Notes: generated by a model not told the origin, from the sequence alone. A stretch of 64,000 nt of DNA from Acidobacteriota bacterium (GCA_021161905.1 JAGGZT010000039.1:1-64000); one strand, 5' to 3'; shown: positions 1 through 64,000, counted from the stretch's first letter. Numbers and translations are program-made.

Positions 1-2
1 AT

Positions 3-32
3 ATTATATCTCTTGTTTTTAAACTATGTCAA
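3..32 (-). promoter_or_regulatory. Sigma-70-type promoter reading out of the left edge
   Basis: On the minus strand there is TTGACA, an 18-bp spacer and a perfect TATAAT. It lies immediately downstream of the truncated CDF gene and points left, so it should drive a gene lying beyond position 1. Seen directly; activity is inferred. Confidence 0.6.
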
Positions 33-47
33 GAAAAAAATTAAAAA

Positions 48-305
48 TCACATAACTTGATTGGAGAAAACTTTAAACTTCCTGTGTCCATAGGGATGGG
101 TGCTATCAGGAGGCTTAGCTGCCAAGGTCACCCCGATGAGCCCGATCACATTGGAAGAGGCATCGAGTAGAGAATGAAAACCATCAGCAGCCACACTCAA
201 GATGTCGTTCCTGAACCCGTAGATGAGCTTAGCCAGAGAAACACCCAGGTTGAGAAGGAAGACCAGAATAAGTAATCTTTTTATCTCGGCTAACCTCTTA
301 TCCAC
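48..305 (-). pseudogene. Truncated cation diffusion facilitator (CDF) transporter, N-terminal fragment
   Basis: The 85-residue product has the N-terminal two membrane segments of CDF efflux proteins, with the family motif DGFHSLLDASSN (first metal-site region) and the conserved HPYGHRKF loop that normally leads into TM3. After that loop only seven more residues follow before the stop, whereas the family is about 290-400 residues, so TM3-TM6 and the cytoplasmic domain are missing. The start is GTG at 305 with a GGAGGAG ribosome site just upstream. A possible weak promoter (TTGAAG-N17-TAAACT, minus strand, 323-351) lies upstream. A new promoter starts directly after the stop, so the 3' part was lost by deletion rather than by a simple frameshift: no CDF sequence is visible downstream. 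Almost certainly non-functional as a transporter. Confidence 0.75.
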
Positions 306-362
306 ACCTGCTCCTCCACGACAGTTTATCTCATCGCTTCCTAAACTTCAAACCCACCCCAA

Positions 363-391
363 TTGCGGGGGAGGTTTCTCTCTGATATCAT
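363..391 (+). promoter_or_regulatory. Putative extended -10 promoter for plsC
   Basis: TTGCGG, 17-bp spacer, TATCAT preceded by TGA (an extended -10). The predicted transcript start falls around 397-399, at or beside the ATG at 400, which has no Shine-Dalgarno sequence. A GC-rich imperfect hairpin (about 351-376) overlaps the -35 region. Confidence 0.4.
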
Positions 392-399
392 ATTAAGCT

Positions 400-1110
400 A
401 TGATTTGTTCAATCATCAAGTGGGCTATTGGGATAACTCTTACTGTAATAGGAGCTATCATCTTCTTCATTACCTATCCTTTCACCAGAAAAAGCATCTT
501 TCCCCATAAGGTGGCTAAACTATGGGCACGCTCCCTCATCCTCGTAAGCGGAAGCAGAGTAACCCTCGAGGGGAAAGAAAACCTAAAAGGCATCACTGGT
601 CCCCGGGTAGTATTCGCAAACCACCAGAGCTTCTTCGATATCTATATCCTGATAGCCTATCTTCCGGGAAGGGTCATCTTCCTCTCTAAAAAATCCATCT
701 TCAAAATACCGATCCTTGGATTGATAATGAAACTACTTGGTGATGTTCCGATAAACAGAACCGATGTTAAATCCGCCCTCCATAGTATGGATGAGGCGGC
801 AAAGAAGGTGAAGGACGGTTATCTCCTCGTCGTCTTCCCCGAAGGGACACGAAGCCTCGATGGACAGGTTCAGCCGTTCAAAAGTGGGGTGGCGAGAATA
901 CCCTACAAGGCGGGAGCGAAGATAATCCCTGTAGCCATCTCGGGAACGGGCGACATCCAGAAAAAGGGAAGTATGAGAGTGAAAGGGTCTAAAGTAAAGG
1001 TCTCGATACTCCCTCCTCTTCCTCCGCCGGGAAGATTAAAAAGGGAACAATTAGCCACTTTGGAAGAAATAAGGAAAAGGATCATCTCCTCGCTTCGGGG
1101 AGGGAGTTGA
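400..1110 (+). CDS. plsC: 1-acyl-sn-glycerol-3-phosphate acyltransferase
   Basis: Transfers an acyl chain to lysophosphatidic acid, giving phosphatidic acid, at the inner membrane. The 236-residue length is normal. A hydrophobic N-terminal segment (about residues 6-27) anchors the protein. The catalytic NHQSFFD motif (HX4D, His75 and Asp80) and FPEGTRS (about 146-152, phosphate binding) are intact, with the PINR block (117-120) between them. The ATG at 400 has no visible ribosome site and may be translated from an almost leaderless transcript. The gene stands alone on the plus strand and ends 14 bp before the convergent ATPase gene. The upstream partner plsY and gpsA are about 28 kb away in the same window. 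Confidence 0.93.
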   Translation: MICSIIKWAIGITLTVIGAIIFFITYPFTRKSIFPHKVAKLWARSLILVSGSRVTLEGKENLKGITGPRVVFANHQSFFDIYILIAYLPGRVIFLSKKSIFKIPILGLIMKLLGDVPINRTDVKSALHSMDEAAKKVKDGYLLVVFPEGTRSLDGQVQPFKSGVARIPYKAGAKIIPVAISGTGDIQKKGSMRVKGSKVKVSILPPLPPPGRLKREQLATLEEIRKRIISSLRGGS

Positions 1111-1124
1111 TCAACTGCTCAAGA

Positions 1125-2846
1125 TCACCGGTTAGCGATTATGGTAAGCCCGCGAAGACGGTTTATCGCCGCCGCTATCTCAAACCTCCTTGGGCGAGCA
1201 TAGATACCCAAGGGAAGAGGGTTTATCACATCAAGCCCTTTTGCCTCTATATCCCTTTCCAATAGATCAACCACCTCGCGCAGGGTCCTCCTGCCATCCA
1301 TATAGCGATTCCTGGCGTAGATGATGGCGTCCGCTATCGCCCTTGTCTGGCTTACATCTACGATCTGCTCTACCGCCGAGAGATCGATAGTTTGCCTTCC
1401 AAAGATTATGGTGTGCTTCCCCTTGACCGATAGCTTAACCTCCCTCTTCCCCCTTCTTGCGTCCAGGCTCCCGGGAAGGGGTATCCGTCCAAGGCGAGGC
1501 TTCCCAAAGTGATCCCCTCCTTCCATCTTTCGCTCCGCCTTATACTTCTCCGCTATTCGATGCGCCTCAACAGTGACATCGTGAGGAAGGTAATCCTCCA
1601 TCTTGATCACATAGTCGGCTACATCGAAGTAATCGCCTGACCCCCCCAATACGAGGACGGTAGAGACACCACAATCGCGGTAAAGTAGCTTCACCTTATC
1701 GATGAACGGGGTGATCGGCTCCTTATCCTTCGCCACCAGCTCCTGCATCCGATGGTCGCGGATCATAAAATTGGTCGCTGAGGTGTCCTCGTCTATCAAA
1801 AGAAGCTCCGCCCCTACCTCGAGCGCCTCGATGATATTCGCCGCCTGGGAGGTGCTTCCGCTGGCATCATCGGTGGAAAACGCGGTAGTATCCTTACCAA
1901 AGGGGAGGTTGTTTATGAAAGGACTGATATCCACCTTCTCCACCCTCCGTCCATCCTCCGCCCTTATCTTCACTGCTTTGGGGTTAGCGATCACCAATTC
2001 CCTTCCGTCTCCGGGAATGTGGTTATATACCCCTAATTCTATCGCCCTGAGAAGGGTTGACTTCCCATGATATCCACCGCCAACGATGAGGGTAACCCCT
2101 TTGGGGATACCCATCCCGGAGACCTTGCCTTTATTCGGCGTCTCAATGGTTACCTCGAGAGAAGCTGGAGAGCGGAACAAGACTACATTCTCCCCCCGCA
2201 TCGGCGACTCATCAACCCCGGATGCCCTGGGGAGGAGACTGTCATTGGCTAAAAAAGCAACCAGACCGAGCTCATCAAGTTTTCCCCTGATGAAATCAGC
2301 ATCCTCCACCGTCTCTATGTGGCGGTAGAGACGATCCCTATCGAGGCGGGAAAAGATCAAACTCTCCTCAATGATCCGGGGGAGCTCCCGGAAGAACATA
2401 TCCTCGGCATCCCTCGCCGCTATCGTGCGCCCTCTCGCGGGAAGCCCCATAGCAAAACGGGCTTCGATGAAAGCTGGATCAACGATGATCGATGTCCGCT
2501 CAAGCACCTCCTGGCCTGGAGCATCGATCTCGATTAAACCGCTATTTCCTGAACCACGGATGCCCTTGCTATATCTCTTGATGTTCCCACGAAAGATACG
2601 GGTGAGAAAGTCGGAAAGTCCCACCTTACGGCTTTTACTACGATAGGTATCAGGGGGGAAACCCGCTACTTCGGCGGGAACCCGAACCCGAATCCGGGAA
2701 GGGGTGGCGAATGGGTCTCCCTGGGCATGATCGATGAAGAGGCGATATCTGCCAAAGGAGTAAACCCCTTCGATATCCTTGTAAGCCTTATATCCCCTTC
2801 TATCTATCCTCCTTAAGATCCGGGTGAGGTCTTGCTCAGTGCGCAT
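1125..2846 (-). CDS. ABC-class P-loop ATPase (PF09818-like)
   Basis: A 573-residue soluble protein of the conserved 'predicted ATPase of the ABC class' family (COG3044/PF09818). The Walker A motif GGGYHGKST is near residues 254-262, and a Walker B-like LLLIDEDTSATNFMIRD follows near 355, with the family-typical DEDTSATNFM signature. An N-terminal domain of about 230 residues precedes the nucleotide-binding core, and a C-terminal domain containing IIFGRQTIDLSAVEQIVD follows. The family's role is not established; a nucleic-acid link has been suggested for relatives, but nothing in this sequence proves it. The start overlaps the end of the flavodoxin-like gene by 34 bp, so the two are translationally coupled and share the promoter upstream of 3421. 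Confidence 0.85.
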   Translation of the reverse strand: MRTEQDLTRILRRIDRRGYKAYKDIEGVYSFGRYRLFIDHAQGDPFATPSRIRVRVPAEVAGFPPDTYRSKSRKVGLSDFLTRIFRGNIKRYSKGIRGSGNSGLIEIDAPGQEVLERTSIIVDPAFIEARFAMGLPARGRTIAARDAEDMFFRELPRIIEESLIFSRLDRDRLYRHIETVEDADFIRGKLDELGLVAFLANDSLLPRASGVDESPMRGENVVLFRSPASLEVTIETPNKGKVSGMGIPKGVTLIVGGGYHGKSTLLRAIELGVYNHIPGDGRELVIANPKAVKIRAEDGRRVEKVDISPFINNLPFGKDTTAFSTDDASGSTSQAANIIEALEVGAELLLIDEDTSATNFMIRDHRMQELVAKDKEPITPFIDKVKLLYRDCGVSTVLVLGGSGDYFDVADYVIKMEDYLPHDVTVEAHRIAEKYKAERKMEGGDHFGKPRLGRIPLPGSLDARRGKREVKLSVKGKHTIIFGRQTIDLSAVEQIVDVSQTRAIADAIIYARNRYMDGRRTLREVVDLLERDIEAKGLDVINPLPLGIYARPRRFEIAAAINRLRGLTIIANR

Positions 2847-3418
2847 CTTTCTCTCTCTGACACCGCCTTCAAAAGCTTTCTTCCGAAATCCAAACAGAGC
2901 GATTTATCCATTTTATCGTAATCCTCAAAGGGCTTTCCCCGACGAGCGTAGTATTCCTTCAGGGCACGATAATCCTCTTTGGTCAGGAGTTTCTTTATCA
3001 TCCTCTCGGGAAAGGCACGGCTAAGCTTGGGCGAGGCGGAGGACTTTTTAATCAGGGTGTCAATATAACGCCTGGTATAGGGACCACTTGCTCCACAGAC
3101 GACAAATACCGCCACCACCCTTGGAGCTATTTCCTTTCCCCTTTTTTTGAGAAAGAGGTTCAGATCCTTCTGGATATCTCCGTAATAAATCCCTGAGCCA
3201 AGAACAACATACCTATAAGAAGAAAAATCTCGTTCTAAGGCATCTTTGGCATCGATTATATCTACGGGCACTCCTATCCCTTCGGCGATCCACTCCGCGG
3301 TGAGTTTGGTCGAGCCGTAGCGGGAACCGTAGATTATTGCCCAATCGGATGCGTAAACTCCGTTTAGAAGAAAAAGGGAAACAATCGATAAAAAAAGGAA
3401 ACCTTTCCACCTTCTCAT
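2813..3418 (-). CDS. Exported flavodoxin-like protein (HemG/flavodoxin family)
   Basis: The 201-residue product begins with a basic n-region and hydrophobic stretch (WKGFLFLSIVSLFLLNGVYA) that looks like a Sec signal peptide or anchor. The flavodoxin fold follows: the FMN phosphate loop YGSRYGSTKLTAEWIAEG, then VVLGSGIYYGDIQKDL and VVAVFVVCGASGP. This pattern resembles the flavodoxin-domain/menaquinone-dependent protoporphyrinogen oxidase (HemG) group, but the signal peptide argues for a location outside the cytoplasm or on the membrane. Two tandem ATG codons occur; the second (3418) is better spaced from AGGAGG. First gene of a two-gene operon with the ABC-class ATPase. No heme genes are nearby, so a HemG role is unsupported. 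Confidence 0.7.
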   Translation of the reverse strand: MRRWKGFLFLSIVSLFLLNGVYASDWAIIYGSRYGSTKLTAEWIAEGIGVPVDIIDAKDALERDFSSYRYVVLGSGIYYGDIQKDLNLFLKKRGKEIAPRVVAVFVVCGASGPYTRRYIDTLIKKSSASPKLSRAFPERMIKKLLTKEDYRALKEYYARRGKPFEDYDKMDKSLCLDFGRKLLKAVSERERCALSKTSPGS

Positions 3419-3444
3419 CATAACCTCCTCAGGGAAACTATTTT

Positions 3445-3473
3445 TCTATAACAAACAAGAAAATCAGTGTCAA
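3445..3473 (-). promoter_or_regulatory. Sigma-70 promoter for the flavodoxin-ATPase operon
   Basis: On the minus strand: TTGACA, 17-bp spacer, TATAGA with an upstream TGT (extended -10). It lies 27 bp upstream of the start codon. Confidence 0.65.
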
Positions 3474-3497
3474 GAATCTCTCCGAGGGGACTATTCC

Positions 3498-4607
3498 TTA
3501 CGGTGCCGGTTTTTTCTTCCGCCTCTTTCTAATGTCAGGGAGCCCCTTTTCTTTTAAGATATCAATAAAGGCAGAAGCCAGGCTGGGATCAAATTGAGTA
3601 CCGGAGCACCTTTCGAGCTCCGCTATCACCTCGTCGATGCTCCGTGCCTTGCGGTAAGCACGGTCGGAGGTCATCGCTTCCACCGTGTCCGCCACCGCCA
3701 AGATGCGTGCCCCCAACGGTATATCATTTCCCGAAAGACCATCAGGATATCCCGTGCCATCATATCTCTCATGATGATGAAGGATGATGGGACGAACATC
3801 CTTGAAAAACTCTATCGGCTCGATTATCTTCACGCTCATCTCCGGATGTTTCTTCATTATCTCATACTCCTCAGGGGTGAGCTTTGCCGGCTTTACAAGG
3901 ATGGAGCTATCGATAGCTACCTTACCGATATCATGAAGGATGCCCGCTATCCTCAATTGTTCCTGCTCCCTCGGCGAAAGTCCTATCTTCTTCGCCAGCT
4001 CTACCGCAAAGACAGAGACCCGTTCAGAATGACCTCTGGTATAAGGGTCCTTGAGCTCGATCGCCTCAGCAAGGGCAAGCATCGTCTGGAAGTAATTACG
4101 ATTCAGCTTGTCGAGCGCCTCACGGAGCGCTCTTGTCCGCTCAGCGACTTTTTGCTCAAGTTCTCTGGTAAGCTTCATCAATTCCAAATTCTGCTTTTTG
4201 GTGAGCTCGGTAAGCCTCTTATTCTCCTTTACCATTTCGTAATAGGAAAGACCCAATCTCACTGTTGCTCGAAGGTCCCCATCGTTCCAAGGCTTGGTGA
4301 TGAACTTGTATATCTCCCCTTTATTCACCGCCTCTTCCGCAACCCCGATATCGGGATCACCGGTCAGCATCATTCTAACAACATCGGGATAACGCTCACG
4401 GACCATCTTCAAAAAATCAGCTCCCTTCATTCCCGGCATTCGATGGTCAGAGAGAACCAAAGCCACCTCATCGCGCGAAAGAAGATCCAATCCCTCTTCG
4501 GCAGAAGTCGCTTCAACAATCTCGATATCCTCCTTCCTCAGCGTCCGCCTTAAGGCGCTGAGAACACCTTTTTCATCATCCACAATGAGTACCTTGGGTT
4601 TATCCAC
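3498..4607 (-). CDS. Response regulator with HD-GYP phosphodiesterase domain
   Basis: The 369-residue protein has a receiver domain (about 5-120) with the acidic pair Asp10/Asp11 and phospho-acceptor Asp54 in VLSDHRMPGM. A coiled-coil linker (about 125-170) follows, then an HD-GYP domain with HSERV, ILHDIGK, HHHERYDGTGYPDGL and ADTVEAMTSDRAYR. HD-GYP proteins hydrolyse cyclic di-GMP; all signature residues seen here are present, so activity is likely. The basic tail (KRRKKKPAP) is unusual but short. Its start overlaps the upstream histidine kinase by 8 bp, making that kinase the probable partner. The output is a change in c-di-GMP level rather than direct DNA binding, since no DNA-binding domain is present. 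Confidence 0.92.
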   Translation of the reverse strand: MDKPKVLIVDDEKGVLSALRRTLRKEDIEIVEATSAEEGLDLLSRDEVALVLSDHRMPGMKGADFLKMVRERYPDVVRMMLTGDPDIGVAEEAVNKGEIYKFITKPWNDGDLRATVRLGLSYYEMVKENKRLTELTKKQNLELMKLTRELEQKVAERTRALREALDKLNRNYFQTMLALAEAIELKDPYTRGHSERVSVFAVELAKKIGLSPREQEQLRIAGILHDIGKVAIDSSILVKPAKLTPEEYEIMKKHPEMSVKIIEPIEFFKDVRPIILHHHERYDGTGYPDGLSGNDIPLGARILAVADTVEAMTSDRAYRKARSIDEVIAELERCSGTQFDPSLASAFIDILKEKGLPDIRKRRKKKPAP

Positions 4608-7600
4608 CTTTCTTACCTCTCTTAATGGGAAGATATATAGTGAAGGTAGTCCCCTTACCTACCTCACTCTCTACCTCTATCCTCCCTTTATGGTGTTCCA
4701 CAATGCGATAAGCGATGCTCAAACCAAGGCCGGTGCCAATCTTACCTTTTTTGGTGGTAAAGAAGGGCTCGAAGATCCGGGGAATATGTTCGCGCGGTAT
4801 CCCTTTCCCCGTGTCCTTGACTTTCACTATTATCTCCTCCCCCTCTTTTCTGGTAATAATCGTTATAACACCTTTCTTTTCAATAGCTTGAGCTGAATTC
4901 ACCAGGAGGTTCATAAACACCTGGGATAACTCCCTTGGGTAACCTTTTATTTGAGGAAGCTCTCCATAATCCTTCACCACCTTTGCCTTATGTTCAATCT
5001 GATGCCAAACGAATTTTAAAGCAATGTCGATACATTCGTTGACAGAAAACATCTGAGGAGATTCCCTGGTCGGGGCGGCAAAGTTCCTCAATTCCCGCAC
5101 TACTTGACTGATGCGAGAAAGACCCTCTTTCGATTCGGAGACTACTTTGGGGAGGTCTTCCACGATAAAAGATATGTTCTTCTTTTTGAAGGAACGAACG
5201 AGCTCGGAAGAAAGAAGGAGAACCTTTTCCTTCTTATCAAGGTTATCCCGAAGTTCCTTTATTTTCGAGAAAAGCTCCCCAAGTTCGGAGACATATTCCT
5301 CTAAGCTATTGAAATTGCTCAAGACGAAACTTAAAGGGTTATTTATCTCATGGACGAGGCTGGCGGAAAGCTCCCCCAGCGACGCCATTTTCTCCGCCTG
5401 CTTTAATCTCTCCTCGAGCCTCTTTCTCTCAGTTATATCGATAAGAGAGGCAAGGAGCCTTTTTGTCCCCGGGATAAAACTACCATAAGCTCTCACTTCT
5501 CTTACCTCACCACTCGGGCGAACTACCCTTAATTCGATCTCCGGGGAAACCTTCTCCCCTCTCAACCTTGCCTTAAATCTCTTTCTCAACCTCTCTCTCT
5601 CTTCTGGAGGATGGATGTCGTAGAACTTCAATTTCCCTTCAATATCTTCCTTTCTCCTTCCACTAAGCTCCTCAAACCTCTTATTAACTAAATAATAGGT
5701 CCCGTCTGGTTCAATTACCGAGACCGCGGTACCGGAATACTCGAATAGGGTACGATACCGTTCCTCCGACTCCCGTAGTTTCTCCTCGAGCATCTTCTTC
5801 TCGGTGATATCCTTACTAATACCTGCTACTCCCACTATCTTCCCCTTGTGATCCCTAATCGGAGAAGAGGTCAGGATGACATTCCTTATTTTCCCAGATT
5901 TAGTAATCCTCTCTGTCTCAATATTTTTCAAAGGCTCTCCTGAGATTACCTTCTTGAACAGCTGGATTGCTCTCTCTAACTTCTCTTTGGGAAGCAATAT
6001 AGAAAAATGCTTACCCACCAGTTCTCCTCTACCATATTCATAAAGCTCCTCTGCTGCTGGATTTACATATTGGATAATCCCCTCGGTATCGGTTATCACT
6101 ACCGCCTCTGGAGTATTATCAAGCAGGCTGGTTAATCGCTCGTTTACCTCCCTTAGCTTTCGCTCAAGCTCCTCCTGTTCAGTAACATCCTCGCCAATAG
6201 AGAGAATCATCCTCTGCCTTCCCCCCTCATCCTTTATTACCGCGTTATGCCAAGAGATTAACCGTTCCTCTCCTTTCCTGGTTACAATCGGGTTCTTGAA
6301 TGTCGGGGGAAGAGCCACCAACTTAAGCCAGGAGAACACCTCGTAAACCCGGGTTCGCCATCGTTCAGGGAGAAAGATATCGAACCACTTCTTACCAATA
6401 ACCTCATCTCGATTGTACCCGGTTAACTCCTCACACTTCCGATTGAAGAGGACAATCTTTCCCTCAAGATCGAGCCCAACAATCAGAGCATTGGCTGTCT
6501 CAATGAGCCGTTCATTAAATGTCTTCTCTCTCTTCAGCTCAGCAAGGAGCTTCTCCCTTTCCGTTACATCACGGGCAATCCCCTGACTACCAATTATCTT
6601 CCCCTCCACCACCAGAGGGGAAGCGCTTATCTCAAGTGTCCTTACCTCTCCGTCCTTTCTTATTATCCTGATTGAATAGGTATGTTTTTCCCCACTGATG
6701 GTCTTCTTGAATTCGGAACGGGCTTTCTCTCTATCTTCTGGAAAAACCAACGGCAGGAACGGTTTTCCAATCATCTCCTCGCGACGATAACCGGAGATCT
6801 CCTCCGCCGCCTTATTGCCGTCGATAAACCTCCCGTCCCTATCCATCAGGTAAACCAAATCCTTAGCGTTCTCAAAGAGAGAGCGATAACGCATCTCCGA
6901 TTCCCTTAAGACGGAAAGCAGTTTTTCCCTCTCAGTCACATCACGGATCGAACCCTGTATCGCCAATCGCCCCTGATACATCACCGGCACTGAGGAAAGT
7001 TCAGCGATGAACTTACTTCCATCCTTCCGCTTCGCCCAAAAAGTGTACCTCGGCAGAACTCGCTCCCCTCGTTGTTTCCTCGTTGCTACCTCCTCCACCT
7101 TCCTAAGACTCTCCTCTGCTACCAGTTCTCGGTAATCACGACCTATAGCCTCGGAAGGCGAGGAAAAGCCGAAGATGCGACAGAACTCCTCATTCACATA
7201 GAGAAATCGATTATCTTGAATGATGTAGATACCATCCAGGGAGTGTTCTACCAAGTTGCGATATCTTTCCTCAGAGAGGAGAAATTCCTTGGTGCGCTCC
7301 TCCACCTTTTTTTCAACTTCAGCAAGATACTCAGCCATTTCCTTCTCCTGACGCAAACTATCGATCACCAACGCCAAATAAACAGCGATGGACTTGAAAA
7401 GGACCCTTCTCCTCGAAGTAACCTTGTAGCCACGGGAAAGACCAAAGAATAAAGCCCCCAAATTCTTATGGAAGGTGCTGAGAGGAGTAACCAGTAAGGA
7501 AGTTATCCCAACAGAGGATAAGAATTCACCACAAGAAGGAGGAAGTTCAGCAACCTGCAATCTTTTAAGTTCGCCTTCTTTAAAAAAGGCGCCTTCTATT

Positions 7601-7863
7601 TTTAACCATTTCTCGACAAAGGAAAGTAGTGAGGAAACTAACTCTACGCTTACTCCCTTTTTCTGAAGGGAAACATAAAATTTTACTTCTTCCCCCTCTG
7701 GGGGAAGAAGCGATAAGCAACATAGTGAAAATCCAAATACCTTCGAAATAAACTCAGCTGCTAACCTCCCTACCTCTTCCTCAGAGGATAAACTGGATAA
7801 CTGCCTCTCAAAAATTAAAAACTGGGTAAAAAACTCCTCGAAATCCTTCCCCCTCAATCCCAT
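4600..7863 (-). CDS. Multi-PAS sensor histidine kinase
   Basis: A 1087-residue, apparently cytoplasmic kinase with no membrane segment. Order: a GAF-like N-terminal region (about 1-170), a coiled coil, five PAS/PAC repeats (about 200-820; each ends in a DVTEREKL-like or DITERKRL-like PAC tail), a HisKA dimerisation domain with phospho-acceptor His838 in LVHEINNPL, and a HATPase domain with the N box NLLVNSAQA, DTGKGIP, the FEPFFTTK F box and GTGLGLS. All catalytic boxes look intact. The ribosome site AAGGAG is directly before the ATG. The gene overlaps the HD-GYP regulator by 8 bp, so the pair forms a two-component system that feeds into c-di-GMP signalling. The signal is unknown; several PAS domains could bind small ligands or cofactors. 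Confidence 0.93.
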   Translation of the reverse strand: MGLRGKDFEEFFTQFLIFERQLSSLSSEEEVGRLAAEFISKVFGFSLCCLSLLPPEGEEVKFYVSLQKKGVSVELVSSLLSFVEKWLKIEGAFFKEGELKRLQVAELPPSCGEFLSSVGITSLLVTPLSTFHKNLGALFFGLSRGYKVTSRRRVLFKSIAVYLALVIDSLRQEKEMAEYLAEVEKKVEERTKEFLLSEERYRNLVEHSLDGIYIIQDNRFLYVNEEFCRIFGFSSPSEAIGRDYRELVAEESLRKVEEVATRKQRGERVLPRYTFWAKRKDGSKFIAELSSVPVMYQGRLAIQGSIRDVTEREKLLSVLRESEMRYRSLFENAKDLVYLMDRDGRFIDGNKAAEEISGYRREEMIGKPFLPLVFPEDREKARSEFKKTISGEKHTYSIRIIRKDGEVRTLEISASPLVVEGKIIGSQGIARDVTEREKLLAELKREKTFNERLIETANALIVGLDLEGKIVLFNRKCEELTGYNRDEVIGKKWFDIFLPERWRTRVYEVFSWLKLVALPPTFKNPIVTRKGEERLISWHNAVIKDEGGRQRMILSIGEDVTEQEELERKLREVNERLTSLLDNTPEAVVITDTEGIIQYVNPAAEELYEYGRGELVGKHFSILLPKEKLERAIQLFKKVISGEPLKNIETERITKSGKIRNVILTSSPIRDHKGKIVGVAGISKDITEKKMLEEKLRESEERYRTLFEYSGTAVSVIEPDGTYYLVNKRFEELSGRRKEDIEGKLKFYDIHPPEERERLRKRFKARLRGEKVSPEIELRVVRPSGEVREVRAYGSFIPGTKRLLASLIDITERKRLEERLKQAEKMASLGELSASLVHEINNPLSFVLSNFNSLEEYVSELGELFSKIKELRDNLDKKEKVLLLSSELVRSFKKKNISFIVEDLPKVVSESKEGLSRISQVVRELRNFAAPTRESPQMFSVNECIDIALKFVWHQIEHKAKVVKDYGELPQIKGYPRELSQVFMNLLVNSAQAIEKKGVITIITRKEGEEIIVKVKDTGKGIPREHIPRIFEPFFTTKKGKIGTGLGLSIAYRIVEHHKGRIEVESEVGKGTTFTIYLPIKRGKKGG

Positions 7864-7990
7864 CTCCTTAAAAACATCCCTTTGGCCTCAGCCTATGAGG
7901 AAAAGCTGATACCTCCCTCAAAAAACAAGGCTTGCCGAGATTCAGCTGGGGTTTCCATCCATCTCTCAATTCTCCATATAATTTTTATTA

Positions 7991-8019
7991 AGTATACAAT
8001 AGATGGCGTTTTTTTTCAA
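7991..8019 (-). promoter_or_regulatory. Sigma-70 promoter for the PAS kinase/HD-GYP operon
   Basis: On the minus strand: TTGAAA, 17-bp spacer, TATACT. It predicts a leader of about 120 nt (7864-7985) before the kinase ATG. The 214-bp gap 7864-8077 holds this promoter, the leader and the hairpin at 8024-8049; I see no gene in it. Confidence 0.65.
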
Positions 8020-8023
8020 TAAG

Positions 8024-8049
8024 AAAGCCGTCTTTAATAAGGCGGCTTT
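8024..8049 (-). terminator. Hairpin terminator downstream of the VIT/vWA gene
   Basis: An 11-bp stem (AAAGCCGTCTT with AAGGCGGCTTT, one G-T pair) and a TAAT loop lie 29 bp after the stop of the VIT/vWA gene. The tract after the stem on the minus strand (CTTATT) is only moderately T-rich. Confidence 0.5.
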
Positions 8050-8077
8050 ATTTACCTTTTCCTTCCACCTAATGGAC

Positions 8078-10204
8078 TCATTCCCTCACAAAAACCCGGA
8101 TTGCCTCCTTCCCTACCACCACTACCACCCGACGCCCTAAAGAAAAATAGGGGGCAAGATCGGAATGAGCGAAGACGAAGTTGAAATACTCCCTGGTTCC
8201 ATATTCGAGCCTCCTCTCCTTCATCCCCTTCCGATAAAGGCTATCTACCCAAACGCCACCCCTAAGATAAAAAACCTTCCCCGCAACCTCCTTCATCTGA
8301 ACAACAGCTTCACCAGTCAATTTTCCTTTTTGTAAGCTCTTAAGATGAAGGCTGGTATCTACTGCTGCTTTACCCGTTTCCTTCTTCATCGCTCTCTGAG
8401 CCCCTTCCATCTTATCCGCCTGAGGGGCAAGAACCTTACCCCACTCACCGGTTCGTCCCAGCCTTCTCTTCTCCTCCTCAACGATGAGATAGGAGGTGTA
8501 GGGAGTGATTATTCCGTACTTCTTGCTCAGCTGGATCACCTCCTCTTTGAGTTCCGGATCCTCTCCGTGAAGCCTTATCTCCGTCAAAAGATAACCTATC
8601 TTCCTTGCCGCCCAGAGACGAGGGATGAAGGGAGCGACATCGCTTTCCTCAGGGAAACGAACCTGATAGCGAAAACCCTTCCTTCTGGCTCCCATCTCTC
8701 CATTCAGGGTGATGGTGGTCTTCCCGGAGTTGCGATACCTACCAATCAAGATGAGCTGACTCCCTTTGAAGAAATCGGGCAACTCCTTAGGAAAAAGGTC
8801 TTCGACCCTTATCCTTCCGAAATCGAGCCTGGGATCGGAAAGCACCGGGAAGTTCACCTTCTCGAAGAAGGAGGATACCCGGGATTCGAGCTCCTCATCG
8901 GGCTTGATATAAGCGGAGGTCCCTCTATTCTTCTCCGAAAGCTCATCAAGCAGTTTGGTGTTAACCCCATAGCCCACACCGAAGGCGAAAAGGCGTATTT
9001 TCCCCTTCGCTTTCTTGCTCACATCCGCTATGATCTTCTCAGCACTGGTCACCCCTACCGTAGGTTTGCCATCGGTCAGGAAGACGATGAACTTGGGCCT
9101 ACTATCTCTTTGGAAAAGGCCAATGGCGGTAAGGAGAGCATCGTGAATGTTGGTTCCGCCAGCAGCGGATACATCTTCCAAAAAGGAGCGAGCGCGCTTT
9201 TTATTCTCCCTATTCGCCGGAATAAGGGTTTCACTCAGCTTCCTAACATCGGTGGAGAAGGTGATGATGGTAAACCTATCAGCCTCATTAAGACCCGATA
9301 CCCCGAATTTGAGGGCAGAGAGTGCTTGTTCTATCTTCTCATCGCTCCTCATACTACCTGAAGTATCGAGCACAAAGACGATATCCTTCGCTGCTATCTC
9401 CTTCAGCTTGAACCGATACTTTGGGGTGATGGCGAGGAGGAAGAAACCGGGTTCGCCTCTCTCACGATAGGTGAGAAGGCTCGCTCCGAAGTCCCTTTTA
9501 GTGAACGAATAGTAAAGCAGAAAATCCTTCTTGGGAATTTTCCTTTCAAGCTCCAAGCTAACCCGAGCATGGGTTTCGGAGAGTCGTTCCACATCTACCT
9601 CATGGCTCGGGGAATATATCATCTTTAAAGGTGCCGCGGAACGGATGTCGACCACTAAGGTGAGTTCAGAAAGAGGATAGCTTCTTCCTCTCCTCCTTAA
9701 GGGGAGACGGTAAGTGACTACGCTTCCATCATAGGGAAGAACCTCAATATATCTAAGGCTTATCTTCCTCCTCCCATGCGGCGGGACAGGAAAAACCCGA
9801 GCCCGAAAGAGACCACATCCCGCCCACTCAAGGAGCCCGGGATCACGCAGTCTCCTCACGATATCCTCATATATTCGCCGTGCTCTCCTGCTATCGAGAA
9901 GTTCTCCCTTAACCTTTTTCCCATCTATCCAGAGGTTAAACTCGGAAACAGAAGCACCACGAGGAAGGGGAAAGAGATAATACCCCTCAAGCCGATATGG
10001 TGTGCCGTTCAGGAACTCCTGCTCGATGGTGGTCTCAGCCACCCGCTCTTTTATCTTCACATTAACCCGCTGATAGGCAAGCTTAAGGGGACCGGGGTGA
10101 GGATAACGGGGGACCGGATGGGGAATGATGTATCCTTGAGCAAAAGCAAAACCGAAACCGGCAAGGGTAACAACCAAAGCAAAGAATAATGCTTTACTTC
10201 TCAT
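8078..10204 (-). CDS. Secreted VIT and von Willebrand factor A domain protein
   Basis: A 708-residue protein with a cleavable signal peptide (ALFFALVVTLAGFGFAFAQG). A VIT domain (about 40-165) has the family-like LEGYYLFPLPRGASVSEF and RIYEDIVRRLRDPGLLEW patterns. A vWA domain (from about 275) has the metal-ion-dependent adhesion motif DTSGSM, a GGTNIHDAL threonine site and FLTDGKPTVG. A C-terminal beta-rich and lysine-rich region (about 440-708) is unassigned. Bacterial VIT/vWA proteins are surface or periplasmic; a role in adhesion or complex assembly is likely but not shown. The start overlaps the anti-sigma gene by 11 bp, so it is the third gene of the sigma operon and a probable member of that regulon. 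Confidence 0.88.
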   Translation of the reverse strand: MRSKALFFALVVTLAGFGFAFAQGYIIPHPVPRYPHPGPLKLAYQRVNVKIKERVAETTIEQEFLNGTPYRLEGYYLFPLPRGASVSEFNLWIDGKKVKGELLDSRRARRIYEDIVRRLRDPGLLEWAGCGLFRARVFPVPPHGRRKISLRYIEVLPYDGSVVTYRLPLRRRGRSYPLSELTLVVDIRSAAPLKMIYSPSHEVDVERLSETHARVSLELERKIPKKDFLLYYSFTKRDFGASLLTYRERGEPGFFLLAITPKYRFKLKEIAAKDIVFVLDTSGSMRSDEKIEQALSALKFGVSGLNEADRFTIITFSTDVRKLSETLIPANRENKKRARSFLEDVSAAGGTNIHDALLTAIGLFQRDSRPKFIVFLTDGKPTVGVTSAEKIIADVSKKAKGKIRLFAFGVGYGVNTKLLDELSEKNRGTSAYIKPDEELESRVSSFFEKVNFPVLSDPRLDFGRIRVEDLFPKELPDFFKGSQLILIGRYRNSGKTTITLNGEMGARRKGFRYQVRFPEESDVAPFIPRLWAARKIGYLLTEIRLHGEDPELKEEVIQLSKKYGIITPYTSYLIVEEEKRRLGRTGEWGKVLAPQADKMEGAQRAMKKETGKAAVDTSLHLKSLQKGKLTGEAVVQMKEVAGKVFYLRGGVWVDSLYRKGMKERRLEYGTREYFNFVFAHSDLAPYFSLGRRVVVVVGKEAIRVFVRE

Positions 10205-11297
10205 TTTTCCTCTCCTTTATTTCAGGGTTCTTGCCGGCGGGAATGAGCTTTAAACTTAACCTGCCTGAGGCATAAACCCCTCTCCCCCCAATCTTGAGTG
10301 GAGAAAATCGCCATTTTGCAACCGCTTCTACTATCGAACGATCAAGGAGCGGGTCACCACTTCCCAGCTCCAAGTCCGCCTTCACCACTCTACCCTCGGG
10401 GCTCACTGTAAGCTTAAGGATCACCTCTTTGGGGTAGCTCCTGTCATCGGGAAGCTCTATTGTTTCCGGCTTTCCTTCAATAAGAGGGAGAAGAGGATCG
10501 GCAAAAAGGGCAATCGGATTCTCTATCGTTCCTCTTTCTCCTTCCTTGGTGAGATCGAGAAAATGGACCGCCAACCTCCCCTTCTTCACTTCCTTCCCCC
10601 CCTTTGGTACCAAACGGATAAAGCGAACTTCCTCCCTTACACTCACCGTCACCTTTTCTCCCGCCACTTCTCCTTCTAACGCGGGAGCGAGTGGCGGTGT
10701 TTTGACAAACTTCGCGCTTTCTTTCTTCGCGGTATCGCTTGCGAGCCTTTCCTCTTTCTCAAGAAAATGCTTATCTCCTCCCTTCCCTTTGTTTGGGATC
10801 TCTCCTTTCTTCTTGCCGAGGGGTTCTTCCAAAGAGTAGACTGAATCTCTTTTTTTCTCTCCACCCTTTTGCTTGGATACCGGTTTAGGAACACGCGCCA
10901 CTCTCTCCTTCTCAGTAAGGAGGGCTACTGGCTTTGAGCTTTTTTTCTCTTTAGCTCGATGATAGTAGAGGTAGAAAAGGGAGGAAAGCGCGGTGAGGAT
11001 GATTAAGGCAGCGATCAGAGTTGAGGCTTTGGGAATCAGGGGGAAAAAGGATCTGCCCTCGCTAATCTTCCCCTTTCTATTCCTTATCCTCGCAATCACC
11101 TCAGGGGCTATCTCCTGTTGCTCTTTAACAGGAGGGAGTTGCGAAACAAGAAGGACCGTCTCCTTAAGGAGGACGAGCTCCTTTCGGCAAGCAGGGCAGG
11201 CCGCAAGATGTCGTTCTACCTTCTCCCTTTCCCTTCTTGAAAGCTCTCCATCAAGGTAAGGCGAAAGTCTCTTCCTCACATAGCGACAACCACTCAT
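10194..11297 (-). CDS. Zinc-finger anti-sigma factor with C-terminal TonB-C-like domain
   Basis: The 367-residue protein starts with a zf-HC2 anti-sigma zinc finger (CRYVRKRLSPYLDGEL then HLAACPACRKEL; the H-x3-C-x2-C ligands are visible). One membrane segment follows (about 91-112, LIAALIILTALSSLFYLYY), then a long Lys/Glu-rich low-complexity stretch (about 115-200). A C-terminal domain resembles TonB-C/energy-transducer tails (VSPEGRVVKADLELGSGDP, LDRSIVEAVAKWRFSPL). Orientation would put the zinc finger in the cytoplasm, binding the sigma factor, and the TonB-C-like domain in the periplasm as sensor. Its ATG overlaps the sigma stop codon (ATGA). The TonB-C-like assignment is by pattern only. 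Confidence 0.83.
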   Translation of the reverse strand: MSGCRYVRKRLSPYLDGELSRREREKVERHLAACPACRKELVLLKETVLLVSQLPPVKEQQEIAPEVIARIRNRKGKISEGRSFFPLIPKASTLIAALIILTALSSLFYLYYHRAKEKKSSKPVALLTEKERVARVPKPVSKQKGGEKKRDSVYSLEEPLGKKKGEIPNKGKGGDKHFLEKEERLASDTAKKESAKFVKTPPLAPALEGEVAGEKVTVSVREEVRFIRLVPKGGKEVKKGRLAVHFLDLTKEGERGTIENPIALFADPLLPLIEGKPETIELPDDRSYPKEVILKLTVSPEGRVVKADLELGSGDPLLDRSIVEAVAKWRFSPLKIGGRGVYASGRLSLKLIPAGKNPEIKERKNEK

Positions 11298-11953
11298 CGC
11301 TCCTCCTCCCCTCGGTTAAAGTGGGGTTCGATGTAGGCTCGGAGAAAACTTCTCATCTCCTCGCGAGCCCGGGCGAGGCGCGACTTAACCGTCCCTTTCC
11401 TCAGGGAAAGAACCTTGGCTATCTCCTCATAGGAAAGACCCTCAACATCGCGAAGAAGGATAACCGCCCGAAACTCCGGCGAAAGCAGACTAAGCCCCTC
11501 CTCGATCTTACCTAAAAGCTCTTGTCCAAACACCCTCTTTTCGGGAGAAGGTCTTGGATCCCTACCCTCGATAAAGGAAAGGGATGAATAGCGCTTTTTC
11601 CGCTTCAATTCATTGATAGCACGATTCATCACCACCCGGTAGAGCCAGGTACGAAGCGATGAACAACGACGGAAACGATCAAGGTTCTCATACAGGCTTA
11701 TGAATACCTCCTGGGTGAGGTCGAACGCCTCGTCGCGGTCACCGATCATCCGATAGGCGAGATTAAACACAAACCGCTCATTATCCTTCACCAGCTTGGA
11801 GAACGCCTCTTCCTCTCCGGCAAGGGAGCGACGGATAAGCTCTTTCTCCCCCGCCCTTATCTGTTCCACCCCTTCCTCCGTTTCTTGCGGAAATTCTGTT
11901 CTTATCATAACAGCTTTCACTGCAAAGGGCAAAGGGAGGAAATCGCTACTCAT
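11294..11953 (-). CDS. ECF-type RNA polymerase sigma factor
   Basis: 219 residues from the ATG at 11953, chosen because AAAGGAGG lies six bases upstream; an in-frame GTG at 11971 has no such site. Region 2 (FSKLVKDNERFVFNLAYRMIGDRDEAFDLTQEVFISLY) and region 4 (LLSPEFRAVILLRDVEGLSYEEIAKVLSLRKGTVKSRLARAREEMR) are complete, and regions 1 and 3 are absent, which defines the ECF class. It is followed by its anti-sigma factor and the VIT/vWA protein in overlapping frames. Directly upstream is an ECF-type promoter (GGAACC-N16-GTCTAA), implying positive autoregulation. The N-terminal 25 or so residues before region 2 are longer than usual. Confidence 0.93.
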   Translation of the reverse strand: MSSDFLPLPFAVKAVMIRTEFPQETEEGVEQIRAGEKELIRRSLAGEEEAFSKLVKDNERFVFNLAYRMIGDRDEAFDLTQEVFISLYENLDRFRRCSSLRTWLYRVVMNRAINELKRKKRYSSLSFIEGRDPRPSPEKRVFGQELLGKIEEGLSLLSPEFRAVILLRDVEGLSYEEIAKVLSLRKGTVKSRLARAREEMRSFLRAYIEPHFNRGEEER

Positions 11954-11975
11954 TCCCGCCTCCTTTCTCACCTAT

Positions 11976-12003
11976 TTAGACAACCGAGAAGGAAAAAGGT
12001 TCC
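11976..12003 (-). promoter_or_regulatory. ECF-sigma promoter, likely autoregulatory
   Basis: On the minus strand: GGAACC, a 16-bp spacer and GTCTAA, matching the common ECF promoter pattern (GGAAC ... GTC). It sits 22 bp upstream of the sigma start codon and has no competing -35/-10 of the sigma-70 type. Confidence 0.65.
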
Positions 12004-12015
12004 CGGATAAATCGA

Positions 12016-12044
12016 TTGACAAAAAGGAGCTCAGCTGGTAATAT
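12016..12044 (+). promoter_or_regulatory. Sigma-70 promoter for the DUF116-NifU-Por operon
   Basis: TTGACA, 17-bp spacer, TAATAT preceded by TGG (extended -10). It lies back to back with the ECF promoter; the -35 elements are only 12 bp apart. The predicted leader runs from about 12051 to 12135. Confidence 0.6.
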
Positions 12045-12047
12045 AGG

Positions 12048-12109
12048 TTCCTATCTCGGACTCTTAACTCTCAGGTAGGAGGATAGGGCTTATGAGAGGG
12101 GGATAGGAA
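12048..12109 (+). promoter_or_regulatory. Inverted repeats in the Por operon leader
   Basis: TTCCTATC (12048-12055) pairs perfectly with GATAGGAA (12102-12109), and CTCTCA (12068-12073) pairs with TGAGAG (12093-12098) inside it. This would fold into nested stems in the untranslated leader. No known riboswitch class was recognised. Confidence 0.35.
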
Positions 12110-12135
12110 AGAGGTCTTAAGGCTTAATTGAAATA

Positions 12136-12729
12136 ATGGGCATAAAAACGGCATTTTTAATAGAGGTAGTTAGATTTATCATAAAGGTTTTCTTCCACTT
12201 CCTTATATCCATTAGTAAAGTATTTCGCCTTCCCACCGAAGGGATTACTCGAGCCTTCCTAAAAGTAAATAACTTTTTGGTTAGAAAAGAAAAAAAGCAC
12301 TTGGAGGACAAAAAACTTCTCCTCCTTCTTCCTCGCTGTCTTCAGAAAAGGGATTGTCAGGTGGACTTAGCGAGCGATGTAAGAAACTGCCAAAGATGTG
12401 GTCGCTGCCCTGTCGCTGAAATAGTAGCTCTGGTCGAGAGGTACTGCATACCTGCTTTCGTTGTCGATGGTGGAGAGCTTGCGAGAAAAAGGGTGAAAGA
12501 ATCACACTGTGAAGCAATCGTAGCGGTTGCTTGTGAGCGGGAACTTGAAGAAGGAATACTTGATGTACTTCCTCCGGTGATCGGCATCATAAACGAACGC
12601 CCCAAGGGACCATGTAATGAGACACTCGTCTCAGTGGAGAAGGTGGAGGAAGCGATCAAACTCTTCCTCCGCCCTTTGAAAGAGGATCCAATCCCTCAAC
12701 CCTTATCTTCTACCAAGGGAGAGGGTTAG
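12136..12729 (+). CDS. DUF116 family protein
   Basis: 197 residues. The N-terminal segment (about 1-45) is hydrophobic and may be a membrane anchor. The DUF116 domain follows, with LLLPRCLQKRDCQV, a C-x2-C-x2-C group (NCQRCGRCPV), CEAIVAVACERELEEGI and IINERPKGPCNET. The many conserved cysteines suggest metal or Fe-S binding, but the family function is not established. First gene of an operon with a NifU-like Fe-S scaffold and a ferredoxin-dependent oxidoreductase, which fits a role around Fe-S or redox chemistry. The start lacks a strong ribosome site; a TTAAGG lies 13 bases upstream. Confidence 0.8.
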   Translation: MGIKTAFLIEVVRFIIKVFFHFLISISKVFRLPTEGITRAFLKVNNFLVRKEKKHLEDKKLLLLLPRCLQKRDCQVDLASDVRNCQRCGRCPVAEIVALVERYCIPAFVVDGGELARKRVKESHCEAIVAVACERELEEGILDVLPPVIGIINERPKGPCNETLVSVEKVEEAIKLFLRPLKEDPIPQPLSSTKGEG

Positions 12730-12755
12730 CTTTATTTTAACCAAGGGAGATACCA

Positions 12756-12974
12756 ATGGAAGAGAAGGTAAGAGAGGTAATAAATGAGATAAAACCCGCC
12801 CTTCAAGCAGATGGCGGGGATATAGAACTGGTGGAGATAAAGGATAAGGTGGTGTGGGTAAGATTACTTGGCGCCTGTGGTGGTTGTCCTATGGCGCAGC
12901 TTACCCTTCAATTTATGGTGGAACGGCAGATAAAGGAAAAGGTTCCTGAAGTAGAGCGGGTTGAGGCAGTGTAA
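12756..12974 (+). CDS. NifU C-terminal-domain-like Fe-S scaffold protein
   Basis: A 72-residue single-domain protein: EVINEIKPALQADGGDIELVEI followed by LLGACGGCPMAQLTL. The C-x2-C (CGGCP) motif is the cluster-binding site of the NifU C-terminal domain. Proteins of this size act as Fe-S carriers or scaffolds. It has a good ribosome site (GGGAG) and sits between DUF116 and the Por subunit genes, which need several [4Fe-4S] clusters; supplying them is a reasonable inference. Confidence 0.9.
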   Translation: MEEKVREVINEIKPALQADGGDIELVEIKDKVVWVRLLGACGGCPMAQLTLQFMVERQIKEKVPEVERVEAV

Positions 12975-13011
12975 CCCCCTTCATCAAATCCGTCAGAACG
13001 AGGTGAAGCCA

Positions 13012-13566
13012 ATGATCGAAATAAGGTTCCACGGGCGGGGTGGTCAAGGGGCAGTGGTAGCATCCAAGCTATTTGCTTCAGCGGTATTCCGGGAAGGGAA
13101 ATATGTCCAGGCGTTTCCCGCTTTTGGGGTGGAACGCCGGGGAGCACCGGTTACCGCCTTTGCCCGAATAGACGATAAGCCAATACACCTCCGCTGCCAA
13201 ATATACCACCCAGACCACCTGGTAGTTCTCGATCCATCCCTCATCGAAGCGATCGATATAACCCAAGGGCTCAAAGACGGGGGATGGATTCTAATAAACT
13301 CAAAGCACAAACCCTCCGATTACCCCGATCTAATGGAAAGATTCAAAGTGGCGACTGTGGATGCCAGCGGAATAGCAGTGAGAAACCACCTTGGTTCACG
13401 AACCAACCCGATAGTGAACACAGCGATACTTGGTGCATTTGCCAAGATAACCGGTCTGGTGGGGCTCAGGGCGCTAACACAGTCGGTTAAGGAGGAGGTA
13501 CCATTTGATCCTGAAGGGAATGTAAAAGCAGTGGAAGAGGCTTATAATCGAGTAGTCCTTCCTTAA
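13012..13566 (+). CDS. porG: 2-oxoacid:ferredoxin oxidoreductase, gamma subunit
   Basis: 184 residues from the ATG at 13012, which has GAGGTG upstream; the longer frame from TTG at 12961 overlaps the previous gene and adds non-conserved residues. The N-terminal [19 protein letters not shown] is the family hallmark, followed by [19 protein letters not shown] and a domain ending in the usual AVEEAYNRV. The gamma subunit helps bind coenzyme A in PFOR-type enzymes. First of four contiguous Por subunit genes. Pyruvate is the likeliest substrate, but related enzymes use 2-oxoisovalerate or 2-oxoglutarate and this cannot be separated by eye. Confidence 0.92.
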
Positions 13567-13596
13567 AAACTTATGTAAAAAGAAATGGAGCAAAAA

Positions 13597-14835
13597 ATGA
13601 GTAAGCCTCCTTATGAGAAACAGGAGAAGATAGAGTTCGCTTCAGCAAAGGATCTCCCGCCAACACCGATATCCCTCGGGATCGCCACGGTAAACAGAAC
13701 CGGTAGTTGGCGGTATATGATGCCTCTTTTTGAGGATAAAACCCCTCCTTGCAATAATCAATGCCCTGCCTCGGTGGACATCGAGGGAATGATGCGGTTA
13801 GTAGGGGAGGGGAAATTTGAAGAAGCATATCTCCTCTTGAGAAAGGAGAACCCGTTTTCGGCAATCTGCGGGGCGATTTGTCCTCATCCCTGTGAGAAGG
13901 TTTGCAATAGGGGAAGGTTCGATAGAGCCTTAGCCATCCGGGCTATTGAGCGGATGGTGGCTGAGTTCGGCCTTGAAAGGGACATTCCCATCGAAAAGGG
14001 GAAAGAAAGGGAAGGTAAAGTGGCGATAGTCGGCGGTGGTCCTATCGGTCTTTCCGCCGGCTATTTCCTTACCCTTCTCGGGTACAAGGTCGATCTCTTC
14101 GAACAGGAAGAAGAACTTGGCGGTGCCCTTCGTGCCATTGGTCTTAAAAAACTGCCTCAGAAGCTTCTTGAGAAGGAAGTCGCCTTTATCGAGGAAGTTG
14201 GCGTAAACATTATCACTGGCAAAAAGCTGGGCGAATCCATCTCCTTAGAGGACCTCAGAAATGATTACCAGGCGATACTACTCGCTTTAGGCTACCCTCC
14301 AGAAAAGCCAATAAAGCCCAAAAAAGATGGCTCTCTCGAGACAGATATCCCCGGCGTTTTTGCCCTTGCCCTCAAAGAGGGCGATATAGCCTCGGCGGTA
14401 GCGGAGGGAAAGAGAGGAGCGATAGTGGTGGATTGTTTCATCTCGAAAAAAGAGTTTAAGCCAGAGCAGCTAAAAATAGGTGAAAACGGTCCCCTCTCTT
14501 TCCGTAAGTACTGCGGGGAAAAGATAAAAAGGAGTGATCATATAGCCTCCTTCTCCGAGCTCAACCTCGCCTACTTCGAAAAGAACGAAGGGAAAGCACC
14601 GGATGAAAGAAGGGGATACTCCCCGACCGAAGCGAAGGAAGAAGCCTCCCGCTGCTTCCATTGTGGGGTGTGCAATATGTGTGGCAACTGTTATACGGTT
14701 TGTCCTGATGCCGCCATTCAGCCACTTCCCGATGGTCGAGGCTACCGTCTCCATTACGGTTACTGCAAGGGGTGCCTTCTCTGCGTCAATGAATGCCCCA
14801 GAGCGGCGATGAGCTTTAAGGAGGTAGAAAGATGA
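13597..14835 (+). CDS. porD: Por delta subunit fused to a GltD-like Fe-S/flavin module
   Basis: About 412 residues from ATG 13597 (GGAG six bases upstream); ATG 13585 is an alternative. The N-terminal half resembles the Fe-S domain of GltD/NfnL/dihydropyrimidine dehydrogenase: PPCNNQCPASVDIEGMM, then CGAICPHPCEKVCNRGRFDRALAIRAIERM. A dinucleotide-binding fold follows (VAIVGGGPIGLSAGYF) with the LGGALRAIG segment. The C-terminal 70 residues form a PorD-type 2[4Fe-4S] ferredoxin (CFHCGVCNMCGNCYTVCP and CKGCLLCVNECP). The flavin/nucleotide module is shorter than in GltD (about 450-480). The stop overlaps porA (ATGA). It could route electrons between the ferredoxin clusters and NAD(P)H or another carrier; this is inference. 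Confidence 0.85.
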   Translation: MSKPPYEKQEKIEFASAKDLPPTPISLGIATVNRTGSWRYMMPLFEDKTPPCNNQCPASVDIEGMMRLVGEGKFEEAYLLLRKENPFSAICGAICPHPCEKVCNRGRFDRALAIRAIERMVAEFGLERDIPIEKGKEREGKVAIVGGGPIGLSAGYFLTLLGYKVDLFEQEEELGGALRAIGLKKLPQKLLEKEVAFIEEVGVNIITGKKLGESISLEDLRNDYQAILLALGYPPEKPIKPKKDGSLETDIPGVFALALKEGDIASAVAEGKRGAIVVDCFISKKEFKPEQLKIGENGPLSFRKYCGEKIKRSDHIASFSELNLAYFEKNEGKAPDERRGYSPTEAKEEASRCFHCGVCNMCGNCYTVCPDAAIQPLPDGRGYRLHYGYCKGCLLCVNECPRAAMSFKEVER

Positions 14836-15992
14836 AGAAGGTAATAGTTGGGAACCATGCCGTCTCTTACGGCGCGATGCTCTCTCGGGTCGAGGTCATC
14901 GCTGCTTACCCCATCACCCCCCAGACCCAGATCGTCGAGGAGCTTTCCGAGATGTGCGCCTCGGGGAAGTTAGCCGCCAAATTCCTCAAGGTAGAATCGG
15001 AACACTCGGCGATGGCAAGCTGTATTGGTGCTTCTGCCACTGGAGCAAGGGCGTTCACCGCCACCTCCTCCCACGGACTTGCCCTGATGCACGAACTCCT
15101 TCACTGGGCAGCTGGCGCCAGACTACCCATAGTGATGGCGAATGTAAACCGGGCAATGGCGCCAGGTTGGTCGATATGGGTGGATCAAAATGACTCCCTC
15201 TCCCAGCGGGATACCGGTTGGCTCCAGTTTTACTGTGAGAGCAACCAGGAGGTGCTTGACACCATAATCCAAGCATACAAGATATCAGAAAAGGTGCTTC
15301 TACCTTCCATGGTGATCCTTGATGCTTTCTTCTTATCCCATACCTCGGAACCCGTGGATATCCCAGATCAAAAAGAGGTGGACCGCTTCCTCCCTCCATA
15401 TCGACCGAAGTACAAACTCGATGTGAACGATCCGCATGCCTTCGGTGGGCTCTGTGCCCCAGATATCTATATGGAGTTCCGCTACAAGATGGAAAAAGCA
15501 ATGGAGGAGGCGATTGTGGTGGCGGAGGAGGTGGATAACGAGTTCAAGAAACAATTCGGAAGGGGATATGGATTGGTTGAGGAATATCGAACCGATGATG
15601 CGGAACTCATCATAGTGACCTCCTCCACTGTCTCCGCTACCACCCGGGTAGTGGTGGACGATCTCCGAAGTAAAGGAGAAAAGGTGGGAATGGTAAAGAT
15701 CAGGATGTTTCGCCCCTTCCCTAAAGAGAAGGTACTAAGCGCCTTGAAAAAGGCAGAAAAAGTGGCGGTAATAGACAGAAATATCTCCTATGGTCATGGA
15801 GGGATATTCGCTGAGGAGATAAAATCCACCATTTATGGAACGGAGATCGAAAAGAAACCCACGATCTTCGGCTATGTCACCGGACTCGGGGGACGGGATA
15901 TAACCCCGGAGTTGATTACCGAAATCGCGAAAAAAACGCTCAAGGCTCAAAAGCCCGAAAGCGATATCATCTGGATGGGGGTAAAACTATGA
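14832..15992 (+). CDS. porA: 2-oxoacid:ferredoxin oxidoreductase, alpha subunit
   Basis: 386 residues with the family start (VIVGNHAVSYGAMLSRVEVIAAYPITPQTQIVEEL), the KVESEHSAMASCIGASATGARAFTATSSHGLALM block and RLPIVMANVNRAMAPGWSIWVDQNDSLSQRDTGW, and a C-terminal transketolase-like domain (VRVVV... VKIRMFRPFPKEKV). Together with the beta subunit it forms the active site converting a 2-oxoacid plus CoA to acyl-CoA, CO2 and reduced ferredoxin, reversibly. It overlaps porD and porB by 4 bp on each side, so the subunits are made in step. The YPITPQT motif is the usual one for pyruvate-type enzymes. Confidence 0.94.
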   Translation: MKKVIVGNHAVSYGAMLSRVEVIAAYPITPQTQIVEELSEMCASGKLAAKFLKVESEHSAMASCIGASATGARAFTATSSHGLALMHELLHWAAGARLPIVMANVNRAMAPGWSIWVDQNDSLSQRDTGWLQFYCESNQEVLDTIIQAYKISEKVLLPSMVILDAFFLSHTSEPVDIPDQKEVDRFLPPYRPKYKLDVNDPHAFGGLCAPDIYMEFRYKMEKAMEEAIVVAEEVDNEFKKQFGRGYGLVEEYRTDDAELIIVTSSTVSATTRVVVDDLRSKGEKVGMVKIRMFRPFPKEKVLSALKKAEKVAVIDRNISYGHGGIFAEEIKSTIYGTEIEKKPTIFGYVTGLGGRDITPELITEIAKKTLKAQKPESDIIWMGVKL

Positions 15993-16870
15993 GAATACCG
16001 GAAGTAGAACTTGTAACCTCAGGACACTTAGCCTGCCCTGGTTGTGGTGGGGCTTTAGCAATGAGATATGTCCTGAAAGCACTCGGGGAGAAAACCATCA
16101 TAGCGCTACCTGCTTGCTGTTGGTCGATAATCGCTGCTCCCTTTCCTTATTCTTCAGTCCGCGTCCCTCTTATCCATATCGCCTTCGAGACCGCTGCTTC
16201 GACTGCCAGCGGTATCCGCGCTGCCCTCGATGTAAAAGGGGAAAAGGATGTTAATGTCCTCGCCTGGGCAGGTGATGGTGGCACCTTCGACATTGGGTTT
16301 CAGGCGCTCTCTGGAGCAGCGGAGAGAAACGAAGATATAATCTACATCTGTTATGACAACGAAGCCTATATGAACACCGGTATCCAAAGAAGCTCAGCCA
16401 CTCCCTATCGCGCCTGGACCACAACCACCCCCTACGAGTTCCCCAAGGAAGAACAGAAGAAGAACATCGTGGAAATAATGGCAGCTCACCGAATACCTTA
16501 TACCGCTACCGCCACCGTAGCTTATCCTGAGGATCTTATTAGGAAGATAAAAAAGGCGAAAGAGATAAAAGGAACCAAATTCATCCACATCCTCGCCCCC
16601 TGTCCTCCTGGGTGGAAGATACCTTCGGAGATATCGATAAAGATGGCTCGTCTCGCCGTCCATAGCAAGGTGTTCCCCATTTACGAAGTGGAAAACGGAT
16701 TAAATTACACCATTAATATTGAACCTCAAGGAATACCGGTAGAGGAGTACTTAAAACCCCAAAAGAGATTCGCCCATCTCACCTCTAAGGATTACCAGGA
16801 AATCCAAAAAAGGGTTGATCAAGAGTGGGAGATATTGCTTAGAAAGGTGGGAACAAAGGCAAAGGCGTAG
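15989..16870 (+). CDS. porB: 2-oxoacid:ferredoxin oxidoreductase, beta subunit (TPP-binding)
   Basis: 293 residues. The cluster ligands CPGCGG and later cysteines (CC near residue 35 and C around 200) and the thiamine pyrophosphate motif WAGDGGTFDIGFQALSGAAERNEDIIYICYDNEAYMNTG are intact. It ends 5 bp before the convergent TPR gene, leaving no room for an independent terminator. The family binds one [4Fe-4S] cluster close to TPP. Last gene of the DUF116-NifU-Por operon. Confidence 0.94.
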   Translation: MRIPEVELVTSGHLACPGCGGALAMRYVLKALGEKTIIALPACCWSIIAAPFPYSSVRVPLIHIAFETAASTASGIRAALDVKGEKDVNVLAWAGDGGTFDIGFQALSGAAERNEDIIYICYDNEAYMNTGIQRSSATPYRAWTTTTPYEFPKEEQKKNIVEIMAAHRIPYTATATVAYPEDLIRKIKKAKEIKGTKFIHILAPCPPGWKIPSEISIKMARLAVHSKVFPIYEVENGLNYTINIEPQGIPVEEYLKPQKRFAHLTSKDYQEIQKRVDQEWEILLRKVGTKAKA

Positions 16871-16874
16871 GGGT

Positions 16875-19652
16875 TTATCGCTCAAGGTTTCTGATCCGTT
16901 GAGCGACATCCTGAAATTGGGGGTTAAGGTTGAAAAGCTCTCGATAGATCTCGAGAGCTTTTTTTATATCGCCGGTTAGCTCATAGGCTTGAGCCAAATA
17001 ATAGAGAAGTCCTTCCTTCTCTTTACCAGTTGCCTTTTCCAACCCCTTTTCGAACCATTTTATAGCGATCTCCGGCATCCCCTTCTCCATAAAGCAGATG
17101 CCGAGCATAGAACAGCTCTCAATATATAAAGCCTCACTCTTCAAGGAAACCTGAAATTCCCCAATAGCCTCATCGATAAGCTTCATTTCCTTATAAGCTA
17201 TCCCAAGGTTGTAATGGGTTTGATAATCCTCCTCAGTAATACTCTTTCCTATCTCCCCCTTTATCTCGGAGATAAGCTCCTCCTTCTCTACCTCCTCATC
17301 CTGGGCAGAAAGCTCCGGGGAAGGGATAACCCCTTCCAAGAAATCCTCACCAAGTTCCTGACTCAGATTAAAGAAACTCTCCTCCTCGGCAAAGAGATCA
17401 CTCTCTGAGGCTATAACTTTTCCTTCAGATGTTCCTACTGGAGAACTTGGCTCATACCGCTCAAAAGCGTTAGCGAGCCCCCTTTCCACCTCAGCGGTAA
17501 AGGGGGTTGGCTTCTCCTCCTCAATCTCCTCTAACTGAGGCAGGGAGGCGGGATCAAGCCCAACTCGCGACATCCGGGAGAGGACCTCCGGGTTATCGGG
17601 AAACTGGTAGTAAAGCTTCTTAAGAAGCTCTTTAGCATTTCGAGGAAAGCCCTGATCGATGTAAAAATCGACCTCCTCCAACCGTTCAAGAAGTTTCTCC
17701 GAAACCGAAACAAGCCCCGCCTCCTCCTCCACAGGGGTCCCAGCTTGGGAAACTGGTTCAGGCTTTGGAGGAGGGGTAGCCGTCTTCACTCCGGCTTCCT
17801 TCTTCTCGGTTGAGGAGACTAATGGCGTGAGCTGTTTTTCCTCCTCTGGCAGGGACGCTAATACCGGCTCTTCCCTTCCTTTCCTTTCCTCCTTCGCTAC
17901 AGGTGGCGGGGTAAGATAAGAATGAGATCTCTCAACTGATGTCATCCCATCCACGAAAGGCACTCTATCCTCCTCCTCCACCAGCATATCTGGTTCGATA
18001 GGAGGAGCAAGCACTTTGAGCTCTTCAAGCGCCTTATCGAAAAGCGAGGCTTCGGGAATGGTATCCCTCGCCTCTTTCTCCTCTGCTTTTGCTTTATCCT
18101 CCTCTCCCTTCAACTGGTGCAGTCTTACCAAAATAGCATACTCCTTCGCCGCCTGCTCATAATCCTTTTTTTCCAAATATGCCTTCTTTAAAGTCTCATG
18201 AAGAGGGAGACTGTGGTAACAATCGGGGAAGAGAGAGGTGATCTTATCCACCGCTTTGTCTATCAGTCCGTATTTTATAAATATCTCCGCCTCCACCACA
18301 GCGTTGTTTATCTGCTGCTGCTCTTCTTTAGTAAATTCCCGAAGGGCCATACCACTTATAGGTGGCTGGGCAGCTTCGGGCTTCTTCACCTCTTTCTCCT
18401 CCGCAATCTCTTCTTCCTCCTCAACCTCTTCCTTCTCTTCTACCATCGTCCCTTCCGATCCCGTTTCACCCTCCTCCCTCTCTTTACTAAGTTCCGCCCG
18501 AATAAGATGAAGCTTCTTTCCATATTCTTCATTATCTGGATCCAATTCACAGAGTCTTTCCAAAACGGGAAAGGCTCGGTGATAATCCCCTTTTTCAAGG
18601 TAGATCTCAGAAAGAACCTTTAAAGTTTTAACGAGTGAGGCTACATCGCTGGTTACAGTATAAAGCTTGACCAATTTCTCCAAGGTGGGGGCATGACGCT
18701 CGTTCTTCTTCAATAGCTGGGAAAGGTAGATCTTGACTTTATCATATTCCAGCTTCCCGAGCTTCTCATCTATAGCTGGCTCCATCAGCTCAAATGCTTT
18801 GTCAACATCTCCCTCCTCAAGAGCGACCAAACCCAATTGAAGCTTAGCCATAACATCATCCGGCTTAAGCTGGGTCACCCGCTCGAAAACCTCCCTCGCC
18901 TCCCGAAGTCTCCCCATTCGAAGATAGATATCCCCCATCCCGGCAAGAAGTTTTACATTATCCGGATCATCCTGGATGAGGGTGCCAAAGAGGGCGAGTG
19001 CCTTCTCATTCATTCCCTCGCGACAGTAGATCTCGGCAAGCTTGAAGGTGGCATCGGGGTTCTTCGGCTGAATATCGAGGATCTTCTTAAAAACCATCCT
19101 CGCTTCAGCGATCCTTCCCTCCTCAAGTGCCTTATCACCAAGAGCAATAAGGTCAGCTACCGCCCGCGCTGGGTTCTTCTCCTTCTGGTAAAGCTCAGCC
19201 AATTTCAACTTCAAGTGCACATCGCTCGGGTCAATGTTCACCAGCTTTTGATATATCTCAAGTGCTTCAGAGCTCTTGCCAAGGGAGAGATAATCTTGAG
19301 CTACCTTCATATAGTAGCTCTTCGCCTCCATAGGAAGCCCCTGTTCTACATAGAGTTGGGCTAACTTAAGACAGTCGGGGAGGCTGTTCGGCATAAGCTT
19401 AACGATCTTCTTATAAATGGCGATCGCCTTGAGGTAGAAGCCATCCTTCTCATAATGATCAGCCAGCTTTTTGAAGTAGGTTACCGCCTCTTCCTTCTTC
19501 TCCAACCGTACAAGGAGGTCTCCTACGATATTCACCACTGCCCAATCATTCGGATTATCCTTAAGGACCTTGAGATACTCCTGGACCGCGTTCTCCAGCT
19601 TCCCCTGCTTGACCAGCTTTTCTGCTTTTTTAATTATCTTCCCTTTATCCAA
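16875..19652 (-). CDS. Large tetratricopeptide repeat protein
   Basis: 925 residues. The N-terminal half (about 1-385) is a run of TPR units with typical AEIYxxxGxxEKALALF-like signatures. A Glu-rich stretch (about 388-425), a second short TPR group (about 430-530), a long Pro/Glu-rich low-complexity linker (about 550-780) and a C-terminal TPR block (about 800-925) follow. No enzyme motif, signal peptide or membrane segment is seen. TPR proteins scaffold protein complexes; the partner is unknown. The start lies 4 bp after rnhB's stop, so it is probably read through from the rpsP operon. Confidence 0.88.
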   Translation of the reverse strand: MDKGKIIKKAEKLVKQGKLENAVQEYLKVLKDNPNDWAVVNIVGDLLVRLEKKEEAVTYFKKLADHYEKDGFYLKAIAIYKKIVKLMPNSLPDCLKLAQLYVEQGLPMEAKSYYMKVAQDYLSLGKSSEALEIYQKLVNIDPSDVHLKLKLAELYQKEKNPARAVADLIALGDKALEEGRIAEARMVFKKILDIQPKNPDATFKLAEIYCREGMNEKALALFGTLIQDDPDNVKLLAGMGDIYLRMGRLREAREVFERVTQLKPDDVMAKLQLGLVALEEGDVDKAFELMEPAIDEKLGKLEYDKVKIYLSQLLKKNERHAPTLEKLVKLYTVTSDVASLVKTLKVLSEIYLEKGDYHRAFPVLERLCELDPDNEEYGKKLHLIRAELSKEREEGETGSEGTMVEEKEEVEEEEEIAEEKEVKKPEAAQPPISGMALREFTKEEQQQINNAVVEAEIFIKYGLIDKAVDKITSLFPDCYHSLPLHETLKKAYLEKKDYEQAAKEYAILVRLHQLKGEEDKAKAEEKEARDTIPEASLFDKALEELKVLAPPIEPDMLVEEEDRVPFVDGMTSVERSHSYLTPPPVAKEERKGREEPVLASLPEEEKQLTPLVSSTEKKEAGVKTATPPPKPEPVSQAGTPVEEEAGLVSVSEKLLERLEEVDFYIDQGFPRNAKELLKKLYYQFPDNPEVLSRMSRVGLDPASLPQLEEIEEEKPTPFTAEVERGLANAFERYEPSSPVGTSEGKVIASESDLFAEEESFFNLSQELGEDFLEGVIPSPELSAQDEEVEKEELISEIKGEIGKSITEEDYQTHYNLGIAYKEMKLIDEAIGEFQVSLKSEALYIESCSMLGICFMEKGMPEIAIKWFEKGLEKATGKEKEGLLYYLAQAYELTGDIKKALEIYRELFNLNPQFQDVAQRIRNLER

Positions 19653-19655
19653 ACC

Positions 19656-20285
19656 TCATCCCCTCCAATTGAAGGATAAACGATGAATGGGGGAAGGACC
19701 CTGCTCCCTGAGCGCCGCCAAATGGCGCTTGGTACCATACCCCTTATTATGGATGAGATCATAACAGGGATATCTCCTATGATAATAAACCATCATCCTG
19801 TCCCGCACCACCTTGGCGATGATGGAGGAAGCAGCAATGGCGAGGCTCTTACCATCACCACCCACTACAGGAACCTGAGGAAACGGAAGATCGGAAAGGG
19901 GAAAACCATCGACCAAAACGAGAGAGGGCTTTATCTTGAGCCGCAACACCGCCTCTCTCATCGCCTTCTCCGCTGCCCTCTTGATGTTCAACCTATCTAT
20001 CTCGTGAGGGGAAGAGGCACCTATTGCCCAACACACCGCCCCCCTCAATATCTTTCTAAAAAGAGCTTCCCTCCTCCTGGGCGAGAGCCTCTTCGAGTCA
20101 TCAACGCCAAGGAGGAAAAAATCACCGGGAAGAATAACCGCTGCTGCTACTACCGGGCCACAAAGCGATCCTCTTCCCGCCTCGTCAACCCCGGCGAGGA
20201 GAAGATGATCCTCTCCCCTTCTGATTCTCAAATCGTACTCCTTAAGTTCCAAAAAGCGAGTTAACTCACTTTCTCTACTCGCCAT
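19656..20285 (-). CDS. rnhB: Ribonuclease HII
   Basis: 209 residues. The catalytic block LLAGVDEAGRGSLCGPVVAAAVIL carries the DEAGRG acids, with further acids in VDDSKRLSPRRRE and LVDGFPL and the family signature VVGGDGKSLAIAASSIIAKVVRDR. It removes ribonucleotides from RNA-DNA hybrids and mis-inserted ribonucleotides from DNA. Its place next to rplS is conserved in many bacteria. The GGGGGG ribosome site is close to the ATG. Confidence 0.96.
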   Translation of the reverse strand: MASRESELTRFLELKEYDLRIRRGEDHLLLAGVDEAGRGSLCGPVVAAAVILPGDFFLLGVDDSKRLSPRRREALFRKILRGAVCWAIGASSPHEIDRLNIKRAAEKAMREAVLRLKIKPSLVLVDGFPLSDLPFPQVPVVGGDGKSLAIAASSIIAKVVRDRMMVYYHRRYPCYDLIHNKGYGTKRHLAALREQGPSPIHRLSFNWRG

Positions 20286-20298
20286 AAACCCCCCGTTT

Positions 20299-20649
20299 TT
20301 AATAACGCGAGGCTTCTTTGACCCGAGCCTTCTTCCCTTTCTTACTTCTAAGATAATACAGCTTCGCTCTCGCCACCTTCCCTCTTCTTTTGATCTCTAT
20401 CTTCTCGATAACAGGAGAGTTAAGGGGGAATATCCGCTCTACCCCTATTCCAAACGACATCTTCCGTACGGTAAATGTCGCCCGTGTTCCGCCACCCCTC
20501 TTGGCGATAACCACCCCTTCAAAGACCTGAATCCGCTCCTTTTCCCCTTCTTTTACCTTGATGTGAACCCTAATTGTATCTCCAGGATTAAAATCGGGAA
20601 GATTGTTTTTCAAATGCTCTTGTTCCACATCTCTTATTAGATCCATCAT
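20299..20649 (-). CDS. rplS: 50S ribosomal protein L19
   Basis: 116 residues with the L19 hallmarks [60 protein letters not shown] and [14 protein letters not shown]. It follows trmD with a 4-bp overlap, the usual rpsP-rimM-trmD-rplS order. The alternative Met2 start differs by one codon. Confidence 0.97.
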
Positions 20650-21413
20650 TGCCTTTCACCCTCTATTTTACCTACTTGTTCTCCTATAAGTTCCGAGAGG
20701 ATCTCTTTACTCTCCTCATCCAACCTTGCCTTATCTATTAGATCAGGACGCTTGCTCAGCGTTTTCTCAAGCGCCTTTCTCCTCCGCCATCTTCTTATTT
20801 CCTCGTGGTTCCCCGAGAGGAGAACCGACGGCACATCCATTCCTCGGAAGGAAGGGGGTCTGGTATAAGAGGGATAATCAAGAAGACCGGTGATAAACGA
20901 CTCCTCCCTTACCGACTGCTTATCACCAACTACCCCAGGAATGAGCCTTACCACCGCCTCCACCAAAACCATCGCCGCCACTTCGCCTCCGCTTATAACA
21001 TAATCCCCTATCGAGATCTCATCGGTTATAAGTCCCTCCCGCACCCGCTCATCCACCCCTTCATATCTACCACAAATGAGGATAAGTTCCTCCTTCCCCG
21101 AAAGCCGAACCACCTCCTTCTGATCGAGCCTCTTCCCTTGGGGGGAAAGAAGGACCACCGCACTTTTTCTCGGCTCAGTCGAACGACGCACTGCCTCTAC
21201 CGCCTTGAATATGGGCTCCGGTTTCAACACCATCCCCTGTCCTCCGCCATAGGGCTCATCGTCCACCTTCCGATGTTTATCCTCAGTGAAGTCCCGAAGA
21301 TCAACAACCTCTATCTCCACCAGCCCCTTCTGCTGTGCCCTCTTCACCATTCCGTAGGCGAAGGGGGAATCAAACATTCCCGGAAATATGGTGACTATAA
21401 CTATTCTCATCAT
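20646..21413 (-). CDS. trmD: tRNA (guanine-N1)-methyltransferase
   Basis: 255 residues. It methylates G37 of tRNAs using SAM. The trefoil-knot SPOUT signatures are clear: [39 protein letters not shown] and [27 protein letters not shown]. Start and stop overlap rimM and rplS, so the three are translationally coupled. Confidence 0.97.
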
Positions 21414-21943
21414 TATATCTCGACTAACCCCTCAGGAAGCTCTACCACCACCCTTCCCTCTTCAGGTTTTACTTCGAGGATAAACTCCTTTACCGCCGGA
21501 ATCAGTATCTCCCGATCACCCCGAACCACCCAGATATCTGCTCCCGCTGTCTCGATAACATCCTCGATCCTTCCGAGAAAATTACCCTCCTTATCCCGAA
21601 CTTCAAGCCCTATTATTTGAAAAATATAAAACTGATCTCCCGGGAGGGCGGGGAGATCAGCCTCCTCTATCCATACTTCCTTTCCCCGAAGTCTCTCTGC
21701 TTCGGGGATAGTATCAACTCCTTTCAACTTAAGAACCAAACTTCCCTTATGGATCCATACTCGCTCTATTAAGACGGACTTAACCCCTCCCTCATCACAC
21801 AGAAAAGCCCGCCTTAGCGCTAAGTAATGATCCTTCTCCTCGCTTCCAGTCTCTACTACTACCTCTCCTTTGTTCCCTCGGGTTCGAGCAATACGCCCTA
21901 AAGGAAGGAGCTTACCCTTTCCAGAAGGACGCTCCGAGGGCAT
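21413..21943 (-). CDS. rimM: Ribosome maturation factor RimM
   Basis: 176 residues with the N-terminal RimM barrel ([19 protein letters not shown] ... [31 protein letters not shown]) and the C-terminal PRC-barrel ([43 protein letters not shown]). It assists 30S assembly. It sits between khpA and trmD, the standard order. Confidence 0.95.
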
Positions 21944-21944
21944 A

Positions 21945-22175
21945 CTACTCGAGGATCTCCAACACGAACCTCTTGCGCAGCTTCATCCCCGCAGCACCCA
22001 GAATGGTGCGGATGGAGCGGGCGGTTCTACCCTGCTTTCCAATGACCTTCCCCAGATCTTCCGGAGCTACTCTCAACTCGAGAACCGTTGTCTGCTCCCC
22101 ATCGATCTGGGTAACCGACACCTGATCTGGATGATCAACCAAAGCCTTAGCGATCTTTTCTACTAGCTCTTTCAT
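21945..22175 (-). CDS. khpA: KH-domain RNA-binding protein
   Basis: 76 residues. The single KH domain has [27 protein letters not shown], with the VIGKQGR GxxG loop. It belongs to the YlqC/KhpA family, found between rpsP and rimM in many bacteria, and binds RNA (often with KhpB). Good AGGAG site upstream of the ATG. Confidence 0.93.
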
Positions 22176-22217
22176 CGCCTCTCCTCCTGATGTTTGGTTA
22201 CAACATTAAAATGTTAA

Positions 22218-22472
22218 TCAACTATCGCTTCCCACTTTAGCTTTTACCCTTTTTATCAAACTCCTCACCGTATCTGTTGGTTTGGCTCCTTTCTTGATCC
22301 AAGAGAATAACTTTTCCTCATCTATCTTGATCTCCGGTGGATCGGTCAAAGGGTTGTAGTAACCTAATATCTCTACAAACCTACCGTCCCGAGGCATACT
22401 CTTCTCGGCTACTACTACCCGATAGAACGGTTTCTTCTTTGCTCCCATTCTCATCAAGCGAATCGATAACAT
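22218..22472 (-). CDS. rpsP: 30S ribosomal protein S16
   Basis: 84 residues: [46 protein letters not shown] is diagnostic. First gene of the ribosomal-protein and tRNA-modification operon. It has a strong GGAGGAGG site and a near-consensus promoter upstream. Confidence 0.97.
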
Positions 22473-22569
22473 CCATCCTCCTCCATCGCAATTCTATATA
22501 AGAAAATACACCCTTCTCCGCCCGCCAGAAACAGACATTTCTCAAATATCACCTTCGATTGCATAAAAA

Positions 22570-22598
22570 ATTGTAAAATAGATAACCTCTTCTGTCAA
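22570..22598 (-). promoter_or_regulatory. Strong sigma-70 promoter for the rpsP operon
   Basis: On the minus strand: TTGACA, 17-bp spacer, TACAAT, with only one mismatch in the -10. The leader before rpsP is about 90 nt. It is the only clear element in the 151-bp gap between ribBA and rpsP. Confidence 0.75.
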
Positions 22599-22623
22599 GA
22601 AAAATCAGCATATTGTCCTATAG

Positions 22624-23844
22624 CTATACCGAAGATATCAGATGCCCCAGTTTCTCCTTCTTCGTCTTCAAATAATCACGATTGCACTTAGTAGGAGGAG
22701 CCTCAAGGGGAACCCGTTCCACGATCTCCAAGCCGTATCCCTTGAGGGCGATAAACTTACGCGGGTTATTGGTCATCACCCGTATCTTCCTCAAACCGAG
22801 ATCAGCCAATATCTGAGCGCCAACCCCATAATCCCGCTCATCCGCCTTGAACCCGAGGCACAAATTGGCTTCCACAGTATCCTTCCCCTTGTCCTGAAGC
22901 TCATAAGCTCGAAGCTTGTTCAGAAGCCCTATTCCCCTCCCTTCCTGCTTCAGGTAGAGAAGCACCCCCTTTCCCTCCTTGGCGATCATCTCGAGCGCCA
23001 TATGGAGCTGATCCCCACAATCACAACGAAGCGAACCAAACACATCCCCAGTAAGACACTGGGAGTGAACACGAACCAGCACCTCATCTTCGGGCTTTAT
23101 CTCGCCCATAACCAGGGCTATATGCTCCTTCCCGTCGAGCTCGTTCACATAAGCAAAGAGACGAAATTCACCATACTTGGTGGGAAGACGGGGGGAGGCG
23201 ATCCGCCTCACAAACTTCTCCGCCCTCATCCGATATTTGATCAGGTCGGCTATGGTGATCACCTTGATCCCGTGCTTCCTACCAAACTCTATAAGCTCCG
23301 GCGCCCGAGCCATCGTCCCATCGTCACTCATTATCTCGCAGATGACACCCGCAGGATAAAGTCCTGCCAGCCTTGCCAGATCAACCGCCGCCTCAGTCTG
23401 CCCCGCCCGCTTCAGCACCCCTCCTTCCTGAGCCATTAAGGGGAAGATATGCCCAGGACGGGCGAGGTCCTCCGGCTTGGTATTGGGATCGATAGCCTTC
23501 AGAATGGTGGTCGCTCGGTCAGAGGCGGAAATTCCCGTGGTTATCCCCTCTCGAGCGTCTATGGAAACACAAAAAGCAGTCCCATAACGGGCGGTGTTCT
23601 CCCGCACCATTAAGGGGATTTCAAGTTCCTCAAGCCTCTTTCTGGTCATCGCAAGACATATTAGACCCCGGCCATATTTCGCCATAAAATTTATCGCCTC
23701 CGGGGTAACCTTAGAAGCTGCTATGGTGAGATCGCCCTCGTTCTCCCGATCCTCGTCATCCAAGACGATGACCATCTTACCCCGTTTTATATCCTCAAGG
23801 GCATCCTCAATAGAATCGAAGCGAAGCTTTGCCCTCTCGCTCAT
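22624..23844 (-). CDS. ribBA: Bifunctional DHBP synthase / GTP cyclohydrolase II
   Basis: 406 residues. The N-terminal half is 3,4-dihydroxy-2-butanone 4-phosphate synthase ([60 protein letters not shown]-type blocks). The C-terminal half is GTP cyclohydrolase II with zinc ligands in [15 protein letters not shown] and the [12 protein letters not shown] motif. It provides both precursors of riboflavin. Last gene of ribD-ribE-ribBA; ribH does not follow, because the rpsP promoter begins immediately. Confidence 0.96.
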
Positions 23845-23845
23845 T

Positions 23846-24481
23846 TTAAAACCCCTGCTCCATTAAATAGTCGATACTAAGCCCCTGTTCCTTTCTTCCT
23901 TCCAAAAACCGCACCACATATTTTCCAATGATATCACATTCTATGTTCACCTTATCCCCCATTTTCCTCTTACCCAGAGTTGTCTCGTTCAGAGTAAAGG
24001 GGATAAGGGTGACCTCGAAATAACTATCAGAAAGCCCAGATACGGTGAGACTGACCCCATCAACCGCCACCGAGCCCTTCTTTACAAAGAAACGCTCTTC
24101 TCCCGATGGTATAGCGATCCTCATAATCTGAGCCTCACCTTCCTTCCTAAATCCAATAACCTCCGCCACAAAATCGATATGTCCTAAAACCAAATGCCCT
24201 CCTAATGGTTCTCCCACTCGGAGTGCCCGCTCCAAGTTAACCGGATCTCCACGCCTTAAAGAACCAATGGTCGTTCTCCTCAATGTCTCTAAACTGATAT
24301 CGGCGCTTACCGTCTCGTTTCGGATATCAGTTAAGGTGAGACAAGCACCGTTCACCGCCAGGCTCTCCCCCATCTTCATAGTCCCGGCGAGCTTAGGGGT
24401 GGAGATGATTATCTTCCCTCCAGATGAGGTAACGCTAAGTTCAACTACCTTCCCTACCTCTTCCACGATGCCGGTAAACAT
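23846..24481 (-). CDS. ribE: Riboflavin synthase, alpha chain
   Basis: 211 residues with two repeated lumazine-binding domains: [12 protein letters not shown] ... [16 protein letters not shown] in the first and [14 protein letters not shown] ... [15 protein letters not shown] in the second. It dismutates two dimethylribityllumazine molecules to riboflavin. Positioned between ribD and ribBA with only 1-2 bp gaps. Confidence 0.96.
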
Positions 24482-24483
24482 CC

Positions 24484-25587
24484 CTAAACCTCCGGAATGA
24501 AATATCCCTCTACCGCCAGATCCTCTCCCAGACGAAATGAGGAGAGATGATAAACCCGAAAAGCCTCATCCATCATCCGCTCTCCAACACCCCGAACCAG
24601 AGGAACCGCCCTCTCTCCTCCCAATATCCGAGGAGAATAGATGAGGAGAAGCTTCACCGCTAAACCGGCAGCAAGAAAAGAGCCGATCACCTCACTGCCT
24701 CCCTCCACGATCAAACTCTGCACCCCTCTATCCTTGAGCACATCCATAACCTCGGGAAGAAAAACCCTCCTTTCACTTCCCTTCACTATTATCAGCTCTA
24801 TCCCCTTTTTTTGCAACCTCTTTACTTTGTCTTGTGGAGCAGCATCAGTGGTAAACACAAGGATGGGTCCCTCATCCTTTGTGGAGAAGAGCCTCGCTTC
24901 CTCAGGAACCCTAAGTGAGGCATCGAGAACGATACGGAAAAGAGGTTTCCTTTTCGGATAATAACGGATGGTAAGGAGGGGATCGTCAATGATCACCGTT
25001 CGCGCCCCAACCAGTATTCCATCGTATTGATAGCGCAACCGATGGACAAACCGGCGAGCCTTCTCCCCGGTAATCCACTCCGAACGCCCAGAAGCGGAGG
25101 CTATCTTTCCATCAAGGGTGAGCGCTGCCTTTACGAGGACAAACGATTTCCCCCGTTTCATAAAATAGATAAACCTCTCATTAAGCCTGGTTGCCTCGGC
25201 AGAAAGCACACCAACCCTGACCTCCACCCCCGCTGCCCGCAATTTCTCAAAGGAACGGCCATTAACCAAAGGATTGGGGTCAGGAATGGAGGCGACTACC
25301 CGCTTTATCCCCGAGGATATGATGAGGTCAACACAGGGAGGGGTCCTCCCATAATGACAACAGGGCTCCAAATTGAGATATAACTCCGCTCCCTTAGGGT
25401 CCTCTGTCGCATTACGAATAGCCAGTACTTCGGCATGGGGTTCGCCCGGACGACGGTGATACCCCTCACCGATGACCCGCCCATTCTTAACCAGTACCGC
25501 CCCCACCATCGGGTTGGGGTTGGTAGTTCCCATCCCTCTCCTGGCGAGCCTAAGGGCTCGCTTTATGTAAGGCACATCCCGATCCAC
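24484..25587 (-). CDS. ribD: Bifunctional riboflavin deaminase/reductase
   Basis: 367 residues. The N-terminal deaminase has the zinc motif HAEVLAIR...LNLEPCCHYGRTPPCVDLI. The C-terminal reductase domain has VKAALTLDGKIASASGRSEWITG and LIVEGGSEVIGSFL. It performs two steps from the GTP cyclohydrolase product. The start is GTG with AGGGGGTAGG just before it. No FMN riboswitch pattern is seen upstream, where a TPR lipoprotein gene ends 20 bp away. Confidence 0.95.
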   Translation of the reverse strand: MDRDVPYIKRALRLARRGMGTTNPNPMVGAVLVKNGRVIGEGYHRRPGEPHAEVLAIRNATEDPKGAELYLNLEPCCHYGRTPPCVDLIISSGIKRVVASIPDPNPLVNGRSFEKLRAAGVEVRVGVLSAEATRLNERFIYFMKRGKSFVLVKAALTLDGKIASASGRSEWITGEKARRFVHRLRYQYDGILVGARTVIIDDPLLTIRYYPKRKPLFRIVLDASLRVPEEARLFSTKDEGPILVFTTDAAPQDKVKRLQKKGIELIIVKGSERRVFLPEVMDVLKDRGVQSLIVEGGSEVIGSFLAAGLAVKLLLIYSPRILGGERAVPLVRGVGERMMDEAFRVYHLSSFRLGEDLAVEGYFIPEV

Positions 25588-25606
25588 CCTACCCCCTGAG
25601 CGTTCC

Positions 25607-26398
25607 TTACTCCCGCTCCTTAATCTTCTTGATGATCGTTTTGGCTTCCTTACTCAGTGTTGAACCTGGGACGATGTTGATCACCTCGTAGAGGTAATAC
25701 TTCGCTTTCTCATAATTTCCTAATTGAAAATAGAGAGCCCCTAAATGGAAATTGGCTAAAGGAAGCCTCGGCTTAAGTTCCACCGCCCTTTTATATTCCT
25801 TAAGCGCCTCATCACTCTTCCCTAACTTCTCCAAAACAAACCCCAATCGCTCATGCGCCTCCGCCATCCTCGGAGCCACCTCTATCACCTTTCGAAAAAG
25901 AAAGGCTGCCTCCTCGTAGTCCCTGTCCTCGACCGCCATATTTCCCAGGTTAAAATAGGGTCTTTCTGGATTGGGATAAGAGGGGAATTGAAGGGCACGG
26001 CGGAAAGCATTCTTCGCCTTCTCCCTCTCCCCTATCTCCTTATAAACCATCCCCAGATTGTTATATACATCGGCATAGCTCGGGCTGAGCTCAAGCGCCT
26101 TTTTAAAAGCAGAAATAGCTTCTTTATACTGCCGATTGAAGAAATAGGCAAATCCGAGATAATTGTAGGTTACCGGGTTCTCCGGATCGAGCTCGATAGA
26201 ACGCTTGAAGGCAACTATCGCCTTGCCAAAACGACCCGCTTTGAAATGTTCATCCCCTAATTGATAATAATATAACGGATCGTTGCTCATCGCTTCTGGG
26301 ATAGTGGTTTTCTTCTTCCCAGAAGAACAGAAACATAAGAAAACCACTGAGAAACAAAGGAAAAACCAAAACAACCAAACGCTATTTCCTCTCCTCAT
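25607..26398 (-). CDS. TPR-repeat protein, probable lipoprotein
   Basis: 263 residues. An N-terminal hydrophobic segment (LFWFFLCFSVVFLCFC) followed by SSGKKK looks like a lipoprotein signal, with Cys24 (LCFC) as a possible lipidated residue, though the box is atypical. Five or six TPR units follow from about residue 38 (YYQLGDEHFKAGRFGKAIVAFKRSIELDPENP and repeats). It overlaps the HD-GYP gene by 17 bp. The role is unknown; PilW/PilF-like TPR lipoproteins are one possible comparison, but no pilus genes are nearby. Confidence 0.8.
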   Translation of the reverse strand: MRRGNSVWLFWFFLCFSVVFLCFCSSGKKKTTIPEAMSNDPLYYYQLGDEHFKAGRFGKAIVAFKRSIELDPENPVTYNYLGFAYFFNRQYKEAISAFKKALELSPSYADVYNNLGMVYKEIGEREKAKNAFRRALQFPSYPNPERPYFNLGNMAVEDRDYEEAAFLFRKVIEVAPRMAEAHERLGFVLEKLGKSDEALKEYKRAVELKPRLPLANFHLGALYFQLGNYEKAKYYLYEVINIVPGSTLSKEAKTIIKKIKERE

Positions 26399-28163
26399 AA
26401 AATTTCCCCCTTAGATCTCCCTCGTTTTTCTCATCGATGTCGATCTTGAGGGAGCTATCGTCCCTCCTTTGCACTTTTATTATCCCCTTTTCGTAGGCGG
26501 AGAGAAGAGCAGCAACCACCTTCGGGTCAAACTTGGTCTCCGAAAGATCAAAAAGACGCTTTATCGCTGCCTCTGGCTCCATCGCTCTCTGATATGGACG
26601 CTCCGAAGTCATTGCATCGAAGGCATCGGCAACAGCGATTATCCGGGCGATGAGTGGTATCTCCTCTCCCTTAAGTCCCATAGGATAACCTGTTCCATCA
26701 AGGTTCTCGTGATGATAGAGCATCCCCGGTATCATCTCGGCGAGTTCCCGAACTGGAGAAAGGATATTCGCCCCCTTTAGCGGGTGCTGCTTTAGTCTCT
26801 CATACTCCTCAGGGGTCAGCCCTTCCGGTTTTTTGAGAAGGGCATCATCGATGCCTATCTTCCCCACATCATGAAGGATAGCTGCTATCTCCACTTTCCT
26901 TATCTCCTCCTCAGAAAGTCCGAGCTCGCGCCCAATAGCAACGCTTAAGGTACTCACTCTCTCTGAATGACCCCTGGTATATGGATCCTTCTCGTCAATA
27001 GCAGCGGAGATCATCTTTATGGTACCCATAAAAAGCTCTTCGTTCTTGATAAGCGCCTGTTTTATCTGTCTGATATGTCGGGCTAACGCTTCTGCCATAG
27101 AGTTCATCGTTTCGGCAAGCTCCCCAAGCTCGTTATTAACCGCCACCTTTATCTTCTGAGAGAAATCCCCTTTACCAAACATCCTCGCCCCCCGGGCAAG
27201 CTCATCGATCGGACCAGTAATCCTCCGGGCGAAGAGGATGCTCACGATGACAACAGCGATAATGGTGGCAATCACCCAGCTACTCGTTTGTTTTATCATC
27301 GAATAAACAGAATAGTAAGCCACCTTCTCCGGCATCTCGACAAACACCCCCCACTCAAGTCCGGGAATCGGTATCGATGTTCCTAAATAGCGGACTTTAC
27401 CTCCTCCTTCCCTTACAACGAAAGACCGAGTAATAGAAGCCCTTCCCCCAGCCCGAAAGAAATCGGCAACGATAACCCTCTTTCTCATCCCCTGCCTTTT
27501 CAGAACCTCAGCCAGATTGGAATGAGCGAAAAGTTTACCATCGGCATCAACGGCATAGATGGTATGACCGAACTTACTCCGCTGATCGATTACCCGTTGA
27601 ATGGGGGTGAGGCTTATTATCGCTGAAATCACCCCCACTACCTTACCCCTATCCTTTATCGGCAGGGAATAAAGGACAACGGTCTCTTTGAGGTTGAATA
27701 TGAGATGAGTACTACTGAGAAACTCCTCCCCCTCGCGGGCTACCATATATCCTTGTCTCAGTGCCTGCTCAATCTCTGGATCAGAAAAAGAATAACCCAC
27801 TTCACTTCCCTTCCCCCTAAGATCCACTACCACCAATTTCCGGAGGTTGGGGTATTGGGCAATGTAATAACGAAGAAGCTGGGATAGCTCCCTCTTGCTG
27901 AACCACTGTCCACCCCGGGAGGCAAGCGTCACCTCCAGGGAACGGGCGATATTCCTGAGCGATGCCTTCATCCCTTCGAGATAAAGAGAGACCTCCTCAG
28001 CGATAGAGGAAGCGATATTCTGCTGAATTATCTTTTGGTCCGTCTCAAGGATGTCTCGATTTATTTTGATCAATCGCCAGGCAGAGATAAGTAAAGGGAT
28101 CATACCCACTAACAAAAGAACGACAAGAACAGAATATACGATCTTCCCTCGTCTTTTAGCCAT
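26382..28163 (-). CDS. Membrane-bound cache/HAMP/HD-GYP signalling protein
   Basis: 593 residues. TM1 (about 9-28) and TM2 (about 288-312) bracket a periplasmic cache-like sensor domain of about 250 residues. A HAMP linker (RRITGPIDELARGARMFGKGDFSQKI) follows, then an HD-GYP phosphodiesterase with HSERV, ILHDVGKIGIDDALL, HHENLDGTGYPMGLKGEEIPL and ADAFDAMTSERPYQRA. It should hydrolyse c-di-GMP in response to an external ligand. This is the second HD-GYP protein in the window. It lies between gpsA and the TPR lipoprotein in one minus-strand run. Confidence 0.92.
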   Translation of the reverse strand: MAKRRGKIVYSVLVVLLLVGMIPLLISAWRLIKINRDILETDQKIIQQNIASSIAEEVSLYLEGMKASLRNIARSLEVTLASRGGQWFSKRELSQLLRYYIAQYPNLRKLVVVDLRGKGSEVGYSFSDPEIEQALRQGYMVAREGEEFLSSTHLIFNLKETVVLYSLPIKDRGKVVGVISAIISLTPIQRVIDQRSKFGHTIYAVDADGKLFAHSNLAEVLKRQGMRKRVIVADFFRAGGRASITRSFVVREGGGKVRYLGTSIPIPGLEWGVFVEMPEKVAYYSVYSMIKQTSSWVIATIIAVVIVSILFARRITGPIDELARGARMFGKGDFSQKIKVAVNNELGELAETMNSMAEALARHIRQIKQALIKNEELFMGTIKMISAAIDEKDPYTRGHSERVSTLSVAIGRELGLSEEEIRKVEIAAILHDVGKIGIDDALLKKPEGLTPEEYERLKQHPLKGANILSPVRELAEMIPGMLYHHENLDGTGYPMGLKGEEIPLIARIIAVADAFDAMTSERPYQRAMEPEAAIKRLFDLSETKFDPKVVAALLSAYEKGIIKVQRRDDSSLKIDIDEKNEGDLRGKFYEERK

Positions 28164-28174
28164 TCAGCTTCGCC

Positions 28175-29173
28175 TCATTCGCTTTTCAACTCCCTCTCCA
28201 TAAGATCCTTTATCGCCCTCCTCGGATCTTTATCATTATAGAGTATCTGATAAACCTGTTCTGTAATAGGCATCTCTATTCCAATATTTCCCGCAATCTC
28301 ATAAACCGATTTGGTCGTCTTAACTCCCTCCGCCACCATCCGGGTATTCGCCGTCGCCTCGGAAAGGCTAAGTCCCTCACCAAGCTTTACCCCAAGGCGT
28401 CTATTCCGGCTCAACCCACCGGTACAGGTGAGAACCAAATCACCCATCCCAGAAAGACCATAGGCGGTCTCCGCTCGCCCTCCAAGAGCGACCACCAACC
28501 GTACCATCTCCGCCAGCCCCCGGGTGACCAAAGCGGCGATCGTATTCGAACCGAACCCAAGACCATCGATAATACCCGCAGCTATAGCAATTATGTTCTT
28601 AAACGATCCTCCCAACTCCACCCCTATGAGGTCATTATTGGTGTAGATCCTGAAATAGGAGGAGGAGAACTCGCGCTGAATGAGACGAGCCAGATCAGCA
28701 TCCGAAGAGGCGACCACCACCGCGGTAGGATGTTCCTTCGCCACCTCGAGGGCAAAGCTGGGACCAGAAAGAACAGCCAGTGGAGGAGAAAATTTCTCCC
28801 CTACCACCTCACTTATCACCTCGCTCATCCGCATATTGGTGGTATTCTCTATCCCTTTGGTAGCACTTACGAAAACCATATCGGAAGAGAGATAAGGGAG
28901 CATCTTCTGGTAAACCCCACGCAAGACATGGGATGGGGTAACAGAGAGGACAATCTCAGCATCAGTAAGCACCTCCTTTAGAGAATGGCTTGGCTCGATC
29001 GAGGAAGGAAGTGAAAAACCGGGAAGATACCATTCGTTTACCCGCTTCTCCCTCATCAGGGAAGTCAACTCCTCCTCATATACCCAGACCCGTACTTGAT
29101 GCCCTAATTTAGCGAGATGAATAGCGAGGGCGGTGCCCCAGCTTCCTGCCCCAATGACCGCAATCCTCCTCAT
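28175..29173 (-). CDS. gpsA: Glycerol-3-phosphate dehydrogenase (NAD(P)+)
   Basis: 332 residues from the ATG at 29173 (GGAGG upstream; a TTG one codon earlier is less likely). The nucleotide loop is VIGAGSWGTALAIHL. Further family blocks are SATKGIEN, LSGPSFALEVA, GVELGGSFKNIIAIAAGIIDGLGFGSNTIAAL and MRERVNEWYLP-like elements. It makes sn-glycerol 3-phosphate, the backbone for phospholipids, next to plsY. Confidence 0.96.
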   Translation of the reverse strand: MRRIAVIGAGSWGTALAIHLAKLGHQVRVWVYEEELTSLMREKRVNEWYLPGFSLPSSIEPSHSLKEVLTDAEIVLSVTPSHVLRGVYQKMLPYLSSDMVFVSATKGIENTTNMRMSEVISEVVGEKFSPPLAVLSGPSFALEVAKEHPTAVVVASSDADLARLIQREFSSSYFRIYTNNDLIGVELGGSFKNIIAIAAGIIDGLGFGSNTIAALVTRGLAEMVRLVVALGGRAETAYGLSGMGDLVLTCTGGLSRNRRLGVKLGEGLSLSEATANTRMVAEGVKTTKSVYEIAGNIGIEMPITEQVYQILYNDKDPRRAIKDLMERELKSE

Positions 29174-29195
29174 CAATACCTCCTTAGGTCCTTAC

Positions 29196-29783
29196 TTACT
29201 GAAACACTCTATTCTCCTCGCCGCGGAGGAGTCGTATTAGATTATCTTTATGACGAATGATAATAAGTCCTGCACAGACAAAGGCACCGATCACAATCTC
29301 CCTAGGATAATTGAATAAAAGTACGAAAAAAGGAAAAGAAAAAGCGGCACTCATCGAACCCAAGGAGACATAGTGAAACAAGGAAACAAGCAAGACAAAT
29401 ATACCAAGGGCGGGAAGAACAGCAATGGGAGCAAGGGCAATAAAAACTCCTAAGGAGGTAGCCACCCCTTTTCCACCACGAAAACCGATATACAGGGGAA
29501 AACTGTGTCCCAAAATGGCAGCGATGCCAGAGGAAGCGATCCATATCGGCTCAAGAGAGAGAAACCTAGCAATTAACACAGCGAGAAACCCTTTCAGAAG
29601 GTCTAAACTGAAGGTAAAAAGCCAACCCTCTTTCCCTAAAAACCGCGCAACATTGGTCGCTCCGATATTACCGCTTCCCACCTCCCGGATATCCCCTCCC
29701 TTCTTCATCCGATAGATGATATAGCCGAAGGGGATCGATCCCATAAGATAAGCGATCGCCACCGTGATCAAGCCCTTTACCAT
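29196..29783 (-). CDS. plsY: Acyl-phosphate:glycerol-3-phosphate acyltransferase
   Basis: 195 residues, an integral membrane protein with about five segments. The three PlsY motifs are visible: GSGNIGATNVAR, LGHSFPLYIGFRGGKGVATSLGV and a GSMSAA loop. It acylates glycerol 3-phosphate to give lysophosphatidic acid, the substrate of PlsC. Adjacent to gpsA, as in many genomes. Confidence 0.95.
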   Translation of the reverse strand: MVKGLITVAIAYLMGSIPFGYIIYRMKKGGDIREVGSGNIGATNVARFLGKEGWLFTFSLDLLKGFLAVLIARFLSLEPIWIASSGIAAILGHSFPLYIGFRGGKGVATSLGVFIALAPIAVLPALGIFVLLVSLFHYVSLGSMSAAFSFPFFVLLFNYPREIVIGAFVCAGLIIIRHKDNLIRLLRGEENRVFQ

Positions 29784-29795
29784 TACCCACCTCCC

Positions 29796-31031
29796 TTAGT
29801 CCTGATGCTTCAGAAGTTCCCTTCTTAAAATATCGAGCGCCATCTGGGTAGCAAATCTCTTTATCCTAAGCCTCTCTCCAGAGAAGACAAATCTTCTCGC
29901 AAAGGTCTTAGACCTTGTGGAAAGACCGATATAAACGAGCCCCACCGGCTTCTCCTCCGTCCCCCCTGATGGACCGGCGATCCCGGTGATCCCTATACCG
30001 TAATCGGCATCTCCCTTCTTCCTCACCCCCAAAGCCATCGCTTTAGCCACTTCGTCACTAACTGCCCCATAACTCTCTATGAGATCCTGGCTTACACCGA
30101 GAAGCTCCACCTTAGCCCGATTGCTATAAGCCACCACTCCGAGGAGAAAGTAATCGGAACTCCCCGGGACATCGGTTATCCGGCTTCCAAGCAGTCCACC
30201 AGTACAGGATTCAGCAACCGCTAAGGTCCCCCCTTCTTTCCGAAGAAGCATCCCCACTACCGCCTCCAAGGTATCCTCATCAACGCCGAAGATATCATCC
30301 CCAAACCGCCGATAAAGCTCTTCCTCGAGCCACTTAAGCTCCTCTATCTCCTCTTTACCCCGAGCCTGAAGATGAATCTCGATCTCGCCTGGAGAAGCTA
30401 TTATCCCACACTCAATCTTAGAGCTCGTAAGGAGGTCCTTTGCTCGTTCATCGACCGCCGATTCCGAGAGGGAAACCACCCGAAGCACCCGCCGCACCAA
30501 CTCCCCAGAACGGGAGAGGAGGCTTTCAAGCCGAGGGGCAACCTCGTTTAAAAACATCATTCTTGCCTCAGCAGGAACGCCGGGGAGAAGGACGAAAACC
30601 TTCCCCTCAAGAGGGAGCCAGATCCCGGGGGCAGTACCAATCCTATTGGGAAGGGGCTCCGCCCCTTCGGGGATGAGCGCCTGTTTCTTATTATTCTCAG
30701 GCATCGAAAGGCCACGACGAGCAAAATGGTCCTCGATAGCAGCCAGAACCTCCTCGTTCATCCTAAGCGGTTTCCCAAAAGCTTCAGACAACGCCTGAAC
30801 AGTAAGGTCATCTATAGTAGGACCAAGCCCCCCGGTAGTTATTACCAGATCGGAATCAGAAAAAGCAGTGGAAAAAGCCTTTATTATCCTATCCTTCTCA
30901 TCCGGGAGGATGGTAACCCGATGAGGAACGAGGGAAAAGCGGGAGAGCTCCCGAATAATCAGATGGGAATTGGTATCCCACTTGGTTCCCGAAAGAAGCT
31001 CAGACCCTATTATCAGAAGTTCCGTCCTCAT
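29796..31031 (-). CDS. cinA: CinA-like nicotinamide-nucleotide amidase
   Basis: 411 residues. The N-terminal COG1058/MoaB-like domain has MRTELLIIGSELLSGTKWDTN and TTGGLGPTIDDLT. The C-terminal CinA (PncC) amidase domain has GTLAVAESCTGGLLGSRITDVPGSSDYFLLGVVAYSN and GITGIAGPSGGTEEKPVGLV. The enzyme recycles NMN to NaMN. It overlaps pgpA by 4 bp, a frequent pairing. Confidence 0.94.
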   Translation of the reverse strand: MRTELLIIGSELLSGTKWDTNSHLIIRELSRFSLVPHRVTILPDEKDRIIKAFSTAFSDSDLVITTGGLGPTIDDLTVQALSEAFGKPLRMNEEVLAAIEDHFARRGLSMPENNKKQALIPEGAEPLPNRIGTAPGIWLPLEGKVFVLLPGVPAEARMMFLNEVAPRLESLLSRSGELVRRVLRVVSLSESAVDERAKDLLTSSKIECGIIASPGEIEIHLQARGKEEIEELKWLEEELYRRFGDDIFGVDEDTLEAVVGMLLRKEGGTLAVAESCTGGLLGSRITDVPGSSDYFLLGVVAYSNRAKVELLGVSQDLIESYGAVSDEVAKAMALGVRKKGDADYGIGITGIAGPSGGTEEKPVGLVYIGLSTRSKTFARRFVFSGERLRIKRFATQMALDILRRELLKHQD

Positions 31032-31510
31032 CTTAATAAATAAAATAAAACCCGTAAAAAGAGATTGGCATATAACCCGCTCATCACATCGTCCATCATT
31101 ATCCCAAAACCACCGCTCATCCTATCGAACTGGCGGGCAGGAGGTGGCTTTATCACATCAAACGCTCGAAACGAAAGAAAGCCCAAAACGATGTTGGTAA
31201 AGCTCAGAGGCAATAAAAACATCGCCACCAAATACCCCACCACCTCATCTATCACCACTATCTTCGGGTCGTCCCCCCTCTCTTGATTGGAAACCTTTTC
31301 GGCGGTGAAAATCCCAATAAAGAAAAGGGCTATACTTATTATAGCATAATAGAGGGGAGAAAGAAAAAAGGCAAAAAGTAGATACAAAGGAATGGTAGCC
31401 AAAGTCCCTGCCGTACCTGGAGCAACGGGGGTGTAGCCCACGCCGAAAAAGGTGGCTATGATATAAGAAAGTTTATTACCTTCACTCCTTACTGGATCCT
31501 TATTTTTCAT
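31028..31510 (-). CDS. pgpA: Phosphatidylglycerophosphatase A
   Basis: 160 residues, with membrane segments and the PgpA signature FGVGYTPVAPGTAGTLATIPLY and KVSNQERGDDPKIVVIDEVVGYLVAMF. It dephosphorylates phosphatidylglycerophosphate. Overlaps rimO upstream and cinA downstream by 4 bp. Confidence 0.93.
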   Translation of the reverse strand: MKNKDPVRSEGNKLSYIIATFFGVGYTPVAPGTAGTLATIPLYLLFAFFLSPLYYAIISIALFFIGIFTAEKVSNQERGDDPKIVVIDEVVGYLVAMFLLPLSFTNIVLGFLSFRAFDVIKPPPARQFDRMSGGFGIMMDDVMSGLYANLFLRVLFYLLR

Positions 31511-32823
31511 CCAACAGCCCTCCCCACTAAATCGTATTCGGTAACCTCATCGATCTCCACCAAGGAGAAATCTCCAGGGGTAACCTCTCCTCCAACAATT
31601 ACCACCCCACCATCTACCTCTGGCGCCTGGGTAGCCATCCTTCCGAGTGAAAGCTCCCCCTTCTCCTCAACCAATACCTCAACCTTCCTCCCGACATATC
31701 GCTGGTTCTTCCTGAGGGATATCTCTTGCTGAAGCTCCATCAGAGTAGAGAGCCTCTCCTCCTTCACCTCATACGGTATCGGGTCGCCCATAGCATAAGC
31801 CCTTGTCCCTTCCTCAGGAGAGTAGATAAAGGCGCCAAGATGATCGAAGGAAGCCTGAGAAACGAAGGAAAGAAGCTCCCTAAAGTCGGCTTCCTCCTCG
31901 CCGGGAAACCCAACGATCAGACTCGTCCTGAGCACTACCCCAGGAATCCTTCTTCTCACCCGCTCGATAAGCTCAAGGAAACGATCCCCATTTCCTTCCC
32001 TCCCCATAAGCGCAAGCACCTTCTTACTCGAATGCTGGAAAGGAAGATCGAGATATGGCACCACCCTATCCAATGAGGCGACCGCCTCTATGGTAGCTTC
32101 ATCCAAATGTTCAGGATGGGAATAAAGAAGCCTTATCCATCGTACCCCTTTGATCTCGTTCAGCTGGGTGAGTAGCTGAGGAAGAAGGTTGATCCCCTCA
32201 AGATCCCGTCCATAGAAGGTGGTATCCTGAGCCACCAGGTTCACCTCCCGCACCCCCGCCTCCGCCAACCTCGCTACCTCCGCAACAACTGAGGCGGGAT
32301 CACGGCTCCGATAAGCCCCCCTTAACTTCGGGATGATGCAGAAGGAACATCTATTGCTACAACCCTCCGCTATCTTGACATAAGCGGTATAAGGAGGGGT
32401 AGCAAGGATACGAGGACTCCGTTCATTATAGAGGTAATGAGGTCTCCTCTTCCGGTTTACGGAGATAGATCTTCCCTCCTTCAAAATATCGGCTATGCGA
32501 GGAACCTCATCCACCCCGAAGATCTGGTCTATCTCTGGCATAAGAGAGAGAAGTTCTTCCCTATAACGCTCAGGAAGACAGCCTCCGACAATCAACCTCT
32601 TCAACCTCCCCTTCTTCTTGAGCTCAGCTACATCGAGGATGGTATCAACCGCCTCCTTCCTTGCCTCCTCGATAAAAGCGCAGGTATTGATAATTATAGC
32701 ATCGCATTCCTCAAGTTCATCCGAGATCTCATAGCCCGCCTTCTTGAGATAGCCAAGCATCACCTCGGAATCGACCAGGTTCTTGGCACACCCCAAGCTT
32801 ATCAGTCCTACTCTTTTTATCAT
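31507..32823 (-). CDS. rimO: Ribosomal protein S12 methylthiotransferase
   Basis: 438 residues. The N-terminal UPF0004 domain has SLGCAKNLVDSEVMLGYL and further cysteines at INTCAFIEEA and VGGCLPERY for the auxiliary [4Fe-4S] cluster. The radical-SAM motif is CSNRCSFCIIP with LRGAYRSR. A C-terminal TRAM domain (about 375-438) follows. It methylthiolates Asp of ribosomal protein S12. Intact length for the family. Confidence 0.95.
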   Translation of the reverse strand: MIKRVGLISLGCAKNLVDSEVMLGYLKKAGYEISDELEECDAIIINTCAFIEEARKEAVDTILDVAELKKKGRLKRLIVGGCLPERYREELLSLMPEIDQIFGVDEVPRIADILKEGRSISVNRKRRPHYLYNERSPRILATPPYTAYVKIAEGCSNRCSFCIIPKLRGAYRSRDPASVVAEVARLAEAGVREVNLVAQDTTFYGRDLEGINLLPQLLTQLNEIKGVRWIRLLYSHPEHLDEATIEAVASLDRVVPYLDLPFQHSSKKVLALMGREGNGDRFLELIERVRRRIPGVVLRTSLIVGFPGEEEADFRELLSFVSQASFDHLGAFIYSPEEGTRAYAMGDPIPYEVKEERLSTLMELQQEISLRKNQRYVGRKVEVLVEEKGELSLGRMATQAPEVDGGVVIVGGEVTPGDFSLVEIDEVTEYDLVGRAVG

Positions 32824-32837
32824 TCTTCAGGGAACCT

Positions 32838-34130
32838 TTAGGGATAGAGCCGGTTGAGCATTCTGGGGTAAGGGATCGTCTCCCTAACATGGGGGAGATG
32901 ACAGAGCCAAGCAACCGTTCGCTCGATCCCCAGCCCAAATCCACTATGGGGGACGGAGCCGTACTTCCTGATATCGAGGTACCAACGAAAAGCCTCCTCG
33001 GGGAGGTTGTGTTCCTTTATCCTTTGAAGGAGAAGATCATAACTGTGTATCCTCTGGCCTCCACCGATTATCTCACCGTATCCCTCAGGGGCGAGGACAT
33101 CGACGCAGAGCACCCTGTCCTCTCTTTCCGGATCTGGCTCCATATAAAAGGCTTTAACCTTGGTAGGATAGCGGTGAATCATTACCGGCTTATCGAAATG
33201 CTCCGAAAGGAGGGTTTCCTCTGGGGCTCCGAAATCGTCTTCGAGAGGAAAATCCACCCCCTTCTCCTTGAGGATAGCAACCGCCTCGTCATAGGTGACC
33301 CGGGGGAAGGGCTTCTTGATATTCTCCAGCTTCGAGATATCTCGCTCCAAAAACTCGAGCTCCCTCCTCCTCTCGGTAAGCACCCGCTCCACGATGTAGC
33401 AGATAAAATCCTCAGCCAAGTCCATAATGTCACTGAGGGTAGCATAAGCGACCTCGGGTTCGACTATCCAGAACTCTATGAGGTGTCTCCTCGTTTTCGA
33501 TTTTTCGGCACGGAAGGCAGGACCAAAGCAGTAAACCTTACCAAATGCCATCGCCGCAGGCTCTAAATAGAGTTGTCCACTCTGAGTAAGGTAAACCTTC
33601 TCCCCGAAGTAATCTGTCTCAAAGAGGGTGGTCGTTCCCTCGCAGGAAGTAGGAGTAAGGATAGGGGCATCTATCAATACGAACCCTCGGGAATCATAAT
33701 AATCACGGCAAGCTCTTATAATCTCATGCCTTATCCTCAAGATCGCCTGCTGCCGCCGGGAACGGAGCCAGAGATGGCGATGGTCCATTAAAAAGGGGAT
33801 GCCATGCGATTTGGGGGTAATGGGATAAGGTTCCGCAAGGTGAACAAGCTTTATGTCCTTTACCAAAAGCTCATACCCTCCGGGAGCACGCGCATCTTTC
33901 CGCACGGTACCGCTCACCATTATCGCCGATTCCTGAGTGAGCTCCTCGACCAGATCAAAAGCCTCGGGAGTAGCATCCGCCTTGCTCACCACCCCCTGGA
34001 TGATGCCGGTCCCGTCTCTAACGAGGACAAAGTGGATCTTACCGCTTGAACGTTTGTTATAAAGCCATCCCTTTATTAAAACCTCAACACCCTCTTTTGA
34101 AGCGATATCCTCTATATAAACCTGCTCCAC
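32838..34130 (-). CDS. asnS: Asparaginyl-tRNA synthetase
   Basis: 430 residues. An N-terminal OB-fold ([34 protein letters not shown]) leads into the class II core: motif 2 ([24 protein letters not shown]) and motif 3 ([29 protein letters not shown]). The [15 protein letters not shown] segment fits AsnRS rather than AspRS. First gene of the long minus-strand run, with a clear promoter upstream. Confidence 0.94.
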
Positions 34131-34162
34131 CTTCCACCTCCTTCGGTACTACCTTCAACTTT

Positions 34163-34190
34163 ATTATAAAAACTCCCCATTCACGGTCAA
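34163..34190 (-). promoter_or_regulatory. Sigma-70 promoter for the asnS operon
   Basis: On the minus strand: TTGACC, 16-bp spacer and a perfect TATAAT, about 33 bp upstream of the asnS start. Divergent from the promoter at 34211. Confidence 0.7.
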
Positions 34191-34210
34191 GCGTAATTTC
34201 TCTTTACCCC

Positions 34211-34239
34211 TTGACTTAAAACGCCATTTCTTCTATCCT
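34211..34239 (+). promoter_or_regulatory. Sigma-70-like promoter for small membrane protein A
   Basis: TTGACT, 17-bp spacer, TATCCT. A start near 34246 places the in-frame ATG at 34243 outside the transcript and supports the ATG at 34261 as the true start. Confidence 0.5.
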
Positions 34240-34260
34240 TAAATGAAAGAGGAAGGGGTA

Positions 34261-34656
34261 ATGGATTTTCTTCGGCGACAAAAGGGGGCAATCCTTCTAA
34301 TTGCGTTTTCCTATCTCTTTTTCTACACCACATTTGACTTAGCCCATTACACCTTCCATTCCCTATTTGCTTTCGCCTCCTCCCCCCTTGTTGAAGACGA
34401 CATCTTCATCCATCAAACGCTTGTCCATGAAAGTGGGAAGAAGAGTATATCCCCTCCGCCCGTTGATGAGGGGGGGCTCGATTGCCCCTTTGCTCTTCTG
34501 ATAAATAACCTTTCCTCAAAAGTAGGAGCACCCACTCAATTTTTAGTTGAACTCAGCCTTATATCCTTCTTCAAACCACGGAAAGAAGCCCCGGTAATTG
34601 AGGAGATCGCCTCTCTCGCCATTCCCCGAGCCCCACCGACCATTTCCCTCCTTTAG
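34261..34656 (+). CDS. Small membrane protein A of the efflux cassette (DUF2946-like?)
   Basis: 131 residues from the ATG at 34261, chosen over 34243 because GAGGAAGG precedes it and the promoter lies too close to 34243. One N-terminal hydrophobic segment (LLIAFSYLFFYTTFDLAHYTFHSLF) contains a H-x3-F-H element, followed by SPLVEDDIF, a proline-rich stretch, DCPFALLINNLSSKVGAP, a KP dipeptide and a C-terminal RAPP. It is a clear paralog of the protein at 37132, with the same motifs in the same order. The layout resembles DUF2946-type proteins (N-terminal helix, Cys, C-terminal R-x-PP) often found beside metal efflux or TonB genes, but that assignment is tentative. Function unknown. Confidence 0.65.
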   Translation: MDFLRRQKGAILLIAFSYLFFYTTFDLAHYTFHSLFAFASSPLVEDDIFIHQTLVHESGKKSISPPPVDEGGLDCPFALLINNLSSKVGAPTQFLVELSLISFFKPRKEAPVIEEIASLAIPRAPPTISLL

Positions 34657-34685
34657 TTCGTTAGAGCGATTAGATCCAAAAAGAG

Positions 34686-34703
34686 TTATCTCGAGAGAGA
34701 TAA
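34686..34703 (+). promoter_or_regulatory. Perfect palindromic hairpin before the TonB receptor
   Basis: TTATCTC and GAGATAA flank a GAGA loop, 40 bp upstream of the receptor's start. It may be an operator or a weak attenuator (TTTATAT follows); which one cannot be decided by eye. Confidence 0.35.
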
Positions 34704-34742
34704 TTTATATCTCCATTTAAATCCTTATTGAGGAGGAGAAAG

Positions 34743-37025
34743 ATGCGAAGGTTTTCATATATATTCTTAATAACCTTGTTCATCTCGGCTATCTCTGGCA
34801 TTACCTTTGGAGATGAGATAAATGGAGAGGCCCTCACTAAAAAAAAGGACCCCATTTTCAGCCAAGGCAAGAAAAAGAGGAAAAGAGCAAGGAAAAGACT
34901 AAGAACAAGTACCTACGGAGCGATTAGGGGCTACATCCTCGACCCGGAGAAATCGGTTATTCCCGGCATTACTGTGACTTTAGAAAACCTGAAAACACAC
35001 CAGGTGATAACCGGGGTTACCAATGATCAAGGGGTGTACGAGTTTAGGATGCTCCCCTTTGGAAGATACCTCCTCCGAATCGAGGTTGAGGGCTTTAAAC
35101 CGATAAAGAAAAAAATAGAGATAAGCTCAACCACCCCCATCGAGCAGAACTTCCAATTGAAACTGGGGGAACTAAGTGAACAAATAGTGGTTACCGCCAC
35201 TAAGAGACCGGAGTTCTTGGACAATGTTCCTGTCCCTACCACGGTGATAAGCGATGATCTCATTAGGAAAAAGGCAGCGGAGAACCTCCTTGAGGCGATT
35301 AAGGGGACTTCGGGGATAAAGGTGCAGACGACCTGCTCCATCTGTAATGCGGCTGAGATAAGGGTTTACGGTTTGAGCGGAAGTCATGTTCAGTTACTCA
35401 TTGATGGGATGCCGGTTTATAGTGGATTGGCTACGGTTTACGGACTCTCGATGATCCCCACCGAGGATATTCAGCAGATAGAAGTGGTCAAGTCAGCCGG
35501 CTCCTCTCTCTACGGGAGCGATGCCTTGGTGGGGATGGTCAACATAGTGACCAAGCCGATAACCTCAAAACCGAGCTTCCACTTCAGCACCAAGTATGGA
35601 TCGTTCAACACCCAAGCCTACAATATGAGCCTAAGCGGAAAGTACAAGAGGATAGGAGGGAGGTTTACTTTTCAGCGAAACAGCTCCGACGGGATCGATA
35701 TTAACCACGATGGCATCTCCGACCAGGTGAGGTATGCCAGAAACACCTATTCAGCGAAGATAGGTCTGGATATCTCAAAAAGATATCAATCACAGCTTAC
35801 CTTCCACATAAACTACTATGACGAGAACCGTCTTGGGGGACCGAAGGGAAGTACCGGGGAAAACCCGGCAGCGATAACGGAGAACATCATTACCCATCGC
35901 ACCGAGCTCTTCGGAAACTGGAGCTTCAAGCCCGATGAAGCCTCGGATATCACCGTACGGGCAAACTGGTCGGAACATCATCAAAATGCCCTATACGAAC
36001 TGAACTGGTACCTCGCTACCGACACCCTGGGGGTCTTGGATGTTCAATACAACCGTTTCCTTTTGAAGCGCCACTTCATAACCGCGGGCTATATGTATAA
36101 AAAAGAGGAGATCGCCGAATCGAGGAGGTTCGGAAAAGCAGAGCTCGAACAGAGTGGAATCTACCTCCAAGATGAGATAAAGCTCACCGAAGACTTTTCC
36201 TTCCTCCTGGGCGGCCGTTACGACCATCACACCCAATTCGGGGATTACTTCAGCCCCCGAGGAAGCCTGATGTATAAACCAAACGATAAGATCACCATCC
36301 GCGCCTCCTTCGGTACCGGGTTCAAGGCTCCCGGGATCTTCTTTGAGGAGATGCATTATTGTCCTGGCGGTTTCCGCTATGAGGTGGTAAGAAACCCAAA
36401 CCTTCGTCCAGAAACCTCTCGTACCTACAATATTAACTTTGTCTATAAGGTTCCCAGGTTGCGGGCTGAATTCGCTCTCTTCCGTACCACGGTAAAGGAT
36501 ATGATCCAGGGAAAAATCATAGGCGAAGATGAGGCGATAAACAAGCTCGTCTATTCCTATGTCAATGTGGGCAAAGCAAGGGCACAGGGAGCGGAGTTCA
36601 TCCTTAGCGGAAGTCCCTTCTCCAACCTCTCCTTCTCCTTTGGCTACACCTTCCTTGACGCGATGGATTTGGCAGAAGGAAAACCACTCCCCTTCCGCTC
36701 CAAACACAGTGCCGACCTCAACATCACATATCGGAAAGCGGGTTGGGATATATTCTTAGAAGGAGAGCTGGTAGGGAGTATGCTCACCCAGGAGGTGCTC
36801 CGCACCGATGAAGGAGGGGAAATAGTAAGGGAATGGAGATCCCCTTCATATTCCATTTGGAACCTTCACCTTACGAGAAAGATCGGGAAGCACTATGAGC
36901 TCCGTTTTGGAGTGGATAACATCTTTGATTATGTCCAATGGGATGTAACTACTAAAGACACTGAATATGTCTGGGGACCACTCAGACCCAGGTTCCTCTT
37001 CGTCGGGGGAACGATCCATTTCTAA
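34743..37025 (+). CDS. TonB-dependent outer-membrane receptor with CarboxypepD-reg-like domain
   Basis: 760 residues from ATG 34743 (GGAGGAG upstream; TTG at 34728 lies inside that site). A signal peptide (about 1-23) is followed by a Lys/Arg-rich stretch (KKKRKRARKRLR), a carboxypeptidase-regulatory-like beta domain (about 55-140), a TonB-box-like EQIVVTATK and the plug (about 165-270), with IRVYGLSGSHVQLLIDGMPVYSGL and VVKSAGSSLYGSDALVGMVNIVTKP. A C-terminal beta barrel ends in the expected aromatic residue (GGTIHF). The plug carries Cys198-x2-Cys201 (TTCSICNAAEIR), a feature seen in some receptors near metal-efflux genes. The neighbouring CusABC-like genes suggest a metal or other small cationic substrate. 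The gene is closed by a strong terminator at 37053. Confidence 0.9.
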   Translation: MRRFSYIFLITLFISAISGITFGDEINGEALTKKKDPIFSQGKKKRKRARKRLRTSTYGAIRGYILDPEKSVIPGITVTLENLKTHQVITGVTNDQGVYEFRMLPFGRYLLRIEVEGFKPIKKKIEISSTTPIEQNFQLKLGELSEQIVVTATKRPEFLDNVPVPTTVISDDLIRKKAAENLLEAIKGTSGIKVQTTCSICNAAEIRVYGLSGSHVQLLIDGMPVYSGLATVYGLSMIPTEDIQQIEVVKSAGSSLYGSDALVGMVNIVTKPITSKPSFHFSTKYGSFNTQAYNMSLSGKYKRIGGRFTFQRNSSDGIDINHDGISDQVRYARNTYSAKIGLDISKRYQSQLTFHINYYDENRLGGPKGSTGENPAAITENIITHRTELFGNWSFKPDEASDITVRANWSEHHQNALYELNWYLATDTLGVLDVQYNRFLLKRHFITAGYMYKKEEIAESRRFGKAELEQSGIYLQDEIKLTEDFSFLLGGRYDHHTQFGDYFSPRGSLMYKPNDKITIRASFGTGFKAPGIFFEEMHYCPGGFRYEVVRNPNLRPETSRTYNINFVYKVPRLRAEFALFRTTVKDMIQGKIIGEDEAINKLVYSYVNVGKARAQGAEFILSGSPFSNLSFSFGYTFLDAMDLAEGKPLPFRSKHSADLNITYRKAGWDIFLEGELVGSMLTQEVLRTDEGGEIVREWRSPSYSIWNLHLTRKIGKHYELRFGVDNIFDYVQWDVTTKDTEYVWGPLRPRFLFVGGTIHF

Positions 37026-37052
37026 CTAAACCTCCCGCCTTACTAAAAAACT

Positions 37053-37080
37053 AAGAAGCCCCTTTAAGGGGTTTCTTTTT
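37053..37080 (+). terminator. Intrinsic terminator after the TonB receptor
   Basis: A GC-rich stem (AAGAAGCCCCT with AGGGGTTTCTT, including one G-T pair), a short TTA loop and a T-rich tail. It lies 28 bp after the stop codon. Confidence 0.75.
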
Positions 37081-37084
37081 CATA

Positions 37085-37113
37085 TTGACATCACTCCCCT
37101 CTTCGGATAAGGT
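37085..37113 (+). promoter_or_regulatory. Possible promoter for small membrane protein B and the efflux genes
   Basis: A perfect TTGACA directly after the terminator, with a poor -10 candidate (TAAGGT) 17 bp downstream. A promoter is expected here because the terminator separates this block from the TonB gene; an activator or an alternative -10 may be needed. Confidence 0.35.
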
Positions 37114-37131
37114 TAAGAGTTGGTATTCACT

Positions 37132-37554
37132 ATGGAACTGAAGAAATCGGGTAGGATATATCTTCTTGTCTTACTATTCTCCTCATACTACCTCTTCTTC
37201 TACGCCAACTATTCCCTCTTCCATGCCTACTTTCATCTAAGTGAACTAAGGGTCACCTCCCCTCTAACTGATGATCTTATCTTTGGAAGGGCATTTGTCC
37301 CTCCGCCAAAAGAAAGGATTATCTTAACCGATCTAACATCTGTTGGGGACCCAATAAGATGTCCCTTCGCTTTCCTTTTAAACAATTTAGTAACCAAACT
37401 TGGTGCTCCTCCCCTGCTTATAAACCACATTTTATGTAACGGTTTATTAAAACCGGAGAGGAGCACCCCCTTCCTATTATCATCTCAGCAATCCCCCATC
37501 AATTATCGGGCTCCTCCATCCTTTCCAATTTACTTCCAGACGACTTGCCTTTAA
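37132..37554 (+). CDS. Small membrane protein B, paralog of the protein at 34261
   Basis: 140 residues from the ATG at 37132; TTG at 37120 is in frame but less likely. It has the same plan as protein A: an N-terminal membrane helix (YLLVLLFSSYYLFFYANYSLFHAYFHL) with H-x3-F-H, SPLTDDLIF, a proline-rich stretch, RCPFAFLLNNLVTKLGAPPLL, a KP dipeptide and RAPP near the end. The C-P-F-A, NNL and K-x-GAP residues are identical in both. Orientation is not settled; the helix could be an uncleaved anchor with a periplasmic tail. It precedes the TolC-like gene by 61 bp. Function unknown, but the duplication on either side of the TonB gene implies a cassette role. Confidence 0.65.
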   Translation: MELKKSGRIYLLVLLFSSYYLFFYANYSLFHAYFHLSELRVTSPLTDDLIFGRAFVPPPKERIILTDLTSVGDPIRCPFAFLLNNLVTKLGAPPLLINHILCNGLLKPERSTPFLLSSQQSPINYRAPPSFPIYFQTTCL

Positions 37555-37615
37555 AATAAACAGCTTAAAGAAATGGGTCTTTATTTTCTGAACTTAAAGG
37601 CATAGGAGATAGCAT

Positions 37616-38851
37616 ATGGAGAAGAAGGTTGCCATTTTAGCTCTCCTTATTTCCCTATTGGCTTTACCCCCTCTATTGGCTGAGGAGCCGTTGACTTTAG
37701 ATCAAGCGGTGGCAATCGCCCTAAAGAAGAACCCCGATATCGCTGCTGCCCTCAAGAGGTACGAAGCGGCAAAGGCGAGGATCAAACAGGCGAAGGCATT
37801 TTCTGAGCCAGAGATCTACTACGAGAGCGATTTTCTCCCCCGGTTTTATCAACCCAAGGAAGCAGGGGAAACCCTGATGGGGATAACCCAAACCATCGAA
37901 TTCCCGGGCAAGAGGATCATCCGGGGAAAAGCAGCCACTGCGGATGCGGAAGTGGTGAAGAAGGACTATGAGGCACTCAAGAGGGAGCTCATTGCCGGGG
38001 TAAAAACTGCCTTTTACCGTATCCTCTTCGCCGAAGAGGAGGTAAGGTATGCCCAGGAGAACCTGAAGCTGGCTCGGGATTTCCTCCGGATGGCGAAGCT
38101 CCGCTTCGAAGCGGGATCGGTAGCCAAGTTCGAGGTGCTACGGGCAAGGGTGGAGGAGGCTAAAGCGAGGAATGAACTGAAGGTAGCGGAGAACGATCTC
38201 GCTCTTGCCAAGGCGGAACTCAATTTCCTCCTCGCCCGAGATATGAACGCCCCACTCAGCGTCGCCGGTGAGCTTAAAGCAAAAAGGATCAAATATACCC
38301 TAAGCGAACTAACCCAAAGAGCCTACCTTGTTCGGCCCGAGATCCAGGGGCTCCAATTTGCCATAAAGAGGGAGGAATATACAAAATCACTTGCCAAGAT
38401 GAGCTACCTTCCCGATTTCTCCCTTAGGATAGGTAGTCATAGGGTCCTCGGGGAGCGGAACTACTGGGATGTCGAGTTTGGGTTAAACATCCCTCTTTTC
38501 TTCTGGCAAAAACAACAAGGGGAGATAGCGGAGGCGAACGCCAATCTCCAATCGCTCCTTTCAGAACTCCAATCAACCAAGAACCGGATATCGCTCGAGG
38601 TAAGGAACGCCTACCTCAATGTGATGGCGCTTTCCGAACGGATCAAGCTCTATAAAAGGGAAATCCTGGTTGAGGCAGAGGAGGTTTACCGAATCGCCAT
38701 CAGAAGTTACGAGGAAGGAGAGGTAGGGAACCTTGAGGTACTCGAAGCAAGAAGGACCCTCATCGGGGCAAAGATCTCCTATGCTCAGGTCCTCTTTGAA
38801 TACAATGCCGCCTTAGCTGAGCTTGAAAAGGCGGTGGGTGAAAGCCTGTAG
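37616..38851 (+). CDS. Outer-membrane efflux channel, TolC/CusC/CzcC family
   Basis: 411 residues with a signal peptide (VAILALLISLLALPPLLAEE) and the two long alpha-helical repeats typical of the family (LDQAVAIALKKNPDIAAALKRYEAAKARIKQAKAF, and YRIAIRSYEEGEVGNLEVLEARRTLIGAKISY near the end). No lipobox is seen, unlike CusC. It forms the exit duct of the tripartite pump with the MFP and RND proteins downstream. The end overlaps the ribosome site of the next gene, so it is co-transcribed. Confidence 0.92.
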   Translation: MEKKVAILALLISLLALPPLLAEEPLTLDQAVAIALKKNPDIAAALKRYEAAKARIKQAKAFSEPEIYYESDFLPRFYQPKEAGETLMGITQTIEFPGKRIIRGKAATADAEVVKKDYEALKRELIAGVKTAFYRILFAEEEVRYAQENLKLARDFLRMAKLRFEAGSVAKFEVLRARVEEAKARNELKVAENDLALAKAELNFLLARDMNAPLSVAGELKAKRIKYTLSELTQRAYLVRPEIQGLQFAIKREEYTKSLAKMSYLPDFSLRIGSHRVLGERNYWDVEFGLNIPLFFWQKQQGEIAEANANLQSLLSELQSTKNRISLEVRNAYLNVMALSERIKLYKREILVEAEEVYRIAIRSYEEGEVGNLEVLEARRTLIGAKISYAQVLFEYNAALAELEKAVGESL

Positions 38852-38864
38852 GAGGCTAAACAAG

Positions 38865-40151
38865 ATGAAAAAAACGATCATTATCATCGGCGTTTCCTCC
38901 TTTTTTCTCTTAACCATTTTACTTCTTCCTCCCAGTCTTATCGCCTGCAAGGGAGGAAAAACGACCAACTCCTCCTCCACCTTAAAAGCAGGTACCGCTG
39001 GAGGGAAAACTGAGCTTGGGAAAGGATGGAGAAAACGCATAAGAAAAAGGGGAGGAAGATTTCAGGGAAAGGATGGGAATAAAGAAGCCATAGAAACCGT
39101 TGAGCTATCCAGCGAAGCAGTAAAATTACTCGAGATAAAGGTTGCTAAAGCGGAAATAAGGGACATCTCCGATGTAATCACCGCCCCAGGGAAGATAGCT
39201 GCCGATCAGAACAGGATCGCGGTTATCGGTCCCATCTTTGAGGGAAGGATCTACAAGATATTTGTAAATCCAGGGGATTGGGTAAAAAAGGGAGCCCCAC
39301 TGGTCATTTTGGAAAGCCCTGAGGTGGCAACTGCTAAATCGGACTTCTATAAGGCTTATGCTGCAATGGAGCTCGCCAAGATAAATTACGAGCGGGAAAA
39401 AAGACTTTTTGCCGAACATATAACCCCGAAAAAGAGGCTCCTCGATGCAGAAGCCCAATACAAGATAGCCCAAGCCAATCTGGAGGCAGCGGAGAAAACC
39501 CTCCATGTGATGGGGTTCACCGAAGACGATGTAGCCTTACTCAAGAGGGAGCATAAGGTTAACCCGGTGATCACCCTCCGCTCCCCCATTCCGGGAAAGG
39601 TGGTGAAGCGGAACGCTATCTTAGGAGCGTTGGTAGCGGAAAAGGATGACCTCTTCACCATAATGGATACCAGCGAGGTCTGGGTGGATGCCCAGGTATA
39701 TGAGAAGGACCTTGCCCAAGTAAAGCTTGGAGGGAGGGTAGAGGTAACGGTTACCCCTTATCCAGATAAAGTCTTTAGGGGAAAAGTGATCTATATCAGC
39801 GACCTGATCAATAACGAAACGAGAACCGCTACCGTGCGCACCGTGGTTAAGAACCAGGATGGGCTACTCAAGGTCGATATGTTCGCTACCGTGCGGATCA
39901 TCACTAACGAAGGGGTAAAAGGGCTTGCCGTCCCCAAATCAGCCATTGTGGATGAAAAGGGGAGAAAATTCATCTTCGTCAAGGAGAAGGGGCACTTTCG
40001 CCGGGTACCAGTGGTTCTGGGGCAAGGGAATTCCAAACTCGTGGAGATAAGAAGAGGGCTCAAAGAGGGAGATCTGGTGGTAGTGGATGGTGCTACGCAA
40101 CTTGAAGCAGAACTTCTCAAAAAGAAGACCAAGGTGGAAATACACTACTGA
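38865..40151 (+). CDS. RND efflux periplasmic adaptor, CusB/CzcB-like
   Basis: 428 residues from ATG 38865 (TAGGAGG upstream; the longer frame begins inside the TolC gene). The N-terminus has a hydrophobic segment ending in LIAC, a good lipobox. A basic linker (KGWRKRIRKRGGRF) follows, then the adaptor core: a lipoyl half-motif (VIGPIFEGRIYKIFVNPGDWVKKGAPLVILESPEV), an alpha hairpin (about 155-235), a beta barrel (TIMDTSEVWVDAQVYEKDLAQVKLGG) and a C-terminal RRVPVVLG/VEIRRGLKEGDLVVVDGA segment. It connects the RND pump to the TolC-like channel. Confidence 0.92.
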   Translation: MKKTIIIIGVSSFFLLTILLLPPSLIACKGGKTTNSSSTLKAGTAGGKTELGKGWRKRIRKRGGRFQGKDGNKEAIETVELSSEAVKLLEIKVAKAEIRDISDVITAPGKIAADQNRIAVIGPIFEGRIYKIFVNPGDWVKKGAPLVILESPEVATAKSDFYKAYAAMELAKINYEREKRLFAEHITPKKRLLDAEAQYKIAQANLEAAEKTLHVMGFTEDDVALLKREHKVNPVITLRSPIPGKVVKRNAILGALVAEKDDLFTIMDTSEVWVDAQVYEKDLAQVKLGGRVEVTVTPYPDKVFRGKVIYISDLINNETRTATVRTVVKNQDGLLKVDMFATVRIITNEGVKGLAVPKSAIVDEKGRKFIFVKEKGHFRRVPVVLGQGNSKLVEIRRGLKEGDLVVVDGATQLEAELLKKKTKVEIHY

Positions 40152-40173
40152 TCCCTAATTGAGGAGAACCAAA

Positions 40174-43100
40174 ATGATCAACTGGCTTATTGAGAAGTCA
40201 GTCAAAAACCCGGTACTTACCATCTTTCTCACTATTCTCATCTGCGTTATCGGTGCCTTCCTCTTCCGCCTCCTTCCGGTTGATGTCTATCCTGACCTCA
40301 ACGCTCCATTGGTCAATATAATCACCGAATGCCCAGGTATGGCGCCTCAGGATGTGGAGCGAAGCGTCACCTATCCCATCGAGAGTATGATGAACGGTGC
40401 TCCCCATGTGATCAATGTTCGCTCCGAAACCTCGATTGGGATCTCGATAGTTACCGTAGAGTTCGACTGGGGGACCAATGTCTACCGTGCCCGACAGATC
40501 GTCTCAAGTAGGCTGGAGCTCATCTCCGACCAGCTACCTGAGGGGACTTCCCGCCCTATGCTCGGTCCTATCTCCTCCAGAATGGGTGAAGTGATGCAAT
40601 TCATCGTATATGGGGAGGGGGTGAGCCAGCTTGAGCTCAGGGATGTCGCCGATTGGGTGATAAGATATCGCCTTCTCGGGGTCCCCGGTGTCGCCTATCT
40701 CACCAACCAAGGGGGCTACATAAAACAGTTCAATGTATATCTCGACCCCTATGCCCTAAGGAGCTATCACCTCACTATAAGGGATATCAAAGAGGCGCTC
40801 GAGCGGAGCAACTTCAACCCCTCTGGAGGCCTTCTGATTAGCAAGGAAAGGGAGTACATCATCCGGGGTTTGGGCAGGATACACAACATCGAGGATATCA
40901 AGAACACGGTCATCACCTCAAGAAACGGGGTACCGGTTCGAATAAAGGATGTCGCTGAGGTCAAGATAGGTCATCCAGTGCGCCGGGGTGATTCCAGCCA
41001 GGACGGAGAAGACTGTGTCACCGCTACCTTAGAGAAGCAGTATGGAGGGAATACCCTCGCCACCATCGCCAGGGTAAAAAAAGTTCTTGCTGAACTGACA
41101 AAAGGACTTCCCGAAAGGATCCACATAAAAACGGTTTATGACCAATCGATCCTCATCTGGGAGGCAATCCATAATGTTGAACGCTCCATCCTTGAAGGAG
41201 CGATTCTGGTGGTGATCGTGATCCTCTTCTTTATGGGAAACACAAGAAGTGCCCTTATCACCTCATTGACCATCCCCTTCTCCATACTCGTTGCCATAAT
41301 CCTGATGTACCTCGGCGGCATCTCAATAAATGTTATGTCCTTAGGTGGCTTAGCGCTCGGCATTGGAAAGCTTGCCAACTCCTCAATCATTATGGTGGAG
41401 AACATCTATCGGATGCTCCTCAAGGAGAAAGGGAAGAGGAGCCGGCTCGATATCACCTTGGAGGCGGCAAAGGAGGTGGGTCCCCAGATCTTCTCTGCCT
41501 CGTTGATAATCGTCCTCGCCTTCGTCCCCCTCTTCTTTATGGGCGGACTTTCCGGAAGGATGTTTGCCCCAACCGCTTTCACTATAGCTGCGGTTATGAT
41601 CGGAGGGCTCTTCTGCTCTCTAACCCTGAAACCGGTCCTTTGCGCTCTTGCCCTTACCGAAAAGTCAATACCCGACAAGGAGAATCGGTTATTTCAGCTC
41701 TCTCAGAGAGCCTTTCTCCCCATCTTCAGATATTGTCGTCATCACCGGGCAAAGACGATCGGAATCACCGTAGCGGGGCTCATCATCACCATCATCCTTA
41801 CCCCTTACCTCGGGCGGGAGTTTCTCCCTCGGCTCGATGAAAGTGCACTCCTTATAAGCACCCAGCTCCGTCCCGGAACATCCCTCGCGGAGACAGCAAG
41901 GATCGGCAAAAAGGTAGAAAGGACCCTTCTGACCATACCCGAGGTGGTGACGGTGAATAGAACCTCCGGAATGCCTGAGGAATCGGAACACTTCCATCCG
42001 GTGAGCCACTCCGAGTTCTTGGTAAATCTACTTCCAAAGGAGAAGAGACATCGTTCGCTTGACGCCATCATCGAAGAGGTGAGACACAAATTGGACCAGT
42101 TCCCGGGGATGTACTACCTCATAGAACAGCCGATCCAGAACAAATTCAACGAGATGGTTAAAGGAACGATCGGTGATGTAGCGGTCAAGTTATTCGGTCC
42201 TGACCTCAAGGTCCTGAACGAAAAGATAGAGGAGATAAAAAATGTAATGGCAGGGGTCCCCGGTGTTGCCGATCTTGAGGTGGAGCAGACTGCAGGGATC
42301 CCCCAGATAAGCATCAGGCTCGATAGGGGAAAGCTCGCCAGATACGGGCTCAACATAGGGGATGTCGCCGATGTGATGGAGACGGCTCTAAATGGAATAA
42401 AGGCAACGGACATCTTCCAGGGGAACCGAAAATATACCCTCTTCCTCCGCCTCCCCGAAAGATATCGAAACAACCTCGAGACAATAGAAAACCTACTCCT
42501 TGACACCCCAAACGGAGGACAGGTGCCCTTAAAGGAGGTAGCTACAATCAGCCTTACCGAGGGACCTTCCACAATAATGCGGGAGAATGTTACCAGAAGA
42601 AGGGTGGTGCTATGTAATGTCCGAGGACGCGATACGGGTAAATTCGTAGAGGATGTAAAGAAAGCACTTGCGGAGAAGGTGAAATTACCAGCCGGCTATT
42701 ACATCCAGTTCGGAGGGCAATACGAGGATCAGCAACAGGCAGTACACCAGCTTGCGATTATGGGGGTAGTAGTCGCCTTGGTGGTCTTCATTATCCTCTT
42801 CTCCACCTTCGGCTCGGTAAGTCAGGCGTTTCTCATCATCCTGAACATCCCATTTGCCCTTATGGGAGGAATCATCGCCCTATTCATCGGGCATCAGACG
42901 CTCAATGTCTCCTCCCTCATCGGGTTGATCGCCCTCTTCGGTATCTCGGTCCAGAACGGGCTCATCCTCATCGCCTATATCAATGAGCTGAGAAGAAACG
43001 GAACCCCCCTTCATCAGGCGGTGGTTGAGGGGTCGCTGGTTAGATTGAGACCGATATTGATGACCGCCTTGGTGATGAGCATCGGCGTCCTTCCTCTGGT

Positions 43101-43248
43101 AATAGCCAGAGGAACCGGTGCTGAGATCCATAGACCACTTGCCATCGTCTACATCGGTGGGCTCATCATCTCTACCTTTGTCACTATGATCTTCCTCCCC
43201 ATCCTCTACGAGATGCTGGAGGGCTGGAAGGAAAGAAGAAGAGCATAA
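40174..43248 (+). CDS. Heavy-metal-type RND efflux pump (CusA/CzcA-like) lacking the TM4 acid
   Basis: 1024 residues from ATG 40174 (GAGGAG upstream). The RND fold is complete: TM1 at about 15-35, two periplasmic porter domains and a 12-TM layout. HME-type hallmarks are NGAPHVINVRSETSIGISIVTVEFDWGTNVYRARQIV, GISVQNGLILIAYINELRRNG and RLRPILMTALVMSIGVLPLVIARGTGAEIHRPLA. In TM4 the usual acidic residue(s) (Asp in CusA; DD in AcrB; two Asp in CzcA) are replaced: GLALGIGKLANSSIIMVEN has Asn402-Ser403, and only Glu409 remains. Substrate and energy coupling are therefore uncertain. It follows the adaptor by 22 bp and is closed by a terminator at 43271. Confidence 0.9.
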   Translation: MINWLIEKSVKNPVLTIFLTILICVIGAFLFRLLPVDVYPDLNAPLVNIITECPGMAPQDVERSVTYPIESMMNGAPHVINVRSETSIGISIVTVEFDWGTNVYRARQIVSSRLELISDQLPEGTSRPMLGPISSRMGEVMQFIVYGEGVSQLELRDVADWVIRYRLLGVPGVAYLTNQGGYIKQFNVYLDPYALRSYHLTIRDIKEALERSNFNPSGGLLISKEREYIIRGLGRIHNIEDIKNTVITSRNGVPVRIKDVAEVKIGHPVRRGDSSQDGEDCVTATLEKQYGGNTLATIARVKKVLAELTKGLPERIHIKTVYDQSILIWEAIHNVERSILEGAILVVIVILFFMGNTRSALITSLTIPFSILVAIILMYLGGISINVMSLGGLALGIGKLANSSIIMVENIYRMLLKEKGKRSRLDITLEAAKEVGPQIFSASLIIVLAFVPLFFMGGLSGRMFAPTAFTIAAVMIGGLFCSLTLKPVLCALALTEKSIPDKENRLFQLSQRAFLPIFRYCRHHRAKTIGITVAGLIITIILTPYLGREFLPRLDESALLISTQLRPGTSLAETARIGKKVERTLLTIPEVVTVNRTSGMPEESEHFHPVSHSEFLVNLLPKEKRHRSLDAIIEEVRHKLDQFPGMYYLIEQPIQNKFNEMVKGTIGDVAVKLFGPDLKVLNEKIEEIKNVMAGVPGVADLEVEQTAGIPQISIRLDRGKLARYGLNIGDVADVMETALNGIKATDIFQGNRKYTLFLRLPERYRNNLETIENLLLDTPNGGQVPLKEVATISLTEGPSTIMRENVTRRRVVLCNVRGRDTGKFVEDVKKALAEKVKLPAGYYIQFGGQYEDQQQAVHQLAIMGVVVALVVFIILFSTFGSVSQAFLIILNIPFALMGGIIALFIGHQTLNVSSLIGLIALFGISVQNGLILIAYINELRRNGTPLHQAVVEGSLVRLRPILMTALVMSIGVLPLVIARGTGAEIHRPLAIVYIGGLIISTFVTMIFLPILYEMLEGWKERRRA

Positions 43249-43270
43249 ATAGATCAAAGAAAAATAACAG

Positions 43271-43305
43271 GGCTCCCTTTGAGACGAAGGGAGCCTCTTA
43301 TTTTG
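43271..43305 (+). terminator. Intrinsic terminator, possibly bidirectional
   Basis: A 9-bp stem GGCTCCCTT/AAGGGAGCC (43271-43295) with a TGAGACG loop and TCTTATTTT after it. The other side has TGTTATTTTT on the minus strand, so it could also end the convergent gene at 43316. Confidence 0.75.
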
Positions 43306-43315
43306 TATGAGGAAA

Positions 43316-44143
43316 TCAACTTATCAAAAGGCCGATCTTCTCTCGAGATCTTGCTGATTCCCGAAGGACTTTTCTGGGGTCATCCCCACCCCGAGGCTCA
43401 AGGATCAAAGGACCCGAATAGCTTACCTTCCTTAACCTATCGAAGGCTTCTTCCCAATCGATCCTACCTGAAAATGGAGGAAGATGATCGTCCTCCTCAC
43501 CCAAGGTGTCATGGATATGGGCAGTGCCGATAAAAGAAGAAAGAACATCTATCGCTTCAGGCAACCCATACCAGAGATGGGCGTGGGCGAAATCGAGACA
43601 GGCGGTAAGAGGAACACCTCTATTCCTTTTTATGAAGGAGAAAAGATTATCCGGAGAGGAGAGCTCGCTATCTATGTTCTCGAGGGCAATGGTTACCCCA
43701 AAGCGCTCGCAATCGGGGTAAAGTTCCTCGAGGCTTCTCTCTGCTTGCTCAATAAAGGGCGAAGAAAAGGGCTCATCCGATGCCCCGAGATGAACCACCA
43801 AGAAGCGAAAGGAGATAAAGGAAGCAATATTCCTAAGGGCGCGAATAATGAAGGAGATCGATTCCTTGCGCTTCGCCTCATCAGGAGAAGCTATCGAGAA
43901 ATAACGCCCTGCCCTCGCCTCCTCGAGATGGGCGAAGAAAGGAGCGTGAACCGAGTTGACCGAGAAGCCGAAAAGCTCAATGCTCCTCGCTATCTTTCTT
44001 ATCCTATCTTTATCGTCGAAGTCCAGATGAGGCTTATTGGCGTACAGCTCAAGAAGGGAAAAACCCTCCTCCGCTATCATCTCGAGATGGTAATGAGTGA
44101 GTTCCTCCTCGGCGAATATATGGGTTGAAATCCCTATCTCCAT
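43316..44143 (-). CDS. Sugar phosphate isomerase/epimerase-like TIM-barrel protein
   Basis: 275 residues from ATG 44143 (GAGG eight bases upstream); the frame is open back to 44209 but the extra residues are not conserved. Blocks of the AP-endonuclease-2/xylose-isomerase-like superfamily are seen: MEIGISTHIFAEEEL, SLLELYANKPHLDF, VNSVHAPFFA, LVVHLGASDEPF, IALENIDSEL, LTACLDFAHAHLW, IGTAHIHDTLGEEDDHLPPFSGRIDW and LILEPRG. Likely metal-binding acids and histidines are present. The substrate cannot be inferred. Isolated single gene on the minus strand. Confidence 0.85.
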   Translation of the reverse strand: MEIGISTHIFAEEELTHYHLEMIAEEGFSLLELYANKPHLDFDDKDRIRKIARSIELFGFSVNSVHAPFFAHLEEARAGRYFSIASPDEAKRKESISFIIRALRNIASFISFRFLVVHLGASDEPFSSPFIEQAERSLEELYPDCERFGVTIALENIDSELSSPDNLFSFIKRNRGVPLTACLDFAHAHLWYGLPEAIDVLSSFIGTAHIHDTLGEEDDHLPPFSGRIDWEEAFDRLRKVSYSGPLILEPRGGDDPRKVLRESARSREKIGLLIS

Positions 44144-44238
44144 CTTCGAACCTCGTTCCTTCACTCCAAACAAAAAGCGTAGAGTAAAGGTTATTATAGG
44201 AAAAAACAACTGTCAAGAAGGAGAGATAGATGAAATGC

Positions 44239-44267
44239 TTGATTTGAAGGAAAAGCCCTGATAATAT
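44239..44267 (+). promoter_or_regulatory. Sigma-70-like promoter for the BrkB-like gene
   Basis: TTGATT, 17-bp spacer, TAATAT preceded by TGA (extended -10), the same style as the promoter at 12016. It gives a leader of about 35 nt before ATG 44309. Confidence 0.5.
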
Positions 44268-44308
44268 GAGCGGGAAGGAGATCGAAAAAGAGCTACGGCG
44301 TAGCCTAA

Positions 44309-45601
44309 ATGGGTAAAGGTGATCTTATCTGGCAGAGAGTAAAAAGGGAAGGCAGGAGATTCTATCGCGCTATTTTGGCATTCAACCGTGACTATTGCCT
44401 GATCTGGGCAAGTACCCTCGCCCTTATCACCCTCTTTGCCATCGTTCCTTTGTTCGTCCTCGCTTTTCCCTTAGTGACCTCATTCCGCATCTTCTCCGAC
44501 CTCCAAACAAAGATAACCAATTGGATAGCGGCAAACTTTATCCCCTCGACGGGCACAGTGATAATTGAGTATCTTCATCAATTTATAAAGAGAAGCTCCT
44601 CATTAAGCCTCACCGGGCTCATCTCATTTATATTCATCTCCATTTCCTTAATGATAAACATCGAACACGCACTTAATACTGTATGGAAGACAAAAGAAAA
44701 CCGCCCCCCTGCTGAGAAATTTACCCTTTATTGGAGCGCCATAACCCTTACCCCCCTTCTTATCGGGATTTCCCTCTATCTCTCCACCCTCATCTCCAAC
44801 AAAGGAGAGAGCACTTTATTCTCCAGCCTCCTCAACTTCTTCCGACACGCCTCCCCAATTATCTTCTCCTTTGCCGCTTTCTTCCTCATAATAAAACTCT
44901 TCCCTAACACCAAGGTGAGGGTGGTCCCCGCTCTCATTGGGAGTCTCCTTGCCGCCATCTTTTTCGAGATAGGAAAGTGGGGTTTTGGCATATTTGTAAG
45001 GTATTTTGCAAGCTACCCCAAAATATATGGACCCCTTAGCACCATACTCCTCTTCTTTCTCTGGGTCTATGTCATCTGGGTGATAGTCCTCTTCTGCTCT
45101 GAGCTTGCCTATGATATTCAAGGGGAATTCTACCCCGAGACCGCCCCTTCTGGATCCACCCCTCAGTTCCGGGAATTCTACACCTTAAATATCTTCGAGA
45201 CATTAGCTCAGGCGTTCCAAAGGGGTGAACCTCCCTTATCCACCAAGGAACTTAAAAAGAGGACCAAAGCCCCGTTGGAGGTAATAGGGGAGGTAATAAC
45301 CCAATTTAGGAGAAGAGGAATTGTCGCCGAGGTAGCCCCAGGAGGTCGCTACCTTATCGCTTCAGACCCCACTAACCTCTCCGCTGCCGATATCCTCCTT
45401 GCTACCCCCGGAGGGTTATTCTCCTCACCAGAAGAGGAGAGGGAGACTAACTTTACCAAAGAGGCTCTCGATACAGCGAGGAAACAGCTCAAAGAGACAT
45501 TAAGCAATATCCGTATCAGAAAGGAGAAGGTCCTTCCTGATGAAGCTGTCAATAGTAATACCCGTATACAACGAAAAAAACACAATAAGAGAGATAATTA
45601 G
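44309..45601 (+). CDS. YihY/virulence-factor BrkB family membrane protein
   Basis: 430 residues, with six or so membrane segments in the first 280 (IWASTLALITLFAIVPLFVLAFPLV, LTGLISFIFISISLMINIEHALNTVWKT, FTLYWSAITLTPLLIGISLYLSTL and others). The family pattern ALNTVWKTKENRPPAEKFTLYW is clear. A cytoplasmic tail (about 285-375) has LSTKELKKRTKAPLEVIGEVITQFRRRGIVAEV, a winged-helix-like stretch, then a basic coil. Function of the family is not firmly known (the old 'ribonuclease BN' name is discredited). The start has no clear ribosome site. Its 3' end overlaps the next gene by 62 bp. Confidence 0.88.
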   Translation: MGKGDLIWQRVKREGRRFYRAILAFNRDYCLIWASTLALITLFAIVPLFVLAFPLVTSFRIFSDLQTKITNWIAANFIPSTGTVIIEYLHQFIKRSSSLSLTGLISFIFISISLMINIEHALNTVWKTKENRPPAEKFTLYWSAITLTPLLIGISLYLSTLISNKGESTLFSSLLNFFRHASPIIFSFAAFFLIIKLFPNTKVRVVPALIGSLLAAIFFEIGKWGFGIFVRYFASYPKIYGPLSTILLFFLWVYVIWVIVLFCSELAYDIQGEFYPETAPSGSTPQFREFYTLNIFETLAQAFQRGEPPLSTKELKKRTKAPLEVIGEVITQFRRRGIVAEVAPGGRYLIASDPTNLSAADILLATPGGLFSSPEEERETNFTKEALDTARKQLKETLSNIRIRKEKVLPDEAVNSNTRIQRKKHNKRDN

Positions 45602-46226
45602 GCGAGTTCAGGAGACCCCGTTCGAGAAAGAGATAATCATCATAGATGATTACTCCACCGATGGGACAAGGGAGATATTAAAGTCATTAAGTAATGATAA
45701 AGAGATAAAGGTATTATTCCACGAAAAGAACAAAGGGAAAGGAGCTGCCCTTCGCACCGGATTCCGCGAGGTTAGCGGAGATATCGTAATAATCCAGGAT
45801 GCCGACCGCGAATACAACCCCGCGGAATAGGAAAGACTCATTGCCCCCATTGTGGAAGGAAAAGCCGATGTGGTCTACGGTTCTCGGTTCCTGGGAGGAC
45901 CGCACCGGGTACTTTTCTTCTGGCATTATGTGGGAAACAAAGTCTTAACCACCATCTCCAATATCCTCACCAACCTTAACCTAACCGATATGGAGACCTG
46001 CTATAAAGCCTTCCGGGCAGACATCTTGAAGGAAATCAAGTTCAAATCAAACCGGTTCACCTTCGAACCCGAATTCACAGTGAAGGTAGCAAAAAAGAAA
46101 TACCGGATCTACGAAACCCCTATTTCCTATATGGGAAGGGATTACTCCGAGGGGAAAAAGATCGGCTGGAAGGACGGGGTAACCGCTATAGTCGCTCTTA
46201 TCTGGTACCGTTTTTTCGATAGATGA
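45540..46226 (+). pseudogene. Family 2 glycosyltransferase (dolichyl-phosphate-sugar synthase-like) interrupted by one in-frame TAG
   Basis: The reading frame encodes a GT-A transferase of about 228 residues: MKLSIVIPVYNEKNTIREIIRRVQ, IIIIDDYSTDGTREIL, FHEKNKGKGAALRTGF and IVIIQDADREYNPAE, then TAG at 45828-45830, then [46 protein letters not shown] and a C-terminus ending [23 protein letters not shown]. Both halves are in the same frame and every catalytic motif survives. In relatives this position is usually Tyr, so a single TAT/TAC-to-TAG change explains it. It may be a true nonsense mutation, a sequencing error or recoding; no frameshift is present. It overlaps BrkB by 62 bp and the next gene by 4 bp. 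Confidence 0.85.
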
Positions 46227-47035
46227 ACGAAACCAAAGCAATAGTACAAACCGCCATCGCTAATCTCAGGAGCTCACCAACCCCCCGGGCTGAGCTTTCA
46301 TCTCAGGTTCTTCTGGGGTACGAGGTGAAAATCTTAAGAGAAGAGGGGAAATGGTTCAAGGTGGAAACCGACGATGGAGAGATAGGGTTCATCCATAAAG
46401 GATCCTTGGTGCCGAAGGAGGAGGCTTCATCCTTTTCCTCTCTGCCCAAGGTTATGGTGAATGAGCTCTACCTTTCCCTGGTCGATCCCGAAAGGGGTCA
46501 CCCTATCCTTAGGCTCCCTATGGGTTCCCTCCTCGGTTTGGTAGAGGAAGAAGATGATAGGATACTTGTCGCTCTTCCCTCGGGTAAAAAGGGTGAAGTC
46601 CCCAAAGGATCAACAAAGAAGGAACCGCTCCCCCCTCCTTCCGCTCCTGAGGAAGTGATATCTTTCGCCGAAAAACTCCTCGGCATCCCCTACCTCTGGG
46701 GAGGAACCTCCCCTTTTGGCTTCGACTGTTCTGGCTTTATCCAATTCATCTTCCGTCTAAATGGTCTTCTTCTCCCCAGGAATTCCAAAGATCAGGCTCT
46801 CTTCGGAAGAGAGATCGAAGGTGATATAGCCTCTCTCCTTCCCGCTGATCTTCTCTTCTTTTACGAAGGAGATTACAAGATAGGCCATGTCGCCTTATCC
46901 TTAGGTGGCGGAGAGATCATCCATTCTGCTCTAAGCAGAGGGGGAGTGGTGCGGGAGACCCTGATACCGGGAAAAAGTAATTTCAACGAAGGACTGCTTC
47001 ACTCCTTCGCCTGGGCAAGAAGGGTGCTTCTCTAA
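46223..47035 (+). CDS. SH3-domain/NlpC-P60 cell-wall hydrolase
   Basis: 270 residues. An N-terminal bacterial SH3b domain ([52 protein letters not shown]) is followed by a second SH3-like stretch (about 75-135) and a C-terminal NlpC/P60 papain-like domain. The latter has catalytic Cys169 in FDCSGFIQF and His222 in IGHVALSL, with a polar residue later (IIHSA). It likely cleaves peptide cross-links or stem peptides. No signal peptide is visible, so it may be cytoplasmic recycling or exported in another way. The start overlaps the broken glycosyltransferase stop (ATGA). It ends convergently with, and overlaps by 4 bp, the kinase gene. Confidence 0.9.
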
Positions 47036-48042
47036 TCCTCCCAAGAGAAAAGTCGGGAAAAAACCGAAAAAGCGGGCTCAAAATGGGGAAATTTCTTTCG
47101 GTTTTCCCTGACATAGTTTAATGTCTGGGGGATAAACCTAAGATAAAACTCCTTTCCTCGAACCAAGTACTGATAAGCAAATGTCCCCACCGCCTTCAAA
47201 TTTCGCTGGAGAGAGGCGAGATCGAACTCATCCTTCAACTCCTCGATATCAGAGAAAGGAACCGAGGGATGATGAGAAAAATAATAGGATAAAAGCTCCT
47301 CCCGCACTTCGGGAGAAAGAACCACATAGGAATCCCGGAGAAGGGATGCCAAATCATAGCTGAACGGTCCCAGCCGAGCATCCTGGAAATCCACGATCAA
47401 AAGCTTATTCCTGTTGATGAGGATATTTCTCGAGTGATAATCTCGATGACACAGGGTTTTCGGCTTTGAGGCGAGCTCTTTCGAAACCTCCCGGAAAAAA
47501 TCTCTTATTTTTCTCTCTTCTTTAAAGGAGAGAGCTGCCTTAAGCATTCCCTTGATATAATGCTGATAAAAGAATCCGAGCTCAAAGAGAAATTTATCCT
47601 CGGTAAAGCTATTCCTCACCGCCGGATGATCGGGAGTAAGGTTCCTATAACACTCTGTTTGGACCGAGATGAGGATATCTATCGCCCTCTTATAGAGGGG
47701 AAGGGCTTTGCTCACCCCCTTCTCCTCAACAAAATCCTGAAGAAGGGTATCCCCTCCATCCTCGAGGAGGAGAAACCCCTTTTCTCCATCAGCCAACATC
47801 AGTTCGGGCACAGGAATTCGACCTTCACGGAATAGCTGATATACCTGGTAAAAATCAGATCTTTGGGGAGAAAAAGGTTCGGGATAGAGAGCGAGGATGA
47901 AAGAATCTCCCTCGGGGAGAAGAAGACGAAAATAGCTCCTTACCGATGCATCCCCAGAAAGGGGGATAAAGGAAAGCTTCTCCTCTGGGACCTTTAACTT
48001 CTCAGCTATGGCTGAGATTATATCTTGGTTCAGCTTCCGCAA
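47032..48042 (-). CDS. Aminoglycoside-phosphotransferase-like kinase, AmgK-like
   Basis: 336 residues starting at TTG 48042 (AAGGA eight bases upstream; no ATG is available). Kinase blocks: LSGDASVRSYFRLLL, FLLLEDGGDTLLQDF, CHRDYHSRNILINRNKLLIVDFQDARLGPFSYDLASLLRDSYV, giving the HRDYHxRN and IVDFQDA catalytic elements. The pattern fits the COG3178 group that includes AmgK (N-acetylmuramate/N-acetylglucosamine kinase in cell-wall recycling). The partner uridylyltransferase MurU is not in the window. Convergent with, and 4-bp overlapping, the NlpC/P60 gene. Confidence 0.85.
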   Translation of the reverse strand: MRKLNQDIISAIAEKLKVPEEKLSFIPLSGDASVRSYFRLLLPEGDSFILALYPEPFSPQRSDFYQVYQLFREGRIPVPELMLADGEKGFLLLEDGGDTLLQDFVEEKGVSKALPLYKRAIDILISVQTECYRNLTPDHPAVRNSFTEDKFLFELGFFYQHYIKGMLKAALSFKEERKIRDFFREVSKELASKPKTLCHRDYHSRNILINRNKLLIVDFQDARLGPFSYDLASLLRDSYVVLSPEVREELLSYYFSHHPSVPFSDIEELKDEFDLASLQRNLKAVGTFAYQYLVRGKEFYLRFIPQTLNYVRENRKKFPHFEPAFSVFSRLFSWED

Positions 48043-48053
48043 CCGAACAATCC

Positions 48054-48266
48054 TTAAATCTCTCCTGAGCCCTCTATCTCGTCGCCAAACATCGAGGAAG
48101 CAAGCCCCTGAACGAACTCGAGGGCTTCCTCAAGGTTACCATCGAACCTTGGTTTTATCTTCTCTGCGATCCGCTCGAGGGAATCTGGCGTGAGGTCCCA
48201 ATCAGCAGCCTCAAGCTCATCCATCACCTGGTCTACCAAATCCTGGTCCTTGCTATTTTTATTCAT
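48054..48266 (-). CDS. Small conserved-looking acidic protein of unknown function
   Basis: 70 residues from the ATG at 48266, chosen because AGGAGGAG is just upstream; the frame extends to 48305 but then overlaps the ggt end without a ribosome site. Sequence is acidic and helical (DQDLVDQVMDELEAADWDLTPDSLERIAEKIKPRFDGNLEEALEFVQGL), with no membrane segment or cysteines. Not recognised. It lies between ggt and the AmgK-like gene in the same operon; the strong ribosome site supports real expression. Confidence 0.6.
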   Translation of the reverse strand: MNKNSKDQDLVDQVMDELEAADWDLTPDSLERIAEKIKPRFDGNLEEALEFVQGLASSMFGDEIEGSGEI

Positions 48267-48282
48267 AGCTCCTCCTAAAATC

Positions 48283-49983
48283 CTAATAACCGACTGCCGC
48301 CCCATCCCCCCTCGGGTCGGACCCCCCGGTTATCTCACCGGTCCTCTGATCTATAAGGATCCCCTGGGCATCACCGATTGAGGAACGGAGCTTTATCTTA
48401 TATCCCCTTTTTAACAGGGCATTTTTCACATCCTTAGGGATGGCGAAGGGTTCCACAAAAAGAACATCAGGCAGCCATTGATGATGTACCCGAGGAGCAT
48501 CTATCGCTTGCTGTATATTCATCCCGTGATCGATCACATTTAGGATCACCTGAAGCACTGTGGTAATGATGGTGGAACCTCCAGGGCTTCCAATAACCAT
48601 AAAAAGCTTCCCTCCCTTGGTGATGATGGTTGGGGTCATTGAAGAAAGCATTCTTTTGCCCGGGGCGATGGCATTTGCCTCACCACCGACAAGACCGTAG
48701 ATATTGGGGTAGCCCGGCTTTATCGAGAAATCGTCCATTTCGTTATTGAGCAGAAAACCGGCACCATCAACCACTACCATTGAACCAAAACTTCCGTTGA
48801 GGGTATAGGTATTGGAAACGGCATTTCCCCTCTCATCCACCACCGAGAAATGGGTCGTCTCCTCATCCTCAAACATCCAGGGATTACCGTGGCTTACCTT
48901 CGTGCTCGGCATCGCTCGAGCAAGGCTTATCTTCTTCCTTAAGAAAGAAGCGTATTTCTTTGATATCAAACCAGAAACGGGCATCTTCACGAAATCAGGG
49001 TCACCCAAAAACTCCGCCCTATCCGCGTAAACGAGCTTCTCCGCTTCAGCCATCAGGCTGATGGTGGCGGAAGAGCCGAAGCCCATCCCCTTTAGATCGT
49101 ATCCCTCAAGGATATTCAGAAGCTCGAGAAGGCAAATCCCCCCGGAACTCGGAGGAGGGGCGGAATAGACAGTATAACCGCGATAATTCCCCACCACCGG
49201 CTCCCTTACCACCGCCCGGTACTCCGCCAAATCCTTCTTCGTTATCAACCCACCACCTCGCTTCATCTCCCGAACGATGAGGTCCGCTATCTCTCCCCGG
49301 TAAAAGGCATCGGGACCCTTCTCAGCGATGAGGCGAAGTGTTCGGGCGAGATCAGGCTGACGGAAAACCTCTCCCTCGGAGTAGGTGGTGCCATCCTTTT
49401 TGAGAAATACCTTTGCTGTGCTCTCAAACTGGGAAAAATCTTTAGCCCGGCGAGCAAAGGACCGGGCAAGAAAACGATCCACCACAAACCCCTCCTCGGC
49501 AAGCCTTATCGCCGGAGCCATTACCTCGGGGAGGCTCATTGTACCGTAACGCTTAAGGGCAAGGGCTAAACCAGCAACCGTACCCGGTACTCCGGAGGCC
49601 AAATAACCTCTGGTGCTCGCCTTTGGAATCACCTGCCCCTTCTCATCGAGATACATATCTCGACTCGCCTTATAAGGTGCCCTTTCCCGATAGTCGATGA
49701 ATATCACCTTACCGCTATCAGCCAATCTTATCAGCATAAACCCACCGCCCCCGATGTTTCCCGCTTGAGGATAGGTAACAGCAAGGGCAAAGGCGGTGGC
49801 TACCGCAGCATCAACCGCGTTCCCTCCCTTTTTCAATATCTGAACCCCAACCTCGGAAGCGATCCTACTCGCCGAGACCACCATCCCCTTCTTCGCCACC
49901 ACCGGTCTCCTACTGGCGAACGAAAAGAGCAAAGAAGGGATCAAAACCCATATGAGATGACAAAAGAGCATATTCCTTCTCAT
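48283..49983 (-). CDS. ggt: Gamma-glutamyltransferase
   Basis: 566 residues with a signal peptide (LIWVLIPSLLFSFASRRP). GGT blocks: GMVVSASRIASEVGVQILKKGGNAVDAAVATAFALAVTYPQAGNIGGGGFMLIR, the autocatalytic cleavage site ETTHFSVVDERGNAVSNTYTLN (Thr nucleophile), SMTPTIITKGGKLFMVIGSPGGSTIITTVLQVILNVIDHGMNIQQAIDAPRVHHQWLPD and GDPRGDGAAVGY at the end. It is a periplasmic enzyme cleaving or transferring gamma-glutamyl groups. First gene of ggt-small protein-AmgK. Confidence 0.95.
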   Translation of the reverse strand: MRRNMLFCHLIWVLIPSLLFSFASRRPVVAKKGMVVSASRIASEVGVQILKKGGNAVDAAVATAFALAVTYPQAGNIGGGGFMLIRLADSGKVIFIDYRERAPYKASRDMYLDEKGQVIPKASTRGYLASGVPGTVAGLALALKRYGTMSLPEVMAPAIRLAEEGFVVDRFLARSFARRAKDFSQFESTAKVFLKKDGTTYSEGEVFRQPDLARTLRLIAEKGPDAFYRGEIADLIVREMKRGGGLITKKDLAEYRAVVREPVVGNYRGYTVYSAPPPSSGGICLLELLNILEGYDLKGMGFGSSATISLMAEAEKLVYADRAEFLGDPDFVKMPVSGLISKKYASFLRKKISLARAMPSTKVSHGNPWMFEDEETTHFSVVDERGNAVSNTYTLNGSFGSMVVVDGAGFLLNNEMDDFSIKPGYPNIYGLVGGEANAIAPGKRMLSSMTPTIITKGGKLFMVIGSPGGSTIITTVLQVILNVIDHGMNIQQAIDAPRVHHQWLPDVLFVEPFAIPKDVKNALLKRGYKIKLRSSIGDAQGILIDQRTGEITGGSDPRGDGAAVGY

Positions 49984-50003
49984 AACTCCCTCCTTCTCAA
50001 TTT

Positions 50004-50032
50004 ATTCTACGCCACCCTCGCAAAAGCGTCAA
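50004..50032 (-). promoter_or_regulatory. Sigma-70 promoter for the ggt operon
   Basis: On the minus strand: TTGACG, 17-bp spacer and TAGAAT (one mismatch). It lies 21 bp upstream of the ggt start, which has a GGAGGGAG site. Confidence 0.65.
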
Positions 50033-50072
50033 ACCAAAAGAAAAATTAGTCATTTAGCTGAGGTTATTATCC

Positions 50073-50102
50073 TTGACTTTTCCCGCCTAAATATGGTAGT
50101 TT
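50073..50102 (+). promoter_or_regulatory. Putative promoter for the tdh-kbl operon
   Basis: TTGACT, 18-bp spacer and TAGTTT preceded by TGG (extended -10). Divergent from the ggt promoter; the -10 match is weak. Confidence 0.4.
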
Positions 50103-50159
50103 GCAAAGGAGGATTCTCTTAATTTAGAAAATAAAAAGGATTTAGGAAAAGGAGTTAAA

Positions 50160-51215
50160 ATGACAGGAAAGATGCTCGCAGTAATGAAGAAAGAGCGGGA
50201 ACAGGGAGCAGAACTCGATGAGGTCGACATCCCCACTATCAAGCCAAACGAGATATTGGTGAAGGTCAAAGCCACCTCCATCTGCGGCACCGATGTCCAT
50301 ATATATAGCTGGGACCCGTGGGCTGAAGGAAGGATAAAACCTCCAATGATCTTTGGCCATGAATGTGCTGGGGAAGTGGTAGAGGTGGGAAAGGATGTAA
50401 GGTCCATCAAGGTAGGAGATTATGTCTCCGCTGAAACGCATATCCCCTGTGGCCATTGCTATCAATGTCGGACTGGCGATCAGCATCTCTGTCAGAACCT
50501 CAAGATATTGGGGGTTGATGTAAACGGCTGTTTCGCTGAATATGTCGCCATTCCCGAGATCTGCGCCTGGAAGAACGACCCCTCTCTGCCTCCGGATATT
50601 GCTTGTCTTAAGGAACCGCTTGGGAATGCCACCTATGCTGTGATGGAGAGCGAGGTCACGGCAAAAACAGTGGCAATTATAGGCGATGGTCCTATTGGTA
50701 TCTTCGCCACCGCCATTGCCAAAGCAGCTGGTGCCGCCTTTATCTTTCTCGTGGGAAAATCGCCATATCGAATGGAGCTCGCCAAGAAGATGAATCCGGA
50801 TCTCCTGTTGAATGTGGACGAGGTCGATGTGGTGGAAACCATTATGGAGGAGACGAAGGGTATTGGGGTAGATGTGGTGATAGAGATGAGCGGAAGCAGG
50901 CTGGGTATAGAACAAGGGTTCAAGATATTGCGCCGTGCCGGGACCTTCACCGCTTTTGGAATACCTAAGGGGAAGATAGAATTTGACCTCTCGGAGAATG
51001 TCATTTTCAAGGGAGCGAGGATAATCGGGATAAACGGAAGGAAGATGTTCGACACCTGGTACCAGATGTCCCGCTTCCTTGAAAGGGGAAAGATCGACAT
51101 TGCTCCCGTAGTAACCCATCGCTTTCCGCTTACCAAATTTGAGGAAGGGATAAGCCTTCCCCTTTCGGAAGAGAGGAATTGTGGGAAGGTTGTCTTTTTC
51201 CCTGAGCAATCATAA
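50160..51215 (+). CDS. tdh: L-threonine 3-dehydrogenase
   Basis: 351 residues of the zinc alcohol-dehydrogenase fold. The catalytic zinc Cys42 lies in CGTDVHIYSWDPWAEGRIKPPMIFGHECAGEV, and the structural-zinc cysteines in CGHCYQCRTGDQHLCQNLKILGVDVNGCFAEY. The NAD fold is VAIIGDGPIGIFATAIA. The CGTDVHIYxWDxWA pattern is specific for Tdh. It oxidises threonine to 2-amino-3-ketobutyrate, which the next gene product (Kbl) cleaves with CoA to glycine and acetyl-CoA. Good AAAGGAG site. Confidence 0.95.
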   Translation: MTGKMLAVMKKEREQGAELDEVDIPTIKPNEILVKVKATSICGTDVHIYSWDPWAEGRIKPPMIFGHECAGEVVEVGKDVRSIKVGDYVSAETHIPCGHCYQCRTGDQHLCQNLKILGVDVNGCFAEYVAIPEICAWKNDPSLPPDIACLKEPLGNATYAVMESEVTAKTVAIIGDGPIGIFATAIAKAAGAAFIFLVGKSPYRMELAKKMNPDLLLNVDEVDVVETIMEETKGIGVDVVIEMSGSRLGIEQGFKILRRAGTFTAFGIPKGKIEFDLSENVIFKGARIIGINGRKMFDTWYQMSRFLERGKIDIAPVVTHRFPLTKFEEGISLPLSEERNCGKVVFFPEQS

Positions 51216-51243
51216 CCTCGAATAACCTGTTTAAGGGGGAGAA

Positions 51244-52431
51244 ATGTACGGCAAAGCGAAGGATATATTCGAGAATATTTTAAAGGGGATCAGGGAATCC
51301 GGTCTCTATAAAGAGGAAAGGGTTCTCCTTTCTCCTCAGGGGGCTAACATCAAGGTTCCGAGTAAAGAGGTATTAAACTTCTGCGCCAACAATTATCTCG
51401 GCTTAGCCAACCATCCGGAGCTGATAAAGGCTGCCAAGAAGGCGCTCGATGAATACGGCTATGGGCTTTCCTCCGTACGGTTCATCTGTGGTACCCAAAG
51501 CATCCACAAGGAATTGGAAAAGGAGATCTCCACCTTCCTCAAGATGGATGACTCCATCCTTTACACCTCTTGTTTCGACGCCAATGGTGGTCTATTCGAA
51601 ACACTGCTCGATGAGGAATGTGCCATAATAAGCGACGAACTAAACCATGCAAGCATCATCGATGGGATCAGACTATGCAAAGCGAAGCGATACATCTTCA
51701 AGCACGGCGATATGAACGACCTTGAAGCAAAGCTCAAGGAAGCGAACAAAGCCAAGATAAAGATGATCGCCACCGACGGTGTATTCAGTATGGATGGCGA
51801 TATCGCCAACCTGCCCGGTATCTGTGAACTCGCCGAGCGATATGACGCTTTGGTTATGGTAGACGATTCCCACGCCACCGGCATATTGGGAGAGAATGGA
51901 CGCGGTACCATTGAGTTTCACAAGGTCGAGGGACGGGTGGATATCATCACCAGCACCTTGGGGAAGGCTCTCGGCGGGGCAACCGGTGGGTTCACCAGCG
52001 CCAGAAAGGAGATAGTAGAACTTCTAAGGCAACGCTCCCGACCTTATCTCTTTTCAAACTCGGTGGCACCTGTGGTGGTAGCAGCCGGGATAGCAGCGAT
52101 AAAGATGCTCAAGGAAACCGGTGCCCTGAGAAAGAAGCTGATGGATAACACCCGTTATTTCAGGGAAGAACTTAAGAGAAGGGGCTTTAAGATAAAAGAA
52201 GGGGAGCATCCGATAATCCCTATTATGCTTGGAGAAGCGAGGCTTGCCCAGGATATGGCACGCGACCTTTTAGAAGAGGGGATATATGTGATCGGCTTCA
52301 GCTATCCTGTAGTCCCCAAGGGACAGGCACGGATCCGGGTTCAGATATCGGCTGCCCATGAGAAGGAACATCTCGATCGCGCCTTGGATGCCTTCACCAA
52401 GATAGGCAGAAAATATGGGGTGGTTCAATAA
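51244..52431 (+). CDS. kbl: Glycine C-acetyltransferase (2-amino-3-ketobutyrate CoA ligase)
   Basis: 395 residues, a PLP alpha-oxoamine synthase. Blocks: [58 protein letters not shown] and the PLP lysine Lys241 in [17 protein letters not shown]. The FAGTQxIHxxLE-type variant and neighbour tdh identify Kbl rather than BioF. Immediately downstream of tdh. Confidence 0.95.
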
Positions 52432-52441
52432 GGAGGGGTTA

Positions 52442-53323
52442 ATGAAAAAAATAGTCATCCTTAGTGTAGTAATCCCCATTTTGTTCTTTGCGTTTTCTTG
52501 TAACAAGAAAGGGACGACCGAACCGGCTTATATAACCCCAGAGGTATCCTTCTCCGATGAGACGGTTCATCTCAATTCAGCGGTAGAGGTCGAATACAGC
52601 TTCACCGTATCGGAAGAGCTCAAGGGAAAACTTCCGCCCAAACTCGTCGTATTCGTGCATTTTCTTGATCCCAGTGGAAATATCGTGTTTCAGGACGACC
52701 ATCCTCTCCCCAAGGAGAGCTCTCAGTTATCCCCTGGAGATAAGGTATCCTACACCAGGTTCCTGTTCATCCCTTCGGACTTCCCTTTGGGACAGGTAAA
52801 GGTGAAGTTAGGGCTCTACAATAAGGATGGGAGGATCCTCCTTGACGGCGTCGATGAGGAGGGCGATCGGGCATATACCGTAGCCAATCTTAAAGTGGTG
52901 CCCGAAGACCTGAACAAGCTCCCTATCTACAAGGATGGTTGGTATCCGGTGGAGTACCAGGTAGCTAAGACCCCTTCCTCCAGGATAGAGCAATGGAGTT
53001 GGACGAAAAAGGAGGCTACTTTCTCCTTCTTGAATCCGGGAAAGGACTCCACCCTCTATCTCTGCGCCCATTCGCCGGTGATAGAGCTTGAGGGTCCCCA
53101 AAAGGTGAAGTTAATGCTAAACGGAAAGGAGCTTGTTTCCTTCGAGGTCATCTCAGCCGAGAGGTTCTGGAAGAAGATCGAGCTTCCCAAGGATATTATG
53201 GGAGAAGGGAAGTGGCTCAACTTTACTCTGAAGGTAAACAGAACCTTCGTACCAGCGAAGGTAGGAACTGGAGATGACACCAGGGAGCTTGGACTTCAGG
53301 TATTCCATCTCTGCCTCAAATGA
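52442..53323 (+). CDS. Probable lipoprotein of unknown function
   Basis: 293 residues from ATG 52442 (AAGGAGGGG upstream). The signal ends in FAFSC (Cys20) followed by NKKGTTEP, a plausible lipobox. The rest is beta-rich (EVSFSDETVHLNSAVEVEYSFTVSEELKGKLPPKLVVFVHFLDPSGNIVFQDDHPLP), resembling an Ig/immunoglobulin-like or secreted structural fold; no enzyme motif is visible. The stop overlaps the next gene (ATGA), so it is in the tdh-kbl-recA run. Not recognised. Confidence 0.7.
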   Translation: MKKIVILSVVIPILFFAFSCNKKGTTEPAYITPEVSFSDETVHLNSAVEVEYSFTVSEELKGKLPPKLVVFVHFLDPSGNIVFQDDHPLPKESSQLSPGDKVSYTRFLFIPSDFPLGQVKVKLGLYNKDGRILLDGVDEEGDRAYTVANLKVVPEDLNKLPIYKDGWYPVEYQVAKTPSSRIEQWSWTKKEATFSFLNPGKDSTLYLCAHSPVIELEGPQKVKLMLNGKELVSFEVISAERFWKKIELPKDIMGEGKWLNFTLKVNRTFVPAKVGTGDDTRELGLQVFHLCLK

Positions 53324-54321
53324 AGAGGGACTTGGTGAGTAAAGGCGAAGAGGAAATTCGGAAGGAGAAAGAAAGAGAGATAAAGGGGGATATCTTTTCC
53401 CTCATCGCCGAGGGGAAGGCGCCAAAGGAGCTAAGATTAAAGGCAGCACGAGGAGAATTCCCCCTTTCACCCGACGAGTTTCTGAACTGGCTCTTTGTGT
53501 TGAAAGACGATCCTGATCCCGATGTACGGGCGACGGTAATAGAAAGCGGGCGTCGGTTTCCCGAAGAGGAGCTGAAGAGAATAATAAAAACTAAGGTTCT
53601 TGACTACCGGGTGCTTGATTTTATAACCCGGATCTCTCTGGGGCGTGATGACATCCTGGAGATGGTGATCCTTGATTCCGACACCTCTGATGAAACAATA
53701 GGCTACCTGGCTGAGAATGTAGGGAAGGATCTCCTCCGTCTAATTGCGAGCGATGGTGAACGCCTTGCCCGTTCTCCCTCTCTCGTAGAGAAGGTGCTTC
53801 GGAACAGAGAGGCGGACGAAGAGATAAAAGAGATGCTTCTGGTAGAAAGAAAGGTGGGAGAGACGGAGGAAGAATTCAAGAAGAAATCCCTTTTTGCCCG
53901 GATCACCCACCTCACTGCAGCCCAGAAGGTCATCCTCGCCCTTAAGGGCACGAGAGAGGCAAGGTCTATATTGATCCGTGATCCGAATAGGGAGGTAGCC
54001 CTCGCGGTGCTTCAGAGCCCTAAGCTGAGTGACACTGAGGTGGAGACGATCGCCAATATGAGAAATGTTCCTGAGGAGGTATTGGGTCATATAGCGGAAC
54101 AACGGCGTTGGGTGAGGAAATATTCCATACTGGCAAATTTAGTAAAGAATCCGAAGACACCACTCTCTCATGCGATGAACTTCGTAAGTCGGTTAAGCAA
54201 TCAGGACTTAGCCCGGATAAGATTCAACCGTGATGTCCCTGAACCAGTAAGGAAAAAGGCGATCAGGATACTAAAACAGAGGACCGAGGGAGGGGGCTCC
54301 TCTTTTCGGGTACCACATTGA
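53320..54321 (+). CDS. HEAT/armadillo-like repeat protein of unknown function
   Basis: 333 residues, rich in Leu/Glu/Arg and mostly helical. Units like LKDDPDPDVRATVIESGRRFPEEEL, LIRDPNREVALAVLQSPKLSDTEVETIANMRNVPEEVLGHIAEQRRWVRKYSILANLVKNPKTPLSHAMNFVSRLSNQDLARIRFNRDVPEPVRKKAIRIL suggest tandem HEAT-like repeats. No catalytic residues, signal peptide or membrane segment is apparent. It overlaps the lipoprotein gene by 4 bp and is 7 bp before the PP2C gene. A scaffold role is possible; no partner is known. Confidence 0.7.
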   Translation: MKRDLVSKGEEEIRKEKEREIKGDIFSLIAEGKAPKELRLKAARGEFPLSPDEFLNWLFVLKDDPDPDVRATVIESGRRFPEEELKRIIKTKVLDYRVLDFITRISLGRDDILEMVILDSDTSDETIGYLAENVGKDLLRLIASDGERLARSPSLVEKVLRNREADEEIKEMLLVERKVGETEEEFKKKSLFARITHLTAAQKVILALKGTREARSILIRDPNREVALAVLQSPKLSDTEVETIANMRNVPEEVLGHIAEQRRWVRKYSILANLVKNPKTPLSHAMNFVSRLSNQDLARIRFNRDVPEPVRKKAIRILKQRTEGGGSSFRVPH

Positions 54322-54328
54322 AAGAAAG

Positions 54329-55108
54329 ATGAAACTGGATTACGCTGCCCTTACCGATAGAGGAAGAAAACGAAAGGTGAATGAGGATGCTTATATAGTG
54401 AACAAGGAGGTAGGGCTACTCGTGGTTGCCGATGGTATGGGAGGGCAGGTAGCGGGGGAAATCGCTTCTCAAATAGCGGTTGAAACCATCGAGCGTTTCG
54501 TAATAAAGACGGAGGAGGAGAGGGAGATCACCTGGCCTCTGGAATATAGGGAAGAGTTAAGCCATAATCAAAATAGATTGATCACCGCTATAAAGCTTGC
54601 CCACAACCGCATCCTGAGCATAGGCAGCGAGAAGAAGGGCTATCAGGGGATGGGGACTACGGTGGTCGCCTCTCTTCTCTCTAAGGGAAAGGCGGATATC
54701 GCCTATGTAGGTGACAGTCGAGCGTATTTAATAAGAAAGAAGAAACTCTTCCAACTTACCAGTGATCACTCTTGGGTAAATGAGCAATTGAAGAAAGGGT
54801 TAATAAGCCCTCAGGATGCCAAGGTCCATCCATTGCGCAATGTAGTAACCAGGGCTTTGGGAGGGAAGTTGCAACTGGAAGTGGATATCCTCTCTTCTCC
54901 TTTGAAGGAAGGCGATATCCTTCTTCTCTGTACCGATGGTCTCAACTCAATGTTGGATAACGAGGAGATACTAAAGATCATCCTCGCTAATGAAAATAAC
55001 CTTAGAAAAGCGGTGGAAAATCTCATCAAAAAGGCAAACGAAAAGGGAGGTGAGGATAATATCACTGTAATCCTGGCAAGATATTACAAGGATGGAGAGA
55101 AGGAATGA
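54329..55108 (+). CDS. PP2C-type serine/threonine protein phosphatase
   Basis: 259 residues with the PP2C metal-binding motifs: [57 protein letters not shown] and GGEDNITVI. These match the bacterial Stp1/PrpC group that removes phosphate from Ser/Thr. No cognate Ser/Thr kinase is in the window. Its stop overlaps recA (ATGA). Confidence 0.93.
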
Positions 55109-56151
55109 ACATAAACAAGGAGAAGAAAGAAAAGGCTATCCAGATGGCTCTCCTCCAGATAGAAAAGCAGTTCGGCAAGGGCTCGATAATGCGGTTGGGC
55201 GACCGGGCGGTGCTCGATGACATTGCTGTCATCCCTACTGGTTCCCTCGAGCTAGACTATGCCTTGGGGGTAGGTGGTCTTCCTCGAGGAAGGGTGGTCG
55301 AGATATTCGGTCCCGAAGCTTCAGGGAAAACCACCCTTGCTCTTCAGATAATTGCTGAGGCACAAAAGCAAGGTGGGTTAGCCGCTTTCATCGACGCCGA
55401 ACATGCGATGGACGCAAACTATGCCAAAAAACTGGGGGTGGATGTGGACAACCTCCTCGTCTCCCAACCAGATTCTGGAGAGCAGGCATTGGAGATAGCT
55501 GAGGTGTTGGTGAGGAGTGGAGCCATCGATGTATTAGTAATAGATTCGGTAGCAGCCCTCGTTCCTCGGGCGGAGCTCGAAGGGGAGATGGGGGATGCCC
55601 ATATGGGGCTCCAGGCACGACTTATGTCCCAAGCACTTAGAAAGCTAACCGGTGTTGTCTCTAAATCGCATACTACCCTCATCTTCACCAACCAGATCCG
55701 GGAAAAGATAGGGGTTATATTCGGCAACCCGGAGACAACTACTGGAGGGCGGGCGCTTAAGTTCTACGCCTCGGTGCGGTTGGATATCAGGAGGATAGCC
55801 ACTTTAAAGGAAGGGGATAAGGTCATAGGCCACCGGACCAAGGTGAAGGTGGTCAAGAATAAGGTAGCTCCACCGTTCCGCGAGGCTGAATTTGACATCC
55901 TCTATGGCGAGGGGATCTCCCGGGAAGGAAGCATCCTCGATCTTGGGGTTGCCAAGGGGATAATTGAAAAGAGCGGTTCTTGGTTCTCCTATAAGGGTGA
56001 ACGGTTGGGTCAAGGAAGGGAGAATGCTCGAAGGTTTCTGAAGGAACATAAGGAGATCCGCGATGAGATAGAGGAGAAGATCAGGAAAGAACTATCTCTT
56101 CTTTCGAAGAAAGAGAGGGAAAAGGAGGAAGGAAGAACTAACAAGAGCTGA
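55105..56151 (+). CDS. recA: Recombinase A
   Basis: 348 residues. The Walker A is [12 protein letters not shown] (residue 69 on), and further RecA blocks are [89 protein letters not shown] and [37 protein letters not shown]. It is a complete ATP-dependent strand-exchange protein. It overlaps the PP2C gene by 4 bp, an uncommon neighbour; I see no LexA-box-like palindrome or separate promoter upstream. Confidence 0.97.
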
Positions 56152-56208
56152 TCCAAGGTTAGAAGGGGAAAGAAAAAGGAGTATTTTTTTGTTTTGAGGT
56201 AAGAAGAA

Positions 56209-56883
56209 ATGGGGGTATTCGCGGTAATCGGGTTAGGTAGTTTTGGTACTCATCTCACTGAAGCCCTTGCCGCTGAGGGGCATCAGGTGGTGGTAATCGA
56301 TATCGACAAGGAAAAGATACAGGCAATGAAGGATATCGCCACTCAGGCGATCTTGAGTGATGCCGGTGATAAGAACACCCTTAAGGCGATAGGGATAAAG
56401 GATGTAGATGCAGTGATAATCTCTTTGAACCAGGATAGCTTTGATACTACCGTCCTTCTCACCCAGTTTCTCAAGGAGGAAGGGGTAAATAAGATATTGG
56501 TCAAAGTGAACTCAGAGGATGAAGCCAAAGTGGTAACCAAGATAGGAGCGGATCAGGTCATCTTTCCAGAAAAACAGGTGGCAATAAGGCTGGCAAAGAG
56601 GCTGGGAAATCCAAATGTGATCGACCAGATCGATCTCGGTGAGGATCTCGAGATATTAGAGGTAAACGCGCCTACCTCTTTTCACAATAAGACCATTGGA
56701 GAACTCAACCTGAGGAAGAAATACAGGATCCAGATCATCTTCATCAAACGAGAGATAGGAGAAGGGGAGGAGAAAAAAATCCGCACCGTCCTTGCTACCC
56801 CCGAGGAGATAATACTCTCTGGGGATACCCTCACCATAGTAGGGGCAAAAAAGGATGTGGAAAAGATAAAATCGCTCAAGTAA
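56209..56883 (+). CDS. TrkA/KtrA-type RCK potassium-channel regulatory protein
   Basis: 224 residues: an N-terminal RCK domain with the NAD-binding MGVFAVIGLGSFGTHLTEALAAEGHQVVVIDIDKEKI, DAVIISLNQDSFDTTVLLTQFLKEEGVNKILVKVNSEDEAKVV, and an RCK_C domain (about 140-224, IRTVLATPEEIILSGDTLTIVGAKKDVEKIKSL). Such proteins gate K+ channels (KtrB/TrkH) in response to nucleotides. No channel gene is in the window; an NhaC-family antiporter follows. Good GAGG ribosome site. Confidence 0.9.
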   Translation: MGVFAVIGLGSFGTHLTEALAAEGHQVVVIDIDKEKIQAMKDIATQAILSDAGDKNTLKAIGIKDVDAVIISLNQDSFDTTVLLTQFLKEEGVNKILVKVNSEDEAKVVTKIGADQVIFPEKQVAIRLAKRLGNPNVIDQIDLGEDLEILEVNAPTSFHNKTIGELNLRKKYRIQIIFIKREIGEGEEKKIRTVLATPEEIILSGDTLTIVGAKKDVEKIKSLK

Positions 56884-56922
56884 AGCCTGAAAATACAAAC
56901 TTGCGAAAGCGAGGTGTTTTAT

Positions 56923-58851
56923 ATGAGGATTAGAAAAGTTCTTATATTATTTTCCCTTTCGTTTTTTCTTCTTTTCTTCACTGCCAGAACCATCAAAGCG
57001 GAGGAAGGGTTTTCCCTCTCCCTCCCCCGGGTTGTTATCCCCAATGTCCCTTTTAAAGCTACAATAACCCCCAAAAAACCTCTCATCGCTGGGGAGCATC
57101 ATTTCACCCTCTCCACTGCCGAAGGGAAGGTGCTCGCTTCGGGAGTAATCCGAGATGGGAAACCGATCACAGTCAAGGACCTTACAGTAAAAAAGAGGGG
57201 AAAGATTACCCTTATCCTCAGGGTGGATGGGGAGAAGATAGAGGGGAAAACGCGGGCGATACCAGGGGTTCTATCCATCCTTCCCCCGCTTCTCGCCATC
57301 ATCCTCGCCCTAACCTTGCGTGAGGTGATCATCGCCCTATTTGCTGGCGTCTGGTTGGGAGCTTTCTTCATCTATGACTACAACCCATTCACTTCTTTTC
57401 TCCACGCTCTTGACAACTACTATGTCACTACCCTAACCGATTACAATCACGCAGCCATCCTTCTTTTTTCCCTCATCCTTGGAGGTATGGTAGGGGTTAT
57501 GTCCAAATCTGGCGGAATGCAGGGGTTGGTGGAGAAGATAGCAAAATTCGCCAAAAATGCCCGCGGGGGGCAACTCGCTGCTAGGATTATGGGGGTGTTG
57601 ATATTCTTCGACGACTATTCCAACACCCTTATCGTTGGGAATACGATGCGCCCCTTTACTGACAAGCTCCATATCTCCCGGGAAAAACTTTCCTATATCG
57701 TGGATTCCTCAGCCGCCTGTATAGCAAGTATCGCTGTCATCTCCACCTGGATCGGTTTCGAGGTGTCGCTTATAAACGACGCTTTTGTCAATCTTGGACT
57801 CTCGCGGAACGCCTATATCACCTTCCTCCGAACGATACCTTCCCGTTTCTATCCTATATTCACCTTCATCTTCGGTTTCGCTGCTGCCTATATGGTTCGA
57901 GATTTCGGCCCGATGTACCGCGCAGAGGTAAGGGCAAGAACAAAAGGCCTGGTGATCGCTCCGAACGCCGTTCCCATAGCTGATCCCGATGTAGCCTTGG
58001 GACACCCCCCAGAAGGAACGCCCCGGCGCTGGTACAATGCGGTCATTCCCATCGGGATTATCATCATCGGTACCTTCCTCGGGCTCTATATTACCGGAAG
58101 AAACGGGATAATAGCGGCAAAGGGAGCCGCCTATATCAAACAGGCAAAGATATACGAGATAATTGGGGCAGGGGATTCCTTCCGGGTGCTCATCTGGGCG
58201 TTCACCATTGGTTCGGTAGTCGCCATCGTACTCGCGGTCTCCCAGAGAATACTTAAATTAGGAGAGGCACTTCATGCCTGGGTTCAGGGGGTAAAGGCAA
58301 TGGTGCTCGCTGCTATAATCCTTCTTTCTGCCTGGGCGATCGGGGCAATCTGTACCGATCTCAAAACCGCCGACTATGTAGTTCACATCTCCCTCGGCTT
58401 CCTCTCGCCTCGTCTTATTCCCCTTCTCTCATTTACCTTAGCCGCAGCGATCAGCTTTGCTACCGGCTCCTCCTGGGGGACGATGGCTATCCTTATGCCC
58501 ATCGTGGTCCCCTTAGCTTACAAAGCCCCTTCAGCCGCTGGGCTCAGCCCCGGCCTTGGCGAGTACATCCTTTTGGGCTCAATCGCTGGGGTGCTTGCCG
58601 GTGCTGCCTTTGGCGATCATTGTTCTCCGATATCGGACACTACCATTATGTCCTCGATGGCTTCCGGCTCCGACCACATCGACCATGTACGAACACAGCT
58701 ACCATACGCCCTTACCGTAGGAATAACGAGCGGTATCATCGGCTATCTACCAATGGGATACGGCATAAGCCCGGCAATAACCATCCCTATTGGCGGGGTG
58801 TTGCTCATCGCCTTCATCAGGTTGGTGGGAAAGAAGACGGACAATCTTTAA
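56923..58851 (+). CDS. Na+/H+ antiporter, NhaC family, with N-terminal extracytoplasmic domain
   Basis: 642 residues from ATG 56923 (GAGGTG upstream). A signal-like segment (VLILFSLSFFLLFFTARTIKA) is followed by a beta-rich soluble stretch of about 100 residues (LPRVVIPNVPFKATITPKKPLIAGEHHFTLSTAEG), then the NhaC-type membrane core with FFDDYSNTLIVGNTMRPFTDKLHISREKLSYIVDSSAA, FATGSSWGTMAILMPIV and GDHCSPISDTTIMSSM. The extra N-terminal domain is not typical of NhaC. It is likely a Na+/H+ or organic-acid exchanger at the inner membrane. Co-oriented with the RCK gene. Confidence 0.88.
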   Translation: MRIRKVLILFSLSFFLLFFTARTIKAEEGFSLSLPRVVIPNVPFKATITPKKPLIAGEHHFTLSTAEGKVLASGVIRDGKPITVKDLTVKKRGKITLILRVDGEKIEGKTRAIPGVLSILPPLLAIILALTLREVIIALFAGVWLGAFFIYDYNPFTSFLHALDNYYVTTLTDYNHAAILLFSLILGGMVGVMSKSGGMQGLVEKIAKFAKNARGGQLAARIMGVLIFFDDYSNTLIVGNTMRPFTDKLHISREKLSYIVDSSAACIASIAVISTWIGFEVSLINDAFVNLGLSRNAYITFLRTIPSRFYPIFTFIFGFAAAYMVRDFGPMYRAEVRARTKGLVIAPNAVPIADPDVALGHPPEGTPRRWYNAVIPIGIIIIGTFLGLYITGRNGIIAAKGAAYIKQAKIYEIIGAGDSFRVLIWAFTIGSVVAIVLAVSQRILKLGEALHAWVQGVKAMVLAAIILLSAWAIGAICTDLKTADYVVHISLGFLSPRLIPLLSFTLAAAISFATGSSWGTMAILMPIVVPLAYKAPSAAGLSPGLGEYILLGSIAGVLAGAAFGDHCSPISDTTIMSSMASGSDHIDHVRTQLPYALTVGITSGIIGYLPMGYGISPAITIPIGGVLLIAFIRLVGKKTDNL

Positions 58852-58858
58852 GTAAACT

Positions 58859-59986
58859 ATGAGAATCGGCATAATAGGAGGAGGACCGGCAGGGGCTGAG
58901 GCAGCTCGGTTATTAGCTAAAGAGGGCAACGAGGTTCTCCTCTTCGAGAGGAAAACATCATGGGAGAAGCCCTGTGGGGGTGGCATTACCCCGAAAACCT
59001 TTCGTCTTTCTCCCCATCTAAAGAGCAAAGAGCTTCCAGGGCGTGAGATCGAAAGGATAACCTTCATCGCTCCTTCAGGAAGAAGGGCTACCATCTCCCT
59101 CAGGGAACCACTATTCATCGTCTCCCGAAAGGCGCTATTCCGCTTCCAGCTGAAGAGGGCAGAAGAGGAAGGGGCAAAATTAATCCAGGATGAAATAAAA
59201 AACATAGAGCAAAAAGATAAAAGCTGGCTTCTTATAGGGAAGGAGGGCTATGAGGTCGATATCCTAATCGGAGCGGATGGGATAAAGAGCATAGTAAGGA
59301 GAAAACTCAGGGGGAAGTTTCGTCCCGGGGAACTCGGCTTTGCCCTCGTCTCTTTTCCCTATGGAGATTTCCCACCGGAGATAATAATCCGCTTTCTCTC
59401 CTCTCCTCCAGGCTATCTCTGGTGGTTCCCGAGGATAGGCCACGCCTCAGCCGGCATCTGCACTCCTCTCATAGGAAAGGGAAAGGGGCTCGAAAAACTC
59501 CTTCAGAAGTTTCTAAAGGAGGAAACTCCGGAAAGGGGGGAGGAAAAAGGAAAGCCAATCTCCTTCCTCACCCCCTTTCTCCAAAAGGGGAACTCGTCGA
59601 AACTCTATGGTGAAAACTGGGCGCTTATCGGGGATGCTGCCGGTCTCGCCGATCCCTTAACCGGTGAGGGCATCTACCCTGCTCTACTTTCAGCGCATCT
59701 GATCTCCCGGGCGATAAAAGAAGGAAATATCTCAGCCTACGGGGAATACCTGAGGGAAAAGCTGATTCCTGAGATAGAAAGCGCCTATCGGATAAGAAGG
59801 TTCTTTTTTAGCTCCAAGGTTCTCGAACTCGGAGTTTCCCTTCTCGCCAAGAGCAAGGCTTCCGCTGAGATATTCAGCGAATTAACTTCGGGTGAGCTCA
59901 CCTACCGAGAGTTAAAGGGGAGGGTGTTATCCACCCTCCCCCAAGCAGCCAAGGAATTTATCTCCCTCATCTACAGTGGAAGGTAA
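58859..59986 (+). CDS. Geranylgeranyl-reductase-family FAD oxidoreductase
   Basis: 375 residues. The Rossmann FAD motif IGIIGGGPAGAEAARLLAKEGNEVLLFERKTSWEKPCGGGITPKTF is characteristic of the geranylgeranyl reductase / digeranylgeranylglycerophospholipid reductase group. A second FAD site, WALIGDAAGLADPLTGEGIYPALLSAHLI, is intact. Products of this family reduce isoprenoid double bonds or other lipid substrates; the exact substrate is unknown. It ends 4 bp before the convergent DUF296 gene. No strong ribosome site. Confidence 0.88.
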   Translation: MRIGIIGGGPAGAEAARLLAKEGNEVLLFERKTSWEKPCGGGITPKTFRLSPHLKSKELPGREIERITFIAPSGRRATISLREPLFIVSRKALFRFQLKRAEEEGAKLIQDEIKNIEQKDKSWLLIGKEGYEVDILIGADGIKSIVRRKLRGKFRPGELGFALVSFPYGDFPPEIIIRFLSSPPGYLWWFPRIGHASAGICTPLIGKGKGLEKLLQKFLKEETPERGEEKGKPISFLTPFLQKGNSSKLYGENWALIGDAAGLADPLTGEGIYPALLSAHLISRAIKEGNISAYGEYLREKLIPEIESAYRIRRFFFSSKVLELGVSLLAKSKASAEIFSELTSGELTYRELKGRVLSTLPQAAKEFISLIYSGR

Positions 59987-59990
59987 CCTC

Positions 59991-60410
59991 TCAGAGATTC
60001 CACAGATTGAGCCCGGTATCGGGGTCATATTTCCGAGTTAGCTCGAAATCGAAGGTCAGCACCAGGAACTCCCCAGTAAGGGCAATCCTCGCCGAGGAGA
60101 GATGACCCGTATAAGCGGAGAGGTCAGAGGAAGAGATGGTCGCATGGGCGTGGATTAGTGGTTCCCCATTAAGGTAGCTAATGTTAGCGGTAAGGTTTCC
60201 CAATTCACAAGAGCCCTTAAACTCCTTATGAAAGTATTTCTTCTCCTCCGGTTCATAGTAGCTTAGCTTGACATTATCAATCGTCCCGATCCCAAAGATA
60301 ACTCCGCTCTTTATCTCGTTTTCCACTACAAATTTCTTCAAAGAAGAGAGTACATCCTCTCCCTTATCCAAACGAATAAGATAACCGAGTGCCACCTTTT
60401 TGACCTTCAT
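59991..60410 (-). CDS. PPC/DUF296-domain protein
   Basis: 139 residues forming a single PPC (plants and prokaryotes conserved; DUF296) domain: YLIRLDKGEDVLSSLKKFVVENEIKSGVIFGIGTIDNVKLSYYEP, LTANISYLNGEPLIHAHATIS and GHLSSARIALTGEFLVL. The PLIHAHATIS and GHL histidines may bind metal. Molecular function is not established; a DNA-binding label is common but unproven here. AGGAGGTG ribosome site. Last gene of the mdh-fum-ndk run. Confidence 0.88.
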   Translation of the reverse strand: MKVKKVALGYLIRLDKGEDVLSSLKKFVVENEIKSGVIFGIGTIDNVKLSYYEPEEKKYFHKEFKGSCELGNLTANISYLNGEPLIHAHATISSSDLSAYTGHLSSARIALTGEFLVLTFDFELTRKYDPDTGLNLWNL

Positions 60411-60421
60411 AATTACACCTC

Positions 60422-61552
60422 CTAAATTAATGTAAGGATAGCGGTAAGAAGCATCCCCCGTTCAGGAAGGCTTCTTATGATCACATGTTCCCCTATGGCA
60501 TGAAGGCCCTCGCCATCAGCTCCAAGCCCATCTATGGTGGGAGTCCCCACCGCGGAGGCGAACGAGGCGTCACTCCCGCCACCAGACATACCATCGGTCA
60601 AGGCGATCCCGAGTCTCTTTCCCACCTCCTTCACCTTCTCAAAAAGCGCCGCATTTTCCTTTGTCTTAACCAATGGAGGAGAAGCGATCCTCCCCGTTAT
60701 CTCGAGCTTTGCACCGGGGAGTTTCGGTTTCAAAGAGAGGAGCTTATTCATCATCTCCTCCCCATCCTCCGGTGAGAGGAAGCGAAGATCTATCTCCGCC
60801 TCTGCCTCGGCGGCGACCACATTGGGACGGGTTCCCCCCTCTATCCTCCCCACATTAAGGGTGATCTCCCGGGAGTAATCGGTGAGGCTATGGATGTAGA
60901 TGATCTGATGGGCTAATTCTTCAATAGCGCTTATCCCTTCTTTATGATTCGCCCCCGCATGAACTGCCTTCCCAAAGACCCTTAGCTTCACCTTCCCAAC
61001 CCCCTTTCTCACTGTCTTAAGTGCCCCGCCGGGAAGGGATGGTTCGAGGCAGTAAACCACCCGGCTCCTTCTTGCCTCCTCTTCGATCAATTGGCGGGAA
61101 TGGGGACTGCCTATCTCCTCGTCCGAATTAAGGAGGATCACCACCCTGCTCTTCGGCTTAAGGGATAGCTCCTTTAAGGCGGAAAGGGCATAATAGGCAA
61201 TGACGATGCCCGATTTCATATCGAGGGTACCAGGACCGAAGAGCTTGCCGTCCTTCTCCGTTATTGGCCGTTTCTTGACCTCACCCAGGGACCAAACGGT
61301 GTCCATATGGCAAAGGAGGAGAACCTGCTCCTCCCCCTCACCGTACTCCACCCTGAGACAATCCCCCACCTCCTTTTGAGGGATAACCTCCACCTGAGCA
61401 CCGAGCTCCTTGAATCGCTCGGCAATAAACCGTGAAAGGATATCCACCGCCTCCTTCTCTGTGGTGGGCGACTCGAGCTCGCATAGCTGGGTGAGGAAGC
61501 TAACCATAGCTCTTTCTTTATCCTTAAAATAAGCCTTAATCCTTTCCTCCAT
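60422..61552 (-). CDS. M20 family metallopeptidase (carboxypeptidase G2/ArgE-like)
   Basis: 376 residues from ATG 61552; an in-frame TTG at 61564 overlaps the ndk stop. Zinc-site motifs: LLCHMDTVW, GTLDMKSGIVIAYY, LLNSDEEIGSPHSR and VYCLEPSLPGG, with a dimerisation domain between (about 180-290) and SGGGSDASFASAVGTPTIDGLGADGEGLHAIGEHVIIRSL at the end. Pattern closest to the carboxypeptidase G2 group that removes C-terminal Glu or other acyl groups. Substrate unknown. Confidence 0.9.
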   Translation of the reverse strand: MEERIKAYFKDKERAMVSFLTQLCELESPTTEKEAVDILSRFIAERFKELGAQVEVIPQKEVGDCLRVEYGEGEEQVLLLCHMDTVWSLGEVKKRPITEKDGKLFGPGTLDMKSGIVIAYYALSALKELSLKPKSRVVILLNSDEEIGSPHSRQLIEEEARRSRVVYCLEPSLPGGALKTVRKGVGKVKLRVFGKAVHAGANHKEGISAIEELAHQIIYIHSLTDYSREITLNVGRIEGGTRPNVVAAEAEAEIDLRFLSPEDGEEMMNKLLSLKPKLPGAKLEITGRIASPPLVKTKENAALFEKVKEVGKRLGIALTDGMSGGGSDASFASAVGTPTIDGLGADGEGLHAIGEHVIIRSLPERGMLLTAILTLI

Positions 61553-61564
61553 TTTATCCCCCAA

Positions 61565-61993
61565 TCATCTTGAAGGAAGGAGCTCTATATCAGGGAAGAA
61601 GAAGCTCACTTCGAAGGCGGCGGTTTCCGGGGAATCCGAACCGTGGATCGCATTCCGCTCTATGTTCTCACCGAACTTAGCCCTGATCGTTCCCTTCTCC
61701 GCCTTTGCGGGATCGGTCGCCCCCATCAACTCACGAAGCTCCCTAATAGCATCCTCCCGTTCGAGCACCATCACCACCGACCGCCCTGAAGACATAAAAT
61801 CGGTAAGACTCTCATAAAAGTCCTTCCCCTTGTGGACATAATAAAAAGCCTCGGCTTCCTTCTTGGTCAATCTCACCATCCTCATCGCTATTATCTCAAA
61901 ACCAGCCTCCTCTATCATCTGGATAATTGCCCCTACTTTCTTCCTTCCTACCGCATTGGGTTTTATGATGGAAAGCGTTCTCTCTTTAGCCAT
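61565..61993 (-). CDS. ndk: Nucleoside diphosphate kinase
   Basis: 142 residues from ATG 61993 (GGGGGTG upstream; GTG at 61999 in frame). Family start ERTLSIIKPNAVGRKKVGAIIQMIEEAGFEIIAMRMVRL and the phospho-histidine motif NAIHGSDSPETAAFEVSFFF. It balances NTP pools. Placed between the fumarase beta gene and the M20 peptidase gene, closely packed. Confidence 0.96.
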   Translation of the reverse strand: MAKERTLSIIKPNAVGRKKVGAIIQMIEEAGFEIIAMRMVRLTKKEAEAFYYVHKGKDFYESLTDFMSSGRSVVMVLEREDAIRELRELMGATDPAKAEKGTIRAKFGENIERNAIHGSDSPETAAFEVSFFFPDIELLPSR

Positions 61994-62003
61994 AGTCACC
62001 CCC

Positions 62004-62549
62004 TTAATCGATTCTTCTCCTCAACTCAAAAAGATCTCCGCCAAAGGCGTCATAGATAACCACCGCGGGGAAGTCGACCACCTTAAGCCTGAGTACCGCC
62101 TCAGGACCAAGATGAGGAAAGGCGATCACCTCCTTATCCTTTATATATTTTGAAAGAAGTGCCCCTGCTCCGCCCAAGGTGCCAAAATAAACCCCTTTAA
62201 ACTGGGAGAGAAGCTCCCTTACCCTCGGCGATCGGGGTCCCTTACCGATGAACCCCCTTGCCCCTGCCTGAAGGAAGGAGAGCATATAAGGGTCCATCCG
62301 GGAGGAGGTGGTCGGTCCTGCCGAGCCGATCACCTTCCCCGGCGGTGGCGGCGTCGGTCCTACATAATATATCGTTTCTCCCTTAAGCTCAAAGGGAAGG
62401 TCCTTCCCCTCTTTGATCATCTCGGAAAGGAGCTTATGGGCAGCGTCCCGTGCAGCTATCAGCCTTCCTGATATGAGCACCCAATCACCCGCACGAAGGA
62501 GGGAGATGGTCTCTTCAGAAAAAGGCGATTCTATCGGGATGAAGTTCAT
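62004..62549 (-). CDS. Class I fumarate hydratase, beta subunit
   Basis: 181 residues from ATG 62549 (GAGGGAG upstream); the open frame to 62594 lies inside the alpha gene. Blocks: LRAGDWVLISGRLIAARDAAHKLL, PFELKGETIYYVGPTPPPPGKVIGSAGPTTSSRMDPYMLSFLQAGARGFIGKGPRSPRVRELL and PAVVIYDAFGGDLFE. With the alpha subunit it forms the [4Fe-4S] fumarase interconverting fumarate and malate. It overlaps no gene but follows alpha by 8 bp. Confidence 0.93.
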   Translation of the reverse strand: MNFIPIESPFSEETISLLRAGDWVLISGRLIAARDAAHKLLSEMIKEGKDLPFELKGETIYYVGPTPPPPGKVIGSAGPTTSSRMDPYMLSFLQAGARGFIGKGPRSPRVRELLSQFKGVYFGTLGGAGALLSKYIKDKEVIAFPHLGPEAVLRLKVVDFPAVVIYDAFGGDLFELRRRID

Positions 62550-62557
62550 CGTCTCCC

Positions 62558-63403
62558 TCAAATGATCACCCTCTGATGTCGATGAGAATGACACCCTAAG
62601 TTCACCGCTACCGGAAGGCTCGCTATATGACAGGGATGGGTTTCGATATTGACCGCCAAGGCGGTAGTCCTTCCCCCAAGACCAAGGGGACCAATACCAA
62701 GCTCATTCACCAGGAGGAGAAGTTCCTCTTCTAAGGCGGATATCGCTTCATCCTCGCTCCGTTTCCCTATTGGTCTTAGAAGCGCCCTTTTGGCGAGGGT
62801 GGAAGCGAGCTCCATCGTCCCTCCTATCCCTACCCCGATGATAAGAGGAGGACAGGCGCTCGCTCCCTTCCTCGCCACCTCGGAGAGGATGAACCGCTTC
62901 ACCCCATTTATCCCCTCCGCTGGGGCGAGCATCGCCACCGAGCTCATATTCTCGCTCCCTGCCCCCTTCACCAGGAAATCGATCACCAACCTATCGCCAG
63001 GGACGATCTCGATATGGATAACCGCTGGAGTATTGTCCCCCGTGTTTCTATCCCTTCTAAGGGGATCGGCAAGGATGGATGCTCGGAGATACCCTTCTCG
63101 ACACCCCTTAGCCACCCCTTCATTTATCGCCTCGGGAAGGCTACCCCCGGTAATCACCACCTCGGCACCGAGCGTGACAAATACTACCGCCACCCCAGTA
63201 TCCTGACACAAAGGAAGATGTTCTTTTGCCGCCAACTCCGCATTTTCGATAAGCTTGGCAAGGACGAATCTACCGTCCTCCGAGGTCTCCTGTTCCTCAG
63301 CCCTCCTCAGAGCAGAAAGGACATCATCGGGCAAAAAATAATTAGCCCGGACAGCAAGCTCAGCTACCTTTTCGCTTACTGTCCGGGCTTCGATACGACG
63401 CAT
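62558..63403 (-). CDS. Class I fumarate hydratase, alpha subunit
   Basis: 281 residues. Family blocks: LCQDTGVAVVFVTLGAEVVI, NTGDNTPAVIHIEIVPGDRLVIDFLVKGAGSENMS and ASACPPLIIGVGIGGTMELASTLAKRALLRPIG, with cysteines at PLCQD, SACPP and HPCHIA that ligate the [4Fe-4S] cluster. Homologs form the same fold as L(+)-tartrate dehydratase alpha, so tartrate is a remote alternative. Neighbouring mdh favours fumarase. Confidence 0.93.
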   Translation of the reverse strand: MRRIEARTVSEKVAELAVRANYFLPDDVLSALRRAEEQETSEDGRFVLAKLIENAELAAKEHLPLCQDTGVAVVFVTLGAEVVITGGSLPEAINEGVAKGCREGYLRASILADPLRRDRNTGDNTPAVIHIEIVPGDRLVIDFLVKGAGSENMSSVAMLAPAEGINGVKRFILSEVARKGASACPPLIIGVGIGGTMELASTLAKRALLRPIGKRSEDEAISALEEELLLLVNELGIGPLGLGGRTTALAVNIETHPCHIASLPVAVNLGCHSHRHQRVII

Positions 63404-63409
63404 TTTATG

Positions 63410-64000
<591 letters not shown>

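Follow-up and report, generated by a model that had tools for sequence, protein, structure and literature searches.

Paralogous candidate metal-sensing leader ORFs ahead of a TonB-dependent transporter and a heavy-metal RND exporter in an Acidobacteriota bacterium

Two homologous small ORFs, A and B, stand in front of a metal importer-type and a metal exporter-type gene set, respectively, and by their anatomy they are most likely metal-sensing leader ORFs of the CruR/CutF (DUF2946) type; most likely, they are not membrane companions of the transporters. They lie at positions 34211-43305 of a 64,000-nt stretch of DNA from Acidobacteriota bacterium (GCA_021161905.1 JAGGZT010000039.1:1-64000), the whole of which is called the window here. 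We consider it quite probable that A and B act in cis and encode exported nascent peptides that arrest their own translation and sense metal, in the manner of CruR and CutF. This reading rests on the anatomy of the two ORFs, their homology to each other, a fixed spacing between a Cys residue and a RAPP motif, the position ahead of genes for a TonB-dependent transporter (TBDT) or an RND system, the recurrence of the composite locus, and predicted RNA structure; on these grounds we infer stalling, metal binding, regulation, and the sign of regulation in the two units. The paired import/export module is new relative to the published cases. So far, metal-sensing arrest peptides comprise two worked cases, both from Proteobacteria and with opposite effects of copper. 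Two paralogous leaders, one before an importer and one before an exporter, offer a natural paired experiment on how a single type of sensor leads to different outputs.

All genes of the locus are on the plus strand, and the gene order and shared direction given in the preliminary description (A, TBDT, terminator, B, TolC-like channel, CusB-like adaptor, CusA-like pump, terminator) were confirmed. Its view that these genes form one efflux cassette was not retained, because an intrinsic terminator with an 11-pair stem and a T tail (37053-37077) divides the locus into two transcription units. Unit A begins with a sigma-70-like promoter at 34211-34239 (TTGACT-17-TATCCT, with the -10 element ending at 34239), which scored 9/12 in the consensus scan and is a consensus match only. 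When promoter and ribosome-binding sites were read, the start of ORF A was placed probably at the ATG at 34261, which is preceded by AGGAAGGGG, rather than at 34243 as in the ORF list; leader A (34261-34656) is accordingly 131 aa long. The TBDT follows at 34743-37025, with a probable ATG start at 34743, a CarboxypepD_reg domain, and a Pfam/NCBIfam domain match to PF00593 (2e-60). For unit B, a possible promoter with a perfect -35 and a weak -10 element (TTGACA-17-TAAGGT, 37085-37113) was read from the sequence and was not picked up by the consensus scan. Leader B (140 aa, 37132-37554) starts at about the ATG at 37132, the ORF list having 37120, and is followed by the TolC/OEP outer-membrane channel (37616-38851; OEP match, 8e-63), the CusB/CzcB-like periplasmic adaptor (38868-40151; CusB/HlyD_D23 match, 2e-59), the CusA/CzcA-family pump (40174-43248), and an intrinsic terminator with a 12-pair stem (43270-43296). 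The pump was assigned to the heavy-metal RND pumps by TIGR00914 (CusA/CzcA) with 949.9 bits against a curated cut-off of 701.45.

A and B had been described as duplicated small membrane proteins. Their homology was evident (32% identity over 130 aa, E 1e-15), and each has a single N-terminal hydrophobic segment, for which the 19-residue hydropathy maximum was 1.7 in A and 1.4 in B, values consistent, by hydropathy, with an export signal or membrane segment. What had been missed is the C-terminus, where both ORFs end with RAPP and a short tail: A carries a hydrophobic N-terminus, HxxxH, CPFA (34483-34494), and RAPP (34627-34638) five residues before the stop, and B shows the same anatomy with CPFA at 37360-37371 and RAPP at 37507-37518, eleven residues before the stop. 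From the single Cys of each CPFA motif to the Arg of RAPP, there are 48 residues in A and 49 in B. Among the 211 window ORFs of at least 60 aa, R[AGSP]PP within the last 20 residues was found in A and B and otherwise only in an ORF that runs antisense to a RibD-like gene.

This anatomy resembles that of CruR (bp2923) in the BfrG/CrtA system of Bordetella pertussis, a leader ORF ahead of a TBDT (PMC9426467, PMC12914433). CruR has CxxC at 90-93, which is needed for copper control, and RAPP at 139-142, so that C90 and R139 are 49 residues apart (PMC9426467). Like CruR, A and B are small, putatively exported leaders with a Cys about 49 residues before a C-terminal RAPP, and A lies directly ahead of a TBDT with a spacer between them; RAPP has been characterised as an arrest motif and its structures are known, RSPP is permissive in part, and arrest by CruR has been demonstrated in vitro (PMC10951233, PMC12992588). 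Unlike A and B, CruR has CxxC, belongs to DUF2946, acts through Rho, and is found in a single unit with a PepSY gene and no RND unit, whereas A and B have one Cys and no Pfam match, a predicted helix that buries the Shine-Dalgarno (SD) sequence in unit A, and a second copy ahead of an exporter. The layout resembles CutF-CutO of Rhodobacter capsulatus more loosely: CutF is likewise an exported leader with a Cys motif, a proline-rich C-terminus, and a stem-loop over the SD of the next gene, but it has CxxxC and controls a multicopper oxidase, and copper was proposed to prolong its stall (PMC9973294). For CutF-like genes, the commonest neighbour is the OEP of RND systems, and TonB-like genes are among the next (PMC9973294); the text consulted mentions no tandem import/export pair for them. 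SecM, ApdA/ApdP, and other RAPP-type peptides also have a C-terminal RAPP-like motif, and SecM arrest exposes the start signal of the next gene (PMC10951233, PMC12992588), although SecM and ApdA/ApdP are linked to protein localisation machinery and not to a conserved Cys and metal-transport genes. In Caulobacter crescentus, DUF2946 genes occur both in an RND efflux operon (CC2720 in czrCBA) and in a cluster with a TBDT (CC1775, with CC1778), as in the window; these two loci are, however, unlinked and in a zinc/Zur context, and leader function was not examined there (PMC4176598). The preliminary description had named no comparable system. In view of CruR (PMC9426467), the CutF-like genes (PMC9973294), and the Caulobacter DUF2946 genes (PMC4176598), this does not hold for the single leaders; for the pair of leaders over import and export genes it does, since none of the papers found describes one.

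Subsequently, the family membership of A and B was examined. As in the CruR/CutF type, both have the C-terminal RAPP/RxPP arrest motif and open a unit in which a metal-homeostasis gene follows, and CPFA, with the first Cys retained, is found in place of CxxC or CxxxC. Neither matched DUF2946 (PF11162) up to E 1, and direct searches of Pfam and NCBIfam with A and B gave no family, although several of their relatives match PF11162 at or near the cut-off. Because a profile built from A and B only (A1) had no matches in 149 and in 396 genomes, the search profile was widened with leaders found by position; the resulting A3 profile consists of A, B, and nine leaders found in relatives via PF11162 and TBDT searches, and it was run against 396 genomes from the phylum, as well as 142 from one of its classes. 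When a profile of the 67 other leaders was made without A and B, A ranked first of 371 frames with a marginal E of 0.006, and B was not significant (E 1.1); the hhalign probability of A/B against the other leaders was 18%, and BLAST of A or B against the leader of L037, a genome of the same order, was not significant. Since the profile match is only marginal for A and lacks significance for B, their placement in the leader family rests on anatomy, spacing, and position.

The survey yielded 69 tabulated leaders, A and B included, of which 51 directly precede a TBDT, 17 precede TolC-CusB-CusA, and 1 sits at a contig end (67, 50, and 16 without A and B for the total and the first two classes). 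Four further matches, outside the 69, have other or unclassified genes downstream. The spacing from Cys to RAPP in other genomes was 44-51 residues, mostly 47-48. The neighbours of A/B-like proteins, which the preliminary description had proposed to inspect, were therefore consistently TonB or RND genes (51/69 and 17/69), and these counts, together with the recurrence of the full composite locus in L231 and L232, support its link between import and export and its term "constant companions". When the search was started from the pump, nine further genomes of the pump's clade (51-54% identical) were obtained, and an RxPP leader was directly upstream in 6 of the 6 newly read loci with a visible TolC; one clade locus (L268) had neither TolC nor leader. 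A leader with CPFC and RAPP also precedes the 55% identical TBDT of G002, which belongs to the order of the window, and CABWKN010000118.1 is a same-order contig from the TBDT-based search. That contig search mostly returned Bacteroidota receptors without an RxPP leader; hence, the leader is not a fixed companion of the whole TBDT family. A small His-rich ORF with a RAPP end was also observed upstream of a related TBDT on an Ignavibacteriales contig (L090:1829-2182).

A constant neighbourhood would also be expected if A and B were exported as mature proteins and lent physical help to the TBDT and the RND pump, for example as metallochaperones or assembly factors. With CusF, a cus operon already offers an example of a small metal protein, and the hydrophobic N-terminus and conserved His and Cys residues of A and B fit such a role. 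Nevertheless, conservation is strongest in the arrest motif and in the constant spacing between it and the Cys, the last codons take part in RNA pairing, and neither CruR nor CutF was detected as a stable mature protein (PMC9426467, PMC9973294), which makes this alternative very unlikely. The idea that A and B are membrane partners of the receptor or pump was likewise not supported, CruR and the CutF-like genes being described as regulatory leader ORFs.

As cis-acting leaders, A and B would work as follows. Ribosomes translating either ORF would stall with the two prolines of RAPP in the P and A sites. The conserved Cys would by then be some 50 residues away from the peptidyl-transferase centre and, like the N-terminal His residues, would have just left the exit tunnel; binding of metal to the emerging chain, or export of the chain, would then alter the stall. 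The Pro-Pro codons of the leaders favour CCT (46/68 against a background of 39%, p 3e-6, phylogeny not corrected). The minimum-free-energy fold of unit A predicts an 11-bp helix (34643-34741) in which the final codons of leader A (34643-34653, UUUCCCUCCUU) pair with the SD stretch of the TBDT (34730-34741); its z was -2.2, with 3 of 200 shuffles equally stable, and its 5' arm begins 10 nt past the stall codon. With the P site at the first Pro codon (34633) and a footprint of 15-17 nt downstream, a stalled ribosome is predicted to cover about half of this arm. Arrest on A would therefore permit synthesis of the importer, as the ribosome would cover part of the arm that hides the TBDT start signal when no ribosome is stalled there, and relief of the arrest by metal would shut the importer off. 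Across 43 importer units, burial of the SD exceeded that in shuffles (p 0.004), and so did its release upon masking at the stall site (p 0.0005), whereas neither effect was significant in 16 exporter units (p 0.14 and 0.40); these tests treat loci as independent, which phylogenetically they are not fully, and the effects are modest. Accordingly, an SD switch common to all exporter units was unsupported.

In unit B, the same kind of sensor would stand ahead of the exporter with a different spacer. The spacers of the two classes differ in structure (median z -1.77 in importer and -0.21 in exporter units, p 0.001). Under stall masking, the predicted SD accessibility rose from 0.01 to 0.15 in unit A and fell from 0.26 to 0.04 in unit B; the effects are thus indeed opposite at the window locus only, and the decrease in unit B does not generalise over other exporter units. 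It is conceivable, though we regard it as doubtful, that the importer and the exporter of the same metal are driven with opposite sign by one leader sensor cassette whose copies are homogenised within the genome, in that the stall would open the importer's start signal and the exporter's spacer would turn release of the stall into expression. If so, ribosome arrest would be enough to set paired import and export, and no metal-responsive repressor would take part. Somewhat better placed, and still tentative, is Rho-dependent attenuation of both units as reported for CruR (PMC9426467): a stalled ribosome would shield the transcript and, upon its release, Rho would terminate in the spacer, so that both units would share the sign of response unless the effect of metal on the stall were reversed. 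Rho is encoded in the genome of the window, and the spacers of the exporter units contain little G (median 6-7%, with C at 24%) and little structure (median z about -0.2 to -0.3), which suits Rho loading. The importer-unit spacers are, on the other hand, structured (median z about -1.8) with a buried SD, which a pure Rho mechanism does not need, and the B spacer of the window is less G-poor (16% G).

The complete composite locus, leader-TBDT-leader-TolC-CusB-CusA, was found in two genomes of another class (L231 and L232, in the order TBDT-leader-TBDT-leader-TolC-CusB-CusA), and partial forms were found in several more: leader-TBDT-leader at a contig end (L243), leader-TBDT-other gene-leader-TolC-CusB (L240), and TBDT-leader-TolC-CusB-CusA (L246, L249, and L254, among others). 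In a tree of 39 leaders, A grouped with B (97/91) and the two L231 leaders grouped together (95/87), and the leaders switched between a position before a TBDT and one before RND genes at least 4 times on supported branches; long branches (A, L037) make single placements unsure. Between the two L231 leaders (2089-2370 and 4939-5217), DNA identity is 87% from about codon 9 through the final base of the stop codon, and the sequences are diverged outside the ORF, whereas the same leaders are 68% identical between L231 and L232. Two leaders of one genome that are so alike over almost exactly the ORF are new relative to the published cases. The simplest reading of this pair is that the ORF by itself was copied or converted, and a likeness confined to the ORF suggests that both units retain one and the same sensor.

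CxxC was present in all 67 other leaders first tabulated, and A and B have CPFA. Three further leaders of the same pump clade (L269, L271, and L272) have CPAG with the first Cys exactly 48 residues before the Arg; A and B are thus not the sole single-Cys leaders, and the first Cys is the invariant part, because these CPAG leaders keep it at 48 residues. Leaders keeping one Cys (A, B, and these three) are new relative to the published cases. In CruR, C90S+C93S kept expression and largely lost copper control, both Cys residues being changed together (PMC9426467). This result, with CPFA in place of CxxC, would agree with a loss of metal sensing in A and B, whose stall would then be constitutive or depend on export status, as in SecM. 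The recurrence of the single-Cys form with that very Cys retained argues against such a loss, and the N-terminal His residues could supply ligands; we therefore regard it as unlikely and keep to metal-sensing leaders, in which one Cys poses the question of the minimal metal site.

Finally, the pump and the metal were considered. Unit B is like the heavy-metal RND systems CusCBA/CzcCBA in its TolC-CusB-CusA order and in exceeding the TIGR00914 cut-off. It is unlike them in having Asn at D405, Ser/His/Glu at the Met triad, and a leader ORF in front, and in lacking CusF. When aligned to E. coli CusA, all clade members including the window pump carry Asn at D405 and Lys at 402 (N405/K402), and Ser/His/Glu occupies the Met triad wherever the columns are present (motif SEHxHPVxHS). 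Such pumps were seen in the window (40174-43248), L201, L231, L232, L249, L250, L254, and L259-L266, whereas the TM4 Asp is retained in other RND pumps of these genomes. D405 of CusA is this TM4 Asp, a proton-relay residue needed for proton coupling. A clade with Asn at the proton-relay position and Ser/His/Glu at the copper Met triad is new relative to the published cases, and the absence of the Asp raises the question of the energy source. The triad M573/M623/M672 that marks the CusA Cu(I)/Ag(I) class is absent from the window pump; because Ser/His/Glu is found there instead, Cu(I) as the pump substrate, and copper as the metal, were unsupported. Genes for a ZIP zinc transporter and MerC directly follow some TBDTs that stand behind leaders (L172:5094-5843; L173:5236-5685), and Caulobacter czrCBA, which contains a DUF2946 gene, is induced by Zn (PMC4176598); hence, zinc or a similar divalent metal is a fair, if weak, guess.

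Elsewhere in the same genome, outside the window, another CusA-like gene (G000:C53:30931-33413) is split into frames with an internal TAG and lies beside split CusB pieces; it is probably a decayed pump operon or an assembly error. In the TBDT, a plug-domain CxxCN motif at residues 198-202 (window 35334-35348) was invariant in the window protein and nine relatives, and is possibly a metal site.
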